Source: Pseudomonadota bacterium (lineage in GTDB: Bacteria; Pseudomonadota; Gammaproteobacteria; Burkholderiales; Thiobacillaceae). Taken from it: a stretch of DNA of 64,000 nucleotides. Below the pieces are notes generated by a model. That model did not search any database, was not told the origin of the DNA, and saw only the letters and a program-made list of their open reading frames with translations. The position numbers were made by a program, and so were the translations under genes. Location: contig JAJZPG010000009.1 in NCBI GenBank assembly GCA_021811235.1, positions 1 to 64,000 of the forward strand. Reading direction: 5' to 3'. Of this stretch, positions 1 through 64,000 are shown in pieces (the first letter of the stretch is position 1; each line of letters opens with the position of its first letter).

Positions 1-75
1 GACCGACGCCACCGTCCACGGCGGGGTAATTCCAAGGGCAGTTTCAAACAGCTTGGCAGTCATGAATTCACTCAT
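1..75 (-). mobile_element. ISL3-like transposase, N-terminal 25 codons, runs off the left edge
   Basis: Reading the minus strand from the ATG at 75 (a second in-frame ATG lies at 63) gives MSEFMTAKLFETALGITPPW and then TVASV before the window ends. The LFxxALGxxxPW pattern is how ISL3-family transposases typically begin. Only about 25 residues are visible, so the family call rests on that N-terminal pattern alone and the state of the rest of the element is unknown. Its position at the edge of the tRNA-Lys-associated element fits an insertion sequence inside a genomic island. Confidence 0.5.
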
Positions 76-134
76 CCAGGTTGGTCAATATGACGTCAGC
101 TTACCCACTCGGATTTCAAGAGAGGCAAAATAAT

Positions 135-608
135 ATGAGCAGATCATTGCCTTGGGGCATATCGATAATTCTGGCGATTCTCTTGGGACTTTTATGGTAC
201 GAGGCGAAACAAAACCTCGCGCAAAAAGACGCCGAGTTGGCGGAGCTCCAGGGGCGCTATGCGCAGCTTGCCGTTGACGCGAATAGCAAGATCGCCCAGC
301 TAACTCAGCAAGCGAACGAGAAAATAAGGCTTGCCAATCAGCCGGAAATCCCTATTCGTGTGTCTTTTCGTAAAGCCTGGCTGGCCAGTGGGAATGTGGC
401 CGGCTTTCACAATTTGTCGGCTCAAACTGTTGCAGTCGTAGCCAACGTTGAACGGCCCTTATCCGGTCAAGGCCGCGCATTTACCTTAGCGATAGACCCG
501 GGCGTGACGAAGGAAATCGGGGAGGTCGAGGGATGGGCTTTTGTGCCTGGAGACTCGATCACTCTCACTCAGCCAGAGCACAAATCTCTACTCGTGCGAG
601 CGCCGTAA
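135..608 (+). CDS. Hypothetical membrane-anchored protein with coiled coil
   Basis: Not recognised. From the ATG at 135 the product is 157 residues. It has a transmembrane or uncleaved signal helix at about residues 5-23 (ISIILAILLGLLW), then a heptad-rich segment of about 45 residues (AELAELQGRYAQL, AQLTQQANEK) likely to be a coiled coil, and a small C-terminal domain that would lie outside the membrane. The ATG at 135 is preferred because AGAGG stands at 121-125 and the predicted helix begins at once. A TTG at 81 and an ATG at 90 are in frame but add a short polar leader. The next gene follows after 29 bp on the same strand, so the two are probably co-transcribed. It lies in the element bounded by the tRNA-Lys fragment and looks accessory. 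Confidence 0.6.
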   Translation: MSRSLPWGISIILAILLGLLWYEAKQNLAQKDAELAELQGRYAQLAVDANSKIAQLTQQANEKIRLANQPEIPIRVSFRKAWLASGNVAGFHNLSAQTVAVVANVERPLSGQGRAFTLAIDPGVTKEIGEVEGWAFVPGDSITLTQPEHKSLLVRAP

Positions 609-637
609 CGATCAGTAAACACTGGAGGTCAATCGGC

Positions 638-2239
638 GTGAAACATAACGCCCCACTAGGGAAGCCGGGGGCTGCCGCAGACATCGGTGAGGCGACCGAG
701 CTTCGCGGCGCACTTCCACCTTCAGAAACCGACAATGCATCGACGGAGCCAGCTGAGCTAAGGCCCGAAGAGTGCGCGCTGTCACGAGCGCTGAAAGAAT
801 GGGGACCTTGGAAGCGCTGGCACTGGTATCGGCAGACGCAAAGCCATGATCGCAGTGGTTTTTGGGGGAGCCGAGATTCTGAGGAGAATAAACGCGGCCG
901 CCTTCCAGATGAAGAAGGAGTTCAGGTGCCAGCGGTATGGGTGGCAGAACTGTACACGCCTTCTACAGTAGGGAAGCTTCTCCGGGGCATCCGGGATTTG
1001 GGTTGGGAGCACGGAAGGAGCGGACGAGACAGCTTGTCCAAATGGATGAATGATGTACGGGAAGGGCGCCAGGCTGGTTGGATAAACCTCGGGCCAGTGT
1101 CACCACCGAGCACTGCTCACATGCTTATTGAGCGAACGGCGCCATTGCCCCCCGGCGTGAAGGTGGCTTTGCCAATTTTGATATCGCTCACCCCGAGTCT
1201 CACCGCCTTTGTTATCGCTTTCCTGTTTGACGAAAACAGGGCCACCTCGCTAGAGGTGCCTCTGCGTGAAGAATTCAGCACGAGTGTACGAAGAGATCGA
1301 TCGTTCCGATTGTGGCACGTCGCGCAGTACGTGTTTACGAACCGGACCAGTCATTTTGGTCGCAGCGTATATAACCCTGACATACTCCGCCGTGAGGCTG
1401 TGAAGTCCCGCCTACAAGAACTGGAGAGCGACTGCGTAAAATGGGTTCGGGACCACCTTGCTGGTGTCTTCACTTCCCAACCCGGTTTGCGTTCACCTAC
1501 AGCAGCTCTGCTGGTAACCGAGAGGGCCAGGCCCTTATCAGAGGAGGCTGCCAAGATTACAGCGTTTGACGGGCTTGCTATCGGTCGCAATTACGACGCG
1601 TGGGAGTCCGATGAATGGCCCGGGGCAGGCCTTGCTATGCCGCACGGCTGGGACGACGAGGGTAAACGACTCGTCTTTGCCTGCCGCAGGCGCGATGCCT
1701 TCCCGGATAGCCCCGGCTACCATGAGCCCACCTCAAATCGGACGATTGCCCAAAGAGCAGATGAACTTATTCGAGGTCTGCTGTTGCGATGGGCGCTTAC
1801 GTGTCTGCTGGACCGTTATCATGAAACATTATCAGTATTGCGCGACCGTACCGCGAACGATGGCAGGTACCGACCTATTCGGGACTTGAAGGAACTTCGC
1901 TCCCTTGCCCGGACTACCCTCTACGATATCGGACTATGTACCCAAGAGATCGTGGAGTTCGCTGAGTCGGACTTCAGGTATCGCTACGACGTTTTGGAGA
2001 TGTCGTACGCCAGCGAGGTGCGAGGTGAAAAACCTAAACTCTTGGACGAGCTTCGCACCTCACAAAAAATGCGCGCACGACAGATTCAGCGAGATGCCGC
2101 TCTTCTTCAATCGACACTATCGATTAGCAATGATCTGTCCCAGACAATTTCTAACATGCGTATACAGCGCCTCGTGGTCCTACTCACGGTTGTGTCCGTC
2201 GGGGTTGCGCTGTGGGCTGCGTTCAAAACGGTGACGTGA
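638..2239 (+). CDS. Hypothetical protein with one internal and one C-terminal membrane segment
   Basis: Not recognised. The open frame extends upstream, but the start is placed at GTG 638 because GGAGG at 624-628 sits 9 nt before it and this start clears the upstream gene; the product is 533 residues. Residues 1-60 are polar and probably disordered. A hydrophobic stretch near residues 170-192 (VALPILISLTPSLTAFVIAF) is a possible membrane helix. The last 80 residues are helical and charged and end in a hydrophobic segment (LVVLLTVVSVGVALWAAF). A long helix running into a C-terminal membrane anchor resembles CorA-like folds and several membrane proteins linked to conflict systems, but no catalytic motif is visible and I assign no function. 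It is the last gene before the tRNA-Lys fragment. Confidence 0.6.
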   Translation: MKHNAPLGKPGAAADIGEATELRGALPPSETDNASTEPAELRPEECALSRALKEWGPWKRWHWYRQTQSHDRSGFWGSRDSEENKRGRLPDEEGVQVPAVWVAELYTPSTVGKLLRGIRDLGWEHGRSGRDSLSKWMNDVREGRQAGWINLGPVSPPSTAHMLIERTAPLPPGVKVALPILISLTPSLTAFVIAFLFDENRATSLEVPLREEFSTSVRRDRSFRLWHVAQYVFTNRTSHFGRSVYNPDILRREAVKSRLQELESDCVKWVRDHLAGVFTSQPGLRSPTAALLVTERARPLSEEAAKITAFDGLAIGRNYDAWESDEWPGAGLAMPHGWDDEGKRLVFACRRRDAFPDSPGYHEPTSNRTIAQRADELIRGLLLRWALTCLLDRYHETLSVLRDRTANDGRYRPIRDLKELRSLARTTLYDIGLCTQEIVEFAESDFRYRYDVLEMSYASEVRGEKPKLLDELRTSQKMRARQIQRDAALLQSTLSISNDLSQTISNMRIQRLVVLLTVVSVGVALWAAFKTVT

Positions 2240-2350
2240 AATCTCCAGAGGCGAGCCACCGTCAAATGACCGTGACAAACCTAAGTGTTTCTAGCGTGGA
2301 GTGGCGAGCATTGGCGGGCACATTGTCAATAAAAACAAATGGTTAAATCA

Positions 2351-2396
2351 ACTTTTAATCCGTTGGTCGCGAGTTCGAATCTCGCCCGACCCACCA
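2351..2396 (+). other. 3' fragment of a tRNA-Lys(TTT) gene: attachment-site scar of an integrated element
   Basis: The 46 bases match the 3' half of a bacterial tRNA-Lys: anticodon loop CTTTTAA with TTT anticodon, the TCCG of the 3' anticodon stem, a perfect T arm (GCGAG, loop TTCGAAT, CTCGC), the 3' acceptor strand CCGACCC and an encoded ACCA. The 5' half is missing: no GGGTCGG acceptor strand or D arm lies in the preceding 80 bases, which are AT-rich and unrelated. A tRNA gene cut exactly at the anticodon loop is the usual mark left by tyrosine-recombinase islands that duplicate the 3' half of a tRNA. The element then lies to the left, and the intact gene at its other end. Confidence 0.8.
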
Positions 2397-2408
2397 GTAT
2401 TCCAAAAG

Positions 2409-2436
2409 GCCACGGTTCGCCGTGGCTTTTTCTTTG
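2409..2436 (+). terminator. Rho-independent terminator behind the tRNA-Lys fragment
   Basis: GCCACGG, loop TTCG, CCGTGGC (stem 2409-2415 with 2420-2426), followed by TTTTTCTTT. Its position 12 bp after the CCA suggests it is the original terminator of the tRNA-Lys transcript, left in place when the element integrated. Confidence 0.85.
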
Positions 2437-2665
2437 GGCCCAACCCCAGGGCAAGCGTCGATCCGTGGTTGGCGAGGCGGTCGGGTGCGGCTATATTGGC
2501 CTGTGTGCGCAATGCTGGGCGTGACACAAATTGTCAGTCCATGCCGCTGGCGGGCAGCGCAGGCGGCCGGGTCATTCCGTGTCAGGGCGGCGCCGCAGGG
2601 CGGATGTCACGCAAAAACAAGGCCTTGCATGGGCATGGGTGATTTGTTCCATGGCGAGTCTAAAG

Positions 2666-2682
2666 TTGGCACGCCCCCTGCA
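2666..2682 (+). promoter_or_regulatory. Sigma-54 promoter of pilA
   Basis: TTGGCACGCCCCCTGCA has the invariant GG (2668-2669) and GC (2680-2681) separated by exactly 10 bases, matching the -24/-12 consensus. Type IV pilin genes of proteobacteria are commonly RpoN-dependent through PilR, so transcription should start near 2693, leaving a leader of about 55 bases before pilA. Confidence 0.85.
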
Positions 2683-2747
2683 CGTTAATGCCCCAAGACA
2701 GGGAGACCTGTTGGACCCAATCAAATTTCTTACTTAGGAGAAGTGAA

Positions 2748-3194
2748 ATGATGAAGAAAGCTCAACAGGGCTTCACCCTGATCGAACTGATGATCGTCGT
2801 CGCGATCATCGGCATTCTGGCCGCGATCGCGATCCCGCAGTACAATAATTACATTACCCGCGCCAAATGGGCTGATGTAGTGACCTCAGTAGCCAGCTTG
2901 AAGGTGGCCATTGCTGAATGTGCCCAAAATAACAATAACGTCTTGGCAAACTGCGACACAACCACGGAACTGGCGGCCTTTGGTGGTGGGTCTGTGCCTA
3001 CTACGAAATTTGCCAATACCACCGTAACGGTATTGACTTCTCCCGTTGCGGCAATTCAAATTGCTTCGACCAATAATGAATTGGGCTCGTGCACTGTTCA
3101 ACTTATTCCCGCATCGGGAACGGGTAATATTACGTGGGGTTCAGCTGTTAGTGGTACAAACTGCGACCGCGCAAAAACTGGTTTTGGTACTTAA
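2748..3194 (+). CDS. pilA: Type IVa major pilin (prepilin)
   Basis: The structural subunit of type IV pili, exported to the inner membrane, cleaved and N-methylated by the prepilin peptidase PilD, then polymerised. The start is the ATG at 2748 after AGGAGAAG (2736-2743), giving 148 residues; the frame is open upstream but those codons lie in the leader. The leader MMKKAQQG is followed by the cleavage site and the N-methylation motif FTLIELMIVVAIIGILAAIA, with Glu5 of the mature protein present. The body is short, as in group I or II IVa pilins. Two cysteines near the C-terminus (GSCTVQL and GTNCDRAK) probably form the D-region disulfide loop. It is expressed from the sigma-54 promoter at 2666-2682 and ended by the terminator at 3219. 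The next gene encodes a probable pilin glycan ligase. Confidence 0.95.
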   Translation: MMKKAQQGFTLIELMIVVAIIGILAAIAIPQYNNYITRAKWADVVTSVASLKVAIAECAQNNNNVLANCDTTTELAAFGGGSVPTTKFANTTVTVLTSPVAAIQIASTNNELGSCTVQLIPASGTGNITWGSAVSGTNCDRAKTGFGT

Positions 3195-3218
3195 CGTACT
3201 TAAGCCTAGGCTAAGAAG

Positions 3219-3242
3219 CCCCTCACCAGAGGGGTTTTTTTA
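3219..3242 (+). terminator. Rho-independent terminator of pilA
   Basis: CCCCTC, loop ACCA, GAGGGG (3219-3224 with 3229-3234), then a run of seven T. It separates the highly expressed pilin gene from the following ligase gene, which begins only a few bases later, so the ligase may depend on read-through or its own promoter. Confidence 0.9.
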
Positions 3243-3244
3243 TT

Positions 3245-4687
3245 ATGGTAGGAATAAATAAACTCACGGTAGCTTTAGCTTTTCGAGCTTGTGGGGCGCT
3301 TATTCTGATGGGTGCGGCGCTCTTCACTGGGGTCGCCATTGATTTCGCTCCGAGTTTTGCTTGGTATGATCAGCACCGCATTGCACAGGCTAGTCTGCTA
3401 GGTGCGACAGCATTAGGCGTGCTGACTGGCTGGCGAAAAAGCATTGTTACTTCTCTAGAGCAATTGCCTGGCTGGGTTGTGGTGGCGTTTTCGTCATCAT
3501 TCGGATTGGGGTTGCTATCAGCAATTGCATCAACCTATCCGCGCTTTGCTCTTCTGGAATGGGCCACATTACTGCTGCTGCTCGGGTTGGCGCTGTTGTT
3601 AGCGGATCAAGCTAATAAAGGCAAAGCCCGATTCGATATTTGGTCAAATCGGCTGGTGATTTCTCTAGCTGTAGTGATCGCCCTAAAAATCATGACGGGA
3701 TATTTGGCGGCCATGACTGCAATGGTTCGTCTGGATACGATCATGCTGTTCGAAGGAACTTTCTCGAACCGGCGTTTCTTTGGACAGGTGGCAAGCATAA
3801 TTGTGCCACTGCTGGCCTATCCTTTGTTGCGTGGCGGCTTATCCAGAAGCGCCCAAGCTGCATTGTTTTTGCTGCTAGCCTTGTGGTGGATGCTGGTAAT
3901 CGTATCCGGCACGCGCGGTACTTGGATGGCATTGATAGTGGTTGCAGCTGTTTTGGCGCTCTTTGCATGGCGCGCTAGCGTAGACTGGCTCAGGATTCAG
4001 GTGTGCGCGCTTGGCCTGGGCGTGCTGTTGTTCTGGACTTTATTTGTCTGGCTACCAATCTGGATCGGGTTAGGTGCATCGCTTGAGAACCGTTTAGAGA
4101 ATTTGGCGGCGCTGAGTGGACGCGAAGTATTGTGGTCGTTGGCTGTGGCGCTAATCCAGGAAAATCCATGGGTGGGCATTGGGCCGATGCATTTTGCGGC
4201 TGTCCGCAACGACTTTGGGGCTCATCCACACAATGCAGTCTTGCAGTTGGCGGTGGAGTGGGGTGTGCCTGCTACGTTGGCACTGCTGCTGCCTGCAACG
4301 GTGGGTCTATTGCGTTTGCTGGATAGGCTACGACAAAATGTGGCCGCACCAAACGCCTTGCTGGTCTGCCTTACAGCCAGTTTGTTGGCGGCCAGTGCTC
4401 AGTCTTTGGTCGATGGAGTCATTGTGGTTCCTTATACGCAGACCTTGCTAGCCTTGACTGCGGGATGGGCGCTGGGTGTGTATTTTCGGGGTACCGTTGT
4501 AACTCCAGCCATTCTTGGTTCGAGTTTGATGCGCTTGAGTATATTCGTTTTATCTTTGTTCGCGCTTGCGGCACTGTTCAATGGTGTGATTCCCGAAGCG
4601 CTAAACCGCCCTGAAGTTACTCAAATGCATGTTGAAGCTGGAGTGCCGATTCCAGCCCGATATTGGGGGGTGGGTTGGATCCCTTGA
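3245..4687 (+). CDS. O-antigen-ligase-type membrane protein, probable pilin glycan ligase (TfpO/PglL-like)
   Basis: A 480-residue protein with about ten to twelve hydrophobic segments. Between them is a periplasmic loop with the Wzy_C/WaaL signature: GTRGTWMA near residue 220 and HPHNAVLQLAVEWG near 330, matching the H-x-H-N...Q...E.G pattern of O-antigen ligases and PglL/TfpO oligosaccharyltransferases. These enzymes move a lipid-linked glycan to lipid A or to pilin in the periplasm. Placement directly behind pilA is the arrangement of tfpO (pilO) in Pseudomonas aeruginosa group I pilin clusters, and the pilin ends in a Thr-containing tail, so O-glycosylation of PilA is the likely role. Base composition is visibly lower in GC than the flanking core genes, suggesting acquired or fast-evolving DNA. 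The ATG at 3245 has no good ribosome binding site. A general polysaccharide ligase is the alternative. Confidence 0.7.
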   Translation: MVGINKLTVALAFRACGALILMGAALFTGVAIDFAPSFAWYDQHRIAQASLLGATALGVLTGWRKSIVTSLEQLPGWVVVAFSSSFGLGLLSAIASTYPRFALLEWATLLLLLGLALLLADQANKGKARFDIWSNRLVISLAVVIALKIMTGYLAAMTAMVRLDTIMLFEGTFSNRRFFGQVASIIVPLLAYPLLRGGLSRSAQAALFLLLALWWMLVIVSGTRGTWMALIVVAAVLALFAWRASVDWLRIQVCALGLGVLLFWTLFVWLPIWIGLGASLENRLENLAALSGREVLWSLAVALIQENPWVGIGPMHFAAVRNDFGAHPHNAVLQLAVEWGVPATLALLLPATVGLLRLLDRLRQNVAAPNALLVCLTASLLAASAQSLVDGVIVVPYTQTLLALTAGWALGVYFRGTVVTPAILGSSLMRLSIFVLSLFALAALFNGVIPEALNRPEVTQMHVEAGVPIPARYWGVGWIP

Positions 4688-4718
4688 CTGGACTGAACTG
4701 GGCTGAGTTAGATTGGTA

Positions 4719-5160
4719 TCAAGCTGTTCGACGTTTTGCCGCGAACACTTGTCGTATTACATCTGATGCAAAACCACGTCCCTGAAGAAATCGCATTTGC
4801 TTCATTTTTTCCGCAGCGTTGGTAGGCGGCGTGCCGAATTTCTTCTGCCACACGGCGTGGGCGCGTTCGAGCTCGCCGTCTTCCTCGCTACCCAGCACTT
4901 CGTCGATCACCGCATCCGGCACGCCGTGCTGGCGCAATTCGTAGGCGAGTTTGACGCGGCCCGACTTCGCGCGGTGGTCGGCGACCCAGCTTTCGGCGAA
5001 GCGGCGGTCGGAGAGCCAGTTCTTGGCCTCGAGCTCATCAAGCAGCGGCTGAACGCCGCTCGCATCGAAGCCGGCCGCCTGAAGCTTGCGGGCGAGCTCG
5101 GCGCGGGTGTGCTCGCGGCGCGCCAGCAGGGCGATCGCGCGGGTGCGCGCGTTGCCCGGT

Positions 5161-5183
<23 letters not shown>
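4719..5183 (-). CDS. recX: Regulatory protein RecX
   Basis: A 154-residue all-helical protein that caps RecA filaments and damps recombinase activity. The RecX pattern is visible: a first helical repeat with [14 protein letters not shown], then [17 protein letters not shown], and a last repeat with [19 protein letters not shown]. Its start codon lies inside the end of recA (23-bp overlap, different frame), so translation should be coupled to recA and keep RecX below RecA. It is the last gene of the recA transcript. Confidence 0.93.
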
Positions 5184-6210
<1,027 letters not shown>

Positions 6211-6272
6211 GGTTTCTCTCCTGATGGTCGGTTTGTGTGGATGGCAGGTGTCGCTGCGCCTGCATGGATTGC

Positions 6273-6318
6273 AATGTAGGCGATATATTTTCATATGTCA
6301 ATAAAAAATATCACCTAC
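6273..6318 (-). promoter_or_regulatory. recA promoter overlapped by a long inverted repeat (candidate operator)
   Basis: On the minus strand TTGACA (6296-6301) and TACATT (6273-6278) are separated by 17 bases, a good sigma-70 promoter placed 63 bases before the recA ATG. An inverted repeat spans the same bases: left arm 6276-6291 and right arm 6303-6318 pair at 14 of 16 positions (core GTAGGCGATAT against ATATCACCTAC) around an 11-base centre. The left arm covers most of the -10 element and the right arm flanks the -35 element, so a dimeric protein bound here would block or modulate recA. No LexA-type CTGT-N8-ACAG box is present between 6211 and 6402. Confidence 0.75.
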
Positions 6319-6324
6319 GTAAAA

Positions 6325-6368
6325 AATACAGCTTGATCGATTGTATTTGATGCCTGCCGCCCTATAAT
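6325..6368 (+). promoter_or_regulatory. Promoter of the WYL regulator gene with second inverted repeat
   Basis: TTGTAT (6341-6346), a 16-base spacer and TATAAT (6363-6368) form a plausible promoter firing towards 6403. AATACA (6325-6330) and TGTATT (6342-6347), 11 bases apart, form an inverted repeat over the -35 element. The same 11-base arm spacing is seen in the recA inverted repeat, though the arm sequences differ. Confidence 0.55.
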
Positions 6369-6402
6369 TCCGGGCAAACCGGCTCGAAGCGGAGCGAGCT
6401 CT

Positions 6403-7293
6403 ATGAATACAAAGGAAAAAATGCACCTGGACGTGAAGTGGGCGACGCGCCAGCGGCTGCAGTACATCGAAATCATGGCGTTTTATGCCGGAGTGGTGAC
6501 GCGCAGCGACGTCGCCCGCGCCTTCGGCCTGTCCGACCCGGCGGCGACCAAGGACCTCAAGCTCTACGGCGATCTGGCTCCCGGCAACCTCGTCTACAAC
6601 CACAGCGTGTTCGGCTTCGTGCCGGGCGCGGGATTCGCCGCCGTATTCGCCGACCTTGCGCCCGTTGCCGTGCTGCCGGTCATCGCGGCCAACCTGGCGG
6701 TGGCGAACGGGCCCTACGGCGGCACTCTGGTCTATGGCCTGCCGACCGCATCGCTGCCGCTGCCGGCCCGGCTGCCGGGTGCGCAGACGCTGGCGCAGAT
6801 CACCCGTGCCATCCATGGCCGCCGCAAGCTGCAGGTGAGCTACCGTTCGCTGTCCGGCCGCGACAGCTCGGGCACCCGCCTCCTCGAACCCCACACCCTG
6901 GTCAACACCGGCCTGCGCTGGCACGTGCGCGCCTACAGCGAGGACAGCTGTGATTTCCGCGACTTCGTGCTGTCGCGCATCGTGGCGGCCGAATGCCTGG
7001 AGGCGCCGGCCGAATCCGGCGAGCCATACGACGACGACTGGGTGGAGTGGGTAAGCCTGAAGCTGGCGCCACACCGCGGGCTCGACGCGATGAGGCGCGA
7101 GAGCCTGCTGCTGGATTACGGCGCCAGCGGCGCGGTCATCGAGGTGAAGGTGAGGCGCGCGCTATTGGGCTACGTGCTGCAGCGCCTCGGTGTCGATACC
7201 ACGGCGGACCACAGCCTGAACCCGAACGCCTATCAGTTGATGCTGTTGAATCGCGACGAGATCGAACCGTTCGCGGCGTGGGCTTTCAGTTAA
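6403..7293 (+). CDS. WYL-domain transcriptional regulator of the BrxR/CapW type, divergent from recA
   Basis: A 296-residue regulator. The N-terminus is a winged helix: RLQYIEIMAFYAGVVTRSDV, then ARAFGLSDPAATKDLKLY and GDLAPGNLVYNHSVFGFV. The order FIE...R-D...FG(I/L)S.P.A..DL..Y..LAP.N..Y is that of BrxR/CapW proteins. A WYL domain follows (about 130-215; LQVSYRSLSG, EPHTLVNTGLRWHVRAYSE, FRDFVLSRI), then a C-terminal WCX-like extension with LLDYGASGAVIEVKVRRALL. Family members bind inverted repeats as dimers and control BREX or CBASS defence operons, and other WYL proteins (PafBC, DriD) respond to DNA damage or single-stranded DNA. Here no defence genes are adjacent; the divergent partner is recA. 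GGAG at 6391-6394 supports ATG 6403; ATG 6421 is an alternative. Regulation of recA is inferred from the layout. Confidence 0.85.
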   Translation: MNTKEKMHLDVKWATRQRLQYIEIMAFYAGVVTRSDVARAFGLSDPAATKDLKLYGDLAPGNLVYNHSVFGFVPGAGFAAVFADLAPVAVLPVIAANLAVANGPYGGTLVYGLPTASLPLPARLPGAQTLAQITRAIHGRRKLQVSYRSLSGRDSSGTRLLEPHTLVNTGLRWHVRAYSEDSCDFRDFVLSRIVAAECLEAPAESGEPYDDDWVEWVSLKLAPHRGLDAMRRESLLLDYGASGAVIEVKVRRALLGYVLQRLGVDTTADHSLNPNAYQLMLLNRDEIEPFAAWAFS

Positions 7294-7386
7294 AGATTCA
7301 GGTTACAAGTTACAAGTCGCAAGTTTATTAAAGAGCGCGGCGCGAGCCGCACATTCCTTGCAACTTGAATCTTGCAGCGTGTAACT
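7294..7386. repeat. Inverted pair of 7-bp-periodic arrays between convergent genes
   Basis: Left array 7296-7325 reads in heptads (TTACAAG, TTACAAG, TCGCAAG); right array 7356-7385 reads CTTGCAA, CTTGAAT, CTTGCAG. The two are roughly complementary around a GC-rich core, so the RNA could fold into a long imperfect hairpin from either strand. It lies between the ends of the WYL gene and the cinA-like gene and may serve as a two-way terminator. The same 7-bp architecture with other units recurs at 9295, 17229 and 32309. Confidence 0.6.
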
Positions 7387-7882
7387 AACTCACCAGTTCG
7401 ATCAAGCCGCGCAGCGCTGCCGCCACCGCACGCGAGCGGATTTCCTCGCGGTCGCCGTCGAGGCGGCAGGTGGACGACATGACGGTGCCGTTGGCCAACG
7501 CCCAGCCGTAGCACACCAGGCCGACCGGCTTTTGCGGGGTGCCGCCGCCGGGACCGGCGATGCCGGAAATGGCGAGCGCGGCCTGGGCGTGGCTGTGTTT
7601 GAGGGCGCCGGCCGCCATGGCGCTGGCGATTTCCTCGGACACGGCGCCGTGCGTGTCCAGCATCTCGGGGCGCACGCCGAGCATCTCGATCTTGGCGGCG
7701 TTGGCGTAGGTGATGAAGCCGCGCTCGTACCAGTGTGAACTCCCCGGCAGAGAGGTGAGCAATTGTCCGACCCAGCCGCCGGTGCAGGATTCGGCAGTGG
7801 CGAGCATCCAGCCGCGCGCGCGCAGCTTGTCGCCGAGTTCCACCGCGAGCCGGTGCAGTTCTTCGTCGCTCACACGAGCCAT
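7385..7882 (-). CDS. pncC: Nicotinamide-nucleotide amidase (CinA C-terminal domain, PncC)
   Basis: Hydrolyses nicotinamide mononucleotide to nicotinate mononucleotide in pyridine nucleotide salvage; the bacterial NAD-dependent ligase releases the substrate. The 165-residue protein consists only of the CinA C-terminal domain, without the N-terminal MoaB-like half. Signatures are LATAESCTGGWVGQ near residue 30, GFITYANAAK, HGAVSEE, and ALAISGIAGPGGGTPQKPVG. The start is ATG 7882 (MARVSDEELHRL), 13 bases inside the end of pgpA, so it is the last gene of the thiL-pgpA unit. cinA-type genes are often next to recA; here the WYL regulator lies between. Confidence 0.92.
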   Translation of the reverse strand: MARVSDEELHRLAVELGDKLRARGWMLATAESCTGGWVGQLLTSLPGSSHWYERGFITYANAAKIEMLGVRPEMLDTHGAVSEEIASAMAAGALKHSHAQAALAISGIAGPGGGTPQKPVGLVCYGWALANGTVMSSTCRLDGDREEIRSRAVAAALRGLIELVS

Positions 7883-8358
7883 TGCAGTCCTTTCAAGGCG
7901 GCGATGGCGTAGCCTGCCGCCAGCAGATCGTCGAACATCACGCCGAAGCCGTTTTTCAGTCGGCGGTCGGCGAGCCGGATCGGCCAAGGTTTCAGGATAT
8001 CGAACAGGCGGAACAGTGCAAAGGCCGCTGCCATCCACAGCCAGCCGGGCGGCGTGAACAGCAGCACCAGCGCGAAGGCGACGATCTCGTCCCACACGAT
8101 GCCGCCGTGGTCCGCGACACCCAGTGCGCGGCCGGCGCGCGCGCACGCCCACACGCCGAACAGGAAGGCGGCGATGACGAGAATGAGCCGGTTCGCCAGG
8201 TCGGGTGCGGCGGCCGCGATCAGCCAGAATAGCGGCAGGCCCAGCAGGGTGCCGACCGTGCCGGGCGCCTTCGGCGCGAGTCCCGTGCCGAAGCCGAACG
8301 CGACCAGATGCGCGGGATGCGCGAAGAGGAATGTGAGGTCAGGCCGGGAAGTGGTCAT
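7870..8358 (-). CDS. pgpA: Phosphatidylglycerophosphatase A
   Basis: Inner-membrane enzyme that dephosphorylates phosphatidylglycerophosphate to phosphatidylglycerol. The 162-residue product shows the family opening GFGTGLAPKAPGTVGTLLGL at about residues 22-41, a conserved acidic segment DHGGIVWDEIVAF near residue 83, and three or four hydrophobic segments. It overlaps thiL by 20 bp upstream and the pncC gene by 13 bp downstream, implying one transcript with coupled translation. The thiL-pgpA pairing is common in beta- and gammaproteobacteria. Confidence 0.93.
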   Translation of the reverse strand: MTTSRPDLTFLFAHPAHLVAFGFGTGLAPKAPGTVGTLLGLPLFWLIAAAAPDLANRLILVIAAFLFGVWACARAGRALGVADHGGIVWDEIVAFALVLLFTPPGWLWMAAAFALFRLFDILKPWPIRLADRRLKNGFGVMFDDLLAAGYAIAALKGLQWLV

Positions 8359-9292
8359 AGCCGGTTTTGTCGAAGGCGATCGGCAGGCCGTCGGGGCCGG
8401 TGACGGCGAGGCCGGGCCCGGCGGTGATGCGGCCGATGCGCGTCACCGCGATGCCGGCCTGTTCGGCCGCTGCGAGCACGGCATCGCGCCGGTCGGCAGG
8501 CGCGGTGAAGCAGAGCTCGTAGTCGTCGCCGCCGGCCAGTACGCACTCGCGCGTCACGGCCTCGTGCAGATAGTCCTGCACCACCGGCAGCGTCGGCAGG
8601 GCAGCGAATTCCAGGGTGGCGCCTACGCGGGAACGCTCGAGGATGTGGCCGAGGTCGCCCAGGAGTCCGTCGGAAATATCGATCGCGCTGGAGGCGATGC
8701 CGCGCAGCGCGATGCCGAGTTCCACCCGCGGCGTCGGCAGGTAGAGCGCGGGCAGCACGCGGGCGGCGTCGATCTGTTCCATGAAGAGTCGGCCCTGGCG
8801 GTAGGCCAGGGCCACCGCCGCCGAACCGATCACGCCGGACACCCAGACGTCGTCGCCAATCCGTGCGCCGTCGCGGCGCAGTGCCTGCCCCGGTGGCACC
8901 TCGCCTATGGCCGTGATGCTGATGGTAAGCGGGCCGCGCGTGGTGTCGCCGCCGACGAGCTCGATACCGTGCATGTCGGCCATGCGGAAGAAGCCGCGCG
9001 CGAAGGCGGCGAGCCAGGCCTCGTCCGCCGCCGGCAGGGCGATCGCCAGGGTGGCCCAGCGCGGCGTCGCGCCCATCGCCGCGAGGTCCGACAGGTTCAC
9101 TGCCAGCGACTTGTGGCCGAGGCCTGCGGGACTGTCCTGCGGCGCGAAATGGCGGCCTTCGAGCAGCATGTCGGAAGTCACCGCGAGCTGCATACCGGGC
9201 GACGGCGCCAGCAGCGCGCAGTCGTCGCCCACGCCCAGCACCGCGCCGGGGGTGGCGCGGGTGAAGTGGCGGGCGATGAGGTCGAATTCCAT
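8339..9292 (-). CDS. thiL: Thiamine-monophosphate kinase
   Basis: Phosphorylates thiamine monophosphate to the active cofactor thiamine pyrophosphate using ATP. The 317-residue product has the PurM-like two-domain pattern: GVGDDCALLAP near residue 20 for metal and nucleotide, SDMLLEGRHF, KSLAVNLSDLAAMGATP, ELVGGDTTRGP, AIDISDGLLGDLGHI and AGGDDYELCF. It overlaps pgpA. nusB lies upstream, separated by a heptamer array, the usual ribH-nusB-thiL-pgpA order. Confidence 0.95.
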   Translation of the reverse strand: MEFDLIARHFTRATPGAVLGVGDDCALLAPSPGMQLAVTSDMLLEGRHFAPQDSPAGLGHKSLAVNLSDLAAMGATPRWATLAIALPAADEAWLAAFARGFFRMADMHGIELVGGDTTRGPLTISITAIGEVPPGQALRRDGARIGDDVWVSGVIGSAAVALAYRQGRLFMEQIDAARVLPALYLPTPRVELGIALRGIASSAIDISDGLLGDLGHILERSRVGATLEFAALPTLPVVQDYLHEAVTRECVLAGGDDYELCFTAPADRRDAVLAAAEQAGIAVTRIGRITAGPGLAVTGPDGLPIAFDKTGYDHFPA

Positions 9293-9294
9293 TT

Positions 9295-9426
9295 TTAGGG
9301 ATTAGGATCTAGGGGCTAGGATTTAGGGGGTGTGCGGCTAGGCCGCGCTTGATGAATTCGAAAACTGCCGCATGCTTTTCCCTGACCCCTGACCCCTGAC
9401 CCCTAGTCCCTAAATCCTAGCCCCTG
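9295..9426. repeat. Paired heptamer arrays between nusB and thiL
   Basis: The left array (9297-9331) is five consecutive heptads: TAGGGAT, TAGGATC, TAGGGGC, TAGGATT, TAGGGGG. The right array (9381-9426) is the reverse orientation: CCTGACC three times, then CCTAGTC, CCTAAAT, CCTAGCC. They flank a core of about 50 bases. The right array contains the nusB stop codon and the left array begins just before the thiL start. The transcript could form a long hairpin between the two cistrons. Confidence 0.75.
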
Positions 9427-9854
9427 CTCTTAGCCGCCTCGATCTCCACCGCGCGCACGTCCTGCGCCAGCTTGTCGAGCACGCCGTTGATGTATTTGTG
9501 GCCGTCGGTGCCGCCGAATTTCTTGGCGAGTTCGACGCCCTCGTTGATGGCGACGCGCCACGGCACGTCGGGACAGTGCAGCAGTTCGTACGCGCCGATC
9601 AGCAGGATGCCGCGCTCGATAGGCGACAGTTCGGCAACCGGGCGGTCGAGCAGCGGCGCGATGCGCGAGCTCAGCATGTCCTCCTCCTTCAGCACGCCGT
9701 AGAGCAGGGTGCGGAAGTAGTCCTCGTCGGCGCGCTTGAACTGTTCGTCTTCCTTGAGATTGGAGGCGATGAGCGTGACGTCGGCGCCGCCCATCATCCA
9801 GGCGTAGACGCCTTGCAGCGTGAATTCGCGTGCGACTTTGCGGGATCCGGCCAT
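9417..9854 (-). CDS. nusB: Transcription antitermination factor NusB
   Basis: Binds boxA RNA with NusE (S10) and supports antitermination, chiefly of rRNA operons. The 145-residue all-helical product shows SRKVAREFTLQGVYAW at the N-terminus, DEDYFRTLLYGVL, LDRPVAELSPIERGILLIGA and AINEGVELAKKFGGTDGHKY near the C-terminus. The start ATG is at 9854. ribH lies 110 bp upstream; the gap holds a C-rich/G-rich inverted repeat. Its stop codon lies inside a heptamer array. Confidence 0.95.
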   Translation of the reverse strand: MAGSRKVAREFTLQGVYAWMMGGADVTLIASNLKEDEQFKRADEDYFRTLLYGVLKEEDMLSSRIAPLLDRPVAELSPIERGILLIGAYELLHCPDVPWRVAINEGVELAKKFGGTDGHKYINGVLDKLAQDVRAVEIEAAKSRG

Positions 9855-9964
9855 TTAACGTAAACCTCGCGCAGCGAGACTAAATCCCCCTCTCCCTCTG
9901 GGGGAGGGCGGGGTGGGGGAAACGGTCAGGGTGAGTGTCATCATCAAGGGGCTCGCCGTGACAG

Positions 9965-10432
9965 TCAGAGGCGCTTCAGGAGGTTGGCCATCTCGATCGC
10001 CACGCGCGCGGCGTCGCGGCCCTTCTCGGCCATGCGCACGTGGGCCTGTTCCTCGGTGTCGACGGTGAGGATGGCGTTGGCGATCGGCACGCCGGTTTCC
10101 AGCTGCACGTCGAGAATGCCGCGCGAGGATTCGTTGGAGACGACTTCGAAATGGTAGGTGTCGCCGCGCACCACGGCGCCGATCGCGATCAGCGCGTCGT
10201 ACTTGCCGGACTGCGCCATCTTCTGCAGCACCAGCGGATGTTCGAGCGCGCCGGGCACGTCGACCAGCAGCACGTCGTCGCGGGCGACGCCGAGGCGGTC
10301 GAGCTCGGTCTCGCACGACGACAGCAGGCCCTCGCAGATGTCCTTGTTGAAGCGGCTCATGACGATGCCGATCTTGAGGCCCTTGCCCTGGTAGATCGGG
10401 TCGAGTTCGGAAATGTCGGCGCTGGTTCCCAT
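9965..10432 (-). CDS. ribH: 6,7-dimethyl-8-ribityllumazine synthase
   Basis: Condenses 5-amino-6-ribitylaminouracil with dihydroxybutanone phosphate to the lumazine precursor of riboflavin; forms a 60-mer or smaller shell. The 155-residue product has the expected length and motifs: [55 protein letters not shown] with the catalytic His, and [18 protein letters not shown]. It stands 21 bp after the ribBA stop on the same strand, within the ribE-ribBA-ribH-nusB run. Confidence 0.96.
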
Positions 10433-10453
10433 GATGCGGTCCTCAATGAATGG

Positions 10454-11539
10454 TTAGGCTTTTTCAGAATAGCCGGTGACTTCCAGCCCGAAGCCGTCCA
10501 TCGCCGGCATCTTGCGCGGGCTGGCCAGGAGCTTCATCTTGCCGACGCCGAGGTCGCGCAGGATCTGCGCGCCGATGCCGTAGTCGCGCAGGTCGTATTT
10601 GCGGCTGTCGACCGGCGGGGGATTGATGCGGTGCAGCAGCGCATCGGCCGTTTCGGGCCGATGCAATAAAACCAGCACGCCGGACTGCGATTCCGCGATG
10701 CGCTCCATCGCGCCCATGATCGGCCACGAGTGGCCGCCGCCGGTGACGTCGAGAAAATCCATCACGCTCAAGGGTTCGTGCACGCGGACCAGGGTTTCCT
10801 GGTCGGCGTGGATCTCGCCCTTGACCAGCGCAAGGTGGGTTTCGCGCGCGCTGGTATCGCGGTAGGCGATCAGGCGGAACGCACCGTACACGGTCTGGAT
10901 CAGGCGGTCGGCGGCGCGTTCGACCAGGCTCTCGGTCTGGTTGCGGTAATGGATGAGATCGGCGATGGCGCCGATCTTCAGGCCGTGCTCCTGCGCGAAC
11001 GGAATCAGGTCGGGCAGGCGCGCCATGGTGCCGTCGTCCTTGAGGATTTCGCAGATCACCGACGCCGGTTCGAGCCCGGCGAGCCCGGCGAGGTCGCAGC
11101 CGGCTTCGGTGTGGCCGGCGCGCACCAGCACGCCGCCGGGCTGTGCGCGCAGCGGAAAGATGTGGCCGGGCTGGATGATGTCGGTCGGCTTGGCGTCCTT
11201 CTTCACCGCGGCCTGGATGGTGACCGCGCGGTCGGTGGCGGAGATGCCGGTGGTCACGCCCTCGGCCGCTTCGATCGACACGGTGAACGCGGTGCCGTGC
11301 GGGGTCTGGTTGTCGGAGACCATCTGCTTCAGGCCGAGCTGGCGGCAGCGATGGTCGGTCAGCGTCAGGCAGATCAGGCCGCGGCCGTACTTGGCCATGA
11401 AGTTGATCGCGTCGGGGGTGACGTGCTCGGCGGCCATCACCAGGTCGCCCTCGTTTTCGCGGTCTTCCTCGTCGACCAGCACGACCATGCGCCCGGCCTT
11501 GAGTTCTTCGATGATTTCCAGGGTGGAGGCGAGGCTCAT
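10454..11539 (-). CDS. ribB: 3,4-dihydroxy-2-butanone 4-phosphate synthase with degenerate GTP cyclohydrolase II domain
   Basis: Residues 1-205 are a complete RibB domain making dihydroxybutanone phosphate from ribulose 5-phosphate: VDEEDRENEGDLVMAAEH, NFMAKYGRGLICL, DRAVTIQAAV, GHIFPLRAQPGGVLVRAGHT and EAGCDLAGLAG. Residues 206-361 align in position with GTP cyclohydrolase II, but the zinc motif (C-x-GD...RCDCG) is replaced by SVMDFLDVTGGGHSWP without cysteines, and the RQEGRGIG substrate loop is absent. The second domain therefore cannot be a normal zinc-dependent cyclohydrolase, and a separate ribA is expected elsewhere. It overlaps ribE by one base (TGATG). Such RibBA-like fusions with a decayed second half are known in proteobacteria. 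Confidence 0.93.
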   Translation of the reverse strand: MSLASTLEIIEELKAGRMVVLVDEEDRENEGDLVMAAEHVTPDAINFMAKYGRGLICLTLTDHRCRQLGLKQMVSDNQTPHGTAFTVSIEAAEGVTTGISATDRAVTIQAAVKKDAKPTDIIQPGHIFPLRAQPGGVLVRAGHTEAGCDLAGLAGLEPASVICEILKDDGTMARLPDLIPFAQEHGLKIGAIADLIHYRNQTESLVERAADRLIQTVYGAFRLIAYRDTSARETHLALVKGEIHADQETLVRVHEPLSVMDFLDVTGGGHSWPIMGAMERIAESQSGVLVLLHRPETADALLHRINPPPVDSRKYDLRDYGIGAQILRDLGVGKMKLLASPRKMPAMDGFGLEVTGYSEKA

Positions 11540-12144
11540 CAGTCTTTATCCGTTGTATTCGTGAATTGCATCATGCGCTCGACGTAGCGCGCGATCATGT
11601 CGACTTCGAGGTTGATGCGGGTGCCGGCCTTGAAGTGCTTGAGCGTCGTCATTTCCAGCGTGTGCGGGATGAGGTTGAGCGCGAAGCGCGCGCCTTCGAC
11701 GTGGTTGACCGTCAGCGACACGCCGTTCACCGTGATCGAGCCCTTGCGGATGATGTAGCGCGCGAGTTCGCCCGGTGCGTCGATCTCCAGCAGGTGGGAC
11801 TCGCCCACCGGGGTGAAGCGGTGCACCGTGCCGACGCCGTCGACGTGGCCGGAGACCAGGTGCCCGCCCAGCCGGTCGGCCAGGCGCAGCGCCTTTTCCA
11901 GGTTGACTTCCGCGCCTGGCGCGAAGCCCTCGGTGCAGCGCAGCGTCTCCGCGGAAACGTCGACGGTGAAGCTGCCGGGCGTCAGCGCCACCACGGTGAG
12001 GCAGACGCCGTTGACCGCGATGCTGTCGCCCAGGGCGACGTCGGAAAAATCAAGTCCGCCGCCCGTGATGATCATGCGCGCGTCGGCGCCGCGTGCTTCG
12101 TATTCGTGGATGCGGCCGATGGCCTGGATGATGCCGGTGAACAT
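11539..12144 (-). CDS. ribE: Riboflavin synthase, alpha subunit
   Basis: Dismutates two lumazine molecules into riboflavin and the pyrimidine precursor. The 201-residue product starts at the ATG at 12144, giving the invariant MFTGIIQAIGRI; an upstream in-frame start at 12240 would only add a non-conserved leader. The two lumazine-binding repeats are visible: DSIAVNGVCLTVVAL then FTVDVSAETLRCT, and GSITVNGVSLTVNHVEG then FALNLIPHTLEMTTL. GHLVSGHVDGVG links them. It is the first gene of the ribE-ribBA-ribH transcript. No FMN-riboswitch-like fold is evident in the 160 bases upstream. Confidence 0.96.
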   Translation of the reverse strand: MFTGIIQAIGRIHEYEARGADARMIITGGGLDFSDVALGDSIAVNGVCLTVVALTPGSFTVDVSAETLRCTEGFAPGAEVNLEKALRLADRLGGHLVSGHVDGVGTVHRFTPVGESHLLEIDAPGELARYIIRKGSITVNGVSLTVNHVEGARFALNLIPHTLEMTTLKHFKAGTRINLEVDMIARYVERMMQFTNTTDKD

Positions 12145-12264
12145 GGGTGGTGAGGCCTGCAGGTAGACCCGGCATTGTAGGCGTTTAGGGGGGGCGGGTG
12201 AACCCCGGCAGGCCCACTGCCAGGAAGGCGGGCGGGCCATATGAGGATATGCATGTCTTTATAT

Positions 12265-12273
12265 TGTTATAAT
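12265..12273 (+). promoter_or_regulatory. Extended -10 promoter for the nitronate monooxygenase gene
   Basis: TG (12265-12266), one base, then TATAAT (12268-12273) forms an extended -10 element, 31 bases before the ATG at 12304. No good -35 hexamer lies at the right distance, which is usual for extended -10 promoters. It lies in the divergent region between ribE and this gene. Confidence 0.5.
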
Positions 12274-12303
12274 GAGCGCTTTGCATGAAGCGAAAGTACC
12301 GGC

Positions 12304-13488
12304 ATGACGACGCCTCCCAACTTTGCCATCCGCGGCCACACCCTGCTGCCCATCGTTCAGGGCGGCATGGGCGTGGGCATCTCGGCCCATCGGCTGGCCG
12401 GTGCGGTGGCGCGCGCCGGGGCGGTGGGGACGATCGCCAGCATCGACCTGCGTCACCACCATGACGATCTCCTGGAACAGGCGAAGCATTGCCGCGACAA
12501 GGACGAACTCAACCGGTTGAACCTGATCGCGCTCGACCGCGAGATCAAGGCGGCGCTCGAGATCGCCGGCGGCCGCGGGCTGGTCGCGGTGAACGTGATG
12601 AAGGCGGTGGACGCGCATCCGGCCTATGTGAAGCAGGCCTGCGCTTCCGGCGCGCAGGCGATCGTGATGGGTGCGGGGCTGCCGCTCGATCTGCCTGAAC
12701 TCGCCGAAGGCTATCCCGACGTCGCGCTGATCCCCATCCTGTCGGACGCGCGCGGCGTCGCCATCGTGCTGAAGAAATGGGCGCGCCTGAAAAAATTTGG
12801 GAGCGGTGGCCGCCTGCCGGATGCGATCGTGATCGAGCATCCCCGCTATGCGGGCGGCCATCTCGGCGCGCCTAATCCGGCCGATCTTGCCAACGCGCGC
12901 TTCGACTTCGCCGAGGTGCTGCCCGGCATCTTCAAGGTGTTCGACGAGATGGGCATCGCGCGCGGGCAGATCCCGGTCATCGTGGGCGGCGGCATCAACA
13001 GCCACGAAAAGCTCCTGGCCGCGCTGGCGCTGGGTGCCTCCGCGGTGCAGGTCGGCACGCCGTTTGCCGTCACCGAGGAGGGCGACGCCCACCCCGAGTT
13101 CAAACGCGTGCTGGCGGAGGCGAAGCCCGAAGACATCGTCACGTTCATGAGCGTGGCAGGCCTGCCCGCGCGTGCGGTGAAGACCCCGTGGCTCGCCAAC
13201 TACCTCAGGCGCGAGGTCAAGCTGCAGGCCGTGGCCAAGGCCGATCCCGGCCGCTGTGCCATCGGCCTGCACTGCCTGACGCAATGCGGCCTGCGCGACG
13301 GCCTCGAAAAAGCCGGCCAGTTCTGCATCGATTCGCAGCTGGTCGCCGCGCTGAAGGGCGACGTCAGCAAGGGGCTGTTCTTCCGCGGCTCGGAAGCGCT
13401 GCCCTTCGGAAGCGACATCCGCCCTGTGGCGGACCTGATCCACTACTTCCTCACCGGCGAGAAGCGCGAACGCGTGGCGGCGGCGTGA
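12304..13488 (+). CDS. Nitronate monooxygenase family flavoprotein
   Basis: A 394-residue FMN-dependent TIM-barrel protein of the nitronate monooxygenase / 2-nitropropane dioxygenase family, which oxidises alkyl nitronates and also includes NAD(P)H:quinone reductases. Visible features: PIVQGGMGVGISAHRLAGAV at the start, VAVNVMKAVDAH, AIVMGAGLPLDLPE, DAIVIEHPRYAGGHLG with the His expected at the catalytic position, VIVGGGINSH and ALGASAVQVGTPFAVTEE for the FMN phosphate. A cysteine-rich C-terminal segment (RCAIGLHCLTQCGL) is an extension of one subgroup. The real substrate is not predictable. queD begins 2 bp after the stop, so the two are co-transcribed. The pair lies on the strand opposite to the riboflavin genes around it. 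Confidence 0.85.
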   Translation: MTTPPNFAIRGHTLLPIVQGGMGVGISAHRLAGAVARAGAVGTIASIDLRHHHDDLLEQAKHCRDKDELNRLNLIALDREIKAALEIAGGRGLVAVNVMKAVDAHPAYVKQACASGAQAIVMGAGLPLDLPELAEGYPDVALIPILSDARGVAIVLKKWARLKKFGSGGRLPDAIVIEHPRYAGGHLGAPNPADLANARFDFAEVLPGIFKVFDEMGIARGQIPVIVGGGINSHEKLLAALALGASAVQVGTPFAVTEEGDAHPEFKRVLAEAKPEDIVTFMSVAGLPARAVKTPWLANYLRREVKLQAVAKADPGRCAIGLHCLTQCGLRDGLEKAGQFCIDSQLVAALKGDVSKGLFFRGSEALPFGSDIRPVADLIHYFLTGEKRERVAAA

Positions 13489-13490
13489 GC

Positions 13491-13931
13491 ATGCGCATCA
13501 CCCGCCGGCTCGAATTCGACGCCGGCCACCGCATTCCCAACCATGCCAGCCAGTGCCGGCATCTGCACGGCCACCGCTACGCCATCGAGATCACGCTCGT
13601 CGGCGAAATCGTCCGCACCGAGGGGGCGGCGGACGAGGGCATGGTGATGGATTTTTCCGAGGTGAAGAATATCGCCAGGCGCGTGCTGGTCAGCCAGTGG
13701 GACCACGCCTTCCTGGTCCATCAGGGCGATCGGGCGGTGGTCGAGTTCCTGGCGACGCTGCCGGGCCACAAGACCGTCGTGCTGCCGGTCGTGCCCACTG
13801 CGGAGAACCTCGCCGCGGAGGCGTTCCGCCTGCTCGATCCAGCCTATCGCGACGCCTACGACACCCAGCTCAGGCTGGAACGCGTGCGTCTCTACGAGAC
13901 GCCGAACAACTGGGCAGACGCCACGCGCTAA
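13491..13931 (+). CDS. queD: 6-carboxy-5,6,7,8-tetrahydropterin synthase
   Basis: Second step of queuosine synthesis: converts dihydroneopterin triphosphate to 6-carboxytetrahydropterin. The 146-residue product starts at ATG 13491 directly after the preceding stop. The zinc histidines are in FDAGHRIPNH and CRHLHGHRYAIEI, with the catalytic Cys immediately before the second histidine motif. DFSEVKNIARRVL, WDHAFLV and PTAENLAAEAF follow the family pattern, and the final Glu of RLYET is present. The other queuosine genes are not in this window. Confidence 0.93.
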   Translation: MRITRRLEFDAGHRIPNHASQCRHLHGHRYAIEITLVGEIVRTEGAADEGMVMDFSEVKNIARRVLVSQWDHAFLVHQGDRAVVEFLATLPGHKTVVLPVVPTAENLAAEAFRLLDPAYRDAYDTQLRLERVRLYETPNNWADATR

Positions 13932-13937
13932 GCGCCC

Positions 13938-14687
13938 TCAATTGCGGCCGACGCGCAGGAACAGCGGCCACTGCAATTTTTTCGCGGCATGCGGCGCGCC
14001 CCACAGCGGCGCCAGTTCGGCCTGCAGCGCCGGCAGCGGGTCGTGTTCCCGTGCGGCCTGATAGCGCTTCACCGCCGACCAGGTGGAGAGGTAGTCCAGC
14101 AACCGCGGCAGCGTCCATTCGACCTCGATGAAAAATGGCGGCGCCGCGATTTCCGCGAACGGAAAATCCAGGCTGCGGTAGGCGTCGTCGATCAGGGCAC
14201 GTTCCGGCGGCCAGTACGGTCCGACGGTTTCGGCGTAGAAGCGCAGGAATGCTTCATCCATCTGCTCCGGCAACACCATGCGTCCGTAACCCCACAACGC
14301 GAGCAGGCCGCCGGGTTTCAGCACGCGCGCGACCTCGGCGTAGAAACGCGGCAGATCGAACCAGTGTGCCGCCTGTGCGACGGTCACGAGGTCGACGCTG
14401 CGGTCGGCTAGCCCGCTGGCTTCGGCGGGCGCCACCCGGTAGTCGACGGCGGGATGCGGCTCGGCGTGGCAGACCTGTTCGGCGGAGGCGTCGGTGGCGA
14501 CGACGCGGTGGAAATACGGCGCCAGCCCCAGTGCAGCCTGCCCGTTGCCGGTGGCGCAATCCCACGCGGCGTCGCGTTCGCTGCACCGGTCAGCGAGCCA
14601 GGCGAACAGTCCGGCCGGATAGTCGGGACGATAGGCCGCGTAGCGTCCGGCCGCCGACGAGAAATGGTCCTTGAAGGATGCACTCAT
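13938..14687 (-). CDS. SAM-dependent methyltransferase (class I, UbiE/Trm9-like)
   Basis: A 249-residue class I methyltransferase; the acceptor is unknown. Motif I is AAWDCATGNGQAALGL near residue 40, followed by VVATDASAEQV (post I), APAEASGLADRSVDLVTVAQ (motif II) and RVLKPGGLLALWGYG (motif III). The start ATG 14687 (MSASFKDHF) overlaps the ribD stop by four bases (ATGA), so it is translated with ribD and could act in the same transcript. It is convergent with queD. A related methyltransferase of similar layout occurs at 49341-50114. Confidence 0.85.
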   Translation of the reverse strand: MSASFKDHFSSAAGRYAAYRPDYPAGLFAWLADRCSERDAAWDCATGNGQAALGLAPYFHRVVATDASAEQVCHAEPHPAVDYRVAPAEASGLADRSVDLVTVAQAAHWFDLPRFYAEVARVLKPGGLLALWGYGRMVLPEQMDEAFLRFYAETVGPYWPPERALIDDAYRSLDFPFAEIAAPPFFIEVEWTLPRLLDYLSTWSAVKRYQAAREHDPLPALQAELAPLWGAPHAAKKLQWPLFLRVGRN

Positions 14688-15763
14688 GCCGGCCGCAGCG
14701 TCAGACGCAGGTCGCCGCCGACCTGCCGCACGTCGGCCAGCGCGAAGCGTGCGGCGTCGGCCAGCGTGGAGAGCGGCGGCATCGCGAACAGCCCGCGTGC
14801 GGTGTCGCCCACCGCCATCGGCGCCACGTAGGCCACCCATTCGTCGACCCGTCCGGCCGCGAGCAGCGCGCCGTTGAGCGCGGCGCCGGCCTCGACGTGC
14901 AGCTCGTTGACGCCGCGCTGCGCCAGCAGCGTCAGCAGGGCATCGAGATCGACGCGGCCGTCGGCGCCCGGCAGTTCGACCACCTCGGCGCCGGAGGCTT
15001 CGAGCGCGACGCGCGCAACGGGGTCGGCGCGGTGGCAGGCGACGAGCGCGGGCAGGATCGTCGCGTCCGGCGGGGTGCGCAATCCGGAATCGACGACCAC
15101 GCGCAGCGGCTGCCGGCCGATGTCGAAGTCGCGCACGTTCATGCGCGGGTTGTCGGCGAGCACGGTGCCGCTGCCGGTGAGAATGGCGCAGGCGCGGGCG
15201 CGCAGGCGCTGCACGTCGGCGCGCGCGGCCTCACCGGTGATCCATTGCGAGGCGCCGTTGGCGAGCGCGGTCTTGCCGTCGAGCGTGGATGCGGTCTTCA
15301 ACCGCACCCACGGGCCGCCTCGCGTCATGCGCGAGATGAAACCAGGATTGAGCGCGCGTGCCTCGGCCTCCAGCAACCCGACTTCGGCCTGGACGCCGGC
15401 CAGCGTCAGCATGGCAATGCCGCCGCCCGCGACCAGCGGATTGGGGTCGGTCATCGCCGCCACCACGCGTGCGACGCCGGCGTTGACGAGCGCCTCGGCG
15501 CACGGCGGGGTGCGGCCGTGATGCGAGCAGGGTTCCAGCGTGACGTAGACGGTGGCGCCGCGCGCCGCGCCGCCTGCGGCTTTCAGCGCGTGGACTTCGG
15601 CGTGCGGCGTGCCCGCGCGCTCATGCCAGCCCTCGCCGACGACGTGTCCATCCTTGACGATGACGCAGCCGACGCGCGGGTTGGGGCTGGTGGTGAAGAG
15701 GCCGCGCGCTGCGAGCTGCAGGGCACGCGCCATGTGAAGGGAATCGGCGGCGGAAAATCTCAT
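14684..15763 (-). CDS. ribD: Bifunctional riboflavin deaminase/reductase
   Basis: Deaminates the pyrimidine product of GTP cyclohydrolase II and then reduces its ribosyl side chain with NADPH. The 359-residue product has both domains. The deaminase (1-145) carries zinc ligands in GTPHAEVHAL and TLEPCSHHGRTPPC. The reductase (150-359) has WVRLKTASTLDGKTALANG, ASQWITG, SGTVLADNP and an ELHVEAGAALNGALL segment. It heads the ribD-methyltransferase pair. The rest of the riboflavin genes lie downstream on the same strand but beyond the inverted nitronate monooxygenase/queD insertion. Confidence 0.96.
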   Translation of the reverse strand: MRFSAADSLHMARALQLAARGLFTTSPNPRVGCVIVKDGHVVGEGWHERAGTPHAEVHALKAAGGAARGATVYVTLEPCSHHGRTPPCAEALVNAGVARVVAAMTDPNPLVAGGGIAMLTLAGVQAEVGLLEAEARALNPGFISRMTRGGPWVRLKTASTLDGKTALANGASQWITGEAARADVQRLRARACAILTGSGTVLADNPRMNVRDFDIGRQPLRVVVDSGLRTPPDATILPALVACHRADPVARVALEASGAEVVELPGADGRVDLDALLTLLAQRGVNELHVEAGAALNGALLAAGRVDEWVAYVAPMAVGDTARGLFAMPPLSTLADAARFALADVRQVGGDLRLTLRPA

Positions 15764-15875
15764 CTCCGTGCGGGCAAAATGTGCGACCGCGTGAACATAG
15801 CACGGCTGGCCGTGCGCCGGTCAGGCCGGGGGCAATTTTGCGGACTGGATGCGGGCATCCGGACCCGCACCCGAG

Positions 15876-15899
15876 AAAAACGCCCCGCAAGGGGGCGTC
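15876..15899 (-). terminator. Rho-independent terminator after the carbonic anhydrase gene
   Basis: On the minus strand ACGCCCC, loop CTTGC, GGGGCGT is followed by TTTTCTC. It stands about 35 bases past the carbonic anhydrase stop and about 110 bases before the ribD start, separating the two transcripts. Confidence 0.8.
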
Positions 15900-15934
15900 G
15901 GCGACCGCTCAACCCGTTGCCGGGCAGGCGTCGA

Positions 15935-16675
15935 TCAAAGGTGCTCGATCACCTCGCGGCCGTTCAGCGGCTGCACCGGGCGGGCATTGTGCTTGTACAG
16001 CTTGTGCAGCAGGCCGATTTGCGCGCGCGAGGCCTCGACGGGGGTCTTCAGCACATACCAGGCCACGCCTTCCGAGCAGGGCGGCGTGGTGAGCGAACCC
16101 TGGAAGTGGTAGTAACCATGCTTTGCGGGCAACAGATCGGCGGGGTTGAACTGCACGCTTTCGACCTTGTGCTCCGGCCCGGCGCCGACAGGCATGTTGT
16201 CGAACACGGTCTTCAGCGCCGCATTTTCATGCCCCGCCTTGAACAGCACGGCGACCACGGCGAGCTTGCCCGCCTCGTCCTTGTGCACCAGGTGCGCCAC
16301 CAGGTCGTAGGCCTTGCCCCGGATGCGTTCCTCGCTCGGGGTGTGGAAATGGAGCTGCGCGAGCGTGTAGGCGTGGCCGCCGATCGTCAGCGTCCCGCTG
16401 CCGGCCCCGTTGACCTGCACCGTGTGGCCGTTGTTGATGATGGCAAGCGGGGCGGCCTGGTAGGCGAATCCCAGATCGGGGGCGTCGGCCTTGCGCTTGG
16501 CGCCGCGGATGTCGATCGGCGACTGCGCATGGCCGAGCTTGCACTCGGAGAAACTCTTGTCCAGTTCGGCCCAGTGGGCGGGGCCGTGTTTGCCCTCGTA
16601 GGTCCAGTGCGGACCTTCCGCATAGGCAGTGAGGCACAGGCAGGACAGGGCAATGGCGGACAGGCGGTGCAGCAT
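15935..16675 (-). CDS. Periplasmic alpha-type carbonic anhydrase
   Basis: Interconverts CO2 and bicarbonate. The 246-residue product begins with a Sec signal peptide (MLHRLSAIALSCLCLTAYA, then EG) and is therefore periplasmic. The alpha-family core is complete: AQSPIDIRGA near residue 50, the zinc histidines in QLHFHTPSE and AHLVH, NNGHTVQVN, and YHFQGSLTTPPCSEGVAWYV with the substrate-pocket Thr. Two cysteines (SECKLGH and PPCSEG) can form the usual disulfide. Alpha-class enzymes in the periplasm of autotrophs help supply inorganic carbon, which fits a CO2-fixing sulfur oxidiser. It sits between nrdR and ribD, normally adjacent in this group, and has its own terminator. Confidence 0.95.
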   Translation of the reverse strand: MLHRLSAIALSCLCLTAYAEGPHWTYEGKHGPAHWAELDKSFSECKLGHAQSPIDIRGAKRKADAPDLGFAYQAAPLAIINNGHTVQVNGAGSGTLTIGGHAYTLAQLHFHTPSEERIRGKAYDLVAHLVHKDEAGKLAVVAVLFKAGHENAALKTVFDNMPVGAGPEHKVESVQFNPADLLPAKHGYYHFQGSLTTPPCSEGVAWYVLKTPVEASRAQIGLLHKLYKHNARPVQPLNGREVIEHL

Positions 16676-16745
16676 CGGGTTCTCCCTCGGTTGACGAAAA
16701 TGGGGAGTATGGAGACCCGAAGATTAAGAAAACCTTAAGGACAGG

Positions 16746-17228
16746 CTATTCGAACAGGTCGTCCACGCCCTGCGGCGGTGCCTGTTCGAGGTCGTGCAGC
16801 ACATCGCGGAAGTCGTCGGGATCCTGGAAGCTCTTGTACACCGAGGCGAAGCGGATGTAGGCGATCTTGTCGAGCTTCTTCAGCTCGTTCATCACCAGCT
16901 CGCCGATCTCGCGCGCGGGCACCTCGCGCGCGCCCCGCGTCAGCAGGCGCTGGCGGATGCGCTCGACGGCGGCGTCGACCAGTTCGGTCGGCACCGGTCG
17001 CTTGTGCAGCGCGCGGCGGAAGCTCTCGCGCAGCTTGGTTTCGGAAAAGTCTTCGCGCGTGCCGTTGGTCTTGACGATCTGTGGAGGCCGCAGCTCGGCG
17101 GTCTCCCAGGTGGTGAACCGCTTGTCGCACTGCGTGCAGCGGCGGCGCCGACGGATCGCGTCACCCGCCTCGTTGACACGGGAATCGATCACCTGGGTGT
17201 CGAGGGAACCGCAGAAGGGACATTTCAT
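16746..17228 (-). CDS. nrdR: Transcriptional repressor NrdR
   Basis: Nucleotide-sensing repressor of ribonucleotide reductase genes. The 160-residue product has the four-cysteine zinc ribbon [17 protein letters not shown] and [16 protein letters not shown] at residues 1-44, followed by the ATP-cone domain ([19 protein letters not shown] to about 140). Spacing and length are standard. It follows glyA on the same strand, separated by a heptamer-repeat array; glyA-nrdR-ribD is the usual betaproteobacterial order, here with a carbonic anhydrase gene inserted. Confidence 0.97.
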
Positions 17229-17342
17229 AGGGGTTAGGAGCTAGGAGCTAGGGATTAGGGGATGAGTGGCCTTTGGCCGCGCAATTTAAAGCAGGCGCGA
17301 AGCGACGCTCACTAGCCCCTATCTCCTAGTCCCTAAATCCTC
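17229..17342. repeat. Paired heptamer arrays between glyA and nrdR
   Basis: Left array 17230-17262 (TAGGAGC, TAGGAGC, TAGGGAT, TAGGGGA) and right array 17311-17342 (CTAGCCC, CTATCTC, CTAGTCC, CTAAATC) are in opposite orientation around a core of about 45 bases. They lie exactly between the glyA stop (17345) and the nrdR start (17228), the same placement as the array at 9295-9426. Confidence 0.75.
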
Positions 17343-17344
17343 AC

Positions 17345-18589
17345 TCAGCCATAAACCGGAAACTTCGCCGTCAGCTTCGCCACTTCGCCCTTCACCCGCT
17401 CGATCACCACCTCGTCGGCCGGCGCGTCGAGCACGTCGGCGATCAGGTGGGCGAGCTGCTCGGCTTCGAGTTCGGTGAAGCCGCGCGTGGTCATCGCCGG
17501 GGTGCCGATGCGGATGCCGCTGGTAACGAAGGGTTTCTGCGGGTCGTTGGGGATCGAGTTCTTGTTGACCGTGATGTGGGCGCGGCCGAGCAGCGCTTCG
17601 GCTTCCTTGCCGGTGAGGTTCTTGCTGCGCAGGTCGACCAGGAACACGTGGCTCTCGGTGCGACCGGAGATGATCCTGAGGCCGCGCTCGACCAGCACCT
17701 TGCACATCACCAGCGCGTTATCGATCACCTGCTCCTGGTAGCGCTTGAATTCCTTGGTCGACGCTTCCTTGAACGCCACCGCCTTGCCGGCGATGACGTG
17801 CATCAGCGGGCCGCCCTGCAGGCCGGGGAAGATGGCGGAGTTGATCGCCTTCTCGTGCTCGGCCTTCATCAGGATGATGCCACCGCGCGGGCCGCGCAGG
17901 GTCTTGTGGGTGGTCGAGGTCACCACGTCGGCGTGCGGCACCGGGTTGGGGTAGACCCCCGCGGCGACGAGGCCCGCGTAGTGCGCCATATCAACCATAA
18001 ATACCGCGCCGATTTCCTTGGCAACCTTGGCGAAGCGCTCGAAGTCGATGCGCAGCGCGTAGGCCGAAGCGCCGGCGATGATCAATTTGGGTTTGTGCTC
18101 GCGCGCCAGCGCTTCCATCCTGTCGTAGTCGATCTCTTCCTTTTCGTTCAAGCCGTAGGCGACGACGTTGAACCACTTGCCGCTCATGTTGAGCGCCATG
18201 CCGTGGGTGAGGTGGCCGCCTTCGGCGAGGCTCATGCCCATGATGGTGTCGCCGGGCTTCAGGAAGGCCATGAACACCGCCTGGTTGGCCTGCGAGCCGG
18301 AGTTGGGCTGCACGTTGGCGGCCTCGGCGCCGAACAGCGCCTTCACGCGGTCGATCGCCAGCTGCTCAACGATGTCGACGTATTCGCAGCCGCCGTAGTA
18401 GCGCTTGCCGGGGTAGCCCTCGGCGTACTTGTTGGTGAGCTGCGAGCCCTGCGCCTGCATCACCGCCGGGCTGGTGTAGTTTTCCGACGCGATCAGTTCG
18501 ATGTGGTCCTGCTGGCGCTGGTCTTCTTTCTGGATCGCGGCCCACAGGTCGGGATCGGTCTTGGCGAGGGTGTCTTGGCGGTTGAACAT
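17345..18589 (-). CDS. glyA: Serine hydroxymethyltransferase
   Basis: PLP enzyme that interconverts serine and glycine while charging tetrahydrofolate. The 414-residue product is full length. Signatures are [20 protein letters not shown] near residue 30, [51 protein letters not shown], and the PLP lysine in [17 protein letters not shown] near residue 228. It is the upstream gene of the glyA-nrdR run, transcribed divergently from the TRAP binding-protein gene at 18683. Confidence 0.98.
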
Positions 18590-18682
18590 GGCGGTCGGAA
18601 AGGCTGCAGAAAAAACGCGATTTTACCACGCGGCCCCGGGGGCTTGCGGCTCGTATAATCGGGACAAAACCGGAGCCCATCC

Positions 18683-19756
18683 ATGCAAAGACGAGATTTC
18701 CTGACCGGTGCCGGCGTCGCCGCCATGCTGCCGCTGCCGGCCGCGCAGGCCGCCGACCTTCCGGCCGTGCGCTGGCGGCTGGCGTCGAGCTTTCCCAAGA
18801 GCCTCGACACCATCTACGGCGCCGGCGAGACGCTCGCCAAGCGCGTTGCCGCGCTCACGGGAGGCAAGTTCCAGATCCGCGTCTTCGCCGGCGGCGAACT
18901 CGTCCCCGGCCTGCAGGTGCTCGACGCCGTCGGCAACGGCACCGCCGAATGCGGCCACTCGGCCGGCTACTACTACGTCGGCAAGAACCTCGCGCTCGCC
19001 TTCGACACCGCCGTGCCCTTCGGACTCACCGCACGCCAGCAGAACGCCTGGATGTACGCCGGCGGCGGACTCTCGGCGCTGCGCAAGCTCTACGCAAAGT
19101 ACAACGTGGTGCAGTTCCCCGGCGGCAACACCGGCACCCAGATGGGCGGCTGGTTCAGGAAGCCGATCAAGTCGCTCGCCGACCTCAAAGGCCTGAAGAT
19201 GCGCATCCCCGGCATCGGCGGCCAGATCATGGCCAAGCTCGGTGCCGTGCCGCAGACCCTGCCCGGCGGCGACATCTACCCCGCGCTCGAACGCGGCGCG
19301 CTCGACGCCGCCGAATGGGTGGGCCCCTACGACGACGAGAAGCTCGGCTTCCACAAGATCGCCAAGCACTACTACTATCCCGGCTGGTGGGAAGGCGGCC
19401 CGCAGCTCTCCTTCTACGTCAACCAGGCCAGCTGGAAAGCGCTGCCCGAGCAGTACCGCCAGGCCTTCGAAGTCGCCACCGCCGAAGCCAACCAGCTGAT
19501 GCTCGCGCAATACGACGCCAAGAACCCGCCCGCCCTGCTGCGCCTCGTCGGACAGGGCGTGAAACTGCATCCGTATCCCAAGGACGTCATGCTCGCCGCG
19601 CGCCGCGCCACCTTCGAGCTGTACGAGGAAGAAGCGAAAACCAATCCCGACTTCGCCGCCATCTACCGTCCGTGGAAGCAGTTCCGCGATACCGAGTTCC
19701 AGTGGTTCAAGGTGAACGAGGCGGCGTATTCGAATTTCAACTACTACGTAAAATGA
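18683..19756 (+). CDS. TRAP transporter substrate-binding protein (DctP family)
   Basis: Periplasmic binding component of a TRAP transporter, 357 residues. The N-terminus MQRRDFLTGAGVAAMLPLPA carries a twin-arginine motif and hydrophobic core, so export is probably by Tat. The fold signatures include WRLASSFPKSLDTIYGAGE, FAGGELVPGLQVLDAVGNGT, GYYYVGKNLALAFDTAVPFG, and KMRIPGIGGQIMAKLGAVPQ with the conserved carboxylate-binding Arg. YGAGE and the long aromatic C-terminus resemble the TakP/alpha-keto acid subgroup; the ligand is not proven. The gene stands alone here. The only TRAP permease genes in the window, dctQ and dctM, are at 35074-37019 and lack a binding protein, so the two loci may form one system. 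Confidence 0.9.
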   Translation: MQRRDFLTGAGVAAMLPLPAAQAADLPAVRWRLASSFPKSLDTIYGAGETLAKRVAALTGGKFQIRVFAGGELVPGLQVLDAVGNGTAECGHSAGYYYVGKNLALAFDTAVPFGLTARQQNAWMYAGGGLSALRKLYAKYNVVQFPGGNTGTQMGGWFRKPIKSLADLKGLKMRIPGIGGQIMAKLGAVPQTLPGGDIYPALERGALDAAEWVGPYDDEKLGFHKIAKHYYYPGWWEGGPQLSFYVNQASWKALPEQYRQAFEVATAEANQLMLAQYDAKNPPALLRLVGQGVKLHPYPKDVMLAARRATFELYEEEAKTNPDFAAIYRPWKQFRDTEFQWFKVNEAAYSNFNYYVK

Positions 19757-19775
19757 TCTAGGCGCTTACCCCAAG

Positions 19776-19850
19776 CACCGTTCGCCCTGAGCTTGTCGAA
19801 GGGCCTCTCCGAGTGGGCACAGGGCTTCGACAAGCTCAGCCCGAACGGTG
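19776..19850. repeat. Dispersed inverted-repeat element (REP-like) acting as hairpin
   Basis: The left arm (19776-19804) contains TTCGCCCTGAGCTTGTCGAA and the right arm (19822-19850) TTCGACAAGCTCAGCCCGAA; the arms are near-perfect reverse complements over about 29 bases with a short loop. Sequences of the CTGAGCTTGTCGAAGG type are widespread intergenic repeats in proteobacteria, which I recall rather than checked. It lies between the TRAP binding-protein stop and coq7 and probably terminates or stabilises the upstream mRNA. Confidence 0.75.
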
Positions 19851-19882
19851 GCTAAATAACTTGTAGAAGAACCGAGGCCCCC

Positions 19883-20506
19883 ATGAACAAACTCGACCAG
19901 CTCATCACCACCTTCGACCTCGGCCTGCGCACCGTCTTCGCCAGCCCCCACGCCGGCCGCCCCTACCCCGGCGCCGGCCCCGAAGCCGAGCTGAGTGAGG
20001 CGGAAAAAGCCCAGGCCGCTGCCCTCATGCGCGTCAACCACGTCGGCGAAGTCTGCGCTCAGGCGCTCTACGCCGGCCAGGCGCTCACCACGAAAAATGA
20101 GCAGGTCCGCGCCGAACTCGAACGCGCCGCGCGTGAAGAAACCGACCACCTCGCCTGGTGCGAAACGCGCATCAACGAACTGGGCGGCCGCAAAAGCCTG
20201 TTGAACCCGCTGTGGTTCGGCGGCGCCTTCAGCATGGGCGTCGTCGCCGGCATGCTGGGCGACAAGTGGAACCTCGGATTTCTCGCCGAAACCGAACGCC
20301 AGGTCGAAGCGCACCTCGACGGCCACTTGCAAAAGCTGCCGGAAGCCGATGCCAAAAGCCGCGCCGTCGTTGAGCAGATGAAAACCGACGAAGCCCAGCA
20401 CGCCCAGACCGCCATCGACCACGGCGGTGCGCCGCTGCCGATGCCGGTGAAGATGGCGATGCGTTTTGCTGCGGATGTGATGCGGCAGACGGCGAGCCGG
20501 ATTTAA
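19883..20506 (+). CDS. coq7: 2-polyprenyl-3-methyl-6-methoxy-1,4-benzoquinol hydroxylase
   Basis: Di-iron hydroxylase of aerobic ubiquinone synthesis. The 207-residue product shows the ferritin-like metal ligands in order: [55 protein letters not shown] and [17 protein letters not shown]. This is the Coq7 form used by many betaproteobacteria in place of the flavoprotein UbiF. The start ATG 19883 is supported by the conserved N-terminus [19 protein letters not shown]. Confidence 0.96.
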
Positions 20507-20598
20507 CGAAGTCCCCTCCCTGGGGACTCGCAAACGAGTCAGGGTTGAACGCTTCTCTCGGTGGCGTGATCGTGAACTCTCAATAAAAGGCTGCGGCG

Positions 20599-20904
20599 AT
20601 GAAAAAACTGCAACTCGTGACTCCCGGCGAAATTCTGCTGGAAGAATGGCTCAAGCCCATGGGTGTAAGTCAGTACCGGCTCGCAATCGAGATCGGTGTG
20701 TCGCCGCGCCGCATCAACGAGATCGTCCACGGCAAGCGGGCCATCACCGCCGATACCGCGCTACGGCTCGCTCGCTTCTTCGGAACCGATGCGCAGTCCT
20801 GGCTCAACCTGCAGTCGCACCACGACATGGAAAAAGCCCAGCTCGAAACAACCGGGAAGGTGCTGCAAAAAATCGTGCCCTGGTCGGAGCGGGCGGCCGC
20901 TTGA
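20599..20904 (+). CDS. higA: HigA-type antitoxin (XRE helix-turn-helix), apparently orphan
   Basis: A 101-residue DNA-binding antitoxin of the HigA/VapI family. The signature is VTPGEILLEEWLKPMGVSQY at the N-terminus, then a helix-turn-helix (RLAIEIGVSPRRINEIVHGK) and RAITADTALRLARFFGTDAQ. HigA is normally preceded by the RelE-like toxin gene higB, but the 92 bases between coq7 and this gene contain no toxin-length frame, only a short hairpin (GACTCG/CGAGTC at 20525-20540). The toxin has probably been lost. It stands 22 bases before a second antitoxin gene. Confidence 0.85.
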   Translation: MKKLQLVTPGEILLEEWLKPMGVSQYRLAIEIGVSPRRINEIVHGKRAITADTALRLARFFGTDAQSWLNLQSHHDMEKAQLETTGKVLQKIVPWSERAAA

Positions 20905-20926
20905 CGCGCGACCTGAAGGTTTCTCC

Positions 20927-21166
20927 ATGATGGCGATTAAGGTCAACGTCCGCGAAGCCAAAACCCACTTTTACCGCTTGCTGGAGCAAGCACACGCCGG
21001 CCAGGAAATCATCCTATTGAAAGCTGGCAAGCCTTATGCGCGCATGGTTCCACTGGGACAGCCGGAAAAGTCCAAGCGCATGCCCGGCAGGTTGGCCGGG
21101 CATATAGACGAGGCATTCTTCGAGCCCTTGCCCGGGTCTGAACTCGACGCTTGGGAAAGGCTTTAA
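20927..21166 (+). CDS. Phd/YefM-type antitoxin, toxin lost
   Basis: A 79-residue antitoxin starting at ATG 20927 (ATG 20930 is equally possible). The N-terminal Phd fold reads KVNVREAKTHFYRLLEQAHA, then GQEIILLKAGKPYARMVPLG; the C-terminal tail RLAGHIDEAFFEPLPG is the toxin-wrapping segment typical of partners of PIN toxins. A PIN or DUF5615 toxin normally overlaps the end. Here a second frame overlapping the stop reads LKLWLDI (21163-21183), the usual opening of such toxins, and then turns into unrelated sequence. The toxin therefore appears to have been cut off after about seven codons. Confidence 0.8.
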   Translation: MMAIKVNVREAKTHFYRLLEQAHAGQEIILLKAGKPYARMVPLGQPEKSKRMPGRLAGHIDEAFFEPLPGSELDAWERL

Positions 21167-21308
21167 AACTGTGGCTCGATATCACGAGCCGACATTTTGG
21201 GCGTGTGGATTTCTGGTGGAATGTGTTAATGCAAGACCCTGGTGGTTGTGACTTAGAAGTCTCCTGGGATGTGGGGGCTGTTTGCTCTTTTCTGGAAGTG
21301 AAGCCAAC

Positions 21309-21450
21309 ATGGGAGCCACAGATCTACTACCAGGGAAGACAGCCGTGCCCGAAAACTGTCCATTCGAACCGCCACACAGGTGCGACGATGCAAGGCTTGA
21401 GACAAAGGAGGATTTCGAAAGCTTCGCGAGTCTGTTGCACGATGATTTTA
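21309..21450 (+). pseudogene. 5' fragment of an unknown gene, interrupted by an IS256 remnant
   Basis: From ATG 21309 the frame reads MGATDLLPGKTAVPENCPFE, PPHRCDDARLETKEDFESFA, SLLHDDFREGL and then enters the terminal inverted repeat of the IS remnant at 21451. The composition is protein-like (balanced, charged, few rare codons) and lower in GC than its surroundings. No family is recognised. The fragment at 21640-21887 may be the other half of the same gene. Confidence 0.4.
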
Positions 21451-21634
21451 GGGAGGGCCTGTCCGATATTTTGTGTAAACGGCGTTTTATTCACAGCTGA
21501 GGAAGTCGCTCCTCGAACTGGATGGTAAATCGGGTGAGTGCGGCTTTCCAATCCCGGATCGGCATGGTCCATTTCTGGCTGATGTTCCTGAGCGCCAGAT
21601 AGAACAGCTTCAGCAGCGCCTCGTTGTTCACCTT
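21451..21634 (-). mobile_element. IS256-family insertion-sequence remnant (transposase C-terminus and one end)
   Basis: On the minus strand 21634-21491 encodes VNNEALLKLFYLALRNISQK, then WTMPIRDWKAALTRFTIQF and EERLPQL followed by a stop. This is the conserved C-terminus of IS256 (mutator-type) transposases, including ALRNIxxKW and RDWKxAL. Just outside the stop, GTTTACACAAAATATCGGAC (21479-21460) resembles an IS256-family terminal inverted repeat. The rest of the element is missing: an in-frame stop appears directly upstream at 21638-21640 and the sequence becomes unrelated. It cannot transpose. Confidence 0.85.
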
Positions 21635-21639
21635 TGGCT

Positions 21640-21887
21640 ACTACCAGCAAGCGCAGCAAGACTTGGCATCCGGCCACGTACGCTTTGCAATCGTTGAGCA
21701 ACCTTATATGACAGCTGAGAAGGCACCTTCTCATAGGTGGGAGCTAAACCGCCCTTGGTGGGCTTTGTCCTCGCAAAGTCTTAACCCTGTTGCCTTCTTG
21801 TCGCCAAAGAATACGTGGGTACAGGTATACGATGGGAAGGTGTTTTTACAGGGCGTTAGCCAGTCCATATTGAATCTGGCCTGCTGA
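21640..21887 (+). pseudogene. 3' fragment of an unknown gene behind the IS256 remnant
   Basis: The frame reads YYQQAQQDLASGHVRFAIVE, QPYMTAEKAPSHRWELNRPW, WALSSQSLNPVAFLSPKNTW and VQVYDGKVFLQGVSQSILNL before a stop at 21885-21887. It is protein-like with a low-GC bias and no recognised family. It lies on the same strand as the 21309-21450 fragment and is plausibly the continuation of that gene after the IS insertion and a deletion. Bases 21888-22148 hold no convincing gene. Confidence 0.35.
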
Positions 21888-22148
21888 TTTTGTTAGCCAT
21901 TAGCTTGCGCGGACAGTTTCGCCGAGGCGCCGGTGGCGGCGACTAATCGAACGAAACAGAACGTATTAATGGTGGCGCTTTTCCACGACACGGGTCACGC
22001 CTTGCTTCTTGCAGAAAAAATCAAGAGCCTACTCAAGCCGAAACTCTCCTCACACCGCGTCGTGCGCAGGGGATTCGTCGCGTTGCACACGCAGCCTGCC
22101 GCGCGGCTTGACTTCCCGCCTTGGTTCGGTCGCCGGCCGTTGCTCCGC

Positions 22149-22544
22149 TTAATCGATCAAGCGCATGCCGCAGTCCATCGCGGCATTGCGGTCGAACGTT
22201 GCCGTGTGGCTGCATCCGGCTTCGGCGGCTGAGCGTTCGATCAGGCAGTCGGCAAAGTCGGCTTTGCCGCCCTTGAACAGGTGGATTGCCTTCCAAACGG
22301 TGTCGGACTGCGCCACGACAATTTCCCGGGTGCGCAGCAGCGTTTCCAGAACGTCGCAAATCTCGTCTTTGGTGGACGCGTAGCAGCCGGTCAACACCCA
22401 TACCAACTCGACAACGGATACGACGCCTACATAGCCTGGCGCGTCCGTGGTCAAGGACTCGATCAGTTTTGTCGCCTTCGCGGACTGCTTTGGGTCGTCC
22501 TGCGCAATGTAGCGGACGAGGACGTTGGTATCCAGGCCAATCAT
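22149..22544 (-). CDS. vapC: VapC-type PIN-domain toxin
   Basis: A ribonuclease toxin of 131 residues. The four acidic PIN residues are visible: Asp5 in MIGLDTNVLVRYI, Glu in VVSVVELVWVL near residue 46, Asp in KADFADCLIER near 98, and Asp in TATFDRNAA near 117. Length and spacing are normal, so it should be active. The start codon overlaps the antitoxin stop by four bases (ATGA). The partner is an AbrB-type VapB, and the pair is autoregulated through the palindrome at 22804-22823. The pair is intact, unlike the orphan antitoxins just upstream. Confidence 0.92.
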   Translation of the reverse strand: MIGLDTNVLVRYIAQDDPKQSAKATKLIESLTTDAPGYVGVVSVVELVWVLTGCYASTKDEICDVLETLLRTREIVVAQSDTVWKAIHLFKGGKADFADCLIERSAAEAGCSHTATFDRNAAMDCGMRLID

Positions 22545-22783
22545 CTTGCCTTTGCCCCCTGGGCCGTGATCGCCTTGTTCATGTCCTCGACTGTTACCGG
22601 CGAGGTGGGCTTGCGCACAAGCCCCTTGAGCGCCGTGACCGGGCTCGTTGCAGGCACCAGCTCGAAACGCCCAGGCTCAACCTGGACAAACTCGACGCGA
22701 TCCCCGGCCTCAACGCCGAGCGCGGCCCGTACAGCGGCTGGAATGGTGATCTGCCCTTTGGTGGTCATGGTTGCGGTTGACAT
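22541..22783 (-). CDS. vapB: VapB-type antitoxin (AbrB/SpoVT fold)
   Basis: An 80-residue antitoxin. The swapped-hairpin DNA-binding domain reads ATMTTKGQITIPAAVRAALG, then VEAGDRVEFVQVEPGRFEL; the remaining 35 residues form the toxin-binding tail (LKGLVRKPTSPVTVEDMNKA). The ATG at 22783 has a strong AGGAGG six bases upstream. It precedes and overlaps vapC. As in other VapBC pairs the complex should repress its own promoter by binding the upstream inverted repeat. Confidence 0.92.
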   Translation of the reverse strand: MSTATMTTKGQITIPAAVRAALGVEAGDRVEFVQVEPGRFELVPATSPVTALKGLVRKPTSPVTVEDMNKAITAQGAKAR

Positions 22784-22803
22784 GGCGGCCTCCTTTTCAT
22801 GTC

Positions 22804-22837
22804 TCCTTACTTTATTGTAAGGAAATTAAGGCGTCAA
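22804..22837 (-). promoter_or_regulatory. vapBC promoter and operator palindrome
   Basis: TCCTTAC, six bases (TTTATT), GTAAGGA (22804-22823) is a perfect 7-bp-arm inverted repeat. On the minus strand TTGACG (22832-22837) and TAAAGT (22809-22814), 17 bases apart, form a promoter whose -10 element lies inside the palindrome, the layout expected for autorepression by a VapBC complex. Confidence 0.7.
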
Positions 22838-22898
22838 GCGAGGTTTGTCACAAGGTCTGGCAGAGCAGAAAGCTAACTGTCTACAAGTGATCCGCTCA

Positions 22899-24293
22899 TC
22901 ACTTTTGGCTTAACTGCTCCTGCAGGCCATTCAGAGTATCCAGCTCACCGCGCACGCGGAAGAACGCACCGTCTTCGTCAGCTCGCTCCTCCAGCACTTC
23001 GCAGCGCGCGAAGATTGCGCCGCGCAGCTGCTGCGCCGACCACGGCAGAAACAGTTCGGCCTCGATCAGGTCCTTCTGGAAGAACGCAACGATCGCTTGG
23101 TGCAGCCTGGCGACGTCGTCGGGGCGGCGGGCGCTCATGACGATGCAGCCGGGGTAGTCGGCGCGCAGCGCGGCTTCGCGTTCGGCTTGTGCGGCGGCGT
23201 CGCCGACGTGGTCGATCTTGTTGAAGATGCGCAGGCGCGGTACGTCCTGCGCGTCGATTTCCTTGAGCACTTCGTCGGTGGTTTCGATCTGCCGCTCGAA
23301 GCCGGGGTCGCTGGCGTCGATGACGTGGAGCAGCAGCGAGGCATCGAGCGCTTCTTCGAGCGTGGACTTGAACGACGCGACCAGGCCGTGGGGCAGGTTC
23401 TTGATGAAGCCGACGGTGTCGCTGACCAGCACGCGCGGGACGCTCTCGGGGTAGAGGGTGCGCACGGTGGTGTCGAGCGTGGCGAAGAGCTTGTTGGCGA
23501 CCAGCACTTCGCTTCCGGTGAGGGCGCGCATCAGCGTGGACTTGCCCGCGTTGGTGTAGCCGACCAGCGCCACGCTGGCGAGGCCCTGGTGTGCCTGCCG
23601 GCGCGCGCGCTGTGTCTTGCGGTCCGCGTCCATCGCGGCGATTTCCTTTTGCAGTTCTGCGATGCGGTCGCGGATCTTGCGCTTGTCGAGTTCGGTGTGC
23701 GATTCGCCGGCGCCGCGGCCGCCGACGCCGCTGCGCTGCCGCCCCTGCGGCCCGGCCAGCTTGGCCGCTTCGCGCAGGCGGGGCGCCATGTAGCCGAGGC
23801 GCGCGATTTCCACCTGCGCGCGCGCGGCGGGGGAGCGCGCGTTGCGATGGAAGATTTCGAGGATGACCATGGTGCGGTCCATCACCTGGCAGCCGACTTC
23901 GTTTTCGAGGTTGCGCGCCTGCGACGGCGAAATTTCGTGGTCGACGAAGAGGGCATCGATCGGCTCGGGCGAGCCCATGGCTTCGTCGTTCGACGCTTCG
24001 GCGAGCGGGAGCCGATACAAGGGGTTTTGCGGCGCGCGCTCGGATTCGGTTTCGTCGCCGGCCGCGCCGTGGACGAAGCGGCGGATCTCCTCGCGCTTGC
24101 CGACGCCCAGGTAGGCGGTCGAGTCGAATCCGGCGCGTTTTTGGGTGAAGGTGCGGGTGACCGTGAACCCCAGCGTCTTGGCGAGCTCGCGCAGTTCGGT
24201 CAGCGATGCCTCGAACTCGATGTCGCTTACGTTCGGCAGCTGAACGGCCGCCACGACGGCATACTGGGGCGGGGCTTTGACTTCACTTTGCAT
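22899..24293 (-). CDS. hflX: Ribosome-associated GTPase HflX
   Basis: GTPase that binds 50S/70S ribosomes and rescues stalled ribosomes under stress. The 464-residue product has the HflX N-terminal domain (ELRELAKTLGFTVTRTFTQK, DALFVDHEISPSQARNLENE, VMDRTMVILEIFHRNARSPA), a glycine-rich loop SGVGGRGAGESHTELDKR, a coiled coil, and the G domain: G1 VALVGYTNAGKSTLM, G2 TLDTTVR, G3 SDTVGFIKNLP, G4 NKID, G5 SARR. A stretch of about 30 residues near 72-105 (HGAAGDETESERAPQNPLYR) interrupts the N-terminal domain between KREEIRRF and DALFVDHE and looks like a lineage-specific insertion. No hfq is adjacent, unlike E. coli. Confidence 0.95.
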   Translation of the reverse strand: MQSEVKAPPQYAVVAAVQLPNVSDIEFEASLTELRELAKTLGFTVTRTFTQKRAGFDSTAYLGVGKREEIRRFVHGAAGDETESERAPQNPLYRLPLAEASNDEAMGSPEPIDALFVDHEISPSQARNLENEVGCQVMDRTMVILEIFHRNARSPAARAQVEIARLGYMAPRLREAAKLAGPQGRQRSGVGGRGAGESHTELDKRKIRDRIAELQKEIAAMDADRKTQRARRQAHQGLASVALVGYTNAGKSTLMRALTGSEVLVANKLFATLDTTVRTLYPESVPRVLVSDTVGFIKNLPHGLVASFKSTLEEALDASLLLHVIDASDPGFERQIETTDEVLKEIDAQDVPRLRIFNKIDHVGDAAAQAEREAALRADYPGCIVMSARRPDDVARLHQAIVAFFQKDLIEAELFLPWSAQQLRGAIFARCEVLEERADEDGAFFRVRGELDTLNGLQEQLSQK

Positions 24294-24550
24294 GCGGCGG
24301 GTGTTTCTGTGGATGGACGAAGGCAGATAGTAACCGCCATTGCATACGGCGCCCGGGGATTGACGCGCGGGCCGGCCCCCCAGAAGTCTGAATACCCGCG
24401 TGTTAGCATGACCTGCAACGAAGGCAGCGGCCTGTCCACGGGTCGCGGCGGCGTTGAGCCCGGCGGCATTTGCCTGAAATCACGGCACCTGCGCCGCGCC
24501 GCACTTGATTGAAAACCAGGGTCGCTCACGGCTCACCACCGGAGATGAAA

Positions 24551-26049
<1,499 letters not shown>

Positions 26050-26053
<4 letters not shown>

Positions 26054-27651
26054 ATCGCGACGAAGCCCTTGCGCGCCTGCGCGACAGGTGCACCCCGTGG
26101 GACATGGTCGTGATCGGCGGCGGCGCCACCGGCCTCGGCATCGCGCTCGACGCCGCCACGCGCGGCTATGCCACCCTGCTGCTGGAACGCGACGATTTCG
26201 CGCAGGCCACCTCCAGCCGCAGCACCAAGCTGCTGCACGGCGGCGTGCGCTACCTGCGTCAGGGCAATCTGAAACTGGTGATGGGCGCGCTGCGCGAACG
26301 CGGGCGCGTGCTGGGCAATGCGCCGCACCTGGTGAGCGAACAGCCCTTCGTCATCCCCACCTACAAGCGCGGCGAAAGCCTGTACTACGGCTTCGGCCTC
26401 GGCGTCTACGAACGCCTGGCCGGGCGCGCCAGTCTGGGGCGCTCGCGCCGGCTCGATGCGGCGGCCACCTGCCGCGAGCTGCCGGGGCTGCGCAGCGAGA
26501 AGCTGCGCGGCGGCGTGCTGTATCACGACGGCCAGTTCGATGACGCCCGTCTTGCGGTGAGCCTGGCCGCCAGCGCGTGGGACCATGGCGCCACCTTGAT
26601 CAATTATTGCCAGGTGGCGGGCCTGCTGCGCGCCGGGGGGGCGGGCACGCCGGTCACCGGGGTGTTGGCGCGCGACCGCGAAAGCGGTGCCGAGCACGAG
26701 ATCCCGGCGCGCGTCGTGGTCAACGCCACCGGCGTGTTCTGCGATTCGATCCGCCGCATGGCCGAGCCGGGCGCGGCCGCCTGGGTGGCGCCGAGCCAGG
26801 GCGCGCACATCGTGCTCGACCGGCGCTTTTTGCCCGGCCGCACGGCGCTGATGGTGCCGAAGACCGACGACGGCCGCGTGTTGTTCGCGATTCCCTGGCA
26901 GGACCGGCTGCTGATCGGTACCACCGATGTGCCGGTCGACGATGCCGAGGCGGAACCGCGCGCGTTGCCGGAGGAAATCGATTTTCTGCTCGACCACGCC
27001 GGGCGCTACCTGCGGGACGCACCCTGCCTGCAGGACGTGTTGAGCGTGTTTGCCGGGCTGCGTCCGCTGGTGCGGGCCGGCAGCGGGTATAGCACGTCGG
27101 CGCTGGCGCGCGACCATCTGCTGCGCGAGGAATCCGGGCTGGTCAGCATCACTGGCGGCAAGTGGACGACCTACCGCGAAATGGCCGAGCAGGCAGTCGA
27201 CCTGGCTGCGCGTGTTGCGCAGCTGCCCGGCCGCCCGTGCCGCACGGCGGACCTGCCGCTGCACGGCGCGACCACAGAACTTGTACCGTCGCTGCGCGCC
27301 TACGGTTCGGACGCCGCCGCGCTGCAGGCACTGGCGCAGGCGCGACCGGAGTGGGGCGCGCGCCTGCACCCGCGGCTGCAGTACATCGGCGCCGAAGTGG
27401 TGTGGGCGGCGCGCCAGGAGATGGCGCGCAGCGTGCAGGACGTGCTCGCACGGCGCACCCGCGCCCTGCTGCTGGACGCGCGCGCCAGCATCGAGATCGC
27501 GCCCCGCGTGGCCGCGCTGCTGGCCGACGCGCTGGGCCACGACGCCGTCTGGCAGGCGCGCGAAGTGGCGGCTTACACCGCATTTGCGCTGGGGCATCTG
27601 CCGCGCGAGGTGCAGTCGGCCCGCGGCGCCTACCGGGCCGGTGGAATATAA
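26050..27651 (+). CDS. glpD: Aerobic glycerol-3-phosphate dehydrogenase
   Basis: Membrane-associated FAD enzyme that oxidises glycerol 3-phosphate to dihydroxyacetone phosphate and passes electrons to ubiquinone. The 533-residue product starts at ATG 26050 (ATGA overlap with glpK). The dinucleotide fold [20 protein letters not shown] is at residues 19-38, followed by [63 protein letters not shown] and the catalytic-region [20 protein letters not shown]. The C-terminal helical cap ([20 protein letters not shown]) is complete. Confidence 0.97.
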
Positions 27652-27753
27652 AGCCGCGCTTTGCCGTTTAAGCGCCTATGATCAGCAAGTGTCGTGTTTA
27701 CAGGGGTCGCGAAACCCGGCCGACACATTCAAGCCACTGCAAGGAGAGTCACC

Positions 27754-27885
27754 ATGGCAAAAGGCCAGTTACGTGGAAACAAGGAAGCAAAGAAACCCAA
27801 GAAACCGAAACAGGCTGTCGTTCCGGTGGGATCGTTCATCACCCCGCCCAAGGCTGCCGCCAAGCCGATCAAGCCCCAGCACTGA
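27754..27885 (+). CDS. Small, very basic protein of unknown function
   Basis: A 43-residue product starting at ATG 27754 behind AAGGAGAG (27741-27748): MAKGQLRGNKEAKKPKKPKQ, then AVVPVGSFITPPKAAAKPIK and PQH. About a quarter of the residues are lysine or arginine. The opening MAKGQxRxNKEAKKPKK recurs, as far as I recall, in small proteins of many proteobacteria with no assigned role; nucleic-acid or ribosome association is a guess from charge. It is followed within 20 bases by a strong terminator, so it has its own short transcript between glpD and the cytochrome gene. Confidence 0.75.
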   Translation: MAKGQLRGNKEAKKPKKPKQAVVPVGSFITPPKAAAKPIKPQH

Positions 27886-27900
27886 TTGCTGAACGGCTTG

Positions 27901-27930
27901 AAAAAAACGCCACCGTCGAGGTGGCGTTTT
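27901..27930. terminator. Bidirectional rho-independent terminator
   Basis: A run of A, then ACGCCACC, loop GTCGA, GGTGGCGT and a run of T (stem 27907-27914 with 27920-27927). The A/T tracts on both sides allow termination from either strand. It ends the transcript of the small basic protein. Confidence 0.88.
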
Positions 27931-28031
27931 CACGTCCGGAATTTCCGTTGCGACGGTTGCGGGCAAGCAGCCAGACGGAACTTAAGGCGCGGCATGCGCT
28001 CATTCCTTCCATCCCGTACGGAAGCAGAATC

Positions 28032-28502
28032 ATGGCAAGCATGAAATGGAAAATCTTCGCCACCCTGGTGGTCGGACTCGGACTGGCCGGTTGCGACGAT
28101 ATGCCCTCGACCGGCCTGGCCGAATCCGACGAGGTCGTGGTCGAACGCAAGCTCGATCCGACGCAGGTCGCGCGCGGCAAGGCCGTCTACGAAGCGAACT
28201 GCATCGCATGCCACGGCAGCGACGGCAAAGGTCCGCCCGGCGACTGGCGCATCCGCGACGCCGACGGCCGCTTTCCGCCGCCGCCGCTCGACGATAGCGC
28301 GCATGCCTGGCATCACCCCACCGCGGTGCTGCTGCAAGTGATTCGCGAAGGCAGCCCGGGAGGGCAGGGCAACATGCCGGCGTGGAGGGGCAAGCTAACC
28401 GAGCAGGAGATGCAGGACGTGGTCGCCTACATCAAGTCGCTGTGGTCCGACAAGGTATACCAGTTGTGGTCGAAGATGGAGCGGCAGTCGCTGGAACCCT
28501 GA
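28032..28502 (+). CDS. Lipoprotein c-type cytochrome (class I, mono-haem)
   Basis: A 156-residue electron carrier anchored on the periplasmic side. The N-terminus has a lipoprotein signal (KIFATLVVGLGLAGCDDM) with the lipobox Cys near residue 20 from ATG 28032; ATG 28041 is an alternative start. Haem attachment is CIACH near residue 57 (VYEANCIACHGSDGKG), and the likely Met ligand is in QGNMPAWRGKLTEQEMQDVV, the usual class I C-terminal pattern. Its electron partner is unknown. The DUF302 gene follows 74 bp downstream; this pairing is seen in thiosulfate- and sulfide-oxidising bacteria and may indicate a shared redox role. Confidence 0.9.
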   Translation: MASMKWKIFATLVVGLGLAGCDDMPSTGLAESDEVVVERKLDPTQVARGKAVYEANCIACHGSDGKGPPGDWRIRDADGRFPPPPLDDSAHAWHHPTAVLLQVIREGSPGGQGNMPAWRGKLTEQEMQDVVAYIKSLWSDKVYQLWSKMERQSLEP

Positions 28503-28576
28503 TCGCACTGCAGTCCCTGTCACACGGGAGCAGGTAAAATGCCGCTATTGAAATCACCCCAACCAGGAGCAATACC

Positions 28577-28972
28577 ATGAGCGAATACGGATTCGACACC
28601 CAGATCAGCGGCCCCTTCGACGCAGCCATCGACAAGGTTACCGCCGCCCTCAAGAGCGAAGGTTTCGGCGTGCTGACCGACATCGATGTGAAAGCCACGA
28701 TGAAGGCCAAGATCGACGTCGACATGCGCCCCTACCGCATCCTCGGCGCCTGCAACCCGCCGCTGGCCAACCAGGCGATCGGCGCCGAGCCCGACGTCGG
28801 CATGCTGCTGCCGTGCAACGTCGTCGTGCGCGAAGAAGCCGACGGCAAGGTAACCGTGTCCTTCCTCGACCCCGGCATCATGGTCAAGCTGGTGTCCAAC
28901 ACCGCCGTGCACGGCGTCGCCAGCGAAGCGCGTGCGCGGCTGATGCGGGTCAAGGACAGCCTGGCGGGCTGA
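28577..28972 (+). CDS. DUF302 protein
   Basis: A 131-residue single-domain protein of the DUF302 family, whose function is unknown. Signatures are [60 protein letters not shown] and [20 protein letters not shown]. Two cysteines (ACNPP and LPCNVVV) are at the conserved positions. There is no signal peptide. The start ATG 28577 follows AGGAG. Members are common in sulfur oxidisers and often sit beside cytochromes, as here. A terminator ends the unit at 28991. Confidence 0.92.
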
Positions 28973-28990
28973 GCGGTTTGTGCCCTCGAA

Positions 28991-29014
28991 AAGCCCGCAT
29001 TTGCGGGCTTTTTT
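28991..29014 (+). terminator. Rho-independent terminator after the DUF302 gene
   Basis: AAGCCCGC, loop ATTT, GCGGGCTT (28991-28998 with 29003-29010), then a T run. It ends the cytochrome-DUF302 transcript. The 155 bases between it and the alkaline phosphatase start show no further gene. Confidence 0.88.
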
Positions 29015-29168
29015 ATGGATGTTTCTGCGGCACGTCCCGCACCGCGGGCTCGGCGGCCAGGACCATCTTCGTTGTCATGACGCTGCCACAGTCGCCCAGT
29101 ACTGTTGCATGCGTCCCGACGGTGTCGACCTGACGGCCTTACCCCAATTCTTCAAGGAGAACATCCCC

Positions 29169-30737
29169 ATGCGTCCCCATGCCATCAAGCTGCTCTGCGC
29201 CGCCGTCGCGGCGACATTCGCCACCGCGGCCGTGCCCGCATTTGCCGCGGAAGACGCGGCATTCTGGTATCGGGACGGCCAGGCTGCGCTCGCGGAAGCC
29301 AAGCGCCTGCATCCCAACATGCGCCGCGCCAAAAACGTGATTTTCTTCGTGGGCGACGGCATGGGGGTGTCCACGGTCACCGCTGCGCGCATTCTGGAAG
29401 GCCAGCTGCAGAACCGCGACGGCGAGCGCAACCAGCTCGCCTTCGAGCGCCTGCCCTATCTGGCGCTGTCCAAGACCTATTCCGTCAACCAGCAGACGCC
29501 CGACTCCGCCCCGACCATGACGGCGATGGTGTCCGGCATCAAGACCAACGACGGCATGTTCGGCGTCGCGCCCGCGGTCAAGCGCGGCGAGAAAAACGCT
29601 GCGGTCCTCGACGCCAACAAGGTCCCTTCGCTGCTGCATCTGGCCGAGCAGAGCGGCCGCGCCACCGGCGTGGTCACCACTGCGCGCCTCACCCATGCTA
29701 CGCCCGGGGCCACCTATGCCCATATCTCCGAGCGCAACTGGGAGCGCGACACCCAGGTGCCTGCCGACGCGACGGTCAAGGACATCGCCTCCCAGCTGAT
29801 CGACAATTTCGGCGCCGGTAAGGTCGGCGACGGCATCGAAGTGGTGCTCGGCGGCGGCCGTCGCGAGTTCCTGCCCAGCACGCTGAACGACCCGGAAGAC
29901 GCAGGCGCCAAGGGGCGGCGCGGCGACGGCCGCAACCTGGCGGCCGAATTCGAGCGCAAGTTCAATGGCCAGTTCGTCTGGGACAGGGCCGGTTTCGACA
30001 ATTTCGATCCGGCCTCGGGTAAGCGTTTGCTGGGCCTGTTCGAGCAGTCCCACATGGAATATGAACACGACCGCGCCAACGATACCGGCGGCGAGCCCTC
30101 GATTGCCGAGATGACCGAAAAGGCCATCGATGTTCTCAAGCGCAACGACAAGGGCTTCTTCCTGATGGTGGAAGGCGGCCGCATCGACCACGCGCACCAC
30201 GCCGGCAACGCCTACCGCGCGCTGACCGACGCCATCGCGTTGTCGGATGCGGTGAAGAAGGCGATGGAAATGACCGATCCGGAAGACACGCTGATCGTCG
30301 TCTCGGCCGACCACAGCCACGTGTTCACCATCGCCGGCTATCCCAAGCGCGGCAACCCCATCCTCGGAAAAGTGGTGACGCCGGGCAAGGACGCGCCCGA
30401 CTATGCCCTGGCACTGGACGGCAACCCCTACACCACGGTTTCCTATGCCAACGGCCGGGGTTACCACGTCGACGTGCCGGGCGATGACGTTTACGGTGAG
30501 CCGGTCGCTGCCGGCCGCGTGGCGGACATGCGCACCGTGGACACGACCGATCCGGACTTCCATCAGGAAGCCTTGGTGCCGCTCGGTTCCGAGACCCATG
30601 CGGGCGAAGATGTCGCGATCTACGCCGGCGGTCCGAAAGCCCACCTGTTCCATGGCACGCGCGAACAGAACTATATTTTCCACGTGATGCAGGACGCATT
30701 CCGCGGCGGCGAAGAGCGTGGCAAGACGCGCGATTGA
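29169..30737 (+). CDS. phoA: Periplasmic alkaline phosphatase (PhoA family)
   Basis: Zinc/magnesium phosphomonoesterase releasing phosphate from organic esters. The product from ATG 29169 (AGGAG upstream) is 522 residues; the frame is open further upstream but the Sec signal peptide (MRPHAIKLLCAAVAATFATA, then AVPAFAAED) fixes this start. Motifs: NVIFFVGDGMGVSTVTAAR for the first metal site, TPDSAPTMTAMVSGIKTNDG with the nucleophilic Ser, TARLTHATPGATYAH, FFLMVEGGRIDHAHHAGNAY, VVSADHSHVF and GSETHAGEDVAIYAGGP with the last zinc His. A perfect hairpin follows the stop. No Pho box was identified upstream. Confidence 0.94.
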   Translation: MRPHAIKLLCAAVAATFATAAVPAFAAEDAAFWYRDGQAALAEAKRLHPNMRRAKNVIFFVGDGMGVSTVTAARILEGQLQNRDGERNQLAFERLPYLALSKTYSVNQQTPDSAPTMTAMVSGIKTNDGMFGVAPAVKRGEKNAAVLDANKVPSLLHLAEQSGRATGVVTTARLTHATPGATYAHISERNWERDTQVPADATVKDIASQLIDNFGAGKVGDGIEVVLGGGRREFLPSTLNDPEDAGAKGRRGDGRNLAAEFERKFNGQFVWDRAGFDNFDPASGKRLLGLFEQSHMEYEHDRANDTGGEPSIAEMTEKAIDVLKRNDKGFFLMVEGGRIDHAHHAGNAYRALTDAIALSDAVKKAMEMTDPEDTLIVVSADHSHVFTIAGYPKRGNPILGKVVTPGKDAPDYALALDGNPYTTVSYANGRGYHVDVPGDDVYGEPVAAGRVADMRTVDTTDPDFHQEALVPLGSETHAGEDVAIYAGGPKAHLFHGTREQNYIFHVMQDAFRGGEERGKTRD

Positions 30738-30773
30738 CCTCGGCACCGCACGATAGGCAGACCCGACTTGATC

Positions 30774-30819
30774 CTGCGGTCGGCGTGGCGTCCAGCGCCA
30801 CGCCGACCGCAGCCATTTT
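30774..30819 (+). terminator. Perfect 17-bp hairpin after the alkaline phosphatase gene
   Basis: CTGCGGTCGGCGTGGCG (30774-30790), loop TCCAG, and its exact reverse complement (30796-30812), followed by CCATTTTC. The stem is unusually long and perfect and the T tract is weak, so it may act as terminator, mRNA stabiliser or attenuator between the phosphatase and the following secreted protein. Confidence 0.7.
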
Positions 30820-30851
30820 CAAAGCACCTGTTCAATCATCCGGAAAACATC

Positions 30852-31568
30852 ATGCGCCACACGATTGTGCTTCTTCTCCTGCTGTGTTGCGGCCCGGCCC
30901 GGGCAGCCGCAGTGTCTCCCCCTTTGCCTACCACCCCCCTGCCGGCGGTTGCTGCCCATTTCGAAACCACGCACTGCGCGATTCCGTGCAAGAAGCCGGT
31001 ATCGAGGCAATGGCATCTGCTGCGCGACGGCCAGACCATCGAGCTGCGCGGGGACGGCGCACCCTTCAGCGAACTGTGGCGGCGTCTCGGCGACGGCCGC
31101 ATCGACTATGTTTACGTCATGCACGACGAGCGCCGGGCCATCGAATATTCGCCGGTCGACCTGACGCTGATCGGACGCGAGCCCGACTGGGTGCGCATCG
31201 GCGCGCTCCTGTCGCCAGCCGATCTGGAACGCCTCAAGCGCGGGGCAGCGGGGCGCCACGCCGGTTTGGCAACCCGCCGCTACACCGGCACCCTGGGGTC
31301 CGCCAAAATCGATGTCGCGTGGATTCCCGATCTGGCCCTGCCGGCCCGGCTGCAGTACCGCTACCCCGACCAGACCGTCACCATCCGGCTGCTGCGCCGC
31401 CACGCAGGCGCGCCTCCTGTCGCGCCCACCACGGCGGCTACGCTGGCCGGATACCAGCTGGTCGATTACGCCGATATCGGCGACATGGAGGAGGATGCGC
31501 AGGCCCAGACATGGATACGCAAGGCCGCGGCCGCGCCCGGCCACCTGCACCAGGGGCACGGCCACTGA
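30852..31568 (+). CDS. Secreted hypothetical protein with histidine-rich C-terminus
   Basis: Not recognised. The start ATG 30852 gives 238 residues with a short signal peptide (MRHTIVLLLLLCCGPARAAA). The mature part has a cysteine pair (THCAIPCKKPVSRQWHLLRD), a lipoprotein-localisation-like beta layout (IEYSPVDLTLIGREPDWVRI, YTGTLGSAKIDVAWIPDLAL, PARLQYRYPDQTVTIRLLRR), and ends in HLHQGHGH, a possible metal-binding tail. The fold suggestion is only by impression. Its location directly behind alkaline phosphatase, separated by a long hairpin, suggests an accessory periplasmic protein of the phosphatase or of metal supply to it. Confidence 0.7.
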   Translation: MRHTIVLLLLLCCGPARAAAVSPPLPTTPLPAVAAHFETTHCAIPCKKPVSRQWHLLRDGQTIELRGDGAPFSELWRRLGDGRIDYVYVMHDERRAIEYSPVDLTLIGREPDWVRIGALLSPADLERLKRGAAGRHAGLATRRYTGTLGSAKIDVAWIPDLALPARLQYRYPDQTVTIRLLRRHAGAPPVAPTTAATLAGYQLVDYADIGDMEEDAQAQTWIRKAAAAPGHLHQGHGH

Positions 31569-31657
31569 GCGGTACGGGAATCTCCCCGGGTCCTGGCGTC
31601 GTCGCCTTTGCAGTTCGAGCGGGAATCCCGCCGGTTCGAGGCCGCGTATTCCGGCGA

Positions 31658-31969
31658 TCAGATCCGCTCGCAGGCGAGCGCCCGCACGACCACCTCATCC
31701 TGACGAAAAATGCGCTCAAGCTCCGTGCGGTACGCAGACCACCACTCCCGCTCCAAGGTTTCAACCATCACTTCGATCAGGATCATGTCGTCGCGCGCGG
31801 TCGTTCCATTCTCCGTGTCCTTCCACAGGCCCAGCGCAGGAGACTGCACAAACGCCGTCAAGCCGCCGAAGCGCTCGATGAGTTGCGCTCTGACGCCGTC
31901 GAATTTGTCCCGCTGAAACAGGCGGCCTTCATTGTCGTAGATGGGAATGAGGAGCTGGATCAGGTGCAT
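31658..31969 (-). CDS. Small hypothetical protein
   Basis: Not assigned. A 103-residue soluble protein starting at ATG 31969 (MHLIQLLIPIYDNEGRLFQR); longer starts would overlap the upstream DUF2288 gene. It has a ferredoxin-like alternation: a first strand, DKFDGVRAQLIERFGGLTAF as a helix, ENGTTARDDMILIEVMVETL as a strand and WWSAYRTELERIFRQDEVVV as a final helix and strand. No signal peptide or catalytic motif is seen. It lies 23 bp after the DUF2288 gene and is probably co-transcribed with it. Confidence 0.7.
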   Translation of the reverse strand: MHLIQLLIPIYDNEGRLFQRDKFDGVRAQLIERFGGLTAFVQSPALGLWKDTENGTTARDDMILIEVMVETLEREWWSAYRTELERIFRQDEVVVRALACERI

Positions 31970-31992
31970 GTCTGAAGCGGATGGGGGCTTGT

Positions 31993-32307
31993 TCAATCCG
32001 CCTCCAGTTGCCCGGAAACTTCCTGCACCAGCACCCACGGCGCCACCACCACGGCCCAGAACATCGGCTTGCGCGCATGCCAGTCTTCGGCGTCGCTGAG
32101 TTGGGCGCGCGCGATGCGGCCCTCGGCCAGCCATTGCTGCACGGTGGCGGTATGGTTCTCGGCAATGTGGAGGGCGGCATCGATCAGGTCCAGGCCGGTG
32201 GCGACCTTGATGACGTCGCCGCGTGCGAAGTGGCGTTCGAGTTCGGGCCAGGCGAGTTGGGCGGTTTCGAGGTTGAGCTTGGCGCGGAGGATGTCGCTGG
32301 GGGTCAT
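31993..32307 (-). CDS. DUF2288 protein
   Basis: A 104-residue protein matching the DUF2288 pattern: LRAKLNLETAQLAWPELERH, FARGDVIKVATGLDLIDAAL, and a C-terminal WAVVVAPWVLVQEV segment. The function is unknown. It is followed by a small hypothetical gene and preceded by a tandem heptamer array and ygiQ on the same strand. Confidence 0.8.
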   Translation of the reverse strand: MTPSDILRAKLNLETAQLAWPELERHFARGDVIKVATGLDLIDAALHIAENHTATVQQWLAEGRIARAQLSDAEDWHARKPMFWAVVVAPWVLVQEVSGQLEAD

Positions 32308-32308
32308 T

Positions 32309-32385
32309 TCAGGGATCAGGCATCAGGGATCAGGCATCAGGGATCAGGGATCAGGGATCAGGGATCAGGGATCAGGGATCAGGGA
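32309..32385. repeat. Tandem heptamer array between ygiQ and the DUF2288 gene
   Basis: About eleven contiguous copies of ATCAGGG with ATCAGGC variants, in one orientation only. It fills the gap between the ygiQ stop (32390) and the DUF2288 start (32307). Near-identical units imply recent slippage and probable length variation between strains. Units have no spacers, so it is not a CRISPR array. Confidence 0.9.
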
Positions 32386-32389
32386 AACG

Positions 32390-34615
<2,226 letters not shown>

Positions 34616-34646
34616 GGGATATCCGCGAGTGACGCGGACAAGAGAC

Positions 34647-34973
34647 TCAGTTGACGGACAGCAGTTCCACTTCGAACACCAGCGTGGCGTTCGGCGGGAT
34701 CACGCCGCCGGCGCCGCGTGCGCCGTAGGCCAGGTTCGGCGGAATGGTGAGCTTGCGCTTGCCGCCGACCTGCATGCCGGCCACGCCCTGGTCCCAGCCG
34801 GGGATGACCTGGCCCATGCCGAGCTTGAATTCGAACGGGTCGTTGCGGTCGACGCTGGAGTCGAACTTCTGGCCGTTGGTGAGCCAGCCGGTGTAGTGCA
34901 CCGACACGTATTGGCCGGCGTTGGCGGTGTCGCCGTTGCCGACGACGATATCTTCGATGATGAGTTCGCTCAT
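34647..34973 (-). CDS. FKBP-type peptidyl-prolyl isomerase
   Basis: A 108-residue single-domain FKBP, cytoplasmic, catalysing proline cis-trans isomerisation. The active-site and ligand residues are present: [78 protein letters not shown]. Length matches FKBP12-like bacterial enzymes. It stands 31 bp before ygiQ on the same strand and may share its transcript. Confidence 0.95.
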
Positions 34974-35073
34974 GGATGCTGTCCTTGCGTGGGGAATTCT
35001 GGATGCGACGGCGAGGGCCGGCGCGCGAGGGCGGCTATTTTCTCATGTTTCCCGGCCGGGGCGGAAACGTGGC

Positions 35074-36480
35074 TTAGCGCCACTCGGCCGGGAGGTAGCT
35101 GCCGTCGGGGTCGACGTCGACGGGGATTTCGGTGACGCTGCTGGACTCGGGCGGGGCGTCGCGCAGCACGACCTGGGGGAAGGCCAGCACCACCGCGACC
35201 ATGAGGAGCTGGATGACGAGGAAGGGGATCGCCCCCCGGTAGATGTCGGCGGTGCGGATGGTCTTCGGCGCCACGCTCTTCAGGTAGAACAGCGCGAAGC
35301 CGAAGGGCGGGTGCATGAAGGCGGTCTGCATGTTCACCGCGAGCATCACGCCGAACCAGATCGGGTCGATGCCGAGCTTGTAGGCGATCGGTCCCACCAG
35401 CGGCACCACGATGAAGGCGATCTCGAAGAAGTCGAGGAAGAACGCCAGCGTGAACACCATCAGGTTGACGACGATGAGGAAGCCGAGCACGCCGCCGGGC
35501 AGCTGGTTGAACAGGTGTTCGACCCAGACGTCGCCATCGAGCCCGCGGAACACCAGGGTGAAGATGGTCGAGCCGATCAGGATGAAGATGACGAAAGTGG
35601 TGAGGCGGGTGGTGCTGTCCATCGCCTGCGTCAGCTGCAGGCGGCTCAGACGTCCGCGCGCGAGCGCCAGCAGCAGCGCACCCGCGGCGCCCATCGCGCC
35701 GCCCTCGGTGGGGGTGGCGACGCCGATGAAGATGGTGCCGAGAACCAGGAAGATCAGCACCAGCGGCGGCAGCAAGGTGGTGAGTGCGCGCAGCAGCAGC
35801 GCCGAGCCGTGCAGGGTGCGCGCGGAAGCCGGCATGGCGGGCGCGGCATGCGGCCGGAACAGCGTGAGCAGGAACACGAACGCCAGATACAGGCCGACCA
35901 GCCCCAGGCCCGGCAGCAGGGCGCCCTTGTACATGTCGCCGACCGAGGCGCCGAGCTGGTCGGCCAGCACGATCAGCACCAGCGAGGGCGGAATGATCTG
36001 CGCCAGCGTGCCCGAGGCGGCGATGACGCCGGAGGCCAGCCGCTTGTCGTAGCCGTAGCGCAGCATCACCGGCAGCGAGATCAGGCCCATGGCGATGACG
36101 GTGGCGGCGACCACGCCGGTGGTCGCGGCGAGCAGCCCGCCGACCAGGATCACCGCGTAGGCGAGGCCGCCGCGCAGGGAGCCGAACAGCTGGCCGATGG
36201 TGTCGAGCAGGTCCTCGGCCATGCCGGAGCGCTCGAGGATCAGCCCCATGAAAGCGAAGAAGGGGATCGCGAGCAGCGTCGGGTTGGCGACGATGCCGTA
36301 GACGCGCTCGGGCAGCGCGTGCAGGAGCGAGGCGTCGAACAGCCCGGACGCGATGCCGATGCCGGCGAACAGGAGGCCGTTGGCAGCGAGCGCAAACGCC
36401 ACCGGATAGCCCAGCAGCAGGAAGGCCACCAGGCCGAGGAACATCAGCGGGGCCATGTATTCCAGCAGCATGGCTTCCAT
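35074..36480 (-). CDS. dctM: TRAP transporter large permease (DctM)
   Basis: Main membrane subunit of a TRAP transporter; exchanges solute with sodium across the inner membrane. The 468-residue product has about twelve hydrophobic segments. DctM signatures include FFAFMGLILERSGMAEDLLD, GGLLAATTGVVAATVIAMGL, GVIAASGTLAQIIPPSLVLI, IGVATPTEGGAMGAAGALLL and NMQTAFMHPPFGFALFYLKS. The ATG at 36480 overlaps the dctQ stop by one base (TGATG); a GTG at 36483 is equally possible. After the last helix there is a charged tail of about 35 residues. No binding protein is adjacent; the DctP at 18683 is a candidate partner. Confidence 0.95.
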   Translation of the reverse strand: MEAMLLEYMAPLMFLGLVAFLLLGYPVAFALAANGLLFAGIGIASGLFDASLLHALPERVYGIVANPTLLAIPFFAFMGLILERSGMAEDLLDTIGQLFGSLRGGLAYAVILVGGLLAATTGVVAATVIAMGLISLPVMLRYGYDKRLASGVIAASGTLAQIIPPSLVLIVLADQLGASVGDMYKGALLPGLGLVGLYLAFVFLLTLFRPHAAPAMPASARTLHGSALLLRALTTLLPPLVLIFLVLGTIFIGVATPTEGGAMGAAGALLLALARGRLSRLQLTQAMDSTTRLTTFVIFILIGSTIFTLVFRGLDGDVWVEHLFNQLPGGVLGFLIVVNLMVFTLAFFLDFFEIAFIVVPLVGPIAYKLGIDPIWFGVMLAVNMQTAFMHPPFGFALFYLKSVAPKTIRTADIYRGAIPFLVIQLLMVAVVLAFPQVVLRDAPPESSSVTEIPVDVDPDGSYLPAEWR

Positions 36481-37019
36481 CACACTTCCTCTTCCGGCGC
36501 TTCGCGCGGCAACACCAGATGGCCGGTGAGCACGCCGATGCGCTTGATGATTTCGGCCACCCCCTGCAGCGCGAGCAGGGCGAAGCCTGTCGGCAACAAG
36601 AGCTTCACCGGCCAGCGCAGCAGCCCGCCGGCGTCGGGCGACATCTCATGGGTAATCCAGGCTTCGTGGAACATCGGCCACGAAAGCCACGTCAGCAGGC
36701 CCGCCATCGGCAGCAGGAACAGCAGGCCGCCGGCGAGATCGATCCACGCCCGGCCGCGCGGGCCGAAGCGGTTGTAAAAAATGTCGATGCGCACATGGCC
36801 GTTGTGCTTCAGCGTGTAGCCCGCCGCCAGCAGGAACATCGCGCCGAACAGGTACCACTGGATTTCCAGCCAGGCGTTCGAGCTTTCGCCGAACGCATAG
36901 CGCGCCAGCGCATTGCCCGCCGAAATCAGCGTCGCGGCGAGTACCAGCCAGATGACGAGGCGGCCGGTGCGTTCGGTCAGCGCGTCGATCAGGCGGGCCA
37001 GGGCGAGCAGTGTTCTCAC
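36480..37019 (-). CDS. dctQ: TRAP transporter small permease (DctQ)
   Basis: Small membrane subunit of the same TRAP system, 179 residues with four hydrophobic segments. The family core is NAWLEIQWYLFGAMFLLAAG, then YTLKHNGHVRIDIFYNRFGP. The start is GTG 37019, overlapping the preceding SGNH-hydrolase stop by four bases (GTGA); this starts the protein just before the first helix. It overlaps dctM at its end. A much longer open frame upstream overlaps the esterase gene and is not used. Confidence 0.93.
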   Translation of the reverse strand: MRTLLALARLIDALTERTGRLVIWLVLAATLISAGNALARYAFGESSNAWLEIQWYLFGAMFLLAAGYTLKHNGHVRIDIFYNRFGPRGRAWIDLAGGLLFLLPMAGLLTWLSWPMFHEAWITHEMSPDAGGLLRWPVKLLLPTGFALLALQGVAEIIKRIGVLTGHLVLPREAPEEEV

Positions 37020-37630
37020 AGCGCCCCCGCCTCGCGCAGGAACTCGGCGAGCCGCTCGGCGACCAGGCGATAGCCGGCGGCGTTGGCGTGGATGGGGTCG
37101 GCCTTGAGGCGGTTGTCCTTCAGCACGTCGTTGAAGACCTCGTCTTCCAGCGGCAGCCGCATGTCCTGAGCGACGCGGGCGTAGAAATCGGGGGCGCCCC
37201 CGAACAGCTTCGGTTCGGGCACGCCGATCAGCACCACCTCGGCGCCGCTCGCACGGATGGTCTGCACCAGCAGTCGCAGGTTGTTCTCGGTGGCGGATTC
37301 CGGTTGCTTGCGCAGCATGTCGTTGCCGCCCAGGCACAGCAGCACCAGGCGCGGTTTGTGCGCGTCCAGCACCGCGGGCAGGCGCTGCAGGGCCGAGTCC
37401 GTGGTGTCGCCGGGCACGCCCGCATTGATCACGGTGCGCCCGGTGAGCGAAGCCAGCACGGCGGGGTAGGCCGTGTCGGCGCTGGCGCCGGTGCCGTGGG
37501 TGAGGCTGTCGCCGAAGGCGACGATGACGTCGTGCGGGCTGAGCTTGGGCAGCGTCGGCGCGCGGTCGCACGCGGCAAGAAAGAGAACGGCAACGAGCGC
37601 AACGAAAAAACGGTGCGCGGAGACCATCAT
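37016..37630 (-). CDS. SGNH/GDSL esterase lipoprotein (TesA-like)
   Basis: A 204-residue arylesterase/lysophospholipase-type hydrolase. The N-terminus is a lipoprotein signal (HRFFVALVAVLFLAACDRAP) with the lipobox Cys near residue 21. The four SGNH blocks follow: VIVAFGDSLTHGTGA (Ser), NAGVPGDTT (Gly), LVLLCLGGNDML (Asn), and DPIHANAAGYRLVAERLAEF (Asp/His). The start ATG 37630 lies one base after the pmbA stop, and the stop overlaps dctQ. The esterase is therefore expressed between pmbA and a TRAP permease, which might hint at hydrolysis of an ester whose acid is imported, but that is speculation. Confidence 0.9.
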   Translation of the reverse strand: MMVSAHRFFVALVAVLFLAACDRAPTLPKLSPHDVIVAFGDSLTHGTGASADTAYPAVLASLTGRTVINAGVPGDTTDSALQRLPAVLDAHKPRLVLLCLGGNDMLRKQPESATENNLRLLVQTIRASGAEVVLIGVPEPKLFGGAPDFYARVAQDMRLPLEDEVFNDVLKDNRLKADPIHANAAGYRLVAERLAEFLREAGAL

Positions 37631-37631
37631 G

Positions 37632-38972
37632 TCAGTTGCCGGCCACCGTCATGTGGTCGATCAGGATCGAGCCGACCTGCTTGGAGCTGCGCCGCTCGAT
37701 ATCCTTGCCGATGGCGACGATGCCCTTGAACATCTGGGCGAGGTTGCCGGCGATGGTGATTTCCTCGACCGGGTACTGGATCTCGCCGTTCTCCACCCAG
37801 AAACCGGCGGCGCCGCGCGAGTAGTCGCCGGTGACCATGTTGGCGCCGTGGCCGAGCAGTTCGGTGACCAGGAGGCCCGTGCCCATCTGCTTCAGCAGGC
37901 CGTCGAAATCCAGTTCGCCGGGGGCGACCAGCAGGTTGTGGCTGCCCCCTGCATTTCCGGTGGTGGCCATGCCGAGCTTCTTGGCCGAATAGGTCGACAG
38001 GAAATAGCCTTGCAGCACGCCGTCCTTGACCACGTCGCGATCGAGGCAGGCGACGCCCTCGCTGTCGAAGGGCGCGCTGCCGAGGCCTGCCGGCATGAAA
38101 GGTGCCTCGCGGATGTTCACCAGCGGGGCGAACACCTGCTGGCCGAGGCTGTCGAGCAGGAAGGACGACTTGCGGTAGAGGCTGCCGCCGGAGACCGCGG
38201 CGACGAAATTGCCGATCAGGCCGGCGGCGATCGGCGCTTCGAACAGCACCGGGCAGGTGCGGGTGTCGAGCTTGCGGCCGTTGAGCCGGCGCACCGTGCG
38301 CTGGCCGGCGATGCGGCCGACGCTCTCGGCGGATTCCAGCGCGGCGGCGTTGCGGGCACTGGTGTACCAGTAGTCGCGCTGCATCGCGCCCTTGTCTTCG
38401 CCGATGACGGCGACCGAGATGCCGTGGCGCGATCCCGCGTAGCCGTTGCAGAAGCCGAGGCTGTTGGCGTAGATGAAGTGCGAGGCGTGGGTGGAGACGC
38501 CGGCGCCTTCGGAGTTGGTGAGCCGCTTGTCGACTGCCAGCGCCGCGGCCTCGCAGGCCTTGGCGCGTTCGGCTGCTTCTTCGACGCTGAGCGTCCACGG
38601 ATGGTAGAGATCGAGATCGGGCACGTCCCGCGCCAGGCGGTCGGCGTCGGGCAGCCCGGCCGCTTCGTCCTCGGCGGTGTAGCGCGCGATGGTCAGCGCC
38701 TTGTCGACCGCGCTTTTCAGCGCGGCTTCGGACAGATCGGACGTCGAGGCATGGCCGCGCCGCTGGCCAAGATAGACGGTGACGCCGGCGCCCTTGTCCT
38801 TGTTGTACTCGATGGTCTCGATCTCGCCCTGGCGCACGCTGACGTTCTGGCCGACGCCCTCGGAAATCTCGGTGTCGGCGGCGGTGGCGCCCTGCCGGGC
38901 AGCATGCTCGATGACGATCCGGGACAGGGCAATGAGCTGGTCGCGGGTATAGCTGAATTGGGAGCGGGACAT
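37632..38972 (-). CDS. pmbA: Metalloprotease PmbA/TldE
   Basis: Partner of TldD in a heterodimeric protease that degrades unfolded or modified peptides and matures microcins. The 446-residue product shows DTEISEGVGQNVSVRQGEIE at the N-terminus, GAGVTVYLGQRRGHASTSDL, PVLFEAPIAAGLIGNFVAAV, PFDSEGVACLDRDVVKDGVL and LVTELLGHGANMVTGDYSRG. As usual for the TldE subunit it lacks the TldD HExxxH zinc motif. tldD is not in this window. It is divergent from yjgA, with 70 bp between them, the usual betaproteobacterial arrangement. Confidence 0.95.
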   Translation of the reverse strand: MSRSQFSYTRDQLIALSRIVIEHAARQGATAADTEISEGVGQNVSVRQGEIETIEYNKDKGAGVTVYLGQRRGHASTSDLSEAALKSAVDKALTIARYTAEDEAAGLPDADRLARDVPDLDLYHPWTLSVEEAAERAKACEAAALAVDKRLTNSEGAGVSTHASHFIYANSLGFCNGYAGSRHGISVAVIGEDKGAMQRDYWYTSARNAAALESAESVGRIAGQRTVRRLNGRKLDTRTCPVLFEAPIAAGLIGNFVAAVSGGSLYRKSSFLLDSLGQQVFAPLVNIREAPFMPAGLGSAPFDSEGVACLDRDVVKDGVLQGYFLSTYSAKKLGMATTGNAGGSHNLLVAPGELDFDGLLKQMGTGLLVTELLGHGANMVTGDYSRGAAGFWVENGEIQYPVEEITIAGNLAQMFKGIVAIGKDIERRSSKQVGSILIDHMTVAGN

Positions 38973-39042
38973 GTCGGCTTACGCAAGGAAAGTGGGGGGC
39001 AATACGGTTCGAATCAGCACGTTTTTATGGCCAGAAACTACA

Positions 39043-39609
39043 ATGACGATAATAACAGCAACCGAAAGCCCCACAGTGCGCCTGATCGACCCCGATGCCG
39101 AGCTGGAATTCGACCCCGACGAGGTCTACGACGGCCCCAGCAAGAGCCACAAGAAACGCGAAGTCGAAGCCCTGCAAGCCCTGGGCGAAGAACTGGTCAA
39201 ATTGCCGGATGCGCAGTTCAAGCGCATCGAGCTGCCGGAAGAACTGCGCGCGGCGGTGGCCGACTGCCGCAAGATCACCCAGAACGGCGCCTTGCGCCGG
39301 CAGAAGCAATACATCGGCAAGCTGATGCGCGGCATCGACCCGGCGCCGATCCAGGCTCAGCTCGACGTCTTCAACGGCGTGTCCGCGGCGGAAAACGCCA
39401 GGCTGCACCAGGCCGAGAAGTGGCGCGACAAGCTCATCGCCGACAACGAGGCGCTGACGCTGTTTCTCAACAACCATCCCGACACCGACGCCACGCACCT
39501 GCGGCAGCTGATCCGCAATGCGCGCGACGAGGCGGCGCGCAGCAAGCCGCCGAAGGCCTTCCGTGAGATATTCCGGGTGATCCGCGCGGCGATGCAAAAA
39601 ACGGATTGA
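39043..39609 (+). CDS. yjgA: Ribosome-associated protein YjgA/DarP (DUF615)
   Basis: Assists late 50S subunit assembly in E. coli. The 188-residue product is mostly helical: PSKSHKKREVEALQALGEEL, VKLPDAQFKRIELPEELRAA, RRQKQYIGKLMRGIDPAPIQ and FLNNHPDTDATHLRQLIRNA are typical. The start ATG 39043 is chosen for family length; it has no strong ribosome binding site, and the open frame upstream (38971) runs into the pmbA promoter region. Confidence 0.93.
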   Translation: MTIITATESPTVRLIDPDAELEFDPDEVYDGPSKSHKKREVEALQALGEELVKLPDAQFKRIELPEELRAAVADCRKITQNGALRRQKQYIGKLMRGIDPAPIQAQLDVFNGVSAAENARLHQAEKWRDKLIADNEALTLFLNNHPDTDATHLRQLIRNARDEAARSKPPKAFREIFRVIRAAMQKTD

Positions 39610-39726
39610 CCCGCGCATACCCTAAGGGCATGAAGTGCGCGAAGACACACGAAGAACATCCAACAACCGCTTCGCGCATGGCCGCGCCCTTCGCGGACAA
39701 AAAAGGTTCTGAACCGGGAGAAGTGC

Positions 39727-42700
39727 ATGTGGGGACGCCTCGTCAAAATTGCCTGGAGCCTGCCGTTCCTGGTCGTTGCCGGCGTGTTCGGCCTGTATCT
39801 GGTCTTCGGCTTCTTCCTGGTCAATCCGCTGGCGCAGAAACTGCTGCCCTGGATAGGCGAGAACACGCTCGCCAGCCAGCTGAGCGCCGAGCGGGTCGAA
39901 TTCAATCCGCTGACGCTGGAAGCCACGGTCGACAGCCTCAAGCTGGCCGAGGCAAGCGGTGCGCCGCTGGCGAGTTTCGAGCGGCTCTACGTCAACGTCG
40001 ATACCACCGGGCTGTTCCGCTGGGCCTGGCGCATCCGCGACATCCAGCTCGATCAGCCGCACGCCAACCTTGAGGTTCGGCGTGGCGGCAAGCTCAACTG
40101 GGCGGCGCTGATCGCCAAGCTGAATGAAGACAAGAAGCCGCCGTCCGACACCCTCGCGCGGGTGCTGATCGACCATATCAGGATCGACAAGGGCCACGTC
40201 ACCTATGTCGACGCCAACCGCCCGGGCAAGCCGTTCACTGCCGTGCTGGAACCGCTCGGAATCGAGCTCGACGGCCTCTCGACCCTGCCCGAGGATCGCG
40301 GCGACTATCTGATCGCGGCCAAGCTGCCGGAGCAGGGCGGCACGCTCAAATGGAAGGGCGACGTCGGGCTGAATCCCGTCGCGTCGAGTGGCGAACTCGG
40401 GCTGGAGGGGGTGCGGCTGACCAATCTGCTGCGGGTGATCAAGAGCCCGCGCAATTTCGAATTGCCGTCCGGCACCCTCGCTGCAGGACTGCGCTACCGC
40501 TTCGCCATGGTGCAGGATAAAACCGGCGAGGATGTGCCCTGGCTGCGGGTCAACGGCGCCAACCTCATTGTGCAGAACCTGGCGCTGGCGCCGCGTAGCG
40601 GCGGGGAACCTGTGCTGCAGCTCACCGAGGCGCGCGTCAACGATGCGAACCTCGATCTCGCCACGCGGCGGGTCGACGTGGCGGGCGTGGGCCTGGTCGG
40701 CGGCAAGTTCGCGGCGACGCGCGACGTCAAGGGCATGCTGGACTGGCAAACGCTGTTTGCCGTAACGGAAAGTGCGGCGGCGCCCAAACCGGCGGCAGCC
40801 GAAGCCGCTGCGCCCATGGCTCCATGGAAAATCGGCGTGCGCGAAATCAAGCTGGCCGAGTGGGAGGCACGCTTCACCGATCAGGGCTATGCCACGCCGC
40901 TCGGCCTCACGGCAGAGGGCTTCGGCCTGACCGCGGCGCTGACCGGCGAAGTGGGCGCGACCACCGCCATCGACGTCGGCCCGGTGAACGCAGCGCTGGG
41001 CCCGCTCCGGGTGCTGTCGGGGTCGCAGCCGGTGGCGGAGTTGCAGCACGCGGCGCTGATCAACGCGGGCATGAAGCTGGTGGAAAACCGGCTCGACATC
41101 GAGGCGGTCGAGCTGAATGGCGCAAAAACCACCCTCACCCTGGACAAGAGAAAGAGTCTCAACTGGGCCGCCATCCTGCAAAAGGCGCCCGGTGCGCCTG
41201 CCGCCGCGCCGGCCAGGGCAGACCCGGCATCGGCTTCGCCGCTGGACGTTCGGCTCGCGCGCCTCAGCCTCAACGGCCTCGAAGTCGACATCGTCGACCA
41301 GTCTCCTCCCAGGCCGGTCAAAGCCCATGTGGCCAAGGGCTACGCCACGTTGAAAGACCTGAGTCTGGACCTGAACAAGGCGGTGCCGCTGGAGGCCGGC
41401 TTTGCGCTCGAGCAGGGCGGCCGTCTCGATGCCAGCGGCAGCGTCGTTCCGGGCAAGGCGTCGGGCAGGCTCGATCTCAAGCTCGTGGGGCTGTCGCTGA
41501 AACCGTTTGCGCCCTACGTCAACCAGTTCGCCCGGCTCAACCTGCATTCGGGCACGGCGTCGACGCGCGGCAAGCTGGCGTTCGAGCAGGCGAAATCCGG
41601 GATGAAGCTCAACTTCAACGGCGGTTTCGCGATCGACGATCTGGCCATCACCGAGGAGGAGACCGAGGAGGCCTTCCTCGGCTGGAAGAAGCTGTCGTCC
41701 AGCAGTCTGGCGCTCCGGCTCGCGCCGAATCGCCTTCATATGAACGAGCTGGTGGCGCTGAATCCGTTTGGCAAGGTCATCATATTCGAGGACAAGACGG
41801 TCAACCTGCAGCGCGTCCTGCGCACCCAGCCGGCCGACGCAGCGGCCGCGAAGGCGGCGCCGAAGCCGCAACCCAAGGCCGCCGATCAGCCCCCCGCTTT
41901 CCCGGTCGCCGTCGAGCGCGTGCGCATCGTCGGCGCCAATGCGGAGTTCGCCGACCTCTCGCTGACGCCGCAGTTCGGCACCCGCATGCATGACCTCGGC
42001 GGCGTGATCACCGGCCTTTCCACGGACCCGGCGACGACCGCCCAGGTGGAGCTCGACGGCAAGGTCGACGATTACGGCTCGGCGCGCGTGCGCGGCACGA
42101 TCCAGCCGTTCCGCGCGACCGAGTTCACCGACCTCAAGCTGACTTTCCGCAACCTGGAAATGACCAACCTGACGCCGTATTCGGGCAAGTTCGCCGGACG
42201 CAGGATCGACTCCGGCAAGCTGTCGGTCGATCTCGAATACAAGATCAAGGATCGCCAGCTGGCGGGCGAGAACAAGTTCATCGTCAACAAGCTGAAGCTC
42301 GGCGAACGCGTCGACAGTCCGGACGCGATGAATCTGCCGCTCGACCTCGCCATCGCCCTGCTGGAAGACAGCAACGGCATCATCGACCTCGACCTGCCGG
42401 TGTCGGGCAGCCTCGACGACCCGCAATTCAGCTACGGCAGGATCATCTGGAAAGCCATCGTCAACGTGCTGACCAAGCTGGTGACCGCCCCCTTCCGCGC
42501 GCTCGGCAAGTTGCTCGGGGTGAGCTCGGAAAAACTCGAGGCCATCGACTTCGACCCCGGCAGCGCCGCGCTGTTGCCGCCGGAACAGGAAAAGCTCAAG
42601 ACGCTCGCCGAGGCGCTGGCCAAGCGCCCTGCGCTGACGCTCACGCTGGAGCCCGGCTACGACCCCGAGGCCGACCGGCGTGCCTCGCAGGAGCTGGCCA

Positions 42701-43212
42701 TGCGCACGGAGGCCGTTGCGGTTGCAGGCATCAAGCTTGCCGCCAACGAGGCGCCCGGCCCGGTGGACGTGAACAACTACGCGATCCAGACCTGGCTCGA
42801 AGATCGCTACGCCGAGGTCGCCGGCAAGGACGACTACAAGAAGCTGCGCGCCAGCTTCCAGGACAAGCGCGCCGGCGCCGCCGCCCGCGTGATGGAAAGC
42901 GAAATGGTCGAACGCCTCGCCCGCCGCTTCAAGACCCGCGACACGGGGCCCGTCTCCGCCTTCCACGCCGAACTGCTGGAGCGGCTGACCCGGCAGACGA
43001 CCATCGACGACGCCGCGCTCGTCGGGCTCGCCCAGGCGCGCGGCCAGGCCATGCGCAACGCCCTCCTGAAGCTGGGACTCGACCCGGCGCGCGTCGGCAT
43101 CGGCGCGCCGGCCAGGCAGACACTCAAGGACAAGTTCGTGGGCAGCAAGATGACCCTGGGGGCGGGCAAGCTGGCGGCGGCCGCGCCGGCCCAGGCACCG
43201 GCGGCGCGGTAG
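39727..43212 (+). CDS. Giant DUF748 / AsmA-like protein with C-terminal OmpA-like segment
   Basis: A 1161-residue envelope protein. Residues about 8-32 form an inner-membrane helix (LPFLVVAGVFGLYLVFGFFL). The rest is predicted periplasmic and beta-rich with repeated AsmA/DUF748 modules (FNPLTLEATVDSLKLAEASG near 60; SAERVEF; VERVRIVGANAEFADLSLTP near 730; LPVSGSLDDPQFSYGRIIWK near 895). Two Ala/Pro/Lys linkers (near 350 and 700) separate them. From about 940 there is an OmpA-like pattern (FDPGSAALLPPEQEKLKTLA) lacking the usual peptidoglycan-binding residues. AsmA-like proteins such as TamB and YhdP are bridge-like lipid carriers, so a role in phospholipid or outer-membrane biogenesis is inferred. 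It starts at ATG 39727 after GGGAGAAG. Confidence 0.85.
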   Translation: MWGRLVKIAWSLPFLVVAGVFGLYLVFGFFLVNPLAQKLLPWIGENTLASQLSAERVEFNPLTLEATVDSLKLAEASGAPLASFERLYVNVDTTGLFRWAWRIRDIQLDQPHANLEVRRGGKLNWAALIAKLNEDKKPPSDTLARVLIDHIRIDKGHVTYVDANRPGKPFTAVLEPLGIELDGLSTLPEDRGDYLIAAKLPEQGGTLKWKGDVGLNPVASSGELGLEGVRLTNLLRVIKSPRNFELPSGTLAAGLRYRFAMVQDKTGEDVPWLRVNGANLIVQNLALAPRSGGEPVLQLTEARVNDANLDLATRRVDVAGVGLVGGKFAATRDVKGMLDWQTLFAVTESAAAPKPAAAEAAAPMAPWKIGVREIKLAEWEARFTDQGYATPLGLTAEGFGLTAALTGEVGATTAIDVGPVNAALGPLRVLSGSQPVAELQHAALINAGMKLVENRLDIEAVELNGAKTTLTLDKRKSLNWAAILQKAPGAPAAAPARADPASASPLDVRLARLSLNGLEVDIVDQSPPRPVKAHVAKGYATLKDLSLDLNKAVPLEAGFALEQGGRLDASGSVVPGKASGRLDLKLVGLSLKPFAPYVNQFARLNLHSGTASTRGKLAFEQAKSGMKLNFNGGFAIDDLAITEEETEEAFLGWKKLSSSSLALRLAPNRLHMNELVALNPFGKVIIFEDKTVNLQRVLRTQPADAAAAKAAPKPQPKAADQPPAFPVAVERVRIVGANAEFADLSLTPQFGTRMHDLGGVITGLSTDPATTAQVELDGKVDDYGSARVRGTIQPFRATEFTDLKLTFRNLEMTNLTPYSGKFAGRRIDSGKLSVDLEYKIKDRQLAGENKFIVNKLKLGERVDSPDAMNLPLDLAIALLEDSNGIIDLDLPVSGSLDDPQFSYGRIIWKAIVNVLTKLVTAPFRALGKLLGVSSEKLEAIDFDPGSAALLPPEQEKLKTLAEALAKRPALTLTLEPGYDPEADRRASQELAMRTEAVAVAGIKLAANEAPGPVDVNNYAIQTWLEDRYAEVAGKDDYKKLRASFQDKRAGAAARVMESEMVERLARRFKTRDTGPVSAFHAELLERLTRQTTIDDAALVGLAQARGQAMRNALLKLGLDPARVGIGAPARQTLKDKFVGSKMTLGAGKLAAAAPAQAPAAR

Positions 43213-43237
43213 CCTGGGCGTCCCTGGAGGAAGCTGG

Positions 43238-43780
43238 ATGATGAAAACCTATATCGTGCTTTTTCGCGGCATCAACGTCGGCGGGAACGGCAAGCTGCCG
43301 ATGAAGGACCTGGTGGCCGTGCTGGAAGGGCTGGGCCTGCAAGGCGTCAGGACCTACATCCAGAGCGGCAACGCCGTGTTCCGCGGCGAGGTCATGGCCA
43401 CCGCGCAGCTGGCGGAGAAAATCGCCGCCGCCATCGAAAAGAGCCATGGCTTTGCGCCGTGGGTGCGGCTGCTCGAGGCGCCGTTGCTGCAACAGGCGAT
43501 CGAGCGCAATCCCTATCCGGAGGCGGAAGCCGCGCCCGCCACCCTGTACGTGAATTTCCTCGCCGCCGTTCCGCCCAAGCCCGACCTGGACGGGCTCGAA
43601 AAACGCCGGGCCGCCAGCGAGCGCTTTCTCCTGGCGGGCGACGTGCTCTACCTGCACGCACCGGACGGCATCGGGCGGTCGAAACTGGCCGCCGGCATGG
43701 AGCGCCTGCTGGGGGTGCCGATGACCAGCCGCAACTGGAACACTGTGCTCAAGCTCCGGGACATGGCGCGCGAGGCGTAG
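43238..43780 (+). CDS. DUF1697 protein
   Basis: A 180-residue cytoplasmic protein of the DUF1697 family, function unknown. The signature opening is TYIVLFRGINVGGNGKLPMK, then GLGLQGVRTYIQSGNAVFRG, and the conserved close is GIGRSKLAAGMERLLGVPMT then SRNWNTVLKLRDMA. Start ATG 43238 follows GGAGGAAG. It is convergent with tag, leaving 10 bp between the stops. Confidence 0.93.
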   Translation: MMKTYIVLFRGINVGGNGKLPMKDLVAVLEGLGLQGVRTYIQSGNAVFRGEVMATAQLAEKIAAAIEKSHGFAPWVRLLEAPLLQQAIERNPYPEAEAAPATLYVNFLAAVPPKPDLDGLEKRRAASERFLLAGDVLYLHAPDGIGRSKLAAGMERLLGVPMTSRNWNTVLKLRDMAREA

Positions 43781-43790
43781 CACGGCCGGA

Positions 43791-44366
43791 TCAGCCGGCC
43801 GCCAGTTCGCGGTGGCGGAAGCAATCCACCGTATGGTCGTTGACCATGCCGGTGGCCTGCATGTGCGCGTAGACGATGGTGGAGCCGACGAACTTGAAGC
43901 CGCGCTTCTTCAGGTCCTTGCTGATCGTGTCGGACAGCGGGGTGGTGGCCGGCACCTGCCCGATGTCCTGCCAGGCATTGACCACGGCGCGGCCGTCCAC
44001 GAAGCCCCAGAAATACGCGTCCAGCCCGCCGAGTTGTTCGCGCAGTTCCAGCGTCGCGCGCGCGTTGGCAATCGCCGCCTCGATCTTCAGCCGGTTGCGC
44101 ACGATGCCCGCGTCGGCCATCAGCCGCGCCACGTCGGCCTCGGCATAGCGAGCAACGCGCTCGACGTCGAACTTGTCGAAGGCGCGCCGGTAGTTCTCGC
44201 GCTTCTTCAGGATGGTGAGCCACGACAGCCCCGCCTGCGCGCCTTCGAGGGTCAGGAATTCGAACAGCGCGCGCTCGTCGTGCAGCGGCACGCCCCATTC
44301 CGCGTCGTGATAGGCGCGGTAGAGCGGATCCGATCCGCACCAGGCGCAGCGTATTGTGTGGGTCAT
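43791..44366 (-). CDS. tag: DNA-3-methyladenine glycosylase I
   Basis: Excises 3-methyladenine from alkylated DNA. The 191-residue product has the Tag zinc ligands: Cys in RCAWCGSDPLYRAYHDAEWG at the N-terminus, and the His/His/Cys cluster in GSTIVYAHMQATGMVNDHTV then DCFRHREL at the end. ALFEFLTLEGAQAGLSWLTI and IVRNRLKIEAAIANARATLE carry the catalytic Glu region and helix-hairpin. It begins a minus-strand cluster with an EVE-domain and a VOC protein upstream. Confidence 0.95.
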   Translation of the reverse strand: MTHTIRCAWCGSDPLYRAYHDAEWGVPLHDERALFEFLTLEGAQAGLSWLTILKKRENYRRAFDKFDVERVARYAEADVARLMADAGIVRNRLKIEAAIANARATLELREQLGGLDAYFWGFVDGRAVVNAWQDIGQVPATTPLSDTISKDLKKRGFKFVGSTIVYAHMQATGMVNDHTVDCFRHRELAAG

Positions 44367-44369
44367 CGC

Positions 44370-44810
44370 TCAGTCTTTCCTCTCCGCCGGGTCGTAGCCC
44401 AGCATTTCCGTGGCGATCAGCTTGAAATCCGGTTCAGGTATTTCCAGATGTCCAAAGCGGAAAGCGTACCCCCATCTGTTCTTGTCCGCGATGAAGGACA
44501 GCCGGTCAAGCAAGGGGCGTATCGGGACGTCTGCCGCGTCGAGAAAGCGGATGTCGCGCCGATAGGGAACGAAGCCGGGCGCCATGTCGAACGGGTAGGT
44601 GTCCGCGCCGACGACTTCGCCGATGGCCGTGAATTTCTGGCACGGGGCGGCTTCCCGAAATCGTTCGCCGGGCGAGTAATACACGATCCAGTCCCCCATC
44701 GACATGCGCCTGAGTGGCTGGGCCTTGCCATGGCAAAGCTGGCAAAACCCGCCCGCGATGCCGAGGCGCACATGTTCCCTCGAAGCCAAGCCGATCCAGT
44801 AGCGCCTCAT
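44370..44810 (-). CDS. EVE-domain protein
   Basis: A 146-residue single EVE-domain protein (related to PUA and YTH folds). MRRYWIGLASREHVRLGIAG at the start, RRMSMGDWIVYYSPGERFRE, FTAIGEVVGADTYPFDMAPG, and PYRRDIRFL mark the fold. EVE domains can bind modified bases in DNA or RNA and occur in defence and RNA-modification contexts, but a chromosomal single-domain copy has no assigned role. It lies 3 bp before tag and 10 bp after the VOC gene, so the three are probably one transcript from the palindrome promoter at 45236. Confidence 0.88.
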   Translation of the reverse strand: MRRYWIGLASREHVRLGIAGGFCQLCHGKAQPLRRMSMGDWIVYYSPGERFREAAPCQKFTAIGEVVGADTYPFDMAPGFVPYRRDIRFLDAADVPIRPLLDRLSFIADKNRWGYAFRFGHLEIPEPDFKLIATEMLGYDPAERKD

Positions 44811-44820
44811 GCGTCCGCCT

Positions 44821-45195
44821 TCAATGCAGGGAATACAGGCCGGTGTGGTTGCCCTCGCTGTCCCTCAGCACCGCGAAATAACCCTTGTCCTCGCCGATCG
44901 CCGTCTTCGGCACGACGATCTGGCCGCCGGCCGCCTCGACCCGGCCGAGCGCCACGCTCAGGTCGTCGCCCGCCGGCAGGTACACCACCGACCCCATCGG
45001 CCCCGGCGGGTTGCCGCCTTCCATGCGGGTCAGGGCGCCGCCGACGGTGTCGCCTTCGCCGCAGGGGAACATCGCCAGCCGGAGCGCTCCCATGTCCTTG
45101 CGCTTCAGGCTCACGCCGAGCACGGTTTCGTAGAAGCGGATGCCGCGCTCGAAGTCGGCGGTGGGGATTTCGAACCAGCTGATCGCGGTTTGCAT
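44821..45195 (-). CDS. VOC-family (glyoxalase-like) protein
   Basis: A 124-residue vicinal-oxygen-chelate protein starting at ATG 45195 (GAGGAG upstream). It shows the paired beta-alpha-beta modules: AISWFEIPTADFERGIRFYE and VVYLPAGDDLSVALGRVEAA, with VPKTAIGEDKGYFAVLRDSE then GNHTGLYSLH at the end. This subgroup resembles CFP-30/YdeN-like proteins annotated as glyoxalase/bleomycin-resistance relatives; substrate unknown. It is divergent from a YafY-type regulator across a 34-bp palindrome, so it is likely the regulated target. Confidence 0.9.
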   Translation of the reverse strand: MQTAISWFEIPTADFERGIRFYETVLGVSLKRKDMGALRLAMFPCGEGDTVGGALTRMEGGNPPGPMGSVVYLPAGDDLSVALGRVEAAGGQIVVPKTAIGEDKGYFAVLRDSEGNHTGLYSLH

Positions 45196-45235
45196 GACGG
45201 TCTCCTCGTCGGGTAATGGAGCGCGGAGTCTGCGC

Positions 45236-45269
45236 CCGGTCTGCTGACAGCATGCTGTCAGCAGACCGG
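45236..45269. promoter_or_regulatory. Perfect 34-bp palindrome, operator between VOC gene and YafY-type regulator
   Basis: The half-site CCGGTCTGCTGACAGCA is followed by its exact reverse complement with no spacer, giving 17-bp arms centred at 45252/45253 (core CTGACAGCATGCTGTCAG). It lies 41 bases before the VOC start and 50 bases before the preferred regulator start. A perfect palindrome in a divergent promoter beside a dimeric WYL regulator is best read as that regulator's operator. Confidence 0.85.
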
Positions 45270-45318
45270 TAAAACAATGCGTTATCCTGCCTTCGACCGC
45301 CCCCATCCCGTCACCCCC

Positions 45319-46002
45319 ATGCGCCGAGCCGACCGCCTGTTCAACCTCGTCCTGCTGCTCAACCGCAAGCGTGCCGTCACCGCACGCGAACTGGCCGAAG
45401 CGCTGCACGTTTCCGAACGCACCGTCTACCGCGACATCGCCGACCTCTCGCTGTCCGGGGTGCCGGTCGAAGGCGAGGCCGGCGTCGGCTACCTGATGCG
45501 CGGCCACTATCAGCTGCCGCCGCTCATGTTCGACGCCGACGAACTTGCCGCCCTGGTCCTCGGCGGCCGCATGGTGCAGGGCTGGTCGGACGACGAACTC
45601 GGCCGCGCCGCCGAGCGCGCCCTGCTCAAGATCGAAGCCGTACTGCCGGAACCCCTGAAGCGCCGCATGGCGCGCCCGGCCCTGCTGGTGCCCGACTTCC
45701 ACGTCCCGCCCGCCATGGTCGAACCGCTCGGCCTGCTGCGCCGCGCCATCGCCGACCAGCGCAAACTGCGCTTCGCCTACACCCGCGCAGACGGCGAGGC
45801 CAGCACCCGCGCCATCTGGCCGCTCGGCCTGTTCTTCTGGGGCATGACCTGGACCCTGGGCGCCTGGTGCGAACTGCGCGGCGAATACCGCTCGTTCCGC
45901 CCCGACCGCATGGCGGATTTGACGATGCTGGATGAAGGCTTCGACAGCCAGGACGGACGCTTGCTGGAGGAATATATTCGGGTGGCGTCGGCCAAGGTTT
46001 GA
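45319..46002 (+). CDS. YafY-type transcriptional regulator (HTH_11 plus WYL)
   Basis: A 227-residue regulator. MRRADRLFNLVLLLNRKRAV, TARELAEALHVSERTVYRDI and ADLSLSGVPVEGEAGVGYLM form the N-terminal helix-turn-helix with its wing; the WYL domain is at about 125-215 (RRAIADQRKLRFAYTRADGE, WTLGAWCELRGEYRSFRPDR). The start is put at ATG 45319 because members begin MRRADRLF; ATG 45277 is in frame but only 7 bases from the palindrome. It should bind the 34-bp palindrome and control itself and the divergent VOC-EVE-tag genes. Inducer unknown. Confidence 0.9.
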   Translation: MRRADRLFNLVLLLNRKRAVTARELAEALHVSERTVYRDIADLSLSGVPVEGEAGVGYLMRGHYQLPPLMFDADELAALVLGGRMVQGWSDDELGRAAERALLKIEAVLPEPLKRRMARPALLVPDFHVPPAMVEPLGLLRRAIADQRKLRFAYTRADGEASTRAIWPLGLFFWGMTWTLGAWCELRGEYRSFRPDRMADLTMLDEGFDSQDGRLLEEYIRVASAKV

Positions 46003-46306
46003 AGTGGCCTATCCTGACACCCCCACATCACGTCAGCTTCATGTGCAAGAGCAGTCGGTAAGGCTATCCCAGACGCTGGAAACCTGGCCGGGCAGGCGGG
46101 GTGACGTTGGTTGACCCCATGAGGTTCGCCCCTGATGGTAGAGGGAAAAAATCAGGAGCATAATCCGGACGCCCTTCGTCTCCTTTTGCATAACGTAATA
46201 AAGAGACGGCCAGACAAACATCCATATAAGAATCAAGGCGATAGAATGTAAAAATGTCTGCCTCTTTATTAAAAAACGTCCGGACCCATGGGTCTCTCTA
46301 TTAACT
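46003..46306. other. Intergenic DNA at the edge of the attC cluster, no supported gene
   Basis: This stretch is lower in GC than its flanks and holds no convincing gene. It contains a 12-bp palindrome GACCCATGGGTC (46283-46294) and several short direct repeats. At its right end CTGTTGGGGC (46306-46314 region) resembles an attC R' box (GTTRRRY) just before the first cassette gene, but no matching left half was found. Confidence 0.4.
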
Positions 46307-46319
46307 GTTGGGGCGCTTC

Positions 46320-46883
46320 ATGATCGAGGCACTTGAGCCGTACTCGCGCCAGATGGCGGAAGACTTGTTCTCCGTATTTCCCGATTGGAAGCAATTTCTC
46401 TCTGTTGTTGCCGAAGACGGCATCAACTACTTCCGTGTCGAAGTGCCGCCGTTGCCCGAAGCAACGAACGGACCGTTGGGAGTCACCTCGCAATACAACG
46501 AAGAGATCACCGTTTACTTTGACTCTTGCCACCGTCACTACGCGTCGATACTTCCCTCCACCGAAGAGCCATCGGGCGCCATCGCCTTCATTCAACAATT
46601 GCTGAATGAGGAGCTTGTGGTCGTCTCGTACCTCTGCAGCGGAGACAACCTAATCAAAGACGGCGTATTTTCAGGGGCCGCTGTCCCGGCTGCGGAAATC
46701 CCAGACGCAAACTATGAGTACTACTATGCGAACGCCTTGCGTGTGCGATCGTGGAAAGGCACCTACGACAACGACTTTTCTGCGCCCTATGTCAGCACCA
46801 AGCCAAGTCACTGCCCGCGCCCCAACCCGGCAGTCGAGCGGACCTGCGCGAAAAGCCGCGCAGGCCGCTCACTTCCACGTTAG
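46320..46883 (+). CDS. Cassette-encoded hypothetical protein
   Basis: Not recognised. A 187-residue soluble protein from ATG 46320 (a TTG at 46308 is in frame). MIEALEPYSRQMAEDLFSVF and QFLSVVAEDGINYFRVEVPP are acidic and folded-looking; the middle (YASILPSTEEPSGAIAFIQQ) and DANYEYYYANALRVRSWKGT resemble small immunity-type or phage-like proteins only by impression. The last 22 residues (RPNPAVERTCAKSRAGRSLP) are translated from the attC site and are not part of the fold; such RPNPAVERTC endings are common in integron cassette genes. Base composition is lower in GC than in neighbouring core genes. Confidence 0.65.
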   Translation: MIEALEPYSRQMAEDLFSVFPDWKQFLSVVAEDGINYFRVEVPPLPEATNGPLGVTSQYNEEITVYFDSCHRHYASILPSTEEPSGAIAFIQQLLNEELVVVSYLCSGDNLIKDGVFSGAAVPAAEIPDANYEYYYANALRVRSWKGTYDNDFSAPYVSTKPSHCPRPNPAVERTCAKSRAGRSLPR

Positions 46884-46885
46884 CC
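46819..46885 (+). repeat. attC site (integron cassette recombination site) 1
   Basis: Left end GCCCCAAC (46819-46826) and right core GTTAGCC (46879-46885) enclose a folded centre: GAGCGG, an unpaired A, CCTGCGCG, loop, CGCGCAGG, CCGCTC. A hairpin with an extrahelical base between the two inner stems and a GTTRRRY right core are the structural marks of attC sites. Length is 67 bases, and the preceding gene ends inside it. Confidence 0.75.
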
Positions 46886-46901
46886 GCATTAGGAGGCGCC
46901 G

Positions 46902-47240
46902 TTGCACCAAATAACCTGGGACGACTTCATGAAGGTAGAGCTTCGTGTTGGCGTCATAATCAGTGCCTCGCAATTTCCAGAGGCGAAGAAGCCGGCGTAT
47001 ATCCTACAGGTCGACTTCGGACCGGAAATCGGGGTTAGGAAATCGAGCGCACAGATCACGTCTCTCTATACCCCTGAGGAACTGGTAGGGCGCCAAGTTG
47101 TGGCGGTGCTTAACTTTCCTAAGAAGCAGATCGGACCAATTATGTCCGAGTGTCTGGTGACAGGCTTTCATAACGAGCACGGCCAGGTAGTGCTCTGTGT
47201 TCCAGATGCTCAGGTTCCGCTAGGCACAAAATTGCTGTAG
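46902..47240 (+). CDS. CsaA-like tRNA-binding-domain protein, cassette-borne
   Basis: A 112-residue single OB-fold (tRNA_bind) protein resembling CsaA, a dimeric chaperone-like protein with tRNA-binding fold. Key segments are FMKVELRVGVIISASQFPEA, KKPAYILQVDFGPEIGVRKS, SAQITSLYTPEELVGRQVVA and VLNFPKKQIGPIMSECLVTG. The start is TTG 46902, supported by AGGAGG at 46891-46896 five bases upstream; ATG 46929 would remove the N-terminal helix. It lies between two attC-like sites, with its ribosome binding site only a few bases after the first, the usual cassette layout. Confidence 0.8.
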   Translation: MHQITWDDFMKVELRVGVIISASQFPEAKKPAYILQVDFGPEIGVRKSSAQITSLYTPEELVGRQVVAVLNFPKKQIGPIMSECLVTGFHNEHGQVVLCVPDAQVPLGTKLL

Positions 47241-47245
47241 AGAAT

Positions 47246-47312
47246 GCGGTTAACCCTTCGCTGTAGGCGCGATGGCCCTGACGGGCCGCGGCTTGAACTC
47301 AAACGTAGGCGC
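47246..47312 (+). repeat. Degenerate attC-like site 2
   Basis: After the CsaA-like gene, GCGCGATGGCCCTGACGGGC folds with GGGCCGCGGC (paired GGCCC/GGGCC, loop TGAC), followed by TTGAACTCAAACGTAGGCGC. The tail matches the typical attC right end (TTGAACTCAAACGTTAGGC) except for one missing T in the GTTAGGC core, which should prevent recombination. A 12-bp direct repeat GTAGGCGCGATG (47263 and 47305) also spans the site. Confidence 0.5.
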
Positions 47313-47320
47313 GATGACGT

Positions 47321-47797
47321 ATGACTCAGAGTCCCGAACTATTGCGACGGTTGCTGCGAGCGAAAGATCGGATGGATGGCGCGTCCCATGAGGAATGGCC
47401 TGTTCATCGATTGGCGCAAGTGAGTGCCGTTTCGGAGGCACACTTCGCGCGCTCATTCAAAGACGCTTTCGGCGTTCCTCCGCACCGTTACCTGCTCACA
47501 CGCCGCATCGAACGAGCGGTTGCGCTGTTGCGCGACACCGATCTGCCCATCACGGACATTGCCTTCCAGACCGGCTGGAAGAGCCTGGGTACCTTTGGCC
47601 GAATCTTCCGCGACATCATGGGAGAGAACCCAGGAAATCTTCGAACACGCGAGAGGTCGGTTCCGCATGGGCGGGAGCACACGCCCGAGTGCATTGTGCG
47701 CGCCGCCCACCGACCAGACCTCAAGACCGCAGTTTCGGAGAAGCGCCGGCGAACGACCGCTGGGAGAATGGAGAACCAATCAACGGAGGTCCTATGA
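47321..47797 (+). CDS. AraC-family transcriptional regulator (DNA-binding domain only)
   Basis: A 158-residue protein consisting of an AraC/XylS DNA-binding domain: AKDRMDGASHEEWPVHRLAQ and VSAVSEAHFARSFKDAFGVP for the first helix-turn-helix, HRYLLTRRIERAVALLRDTD then LPITDIAFQTGWKSLGTFGR and IFRDIMGENPGNLR for the second. There is no N-terminal ligand domain; the C-terminal 50 residues are polar and probably disordered. The stop overlaps the following VOC gene by four bases (ATGA), so the regulator and the VOC protein form a unit. This AraC-VOC pair is seen in many genomes. Confidence 0.88.
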   Translation: MTQSPELLRRLLRAKDRMDGASHEEWPVHRLAQVSAVSEAHFARSFKDAFGVPPHRYLLTRRIERAVALLRDTDLPITDIAFQTGWKSLGTFGRIFRDIMGENPGNLRTRERSVPHGREHTPECIVRAAHRPDLKTAVSEKRRRTTAGRMENQSTEVL

Positions 47798-48225
47798 CTC
47801 AAGGTATAGATGTGGTCGGCGTGTACGTGAGGGACCAGGACGAGGCGCTTGCGTTCTATGTCGAGAAGCTGGGTTTTCGTGTCCACACCGACGTTCGCAA
47901 CGGCGATTATCGCTGGCTCACCGTGCAGCACCCGGAACAGCCCTCGTTCCAGCTTGGTTTGTTCAAGCCAGGACCGCCGGTACATGATGCGGCGACCGCA
48001 CAGGCACTGCACGAGGTTGTGGCCAAGGGCGCCATGCCGCCGCTGGTACTCGTGGTCGATGACTGCCGTGCCGCCTACGAACGGCTGAGCGGGTATGGCG
48101 TCGAGTTCATACAGGAGCCTGTGGATCGTTACGGCGCCGTGGACGCAGGCTTTCGTGATCCGTCCGGCAACGGATGGAAGATGATCGAAGCTAGGCCAAA
48201 GTCAATGTCGCAGGAGTCGAAATGA
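47794..48225 (+). CDS. VOC-family (glyoxalase/bleomycin-resistance-like) protein
   Basis: A 143-residue protein from ATG 47794 (GGAGG upstream). GIDVVGVYVRDQDEALAFYV, EKLGFRVHTDVRNGDYRWLT, VQHPEQPSFQLGLFKPGPPV, MPPLVLVVDDCRAAYERLSG and GAVDAGFRDPSGNGWKMIEA trace both VOC modules. The metal-binding positions are plausible but the substrate is unknown. It overlaps the AraC gene before it and a small membrane-protein gene after it, each by four bases. Confidence 0.88.
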   Translation: MTQGIDVVGVYVRDQDEALAFYVEKLGFRVHTDVRNGDYRWLTVQHPEQPSFQLGLFKPGPPVHDAATAQALHEVVAKGAMPPLVLVVDDCRAAYERLSGYGVEFIQEPVDRYGAVDAGFRDPSGNGWKMIEARPKSMSQESK

Positions 48226-48443
48226 ACTGGAGCCTTTGGATGCGACAAAGCCACCGGTGGCTATCCATCGTTTTCACGCTCACCGTAATCGCCAATTTCG
48301 CGTACAGGGCGGCGACATCGGGCGAGCCTCCAGCGTGGCTGACCTACTCGCCGCTACCCCCCCTCTTTCTTCAGTTGTTTTCCGGCTTGTACCTGTTCGT
48401 GCTTCCATATACAGCCAAATGGCGCGCCGGCGAACGTGCCTAA
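48222..48443 (+). CDS. Small membrane protein, cassette-borne
   Basis: Not recognised. A 73-residue product with two hydrophobic segments (RWLSIVFTLTVIANFAYRAA and PPLFLQLFSGLYLFVLPYTA), probably a two-helix inner-membrane protein. Translation is coupled to the VOC gene through an ATGA overlap. Its stop codon TAA is the centre of the R'' box of the next attC site, as in typical cassettes. Confidence 0.7.
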   Translation: MNWSLWMRQSHRWLSIVFTLTVIANFAYRAATSGEPPAWLTYSPLPPLFLQLFSGLYLFVLPYTAKWRAGERA

Positions 48444-48495
48444 TAAATCAATCCAGCGGACGCCGTACCGGTGCCGCTGATTTCCGACGTTAGGC
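48438..48495 (+). repeat. attC site 3, best-preserved copy (58 bp)
   Basis: R'' GCCTAAT (48438-48444) and R' GTTAGGC (48489-48495) are complementary at 6 of 7 positions. Between them CAGCGG, an extrahelical A, CGCC, loop GTACC, GGTG, CCGCTG makes the inner hairpin. Length, core GTTAGGC and the unpaired base all match the classical 59-base element, so this site could still be recombined by an IntI integrase. Confidence 0.85.
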
Positions 48496-48545
48496 CGCTC
48501 TGCCATTGCCTGGAATATCATCCAAAGAGCTGAGAGATTTCCCCC

Positions 48546-48794
48546 ATGCAAGTACATATGTTTCGCGGGCCCGGCCGCGTCTTTGGCTTCACCTGTGATA
48601 ATTCGGGCGCCAATCTACCTCCGCAGTTTGCCCCTTGGGCACATTTCAAGACGATTGAAATGCATCAAGGTGAGTCCATGCCCGGGGTAGATGTCGCTGA
48701 GTGTATCGCGGACTTGGAGGTCTTCGGCGTCCACGTAACTGATGCGCACGTCCGCATCACAGAGCAAGTAGTGCCGCAAGATGTGCGCGGCTAA
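48546..48794 (+). CDS. Cassette-encoded small hypothetical protein
   Basis: Not recognised. An 82-residue soluble protein (MQVHMFRGPGRVFGFTCDNS, GANLPPQFAPWAHFKTIEMH, VDVAECIADLEVFGVHVTDA). Similar short proteins occur in integron cassette arrays without known function. The stop TAA lies inside the R'' box GGCTAAC of the next attC. No ribosome binding site is clear; the gene starts about 50 bases after attC site 3. Confidence 0.65.
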   Translation: MQVHMFRGPGRVFGFTCDNSGANLPPQFAPWAHFKTIEMHQGESMPGVDVAECIADLEVFGVHVTDAHVRITEQVVPQDVRG

Positions 48795-48844
48795 CTTGCT
48801 GGTTGACGGTACGCCGTACCGGCGCCGCTGATTTCCGACAAGGC
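48789..48844 (+). repeat. attC site 4 with damaged right core
   Basis: R'' GGCTAAC (48789-48795) is intact. The 24 bases before the right core closely repeat attC site 3 (ACGCCGTACCGG and CGCCGCTGATTTCCGAC). Where site 3 has GTTAGGC this copy reads AAGGC after GAC, so the GTT cleavage triplet is lost. The shared right half shows the two sites have a common origin. Confidence 0.65.
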
Positions 48845-48850
48845 GGCACT

Positions 48851-49246
48851 ATGGATCGCGAGAAAGTCCACTTTGCGTGGTGGTACTACTTTTGGCTCAC
48901 TGCACTACTTGCGGCAGTTTCCCCATTCTTCCATGACGGAATGGATGACTGGCTGCACTGGCTCTTCAACCTTATTGCGATCGCCGGCCTTTGGGGATAT
49001 CTACGCCGCCGGCCGCTCGGACCTCGGTACTTCTGGATGGGCTACTTTGGTTTTGCCGTCCTGAGTCTGATTTATGGCGCCGCGTCTCTCCTCCAGCAGC
49101 CTTCTGAGTGGCGTCTTGCCTTTGCCCTTGTCTTTGCCATTGGAACCGCGCTGACCCTTCCCTTATTGCTGGCGCTATGGCGCTATTCTTTCGGTAGGTC
49201 AGACATTTGGCGGCGCACGGCTGTGAGCGGTCGGGGAGATAGGTAA
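48851..49246 (+). CDS. Cassette-encoded four-helix membrane protein
   Basis: Not recognised. A 131-residue product from ATG 48851 with about four hydrophobic helices (FAWWYYFWLTALLAAVSPFF, WLHWLFNLIAIAGLWGYLRR, YFWMGYFGFAVLSLIYGAAS, LAFALVFAIGTALTLPLLLA). The start lies a few bases behind attC site 4. The final residues (RTAVSGRGDR) are encoded by a short repeat at 49233-49272 that is not part of the gene, so the true C-terminus may have been replaced. Confidence 0.65.
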   Translation: MDREKVHFAWWYYFWLTALLAAVSPFFHDGMDDWLHWLFNLIAIAGLWGYLRRRPLGPRYFWMGYFGFAVLSLIYGAASLLQQPSEWRLAFALVFAIGTALTLPLLLALWRYSFGRSDIWRRTAVSGRGDR

Positions 49247-49272
49247 CAAAAAAGTCCGGGGATATGGGTGAC
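49233..49272. repeat. Two diverged 16-mers, possible end of a vanished insertion sequence
   Basis: GGGGAGATAGGTAACA and GGGGATATGGGTGACA lie 8 bases apart and share 12 of 16 positions. Paired repeats of this kind occur at the ends of some insertion sequences (IS21-like termini have such multiple repeats), and they mark the right boundary of the cassette region. No transposase remains, so the assignment is tentative. Confidence 0.35.
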
Positions 49273-49340
49273 ACCCTATTTGCATTTCAGCCAGTCAGCC
49301 TCGCTGGCGTCGTTACGCAAGCTTGGATTCCCGGCTTCGC

Positions 49341-50114
49341 CTACACCTTGTGATCCGACGCGGCCTGCCCGGTTTTCTCCGCCACCACCCTTAACCGCCG
49401 GTAATCCGCCCACCAGGCGCCATCGTGCCAGATTGCCGGTCTCAGCGCCGCTTCGGTCGCCGTCAGCACGGCCTCGTGTTCTGCGTCGCTCAGGCCGTCC
49501 AGATGATGCGGCAGGAACTGGATGATCCACTGTCGCAATCCGTCCGAGCCCTTGAGCGGGGTAGGCAGCTCGAAATGCCACGCGGCGCGGACGACGAGGC
49601 CGATGTCCTCTAGCAGGCCAGTGTAGTCGGGCAGGCGCGGGAAGTACCACGGGCTTGGGTAGGGGCGCCCAGCCACCTGCAACAGGGCTTGCGCGAAGCC
49701 TGCTTCCAGCGCGGCACAGTTGCGGTGGCCGCCGAACTCGGCGACGAGGCGGCCGCCCGGTTTCAGGGCGCGGGCGATGCCGCGCGCGGCGTCGGCGGGG
49801 CGCGTCACCCAGTGCAGGACGGCGTGGGAAAAGACCGCGTCGAATGCCTCTTCGAACGACAGTTCGGCGGCATCGGCGATGCGGAAGTCCTGTTCCGGAA
49901 AGCGTGCGCGGGCGCTGGCGATCATGGCCGGCGAGGCGTCGACGCCGACGACGTCGGCGCCGCTTGCTGCGATGGCGGCGGCGATGTCGCCGGTGCCGCA
50001 GCCGAGGTCGAGCACGCGCTCGCCCGCTTGCGGAGCGAGCAGGTCGATGAGTGCCTGACCGCGTTCGATAATGAAGCCGTGGCGGTCGAGGTAGCGTTGG
50101 GCGTCCCAGTGCAT
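49341..50114 (-). CDS. SAM-dependent methyltransferase (class I)
   Basis: A 257-residue methyltransferase with unknown acceptor, starting at ATG 50114 (MHWDAQRYLDRHGFIIERGQ). Motif I is ERVLDLGCGTGDIAAAIA near residue 35, then VVGVDASPAMIASARARFPE, DFRIADAAELSFEEAFDAVF, AVLHWVTRPADAARGIARAL and KPGGRLVAEFGGHRN. HWV in place of the usual acidic loop and the C-terminal helix bundle resemble trans-aconitate/arsenite-type methyltransferases. It lies 8 bp after the EamA transporter and is probably co-transcribed with it. Confidence 0.88.
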   Translation of the reverse strand: MHWDAQRYLDRHGFIIERGQALIDLLAPQAGERVLDLGCGTGDIAAAIAASGADVVGVDASPAMIASARARFPEQDFRIADAAELSFEEAFDAVFSHAVLHWVTRPADAARGIARALKPGGRLVAEFGGHRNCAALEAGFAQALLQVAGRPYPSPWYFPRLPDYTGLLEDIGLVVRAAWHFELPTPLKGSDGLRQWIIQFLPHHLDGLSDAEHEAVLTATEAALRPAIWHDGAWWADYRRLRVVAEKTGQAASDHKV

Positions 50115-50122
50115 GCGTTCTC

Positions 50123-51013
50123 CTATTTTCCGCGCGGCGCCAGCACGCCGGCGAGGGTTTGCCACTGGTGCACGCTGAGGCCGAGTCCGATGCAGGCGGC
50201 GCCGAGCCAGACGCGCGTGCCGACGTGTTCGCCGTTGAGCGCACTGCCCAGCAGCAGGGCGAGCACGGGCGTGACCAGGGTGATGAGCGCGACCTTGCCG
50301 GTTTCCATGTGCTTGATGACGTAGTAGTACAGCGCGAAGCCGAGCACCGAGCCGAACACGCCGAGGTAGACGATCGCGGCGCTGGCGCGCGCGGGCACGG
50401 CGGCGGGGACGTGGCCGTCGATGGTCCACCACACCAGGCCGAACAGCGGCAGTGCCACGGCGAGGGTGCCGGCAGTGGTGGCGAGCGGCGGGCTGTCGTC
50501 GCCGATGCGCTTGACCCAGACCAGACTGGCCGAATAGAGCGTCACCGCCGCGACCATGGCTGCGACGCCGGCCAGGGCGTGGGCGCCGCCCATTTCGTGG
50601 CTGTCGCCGAAGATCACGGCCAGCCCGGCGAGGCCGAGCAGCATGCCGGCGACCTTGCCGCGGGTGAGCGCTTCCTCCTCCAGCCAGAGCAGGGCCATGA
50701 GGCCGGTGATCAGCGGAGTCAGGCCGAACAGCACCGAGACCAGGCCGGAGTGGATGTACTGCGCGCCCCAGTAGGTGAGCGTCATGGCGCCGAACATGCC
50801 GAGGCCGCCGGCCAGGTAGCTGGCACGGGCGCGGCGGTGCAGCGGCAGGCCGATACGCCAGACGGCGATCGCGACGGCAGCGACGGCGAAACCGATGAGC
50901 ATGCGCGAGGCCACGGCGAAGGCGAAGCTGGTGCCCTGGGCGCTCCACTTGATCGCCAGCGGCGTGGTGGCCCAGATCAGGATGACGGTGAGATAGGCGG
51001 CCGGTACGGACAT
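50123..51013 (-). CDS. EamA/DMT-family transporter
   Basis: A 296-residue inner-membrane carrier of the drug/metabolite transporter superfamily with ten predicted helices arranged as two EamA repeats. The first includes YLTVILIWATTPLAIKWSAQ and YWGAQYIHSGLVSVLFGLTP; the second VTLYSASLVWVKRIGDDSPP, VYLGVFGSVLGFALYYYVIK and VALITLVTPVLALLLGSALN. Substrate unknown; members export amino acids, nucleosides or drugs. It is preceded by a leader with a terminator hairpin and a 30-codon ORF (51029-51121), and followed by a methyltransferase gene. Confidence 0.92.
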   Translation of the reverse strand: MSVPAAYLTVILIWATTPLAIKWSAQGTSFAFAVASRMLIGFAVAAVAIAVWRIGLPLHRRARASYLAGGLGMFGAMTLTYWGAQYIHSGLVSVLFGLTPLITGLMALLWLEEEALTRGKVAGMLLGLAGLAVIFGDSHEMGGAHALAGVAAMVAAVTLYSASLVWVKRIGDDSPPLATTAGTLAVALPLFGLVWWTIDGHVPAAVPARASAAIVYLGVFGSVLGFALYYYVIKHMETGKVALITLVTPVLALLLGSALNGEHVGTRVWLGAACIGLGLSVHQWQTLAGVLAPRGK

Positions 51014-51028
51014 TTTTCTGCTCCTGGG

Positions 51029-51121
51029 TCAGGTCGAGGGGGGATGCAAGGCGGCGTGCCTGTCCGCACGGTCGATCTCTCTGCGCACCTGTTCCAGAGA
51101 ATCGCACTGCTTGATGTTCAT
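51029..51121 (-). CDS. 30-codon ORF resembling the N-terminus of chorismate mutase
   Basis: The ORF starts at ATG 51121 with a good AAGGAG six bases upstream and reads MNIKQCDSLEQVRREIDRAD, then RHAALHPPST. CDSLEQVRREIDRxD is the usual opening of AroQ-type chorismate mutases and PchB-like lyases, but the frame stops after 30 codons instead of about 90. It ends 16 bases before the EamA start. It may be a truncated gene, or a small translated leader. Not recognised as any known leader peptide. Confidence 0.4.
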   Translation of the reverse strand: MNIKQCDSLEQVRREIDRADRHAALHPPST

Positions 51122-51144
51122 GAACCGCTCCTTTCCGGACGACA

Positions 51145-51184
51145 AAAACGAAAAGGCCGCGAACCTTGCGGGTCCGCGGCCTTT
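51145..51184 (-). terminator. Terminator/attenuator in the leader of the EamA operon
   Basis: On the minus strand AAAGGCCGCG, a 13-base loop, CGCGGCCTTT (51184-51175 with 51161-51152) is followed by TCGTTTTTG, a good intrinsic terminator. It lies upstream of the 30-codon ORF and of the EamA gene, so it either ends some transcript from the region 51190-51400 or works as an attenuator. Confidence 0.75.
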
Positions 51185-51498
51185 CAGGGAAATCGAAATC
51201 CTTACTGCTGGGTCGATCGTGCTGGATCAAGTTTCCTCTGGGCCCCGGACGTGCGCATGCGCAGCCACGTGCACAGCGGCAGTCGGCGTACGATCACGGA
51301 GGCGGGAAGCATTTGAACCATGGCGGCATTCTGTACGGTGCGGGGACGGGCTGTCAATTTCAGGTTGCGTGCCGCGACGGGATGGGGGACGGAAGGCAGG
51401 TTGACGGGCCGCCAGCCGCTCGGCCATGCGTGTCGCAGTATCAAGCTCCGCGCCATTCTGCCGTTAGCTCAAGGCATTCCCTTGCGAGTCTGTCCGCC

Positions 51499-52299
51499 AT
51501 GAGCTTCCGCCGTTTCCGCATCCTCGTCCTGCTGGGCATCTTCGCCGGCGCCGTGGGCCTGACCTGGCTGGAGCAGACCATGGTGCGCGCCTGGCGGGCG
51601 CCGCTGGATGTGACGGTGATTCCGATCAACGGCGATGGCTCGAACGAGGCGGCCGCAACGATACGCGCGCTGCGGGCGAGCGACTTCGACGACATCGGCG
51701 CCTTCATGCAGCGCGAGACGGCGCGCTACGGCGTGGTGCAGACACGGGCGATGCAGGTGTCGCTGCTGCCCGAGATCAGGGAAAAGCCGCCGGCGCCGCC
51801 GCGCGACGGCAATGTGCTCAAAACCGTATTCTGGAGTCTCAAGCTGCGCTGGTGGGTCTACCGGCAGTCGGGGCAATGGCTGCCGCAGATCGGCACGATC
51901 AAGCTGTTCGTGCTGTATCACGCGCCGCAGGACGGCGTCGCGCTGGAGCACTCGCTGGGCCTGCAGAAAGGACTGATCGGCGTGGTGCACGCGTTTGCCA
52001 GCGCCGGCCAGGCGCGCCAGAACAACATCGTGATCGCGCACGAACTGCTGCACACGCTGGGGGCGACCGACAAGTACGATGCCGAGGGCCGGCCGATCTA
52101 TCCGCAGGGCTACGCCGAGCCCGACCTGCCGCCCGGGGTGCCGCGCCGCGACGCCGAAATCATGGCGGGCCGCCTGCTGGCGCCGAGCGGACGGGCGGTG
52201 ATGCCGCCCAGCCTGGAACGCTGCGTCATCGGCGCGCAGACGGCGTACGAGATCAATCTCGACGAGGGCTTCAGGCGGCGGTTTGCCTCAGGCGGCTGA
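51499..52299 (+). CDS. Membrane-anchored putative zinc metallopeptidase
   Basis: Family not recognised. A 266-residue product from ATG 51499 with an N-terminal membrane helix (RILVLLGIFAGAVGLTWLEQ) and a periplasmic domain. Near residue 178 NNIVIAHELLHTLGATDKYD contains HELLH, the HExxH zincin motif, with an extended HExxHTLGAxD context. The downstream GYAEPDLPPGVPRRDAEIMA and MPPSLERC may give the further ligand. In outline this is the metzincin-like layout, but no substrate is known. It is convergent with the EI24 gene, and the two coding regions overlap by 12 bp at their 3' ends. Confidence 0.75.
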   Translation: MSFRRFRILVLLGIFAGAVGLTWLEQTMVRAWRAPLDVTVIPINGDGSNEAAATIRALRASDFDDIGAFMQRETARYGVVQTRAMQVSLLPEIREKPPAPPRDGNVLKTVFWSLKLRWWVYRQSGQWLPQIGTIKLFVLYHAPQDGVALEHSLGLQKGLIGVVHAFASAGQARQNNIVIAHELLHTLGATDKYDAEGRPIYPQGYAEPDLPPGVPRRDAEIMAGRLLAPSGRAVMPPSLERCVIGAQTAYEINLDEGFRRRFASGG

Positions 52300-53001
52300 T
52301 AGGCGCTTGCGGCTCAGCGCCGCCAGACCGTAGTGGATGAAGGCCAGCGCGGCGAACACCGGGGCCAGCAGATTGAGCAGCGGGACGAACTGCAGCAGCC
52401 CGGTCAACAATCCCAATCCCCACCACCCTGAACGCTCGCTTCTGAACAGTGTCGCCATTTCATTCGCGCTGGCGTGTTCGGCGAGCGCGTCGTAGCGGAA
52501 CAGGCGCTGGTTCAGGTAGGCCGCCGCGACGAAGGGCACGATCACGCCGGCGCCGATCAGCCACAACGGCAGGGTGGCGAGCCACAGGCCGACGAACAGC
52601 GCGACGGCGATCAGCGCATTCCACACGCTGCCGACGAGGCCGCCGCCGCGTTCGCGTGCGAGTTCCGGATAATCGCGCTCGGCGACCAGGCGGACGAGCG
52701 CGGGCATGGCGAACAGCGCGGTGATGACGAGCGCGGTCAGCAGCACCAGCGGCACGAACAGCAGCAGGTGCACGATCAGCTGGATGGCGTGGGCGATCCA
52801 CACCGGTTCCAGGTCGGTCAGCCAGGCCTGGATGCCGAGCGCGTCGAGGCCTTGCGCGATCCAGCCTGAGAACGTGCCCCAGAAGGCCACGCCCAGCCCC
52901 AGCCATAGCAGCACGGCGACCCCCATCGGCCACACCACCACCCACAGTACGCGCAGGCTGAACAGGTCGCGCAGGGCGCGGGCCAGCGCGTCGAGCATCA
53001 T
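52288..53001 (-). CDS. EI24-domain membrane protein (CysZ-like)
   Basis: A 237-residue protein with about six hydrophobic segments and the EI24/CysZ pattern: MLDALARALRDLFSLRVLWV, LVPLVLLTALVITALFAMPA in outline (LLLFVPLVLLTALVITALFA), PALVRLVAERDYPELARERG, and WGLGLLTGLLQFVPLLNLLA near the C-terminus. E. coli CysZ takes up sulfate; whether this relative does is unknown. The start ATG 53001 overlaps the mog stop by four bases (ATGA), so it is co-translated with mog, a common pairing in betaproteobacteria. Confidence 0.85.
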   Translation of the reverse strand: MMLDALARALRDLFSLRVLWVVVWPMGVAVLLWLGLGVAFWGTFSGWIAQGLDALGIQAWLTDLEPVWIAHAIQLIVHLLLFVPLVLLTALVITALFAMPALVRLVAERDYPELARERGGGLVGSVWNALIAVALFVGLWLATLPLWLIGAGVIVPFVAAAYLNQRLFRYDALAEHASANEMATLFRSERSGWWGLGLLTGLLQFVPLLNLLAPVFAALAFIHYGLAALSRKRLSAA

Positions 53002-53552
53002 GGCTGCGGCCGCAAGGCGGATTTGGGGCGGAACACGGCGATGGTGTCGGGACGCGCCTCCAGATAGGGGCCGCCGATCAGGTCGATGCAATAGGGCACC
53101 GCGGCGAACACGCCGTCGAGCGTTTCCTTGATCGCCTTGGGTTGGCCCGGCAGGTTGAGGATCAGGCTGGCACCGCGGGTGACACCGACTTGGCGCGACA
53201 GGATCGCGGTCGGCACGTATTTCAGCGACACCGCGCGCATCTGCTCGCCGAAGCCGGGCAGCACCTTGTGGGCGACGGCCAGTGTCGCTTCCGGGGTGAC
53301 GTCGCGCGGCGCCGGGCCGGTGCCGCCGGTGGTGAGGATGAGCGCGCATTTTTCGCTGTCGGCCAGCTCGATCAGCGTGGCCTCGATCTGCGCCTGCTCG
53401 TCGGGGATCAGCCGGGTGACGAACTCGGCCGGGTTGGCCAGCACCTCGCCGAACCAGGCTTCGAGCGCCGGCAGGCCCTTGTCTTCGTAGACGCCGCTGC
53501 TGGCGCGGTCGCTGATCGATACCAGGCCGATGCGTACGGAATCGTGGCTCAT
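52998..53552 (-). CDS. mog: Molybdopterin adenylyltransferase
   Basis: Adenylylates molybdopterin before molybdenum insertion. The 184-residue product starts at ATG 53552 and reads MSHDSVRIGLVSISDRASSG, VYEDKGLPALEAWFGEVLAN. The binding motif is ALILTTGGTGPAPRDVTPEA near residue 75, followed by PGFGEQMRAVSLKYVPTAIL and SLILNLPGQPKAIKETLDGV. Length and motifs match Mog rather than MoaB (MoaB lacks the long C-terminal segment). Molybdoenzymes are expected elsewhere in the genome. Confidence 0.94.
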   Translation of the reverse strand: MSHDSVRIGLVSISDRASSGVYEDKGLPALEAWFGEVLANPAEFVTRLIPDEQAQIEATLIELADSEKCALILTTGGTGPAPRDVTPEATLAVAHKVLPGFGEQMRAVSLKYVPTAILSRQVGVTRGASLILNLPGQPKAIKETLDGVFAAVPYCIDLIGGPYLEARPDTIAVFRPKSALRPQP

Positions 53553-53624
53553 GTGGTCAGAAAAGAGGGTTGCACAAGATCCCGAATTTATCAGAATGGG
53601 GAAGACCAACATAAGGAGGCGGCG

Positions 53625-54116
53625 ATGCGAGGGATCAGGATGGCGGTGGCGGCATGCATGCTGTGGGCGGGCGCGGCGCTGGCCGATCCGCCGAAAGGCT
53701 ACGACTTCGTCGGCTTCGATGCCGGTCTTGCGGCGGCGAAGTCGAGTGGCAAGCCGATCTTCATGTATTTCGGGCGCTACGGTTGCGCGTGGTGCGACCA
53801 CACCAACAAGAAGACGTTTTCCGACGCCGCGCTGAAAAAACTCTACAGCGAGAACTACGTGCTGGTGTACGTCGATGCCGAGTCGGGCAGGCGCCTGACG
53901 CTGCCCTCGGGCGAGCGCCTCACCGAGGCCGAGCTGGGCGCGCGCCTGCAGGCCTTCGCCACCCCGCTGTTCGTCTACATGACGCCGCAGGGCGAGAAGA
54001 TCATGCAGGTGCCCGGCTTCAAGACCGTGCAGGATTTCCGCGACTACGACCGCTACGTGCGCGGCGGACACTACAAGCAGAAGACCCTGCTCGAGTTCCT
54101 GGGGGGCAAGTCGTGA
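53625..54116 (+). CDS. Secreted thioredoxin-fold protein (SoxW/DUF255-like) with CAWC motif
   Basis: A 163-residue periplasmic protein. The start ATG 53625 has AGGAGG upstream; the signal peptide is MRGIRMAVAACMLWAGAALA. The mature part has the redox motif in FMYFGRYGCAWCDHTNKKTF, a cis-Pro region in ATPLFVYMTPQGEKIMQVPG and a conserved VLVYVDAESG. Thioredoxin-like proteins with CxWC and a following HTNKxTFxD segment act as thiol reductases of the SoxW/thioredoxin_7 kind. The following gene overlaps by four bases (GTGA) and encodes a secreted sialidase-like protein, so a joint redox-related periplasmic role is likely. Confidence 0.88.
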   Translation: MRGIRMAVAACMLWAGAALADPPKGYDFVGFDAGLAAAKSSGKPIFMYFGRYGCAWCDHTNKKTFSDAALKKLYSENYVLVYVDAESGRRLTLPSGERLTEAELGARLQAFATPLFVYMTPQGEKIMQVPGFKTVQDFRDYDRYVRGGHYKQKTLLEFLGGKS

Positions 54117-55297
54117 GAATCGCGGCGCTGCTGTTCGCCGCGCTGGCGGGATCGGCGCACGCGGCATGGGAGTGGGGGGCGCCGCTCACCGTCAACACGG
54201 TGCAGGGCGCGGCGATCTTCCCGCATCTGGAATCGGCCAACCGGCAAGGCGTGGCGGTGTCGGGCGACACCATCGGCGTGGTGTGGGAAGACAACCGCGA
54301 CGGCAGCCCGCAGTGTTATCTGGCACTGAAGCCTTCGCAGGCCGCGGCGTTCCAGCCGGAGACCCGCCTGAGCCGGGGCGAATGTTACGAGCCCGTCCTC
54401 CTGGCCTTGGGCGCAGGCCGCTTCGTGGCGGCGTGGGAGGAAGCCGGCAAGGTGCGCGCGCAGACCGTGCCCGGCGGCACGCCGCTGACCCTGTCGCAGG
54501 CCGGCGCTGCGCAGGTGACGCTGGCGGCGGGCGGCGGCAAGGTGTTTGCGGCCTGGGCCGAGCTGGCGGGCCGCTTCCACCGCATCGTCGTGGCGCGCCT
54601 GGAAGCGGCGGGCGAGGGCCTCGCGGTCAGGACAACCCAAGGCGTCGAAGCCGGGCAGCCCGCCGACGAGCAGGGCTGGCCTGCGCTGGCGGTGACGGGC
54701 GACGGCAGCGTGACGGTGGCGTGGGAAGACCGGCGCGCCCGCCATACGGTGCCGATGGCGAGCCACAGCCGCGACGGCGGCAGGAGCTTCGCGCCGCCGG
54801 TGCGCCTGACCGACATCAAGAGCGGCAGCGCACCGGGAGGGCTTGGGGCGGGTACCGGCGCGATGCGCCCGACGCTCGCCCCATGGGGCCGGCAAGGCGC
54901 CGCCGCGGTCTGGCTCGACAAGCGCGATTTCCTCTCGGGCTACGATGTCTACGCGGCGTTCGACAGCGGGACGCGGCGGTTCGGCAAAAACCTGCGGGTG
55001 CAGGACAGCTTCGGCGACAACATGGCGCAGTGGCACGCATCGATCATCGGCGCAGCGGACGGGCGGCTGGTCGCGCTGTGGGACGATGCGCGCGACGGCA
55101 CGCCGGACGTATGGCTGGCCGACTGGGACGGCGAGGCATTCGGCGACAACGCGGCGGTGCCGGCGGCAGCCGGGCCGGGCGCGCAGTCGGATCCGGTGGC
55201 GGCATTCGACGCCGCGGGGAACCTGCACGTGGTGTGGCTCGACCGCGACGAGGCGGCGGGCACGCGCGTCCGCTACGCACGCGCCGTGCGGCGCTGA
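54113..55297 (+). CDS. Secreted sialidase-like beta-propeller protein
   Basis: A 394-residue protein starting at GTG 54113 (GTGA overlap with the thioredoxin-like gene) with a short signal peptide (RIAALLFAALAGSAHAAWEW). The mature part carries repeated blades with Asp-box-like turns: SGDTIGVVWEDNRDGSPQCY, GSVTVAWEDRRARHTVPMAS, SHSRDGGRSFAPPVRLTDIK, GRLVALWDDARDGTPDVWLA and GNLHVVWLDRDEAAGTRVRY. This is a BNR/sialidase-type propeller; the conserved Arg triad of true sialidases cannot be confirmed, so an enzymatic role is not claimed. It ends 8 bp before the convergent corA. Confidence 0.8.
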   Translation: MRIAALLFAALAGSAHAAWEWGAPLTVNTVQGAAIFPHLESANRQGVAVSGDTIGVVWEDNRDGSPQCYLALKPSQAAAFQPETRLSRGECYEPVLLALGAGRFVAAWEEAGKVRAQTVPGGTPLTLSQAGAAQVTLAAGGGKVFAAWAELAGRFHRIVVARLEAAGEGLAVRTTQGVEAGQPADEQGWPALAVTGDGSVTVAWEDRRARHTVPMASHSRDGGRSFAPPVRLTDIKSGSAPGGLGAGTGAMRPTLAPWGRQGAAAVWLDKRDFLSGYDVYAAFDSGTRRFGKNLRVQDSFGDNMAQWHASIIGAADGRLVALWDDARDGTPDVWLADWDGEAFGDNAAVPAAAGPGAQSDPVAAFDAAGNLHVVWLDRDEAAGTRVRYARAVRR

Positions 55298-55305
55298 AAA
55301 GTCGA

Positions 55306-56271
55306 TTAGATCCAGCCGCGCCGTCTGAGCCGCCGGTACAGCACCACGACCGCCACGCTGGTGATTCCCAGGAGGGCCGGATAGGCCCAGGGCCATTTCA
55401 GCTCCGGCATGAATTCGAAGTTCATGCCGTAGAGGCTGAACACCACCGTCGGCAGCGCCAGCAGGGCGCCCCAGCCCGCCAGTTTCTGCACCGATTCGTT
55501 CTGCTTCACCGACAGCGAGGCGAGGTGGAACTGCATCGCGTCCGAGGTCGCGATGCGCAGGCGGTCGATGGCGGCGGACACGCGTATCGCGTGGTCGTGG
55601 ATGTCGCGGAAGTAGGCCTTGAGCTCGCGGGTGCACAGGTTGGGGTGCAGGCGGATCAGGTCCTGGGTGATGTCCTGCATCGGTTCGGCGACGTCGCGCA
55701 GCAGGGTCAGGTCGCGTTTCATCGCATACAGCTTTTCCAGCGTGTCGCGTCCGGATTGTGTTCCGCTCATCAGTTGGCTTTCCAGCGACTGGAAGCGGTC
55801 CTGCATGCTCTCGATCACCGGCCTGAACTGGTCGACGATGAGGTCGAGCACCAGATACAGCGCATATGGCGTGCCCGCCCGGATGCCGGCTGGGCGGCGC
55901 TGCAGGCGTTCGCTCACGCGCTGGTAGCCGCTGCCGCTGTCGTGGCGGATGGCGACGACGTAGTTGCCGCCGACGAACAGGTGGGTCTCGCCGAGTTCCA
56001 TGCGCGTTTCCCACAGCTGCACGGTGCGCGCGGCGATGAACACGTGCTTGTCGTATTCCTCGAGTTTGGGGCGCTGGTGGGTGGAGATCGCGTCTTCCAG
56101 CGCCAGCGCATGCAGGCCGAGTTCCTCGCCCAGGCGGGTGATGGCCTGGCTGTCCGGCGATTTCAGCTCGACCCAGATGAAGCGGTCGGGCTGACCGACG
56201 TGTTCGCTGATGTCGTCGAATGCGATGGCCTCGGGCTGCGCCTGGGCGTCGCGGAAAAGCAGGCAGTTGAT
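55306..56271 (-). CDS. corA: CorA-type magnesium/cobalt transporter, no canonical start codon
   Basis: Pentameric divalent-cation channel. The frame is open from the glycosyltransferase stop at 56371 but contains no ATG, GTG or TTG until GTG 56043, deep inside the domain. The homologous region clearly begins near NCLLFRDAQAQPEAIAFDDI, and a strong GGAGG lies five bases before an ATC codon at 56271-56269. From there the product is 321 residues, the normal CorA length. The C-terminus has the long helix and two membrane segments with the signature YGMNFEFMPE, ending in RRLRRRGWI. Either ATC initiates, or a start codon has been lost by mutation (or sequencing error). Starting at GTG 56043 would leave a 245-residue truncated protein. 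Confidence 0.85.
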   Translation of the reverse strand: MNCLLFRDAQAQPEAIAFDDISEHVGQPDRFIWVELKSPDSQAITRLGEELGLHALALEDAISTHQRPKLEEYDKHVFIAARTVQLWETRMELGETHLFVGGNYVVAIRHDSGSGYQRVSERLQRRPAGIRAGTPYALYLVLDLIVDQFRPVIESMQDRFQSLESQLMSGTQSGRDTLEKLYAMKRDLTLLRDVAEPMQDITQDLIRLHPNLCTRELKAYFRDIHDHAIRVSAAIDRLRIATSDAMQFHLASLSVKQNESVQKLAGWGALLALPTVVFSLYGMNFEFMPELKWPWAYPALLGITSVAVVVLYRRLRRRGWI

Positions 56272-56370
56272 GTTGGCCTCCGGCGGCGGGGAGCGATGAG
56301 TGGGGATTCTAGTCCGAATGGCGTCCGGACCGAACCTGGGCTGCCGTTCCGGCGCCGCTGCCCTGATGGA

Positions 56371-57462
56371 TCAGCGCGGCGCGCCGCGCAACCCGGCGTA
56401 GAGCTCGACATAGGCGGCGACGATCGCCGCCTCGGAATAATGCCGTTCCACCTCGGCGCGTCCGGCCTCGATCAGGCGGGTCCGGTGCGCATCGTCCAGC
56501 GTCAGCGCGGCGTGCAGCACCGCGGCGAGGCCGGCGGGGTCGGACAGCGGGGCCAGCAGGCCGTTGACGCCGTCCTGCATCAGTTCGAGCGGCCCCTGTG
56601 CGCGGGTGGAGACCAGCAGCGCGCGGTTGGCCCAGGCTTCCAGGATGACGTTGCCGAGCGGCTCGTGTACCGAGGCGCAGACGAAGACGTCGGCCAGCTG
56701 GTAGTAAGGGGCCGGATCGTGCTGCCAGCCGGCCCAGTGCACGCGCGCGGCGACGCCCAGCCGATCGGCCTGCTGTTCCAGTTCCTGGCGCAGCGGGCCG
56801 TCGCCCACCATCAGCAGATGCAGCGGCGCTTCCCCGATCGCCGCGGGCAGCTGCGCGAAGGCGCGCAGCAGGTCAGCCCAGCCCTTGTTGGGATGCAGCC
56901 GCCCGATGCCGACGAGAATGCGGCAGCCGTCGAGGCCGAGCCGATGGCGCAGGCTGGCCAGCGCATCGGGCGGCAGGCGCTCCGGCGTATCGACGAAATT
57001 GCCGATGTGGTGCACGCGGTGGGCGGGCAGGCCGTGCGTCGTCAGGTAATCGTGGATGCCGCGCGTGTTGCCGATCCAGGCGTGGGCGTGGCGGTAGCCC
57101 TTGAGCGTGTAGTAGCCGCCGAGGCGGGCCAGATGCACCGGTGCCCGGTCCCTGGGCAGATGCACGATGCGCGTCGCGCGGCCCATGTAGGTCTGCACCA
57201 CGTCGGGCCGGAAATCGCGGATCGCGCGATTGATCCGCCAGCGCGAGTAGAGGTCCCACACGCCGAGCATCGGCGCGTGATACTGGCGCACCGCCGGGTC
57301 GATGGCGCGGGCGATCTCGCCGCCCGCCACGGTGACGGCGGCGACCGGCTCGCCGCGGCGCGCCAGCGCGTTCACCAGGCGGACGAAGAAACGTTCGGCG
57401 CCGCCCAGGCCCTTGCCGCCGATGACGTGCAGGCTGCGTGGCGGCGAATGGGTGTCGCTCAA
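56371..57462 (-). CDS. Glycosyltransferase family 4 (GT-B fold)
   Basis: A 363-residue retaining glycosyltransferase. SLHVIGGKGLGGAERFFVRL at the N-terminus is the acceptor-domain loop, RFFVRLVNALARRGEPVAAV follows, and the donor domain has RILVGIGRLHPNKGWADLLR, LHLLMVGDGPLRQELEQQAD, and the E-x7-E region VFVCASVHEPLGNVILEAWA. Sugar and acceptor are unknown. The start overlaps the phosphomannomutase stop by four bases, so it is made together with the enzyme that supplies mannose-1-P or glucose-1-P, implying cell-surface polysaccharide or lipopolysaccharide synthesis. Confidence 0.92.
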   Translation of the reverse strand: MSDTHSPPRSLHVIGGKGLGGAERFFVRLVNALARRGEPVAAVTVAGGEIARAIDPAVRQYHAPMLGVWDLYSRWRINRAIRDFRPDVVQTYMGRATRIVHLPRDRAPVHLARLGGYYTLKGYRHAHAWIGNTRGIHDYLTTHGLPAHRVHHIGNFVDTPERLPPDALASLRHRLGLDGCRILVGIGRLHPNKGWADLLRAFAQLPAAIGEAPLHLLMVGDGPLRQELEQQADRLGVAARVHWAGWQHDPAPYYQLADVFVCASVHEPLGNVILEAWANRALLVSTRAQGPLELMQDGVNGLLAPLSDPAGLAAVLHAALTLDDAHRTRLIEAGRAEVERHYSEAAIVAAYVELYAGLRGAPR

Positions 57463-58832
57463 AATGGCAGGGTGAGCTCAGGCGCGGCCTGGTGGATCAC
57501 GCGGCGGAAGTCGGCCTGGATGCGCTCCAGCGCGGCGGCGTTGTCTGCTTCGAAGCGCAGCACGATCACCGGCGTGGTGTTGGACGGGCGGGCGAGACCG
57601 AAGCCGTCGGCGTATTCGACGCGCAGGCCGTCGAGCGTGATGATTTCCTGCGCGTCGGGGAAGCGCGCGGATTTCTGCAGCCGCTCCATCAGCGCGTAAT
57701 GCTCGCCCTCGGCCATCTTGATGTTGAGCTCGGGCGTGTTCACCGTGTCGGGGAGGCCGTGCAGGGTGGCGTTGATGTCGGCCTGTTTGCTCAGATATTC
57801 GAGCAGGCGCGCGCCGGCGTAGAGACCGTCGTCGAAGCCGAACCAGCGCTCCTTGAAGAACACGTGGCCGGACATCTCGCCCGCGAGCAGCGCGCCGGTT
57901 TCCTTCATCTTGGCCTTGATGAAGCTGTGACCGGTCTTCCACAGCAGCGGGCGGCCGCCGCGTTCGCGGATCCAGCCGAACAGCTTGCGGGTGGATTTCA
58001 CGTCGAAAATGATCTCGGCGCCGGGATTGCGCGAGAGCACGTCGTCGGCGAACAGCATCAGCTGGCGGTCGGGGAAGATGATGCTGCCGTCCTTGGTGAC
58101 CACGCCCAGGCGATCGCCGTCGCCGTCGAACGCCAGGCCGATCTCGGCGTCGCTGGTCTTCAGCGCGGCGATCAGGTCCTGCAGGTTCTTCGGCTGCGAG
58201 GGATCGGGATGATGGTTGGGGAAGGTGCCGTCGACTTCGCAGAACAGTTCTTCCACCTGGCAGCCCATGTCGCGGTAGAGCTTGGGTGCGAAGGCGCCGG
58301 GCACGCCGTTGCCGCAGTCGATGATGATCTTCATCGGGCGCGCGAGCTTCACGTCCGACACGATGCGCGCGAGGTACTCCGGCGCGATGTCGTACTGGCG
58401 GTAGGCGCCGGCGCCGTGCGCGAGATCGTTGTCGACCAGGCGCTGGCGCAGCTTCTGGATGGTGTCGCCCGACAGCGTCTCGCCGCCGAGCACCATCTTC
58501 AGGCCGTTGTAGTCGGGCGGGTTGTGGCTGCCGGTGACCATCACCGCGCTGTGGGTGCCGAGCTGATACGCCGCGAAATAGGTCATCGGCGTGGCGACCA
58601 TGCCCAGATCCACCACGCCGATGCCGGCCTTGCGGATACCGCGCGCCAGCGCCGCGGCGAGATCGGGGCCGGACAGGCGGCCGTCGCGGCCGATGCAGAT
58701 TTCTTTCTGGTTGCGTGCCGCGGCTTCCGAACCGATGGCGTGGCCGATGGCTTCGACGATTTCAGGGGTGAAGCTCTTGCCGACGATGCCGCGGATGTCG
58801 TAGGCCTTGAAGATTTCCTTGGGGTATTCCAC
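57459..58832 (-). CDS. manB: Phosphomannomutase/phosphoglucomutase
   Basis: Interconverts hexose 6- and 1-phosphates for surface sugar nucleotides (AlgC/ManB type). The 457-residue product has the phosphoserine loop VMVTGSHNPPDYNGLKMVLG near residue 105, the metal loop IGLAFDGDGDRLGVVTKDG near 240, the sugar loop GEMSGHVFFKERWFGFDDGL near 325, and a C-terminal phosphate loop RPSNTTPVIVLRFEAD. The N-terminus MEYPKEIFKAYDIRGIVGKS is full length. Whether mannose or glucose is preferred cannot be read from sequence. It overlaps the downstream glycosyltransferase. Confidence 0.95.
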   Translation of the reverse strand: MEYPKEIFKAYDIRGIVGKSFTPEIVEAIGHAIGSEAAARNQKEICIGRDGRLSGPDLAAALARGIRKAGIGVVDLGMVATPMTYFAAYQLGTHSAVMVTGSHNPPDYNGLKMVLGGETLSGDTIQKLRQRLVDNDLAHGAGAYRQYDIAPEYLARIVSDVKLARPMKIIIDCGNGVPGAFAPKLYRDMGCQVEELFCEVDGTFPNHHPDPSQPKNLQDLIAALKTSDAEIGLAFDGDGDRLGVVTKDGSIIFPDRQLMLFADDVLSRNPGAEIIFDVKSTRKLFGWIRERGGRPLLWKTGHSFIKAKMKETGALLAGEMSGHVFFKERWFGFDDGLYAGARLLEYLSKQADINATLHGLPDTVNTPELNIKMAEGEHYALMERLQKSARFPDAQEIITLDGLRVEYADGFGLARPSNTTPVIVLRFEADNAAALERIQADFRRVIHQAAPELTLPF

Positions 58833-58863
58833 AACGCGCTCCCTTGTTGTTGATGCGCCGATT

Positions 58864-59844
58864 CTACCCGCGCTGCGTGTCGAAATGCTGCATCAGCCGC
58901 TGCGGCAGCCAGTCGAGGTTGCCGGGGAAAGGGCCGGATGGGAAGGCGACGTGGCCGCCCGTGTCCGGCTGCTCCAGCGTGACCGCGGGCGAGACCTCGG
59001 CGGCGGCCGGCAGCGCCCACGCCGGCAGGAAGGGGTCGTTCCTCGCGTTGATGACGAGCGTGGGCACAGCGATCGATTTCAGCAAGGGCTTGGACGAGAC
59101 CCTGAGCCAGTAGTCGTCGGCATCGCGAAAGCCATGCAGGCGCGCGGTGACCAGGGTGTCGAACTCGCGGAAGGTGGTCGCCGCCGCGATGGCCGGCGCA
59201 TCCAGCACGCCCGGAAACAGCCGGGCCTTCTTCAGCGCCTTCTGCTTGAGGGTGGCCAGGAAACGCGCCGTGTAGACGCGACGGTTGAAACCGCGGTCGA
59301 GCGCGGGACCGGCGGCGCTGAGGTCGAGCGGCGCCGAGACGGCGGCGGCGCCTGCGACCGACGCGTTCGCTTCGTCCCCCTGTTCGCCCAGCCATTTCAG
59401 CAGCGCATTGCCGCCGAGCGAGACGCCGACGGCGTAGAGCGGGACCTCGGCATGCCGCGATTTGACGTGGCGCAGCATGCGCCCGATGTCCGCGCTGTCG
59501 CCGGCGAAATAGGCGCGCGGCAGCCGATTGTCTTCGCCCGAGCAGCCGCGGAAATGGGCGACCACGCCGTGCCAGCCGCGCCGCCGTACGGTGCGCATCA
59601 GGTCGCGCGCGTAATGGCTGTCGGCGCTGCCCTCGAGACCGTGGAACAGCACCACGACCGGGCGGCCGGCGTGGCCGTCGACCCAGTCGAAATCGAGGAA
59701 GTCGCCGTCCGGGAGTTCTAGCCGTTCGCGCCGGTAGTCGATCGGCGGCACGCGGATGAAAAGGCTGCTGTAGATGGTTTGCACATGGCCGCCGGGCAGC
59801 CAGGCCGGCGCACGATAAGCGGAGGGCGCGGCGTCGCGTTTCAC
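58864..59844 (-). CDS. YheT-family alpha/beta hydrolase
   Basis: A 326-residue serine hydrolase of the YheT/AB-hydrolase family. The start is put at GTG 59844 (VKRDAAPSAYRAPAWLPGGH), seven bases after the upstream stop. Family marks: LPGGHVQTIYSSLFIRVPPI, VVLFHGLEGSADSHYARDLM, VAHFRGCSGEDNRLPRAYFA, the nucleophile elbow YAVGVSLGGNALLKWLGEQG, the acid in LVINARNDPFLPAW, and the catalytic His in PDTGGHVAFPSG. The substrate is unknown. It sits between the SnoaL-like gene and the phosphomannomutase on the same strand. Confidence 0.92.
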   Translation of the reverse strand: MKRDAAPSAYRAPAWLPGGHVQTIYSSLFIRVPPIDYRRERLELPDGDFLDFDWVDGHAGRPVVVLFHGLEGSADSHYARDLMRTVRRRGWHGVVAHFRGCSGEDNRLPRAYFAGDSADIGRMLRHVKSRHAEVPLYAVGVSLGGNALLKWLGEQGDEANASVAGAAAVSAPLDLSAAGPALDRGFNRRVYTARFLATLKQKALKKARLFPGVLDAPAIAAATTFREFDTLVTARLHGFRDADDYWLRVSSKPLLKSIAVPTLVINARNDPFLPAWALPAAAEVSPAVTLEQPDTGGHVAFPSGPFPGNLDWLPQRLMQHFDTQRG

Positions 59845-59851
59845 CGGCCGT

Positions 59852-60283
59852 TCAATGCAGCACGACGGGCGGCGTGCGGGCGGGCGGCGTCCCGCCGACC
59901 TGCAGCGGAGAGGCATGGTGCAGCACCATGCGCCAGCCGTCGGCTTCCTCGCGGTAGACGTTGGTGGCCAGGATGGGCGGACGCGGCTCGGTTTCCTGGC
60001 CGATGATGAGGTATTCGCGCACGATGCGGATGACCTGGCCGGCTTCCCGGATGTCGTGCGCGGTTTCCACCTGGATGCGGAACTGGCCGGCGGCCTCGAA
60101 CATGCTGCGCCAGCCGGCCGTGACTGCGGCGGGGCCGGTCAGCGGCGCAGTCAGCGGATGGATGCAGGCGATGCTGTCGTCGCGGGACCAGACTGCCATC
60201 ATGGCGTCGAGGGAGCGTGCCTCGAAGGCGGCGTAGAACGCGGCTTCGGCGGCTTCGGGCGTGGGGTAGGCGGGGGCGGACAT
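59852..60283 (-). CDS. SnoaL/NTF2-like protein
   Basis: A 143-residue NTF2-fold protein: AAEAAFYAAFEARSLDAMMA, VWSRDDSIACIHPLTAPLTG, PAAVTAGWRSMFEAAGQFRI and ATNVYREEADGWRMVLHHAS are the family pattern (helix, strand, conserved Trp). Function unknown; members are diverse and some are small-molecule isomerases. It precedes YheT with seven bases between. Confidence 0.85.
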   Translation of the reverse strand: MSAPAYPTPEAAEAAFYAAFEARSLDAMMAVWSRDDSIACIHPLTAPLTGPAAVTAGWRSMFEAAGQFRIQVETAHDIREAGQVIRIVREYLIIGQETEPRPPILATNVYREEADGWRMVLHHASPLQVGGTPPARTPPVVLH

Positions 60284-60374
60284 GATTCTCGGGTTGCGCG
60301 GAGCGCCGCGCGGGCGGCCGGCTGGACGGACGCCATGGCTGGATCGTCCGTCCCGGGGCGCGGTATCTATCTGT

Positions 60375-60578
60375 TCAGTGATGGCTGCCGCTGGGCTTGC
60401 CTTTCAGGCGATAGAGCGTGCCGCAATACGGACACAGCGCATCGCCACGCGACTCGATCGGCAGATACACGCGCGGATGCGCGTTCCAGTCCGCATGCTG
60501 CGGCATCGGGCAGTGCAGGGGCAGATCGCCCTCGGTGACCTCGATGACGCGCTGGGTGTTGTCGTGCCGCTCGCTCAT
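60375..60578 (-). CDS. Small zinc-finger protein (NDUFS6-like)
   Basis: A 67-residue protein with one zinc finger: LPLHCPMPQHADWNAHPRVY then LPIESRGDALCPYCGTLYRL, i.e. Cys, His, Cys, Cys ligands as in the zinc-finger family related to complex I subunit NDUFS6. It lies 11 bp after ilvE on the same strand, and this pair occurs across betaproteobacteria. A hairpin GGACGGAC/GTCCGTCC (60324-60353) follows. The function is unknown. Confidence 0.9.
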   Translation of the reverse strand: MSERHDNTQRVIEVTEGDLPLHCPMPQHADWNAHPRVYLPIESRGDALCPYCGTLYRLKGKPSGSHH

Positions 60579-60589
60579 GCCGGTCTCGC

Positions 60590-61513
60590 TTATCTGACCG
60601 GGGTGAGCCAGTCGGTGTGGGCGGCGGCGCGGCCGTGCACGCAGTCGAAATACATGGCCTGCAATTTGGCCGTGAGGGGGCCGCGCGTGCCTTCGCCGAT
60701 GGCGCGGTTGTCGAGTTCGCGGATCGGCGTGACCTCGGCGGCGGTGCCGGTGAAGAAGGCTTCGTCGGCGGAATACACTTCGTCGCGCGTGATGCGTTTC
60801 TCGATCACCGGCAGGCCGATCTCGCCGGCCAGCTGCACGATGGTGTCGCGGGTGATGCCTTCGAGCGCACTGGTCAGGTCGGGCGTGTAGAGCTTGCCGT
60901 TCCTGATGATGAAGACGTTCTCGCCGGAGCCTTCCGCGACGAAGCCGTCGACGTCGAGCAGCAGCGCCTCGTCGTAGCCGTCCATCTCGGCTTCCTTGTG
61001 CGCGAGGATGGAGTTCATGTAGTTGCCGTTGGCCTTGGCCTTGCACATGGTGATGTTGACGTGGTGGCGCGCGAACGAGCTGGTCTTCACGCGGATGCCG
61101 CGCTCGAGCGCTTCCTGCCCGAGATACGCGCCCCACGGCCAGGCGGCGACGATGACGTGCACCGACAGGTTCTTCGCCGAGATGCCCATCGCTTCCGAGC
61201 CGAAGAAGGCCATCGGGCGCAGGTAGCCGGATTCGAGCTTGTTCTCGCGCACCACGGTGCGCTGCGCCTCGGAAATCGTGTCCTTGTCGAACGGCATCTT
61301 CATGCCGAGGATGTGGGCGGAGCGGAACAGCCGGTCGGTGTGCTCCTTGAGGCGGAAGATCGCCGTGCCCTGTTCGGCCTTGTAGGCGCGCACGCCCTCG
61401 AAGACGCCCATGCCGTAGTGCAGGGTGTGGGTGAGGACGTGGGTGGTGGCGTCGCGCCAGGGTACGAGCTTGCCGTCGTACCAGATGACGCCGTCGCGGT
61501 CGGCCATGGACAT
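60590..61513 (-). CDS. ilvE: Branched-chain amino acid aminotransferase
   Basis: PLP enzyme for the last step of valine, leucine and isoleucine synthesis. The 307-residue product is complete: WYDGKLVPWRDATTHVLTHT and LHYGMGVFEGVRAYKAEQGT at the start, EHTDRLFRSAHILGMKMPFD, PLP lysine in NITMCKAKANGNYMNSILAH near residue 159, and EVYSADEAFFTGTAAEVTPI near 250. It is divergent from the RNase T2 gene. A small zinc-finger gene follows. Confidence 0.96.
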   Translation of the reverse strand: MSMADRDGVIWYDGKLVPWRDATTHVLTHTLHYGMGVFEGVRAYKAEQGTAIFRLKEHTDRLFRSAHILGMKMPFDKDTISEAQRTVVRENKLESGYLRPMAFFGSEAMGISAKNLSVHVIVAAWPWGAYLGQEALERGIRVKTSSFARHHVNITMCKAKANGNYMNSILAHKEAEMDGYDEALLLDVDGFVAEGSGENVFIIRNGKLYTPDLTSALEGITRDTIVQLAGEIGLPVIEKRITRDEVYSADEAFFTGTAAEVTPIRELDNRAIGEGTRGPLTAKLQAMYFDCVHGRAAAHTDWLTPVR

Positions 61514-61616
61514 GGTGGGGCTTTCTTTAAAAACGAACGGAAAGCGGGAATTTTACCGGAATCTGCAGCGTCCGAAGCGGCCTGTGGCACGATGTTGCCA
61601 TCCCTGGAGACTGAAA

Positions 61617-62363
61617 ATGCGATGGACCTGGCTGGCCGTCGCGCTGCTGCTGGCACCGCTTGCGGGCCGTGCCGAGCCGGCGCGTTTCGATTATTACCTG
61701 CTGGCGCTCGCCGTGGCGCCGGCGTTCTGCGAGGACGAGCCGCAGCGCAAGCGGAAGTTCGCACAGTGCCGGGCCCTGTCCGCGCCGGGGCCTCAGGCGC
61801 TGCCGCTGACCCTGCATGGACTGTGGCCGAACCGTGCCGACCGCCGGCATCCGGCCTATTGCGGTGGCGAATCCGGTGGTGCGTTCTGCCGCCTGCCGCC
61901 GCTGCACCTGCCGGCGGACACGCGTGAGCGGCTGCGGCGGGCGATGCCGGCCATGGCCGATTGCCTCGACCGCTACCAGTGGATGAAGCACGGCAGCTGC
62001 TCGGGCTTGCGCGAAGGCGCGTATTTCGCCGCTTCGGCCGCGCTGACCGAGCGCGTCAACCGCGCGATCGGAACCGAAATTGCGCGCCACAGGGGACGCG
62101 AGGTCGATCTGGCCGGGTTGCGTGCGACGCTGGCGAAACGCGATCCCGCATTGAGGGACGCCGTCACCTTTGACTGTCGCACCCCGCGCACGCCGGTACC
62201 GGCCAAGCGCCGTCCGATGCTGCGCGAGGTGCGTGTCTATTTCGAGCGCGATCCGGCGAGCGGCGCACCGGGGCGGCCGCTGTCCTATGCGCGCGCAGGC
62301 GTGAAACATTACAACTCGGGGTGTCCGCAGGGACGGGCCTATGTCGATACGCCGCTGGACTGA
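61617..62363 (+). CDS. Secreted RNase T2-family endoribonuclease
   Basis: Cleaves RNA in the periplasm through 2',3'-cyclic phosphates, like E. coli RNase I. The 248-residue product starts at ATG 61617 (GGAG at 61606-61609) with a signal peptide (MRWTWLAVALLLAPLAGRAE). The two active-site blocks are present: CAS I LPLTLHGLWPN near residue 65 with the first catalytic His, and CAS II YQWMKHGSCSGL near residue 125 with the second His; CAS II has Gln where most family members have Glu in the EWxKHG motif, a departure that could affect activity. Seven cysteines allow disulfides. Confidence 0.9.
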   Translation: MRWTWLAVALLLAPLAGRAEPARFDYYLLALAVAPAFCEDEPQRKRKFAQCRALSAPGPQALPLTLHGLWPNRADRRHPAYCGGESGGAFCRLPPLHLPADTRERLRRAMPAMADCLDRYQWMKHGSCSGLREGAYFAASAALTERVNRAIGTEIARHRGREVDLAGLRATLAKRDPALRDAVTFDCRTPRTPVPAKRRPMLREVRVYFERDPASGAPGRPLSYARAGVKHYNSGCPQGRAYVDTPLD

Positions 62364-62374
62364 ATCCGGGCCTC

Positions 62375-63043
62375 TCAGGGCGTGTTGATGCGCACGAATT
62401 CGGGAAAATAGTCCGCCCGCACGATGTAGGTCCCGTCGCAGTTGTACGACGCGCGCACGATGCCTTCCGACAGGGAAATCGCGGCATTGCGCAGGTAGTA
62501 GCCCTCGATGCTGCGCAGCACGTTGAAGCTGTGCACGATTTCCTCGATGCGGTCGGCCGCCAGCGGCTGCCAGTTGGTGCGCGCCTCGTCCATCAACTGC
62601 AGCCAGGTGGCGGGCAGGTAATGCCGCAGCGGACTGGTCTGGATGCTGTCGCGCACCCAGGCGATGGTGCGCAGTTTTTCCGCGTAGGGCACGGCCACGA
62701 AATGCCGCGCCGCGTAGCCGGGCTTCACCAGATCCTCGGCGTCGTGCACCTCGTAGGCGAAGGGGTTGAAGATCGACTCGGTGCGCACTTCCGAGCTGTT
62801 GAAGCCGACGTAGATCGCGTACACGCCGGTGTCGCGCAGCAGCGTGGCGCAGGTTTCGAGGACTTCGCCCGCGATCTGGTCGAGCCGCGACTGCTGGCGC
62901 GGACGCAGCGGCACGGTTTCGCGCAGGCTCGGGTCGCCCTTGATGCTGACGAAAGGCGTGTCGGCAGGCAGCCCGAAGGCGCCGACGATGGGTTCGTGCA
63001 GCAGACAGACGTTGGGGTCGGAAGCGGGCAGGACAGGATTCAT
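62375..63043 (-). CDS. Hypothetical protein
   Basis: Not recognised. A 222-residue soluble protein with a mixed alpha/beta pattern: NPVLPASDPNVCLLHEPIVG, ETCATLLRDTGVYAIYVGFN, EVRTESIFNPFAYEVHDAED, AVPYAEKLRTIAWVRDSIQT and FNVLRSIEGYYLRNAAISLS. There is no signal peptide or membrane segment. It lies 27 bp after the DsrC-like gene on the same strand and ends 11 bp from the convergent RNase T2 stop. A co-function with the DsrC-like protein is possible. Confidence 0.7.
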   Translation of the reverse strand: MNPVLPASDPNVCLLHEPIVGAFGLPADTPFVSIKGDPSLRETVPLRPRQQSRLDQIAGEVLETCATLLRDTGVYAIYVGFNSSEVRTESIFNPFAYEVHDAEDLVKPGYAARHFVAVPYAEKLRTIAWVRDSIQTSPLRHYLPATWLQLMDEARTNWQPLAADRIEEIVHSFNVLRSIEGYYLRNAAISLSEGIVRASYNCDGTYIVRADYFPEFVRINTP

Positions 63044-63070
63044 CCCGTCATTGTCGCATTCCGCCGCAGC

Positions 63071-63394
63071 TTAAAGGTAGGCCTTGGCCTCCTCGCCGGG
63101 GTTGGGGAGGCCGGCAACCCGCCAGGCTTCGCGCGGGCTGGGGAACAGGTGCTGCATGCAGTCGGCGCTTTGCCCGGTGAGGTGGCAGACGTGGCTCAAC
63201 GCCGTGACCGTGCCGTGGCGGGCGAATTCGCGCCGCAGTGCGTGCAGCAGGCCGAGCTGCAATTCGCTCAGTTCGCCCAGGCCGTCGTTCTGGGCGATGC
63301 GGTCGGCCAGGCTTTCGCTCCACATGGCCGGATCGAGCAGAAACCCGTCGGGGTCGAAGATGGCGGTGCCGGGTGCGTCCAGGCGCATGCTCAT
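63071..63394 (-). CDS. DsrC/TusE-family protein lacking the redox cysteines (Rsp type)
   Basis: A 107-residue protein with the DsrC/TusE fold: DPDGFLLDPAMWSESLADRI, ELSELQLGLLHALRREFARH, GTVTALSHVCHLTGQSADCM and a C-terminal LFPSPREAWRVAGLPNPGEE. The last part aligns with the conserved (Y/L)FP.GP...A.KIAGLPKP.(G)C(V/I), but both swinging-arm cysteines are replaced (Trp-Arg region and the KAYL ending). Sulfur relay is therefore impossible, and this fits the cysteine-less RspA-like group thought to be regulatory. The start ATG 63394 has AGGAGG upstream. True DsrC/TusE copies should exist elsewhere in a sulfur oxidiser. Confidence 0.8.
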   Translation of the reverse strand: MSMRLDAPGTAIFDPDGFLLDPAMWSESLADRIAQNDGLGELSELQLGLLHALRREFARHGTVTALSHVCHLTGQSADCMQHLFPSPREAWRVAGLPNPGEEAKAYL

Positions 63395-63448
63395 GACAGC
63401 CTCCTGTCGAGAGGGATCCTAGGCTTAGATATAGCACCCCATTCGCAA

Positions 63449-64000
63449 TCAGCCAGTGCTGGACGAAAGAACGACGTCTGCCGGCTGAGGCCGGCCGAAG
63501 TGATAGCCCTGCGCGTAATCGACGCCGAGCTCACGCACCCACTGCAGGATGGCCGCGGTCTCGACGTATTCCGCGACCGCCAGCTTGCCGTAGCCGTGGA
63601 TCGCCTCGACCAGCGCTTTCACGAACAGGCGGTCGTCCTCGCTATGGTCGAGCGTGCGGATGAAGGAGCCGTCGATCTTGACGAAATCCACCGGCAGGTG
63701 CTTCAGATACTGGAAGGTGGAGAAACCGACGCCGAAATCGTCGAGTGCCAGCTTGCAGCCGAGCGCGCGGATGCCGGTGAGCAGGATTTCGGCATGCGTC
63801 ATCTGGTTCAGCGTCGCGGTTTCGGTGATTTCCAGGATCAGCTGCTGCGGGTCGACGCCGTGTTCATGCAGCAGGCCTTGCAGCAGCGCGGGCAAATCGG
63901 GGTTGTCGAGGCTGCGCGCGGACAGGTTGACCGCGAGGCGCAGGCCGGGCCGGCTCGCGATCAGCGCGATGGCATGCTGCAGCACCCACTGGTCGATCTC
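63449..64000 (-). CDS. EAL-domain cyclic-di-GMP phosphodiesterase, C-terminal part, runs off the right edge
   Basis: Only the C-terminal 183 residues are inside the window; the frame is open to the edge and the GTG at 63985 is not the true start (EIDQWVLQHAIALIASRPG continues outwards). EAL-domain marks: RLAVNLSARSLDNP (metal Asn), QLILEITETATLNQ (Glu), CKLALDDFGVGFSTFQYLKH (the DDFGxGxSS loop, here DDFGVGFST), LPVDFVKIDGSFIRTL, KLAVAEYVETA and YAQGYHFGRPQPAD. The key acidic residues remain, so hydrolysis of cyclic di-GMP is plausible. Sensory or GGDEF domains, if any, lie beyond the edge. Confidence 0.9.
   Translation of the reverse strand, partial: EIDQWVLQHAIALIASRPGLRLAVNLSARSLDNPDLPALLQGLLHEHGVDPQQLILEITETATLNQMTHAEILLTGIRALGCKLALDDFGVGFSTFQYLKHLPVDFVKIDGSFIRTLDHSEDDRLFVKALVEAIHGYGKLAVAEYVETAAILQWVRELGVDYAQGYHFGRPQPADVVLSSSTG

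Follow-up and report, generated by a model that had tools for sequence, protein, structure and literature searches.

Gene Order around recA

The window (the whole 64,000-nucleotide stretch analysed) belongs to a genome of 2.85 Mb that is 99.7% complete. At its recA locus, a gene for a WYL-type regulator lies back to back with recA across a spacer of 192 bp, as a sequence-only reading of the same DNA had described. The genes concerned are as follows:

4719–5183, minus strand: recX, downstream of recA (Pfam RecX domains)
5161–6210, minus strand: recA (Pfam RecA, 489 bits; the sole RecA match in the genome)
6403–7293, plus strand: regulator gene, encoding a BrxR/CapW-type wHTH-WYL-WCX protein of 296 aa (Pfam WYL, 55.1 bits; PDB matches, orthologue alignments A1 and A2, Foldseek)
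7385–7882, minus strand: cinA-type gene (Pfam CinA, 191 bits), so that the regulator gene sits between cinA and recA

The order of genes is recX (−), recA (−), regulator (+), cinA (−), pgpA, an AIR-synthase-domain gene (thiL), and nusB. Of 27 loci of the order that lack the regulator, 15 have a detected cinA close to recA, and in E. coli pncC is followed by recA; the regulator gene thus appears to have come in between cinA and recA.

The absence of adjacent defence genes, also noted from the sequence, is borne out: none of the ten neighbouring ORFs matches PADLOC at 1e-5, so among them there is no CBASS, BREX or other defence operon of the kind that adjoins a CapW or BrxR gene in the narrow sense. 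The regulator itself is matched by a pair of “WYL” models in PADLOC that carry a CRISPR-associated label (best E 1.8e-18), a match at the level of the domain. Elsewhere in the window, positions 533–2239 (plus strand) hold a 568-aa open frame with no Pfam or PADLOC match at 1e-5.

The Regulator Belongs with BrxR and CapW

The divergent gene had been read as coding for a winged-helix/WYL protein of the kind that controls BREX and CBASS operons, and the searches agree. Besides the Pfam WYL domain, the best solved relatives in the PDB are CapW (7tb5, E 1.3e-38; 7tb6; 9c5g, E 1.3e-29) and BrxR (7qfz, 7t8k), all within the range E 1e-38 to 1e-29. PafBC is a far weaker match (E 1.8e-7) with similarity in the WYL region only, DriD gives no PDB sequence match at E 0.1, and NCBIfam returned no family for the regulator. 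Profile A1 aligns with five CapW and BrxR chains over nearly their full length (E 3e-46 to 5e-37), and the protein has the wHTH, WYL and WCX domains, the full-length similarity and the size (about 290–300 aa) of that family.

The AlphaFold model, built from 31 sequences, has a pLDDT of 81.7, with residues 98–119 below 50. In a Foldseek search with this model, BrxR and CapW occupy ranks 1–15 and PafBC and DriD ranks 16–30, so that in fold as in sequence BrxR and CapW are by far the closer relatives. The match to BrxR (E 8e-24) has a TM of about 0.5 and an rmsd of about 15, because the domain orientation differs between the model and BrxR.

Nine pocket residues are named for Stenotrophomonas maltophilia CapW in PMC9122588, and eight of them are kept in the regulator, including a histidine in place of a tyrosine: Y145, S147, R169, W170, H171, R183, F185 and R189 of CapW correspond to Y147, S149, R172, W173, H174, R186, F188 and R192. 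Seven of these are invariant among the 31 sequences and F188 is kept in at least 90%; the single difference from CapW is W156, which is replaced by R159. That paper lists R32, S42, Q45 and S47 as CapW residues tested for DNA binding. R32 and S42 are kept here as R34 and S44, while Q45 and S47 have changed to A47 and T49, both fixed across the 31 regulator sequences. Being fixed and yet unlike those of CapW, the latter pair fits a regulator that would read a different operator.

Conservation of the Divergent Pair

A family sample of 117 genomes in 12 genera and an order-wide search of 399 genomes were used. Orthologues of the regulator, by our own reading of the identities (69–93%, own genome aside, with matches at 39% or less treated as paralogues), are present in 68 of the 117 family genomes, in genera g1, g4, g10 and g12. 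Both genes lie on one contig in 60 family genomes, where they are always divergent (60/60) with a gap of 146–407 bp, and all 63 family spacers that could be extracted, some with shorter recA pieces, have the same orientation. An apparent loss of the regulator in some genomes of the window’s genus, taken to be Thiobacillus, was set aside as uninformative, for G075, G076, G077, G098 and G102 have no recA match or a recA cut at a contig end.

Nine more genomes, from a second family (f49), come from the order-wide search, and in all six that were inspected recA is divergent next door (L256, L257, L233, L235, L236, L237). Over the named loci, 78 of 79 regulators are divergent to recA; the stretch of the remaining one (L179) ends before recA is reached. 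Seventeen named loci carry regulators 51–68% identical to that of the window, sixteen of them titled gammaproteobacteria and one (L180) Proteobacteria only. Since some Thiobacillus-like loci, such as L114 and L177, also bear a gammaproteobacterial title, a RecA tree was preferred to record titles. In this tree of 89 rows, whose bootstrap is not fully settled, 17/17 fall outside the branch of the window’s order (98/89), among other orders and E. coli. To sample other orders without regard to the regulator, the 29 top-scoring recA loci were taken from 52 genomes in which recA was matched; three of them (L260, L262, L270) have the regulator, with 59–65% identity and the pair divergent and 180–191 bp apart. 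Judging by these 17 loci and the 3/29 of the sample, the regulator–recA pair is a recurring arrangement in the class Gammaproteobacteria, not a Thiobacillus peculiarity.

A tree of 65 regulators has a branch (support 96/97; present in 96% of bootstrap trees) that separates the 47 recA-linked proteins from 18 paralogues of related genomes, which are not linked to recA; some branches are long and the inner joins unsure. Certain of the BrxR-type paralogues lie directly upstream of HsdM-type methylase genes (L238, 3010–3939, minus strand; L241, 3207–4136, plus strand). These were found in G046 and G064, the methylases being recognised by Pfam HsdM_N and N6_Mtase, and both genomes, the single-contig G046 among them, have a recA-linked regulator besides the methylase-linked paralogue. 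Such a position is what one would expect of a defence regulator.

At two loci (L158, L160), RecA falls among other orders and the regulators inside the betaproteobacterial group (97/97). In one g10 genome (L135), RecA groups with those members of the order that have no regulator. Both placements in the trees suggest that the regulator can move without recA and settle beside a native recA.

The Control Region and Its Elements

The spacer between the two genes contains the following features:

6273–6278, minus strand: recA −10, TACATT, 17 bp from the −35 (TAnAnT in 69/80 spacers)
6296–6301, minus strand: recA −35, TTGACA (TGTCAATA exact in 73/80 spacers)
6341–6368, plus strand: putative regulator promoter, TTGTAT, 16 bp, TATAAT (6363–6368)
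6276–6318, no strand: inverted repeat, arms 6276–6291 and 6303–6318, 14/16 paired (assessed by dinucleotide shuffles and arm uniqueness)
6277–6292, minus strand: R1, inverted copy spanning the recA −10 and the promoter spacer (second-best non-self place of the R2 matrix, pooled run)
6302–6317, plus strand: R2 (TAAAAAATATCACCTA), just upstream of the recA −35 (source of the matrix; conserved core)
6320–6335, plus strand: R3, direct copy 18 bp from R2 (best non-self place, pooled run)
6330–6345, minus strand: R4, inverted, overlapping the regulator’s −35 (third-best non-self place, pooled run)

The recA promoter reads as the sequence-only reading gave it, and TATAAT occurs no more than 110 nt ahead of the regulator in 63/63 family spacers and 7/17 others. 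The claim that the recA promoter lies inside an inverted repeat with 16-bp arms also stands: the arms, GTAGGCGATATATTTT (6276–6291) and AAAAAATATCACCTAC (6303–6318), are separated by an 11-base spacer, and no dinucleotide shuffle of the intergenic region out of 300 attains 14/16, the best giving 12. Shorter cuts of the repeat are unexceptional, being matched by 14/300 shuffles at 10-bp arms and by 26/300 at 12 bp. A second inverted repeat had been proposed over the regulator’s −35, and AAATACA (6324–6330) and TGTATTT (6342–6348) are indeed there with an 11-base gap, but the likeness in spacing is superficial, since the A-tracts lie outside in this repeat and inside in the first.

In relatives, the long inverted repeats are less good, many reaching 8–10 of 13. 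Three loci (L174–L176) have a 13-bp repeat with a 3-bp gap that spans R2/R3 and is perfect in two of the three. Because the best repeats in relatives differ in their centre, the idea of one long inverted repeat serving as operator gave way to an array of shorter elements.

In all, 80 spacers (63 from the family and 17 others) were aligned by anchoring on the recA −35. Cores of the form TA-N5-TA are centred at 6281 (R1) and 6306 (R2) in 80/80 spacers and at 6324 (R3) in 73/80, and all three cores are found in 3/3 of the loci from the other-orders sample. Where the pair is conserved, then, the control region is kept as well; it is the short elements that are well kept, and the repeat with 16-bp arms less so. 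In the pooled run, none of 150 column-shuffled matrices does as well as the R2 matrix at ranks 1–3. With a matrix trained on the 63 family spacers and tested on the 17 others, the top four places are R2, R3, R4 and R1. The reverse cross-test, trained on 17 and tested on 63, is weaker: AT-rich overlapping places take ranks two to four, R4 comes fifth and R3 sixth, and R1 is missing from the twelve places listed, which makes R1 and R4 less certain as candidate binding elements. Operators of the BrxR/CapW family are palindromes of about 20–27 bp that cover the promoter; here TA-N5-TA units lie over the −10 and beside the −35 of recA in all 80 spacers, but the array as a whole consists of direct and inverted copies. 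BrxR sites have half-sites 5 bp apart according to PMC9122601 and PMC9122589, so that the TA-N5-TA cores may be dimer sites.

The array seems confined to this locus at the stringency applied. The sequence TGTCAATANNNNNTATCA occurs in one copy each in 51 of the 117 family genomes; across the same 117 there are none in the eight genera without an orthologue and no reversed-control matches. All 51 copies are found upstream of the regulator at a distance of 330 bp or less, and 17 of the 68 regulator genomes have no exact match. Within two mismatches, AAAAATATCACCTAC finds in the window’s genome only the two arms of the inverted repeat, that is, no further sites that would point to a wider regulon; sites at three mismatches are no commoner than in the reversed control (16 sites in all versus 21).

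The regulator might control its own gene alone, with recA adjacent by history (through the insertion between cinA and recA) and constitutive. The same two papers place the binding of BrxR upstream of its own gene, and R3 and R4 are near the regulator’s promoter. This reading is nonetheless quite improbable, for the cores at the recA −10 and −35 lie at least 35 bp upstream of the regulator’s −35 and are found in every one of the 80 spacers.

LexA and Its Boxes

Control by the WYL protein had been coupled with the lack of a LexA box at recA, and no CTGT-N8-ACAG is present at 0 or 1 mismatch in the window’s intergenic region, nor in any of the 63 family spacers. The 78 named-locus spacers have no exact box and three with one mismatch, and exact GAACN4GTTC, a LexA box type known in Gram-positives, is missing from the 12 regulator-positive loci scanned. 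By the presence of a box, therefore, recA is not placed in the LexA regulon here. The scan does find the LexA box of E. coli recA, which served as a positive control. In regulator-less recA upstream regions, however, exact CTGT-N8-ACAG is found in 0/20 of the same family, 2/27 of the order and 2/26 of other orders, and exact GAACN4GTTC in 5/20, 3/27 and 0/26, respectively. Since relatives with and without the WYL gene alike often lack a box at recA, “no LexA box” was weakened as an argument and counts as weak evidence for WYL control. The five same-family cases (L084, L086, L087, L088, L089; genera g2, g5 and g6) have GAACN4GTTC 14–17 bp upstream of recA, and the lexA matches in these genera are below cut-off.

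Absence of lexA, raised as a point to check, does not hold: the window’s genome has the gene (C38:23912–24499, 239 bits). Its promoter carries CTGTATACATTTACAG, 18 bp ahead of the point where the profile match begins, and the longest reading frame would overlap this sequence. Exact CTGT-N8-ACAG occurs at ten sites in the genome, none at recA, against 13 in the reversed control, so that many of them may be due to chance; apart from the lexA site, a Y-family polymerase gene has one 180 bp upstream. The cut-off for lexA is passed by 50 of the 56 genomes of the window’s genus; among 17 further genomes that have the pair, 14 pass it (11 with a nearly full-length match) and three have no match at 1e-10. 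Genera g10 and g12 (G046–G051, G108–G116; one a single-contig genome) keep the pair, and lexA over cut-off is found in none of their 15 genomes. At L178, the spacer contains the palindrome CTGTATCCAACAATACAG (CTGT-N10-ACAG, a LexA box plus two bases), in a genome with no lexA match at 1e-10.

These counts bear on whether recA is still controlled by LexA through a divergent box, with the WYL protein as an accessory. Such an arrangement would suit the wide occurrence of lexA in the genus and in other genomes with the pair, and we consider it very improbable: the box is missing from all 63 family spacers at 0–1 mismatch and in exact form from the 78 named spacers (three at one mismatch), exact GAACN4GTTC from the 12 loci, the scan recovers the E. 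coli box, the genome’s own lexA promoter carries CTGTATACATTTACAG, and the g10 and g12 genomes keep the pair with lexA over cut-off in 0/15.

A Model for Control of recA

The conserved pair and its control region, both read from sequence, support the proposal that a WYL protein and not LexA controls recA here. The regulator is probably a dedicated, autoregulated recA repressor of the BrxR/CapW family that is relieved by single-stranded DNA. It would act, most likely as a homodimer, on the array of 16-bp elements lying over the recA −10, next to the −35 and over its own −35; as the array spans both promoters, recA and the regulator gene would both be repressed. Upon DNA damage, single-stranded DNA would enter the conserved WYL pocket as the ligand, the DNA-binding domains would leave the operator and transcription of recA would rise. 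LexA appears to have retained a small regulon that does not include recA. Cleavage of LexA needs RecA, and for this reason LexA would act downstream.

Repression relieved by single-stranded DNA is favoured by the position over the −10, by family membership and by conservation of the pocket. CapW is reported in PMC9122588 to be a repressor that binds palindromes overlying the −10. CapW and BrxR are said to repress until single-stranded DNA is bound (the Blankenchip and Corbett 2024 result, as relayed in PMC13373217), and PDB 9c5g is, going by its entry title, CapW with single-stranded DNA bound.

Several points count against the model: the array differs from the single palindrome of BrxR, one pocket residue is changed (W156 to R159), R1 and R4 are less certain, the long repeats are poorer in many relatives, and the position of R2 and R3 upstream of the −35 would suit an activator as well. 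Like PafBC, which acts at recA P1, and DriD, which acts at recA, both WYL activators according to PMC11804915, the ligand-bound regulator might recruit RNA polymerase from R2/R3, the best-scoring elements of the pooled run. The protein, however, is nearest to BrxR and CapW, both of them repressors (E 1e-38 to 1e-29 versus 2e-7 for PafBC; Foldseek ranks 1–15 versus 16–30), R1 covers the recA −10, and a promoter with a consensus −35 and 17-bp spacing should do without an activator. An activator is on balance rather unlikely.

Comparison with Known Systems

WYL control of recA is of a kind already known: PafBC and DriD, named as DNA-damage regulators in the sequence-only reading, are indeed such cases according to PMC11804915. 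Among the top-ranked open-licence literature matches, no divergent WYL–recA unit is described and no BrxR/CapW-type recA regulator is named; what looks new is a BrxR/CapW branch that would control recA from a dedicated divergent gene.

Induction of recA is the textbook output of LexA. On a wider account, which we hold to have about an even chance of being right, a phage-defence-type repressor sensing single-stranded DNA was recruited to recA and LexA displaced at the recA promoter in Thiobacillaceae, a second family of the order and several gammaproteobacterial lineages, with the level of RecA set by direct sensing of single-stranded DNA, upstream of LexA cleavage and separately from it, and the regulator moved between lineages to native recA genes. 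If true, a single-target repressor that may itself read single-stranded DNA would represent another design for the decision to induce recA, and the BrxR/CapW family, so far mainly known from phage defence, would be tied to a core repair gene. The question of how regulators pass from defence islands into the core genome and back is touched by this, and a single protein and its promoter suffice for a direct test.

With CapW and BrxR, the regulator shares the wHTH-WYL-WCX domain order, the length, the WYL pocket, the predicted domain folds and repeats over the promoter by the gene. It differs from them in being linked to recA at a constant place (orthologue in 68/117 family genomes) and not to a defence operon; from CapW by A47 and T49 in place of Q45 and S47; and from BrxR by an array of 16-bp elements in place of a single palindrome of 25–27 bp. 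PafBC of actinobacteria, too, is a WYL protein that targets recA upon DNA damage, with single-stranded DNA as ligand (predicted here), but it is a heterodimeric (or fused) activator of about 150 genes, as given in PMC11804915, and is similar in the WYL region only (E 2e-7). DriD of Caulobacter, a WYL regulator that binds single-stranded DNA and is said in the same paper to act on recA, is an activator and a remote fold match. In common with LexA and the SOS response, there would be a repressor over the recA promoter and a DNA-damage logic; unlike LexA, the protein is unrelated, has no LexA box at its target and would sense single-stranded DNA directly, not through RecA filaments.
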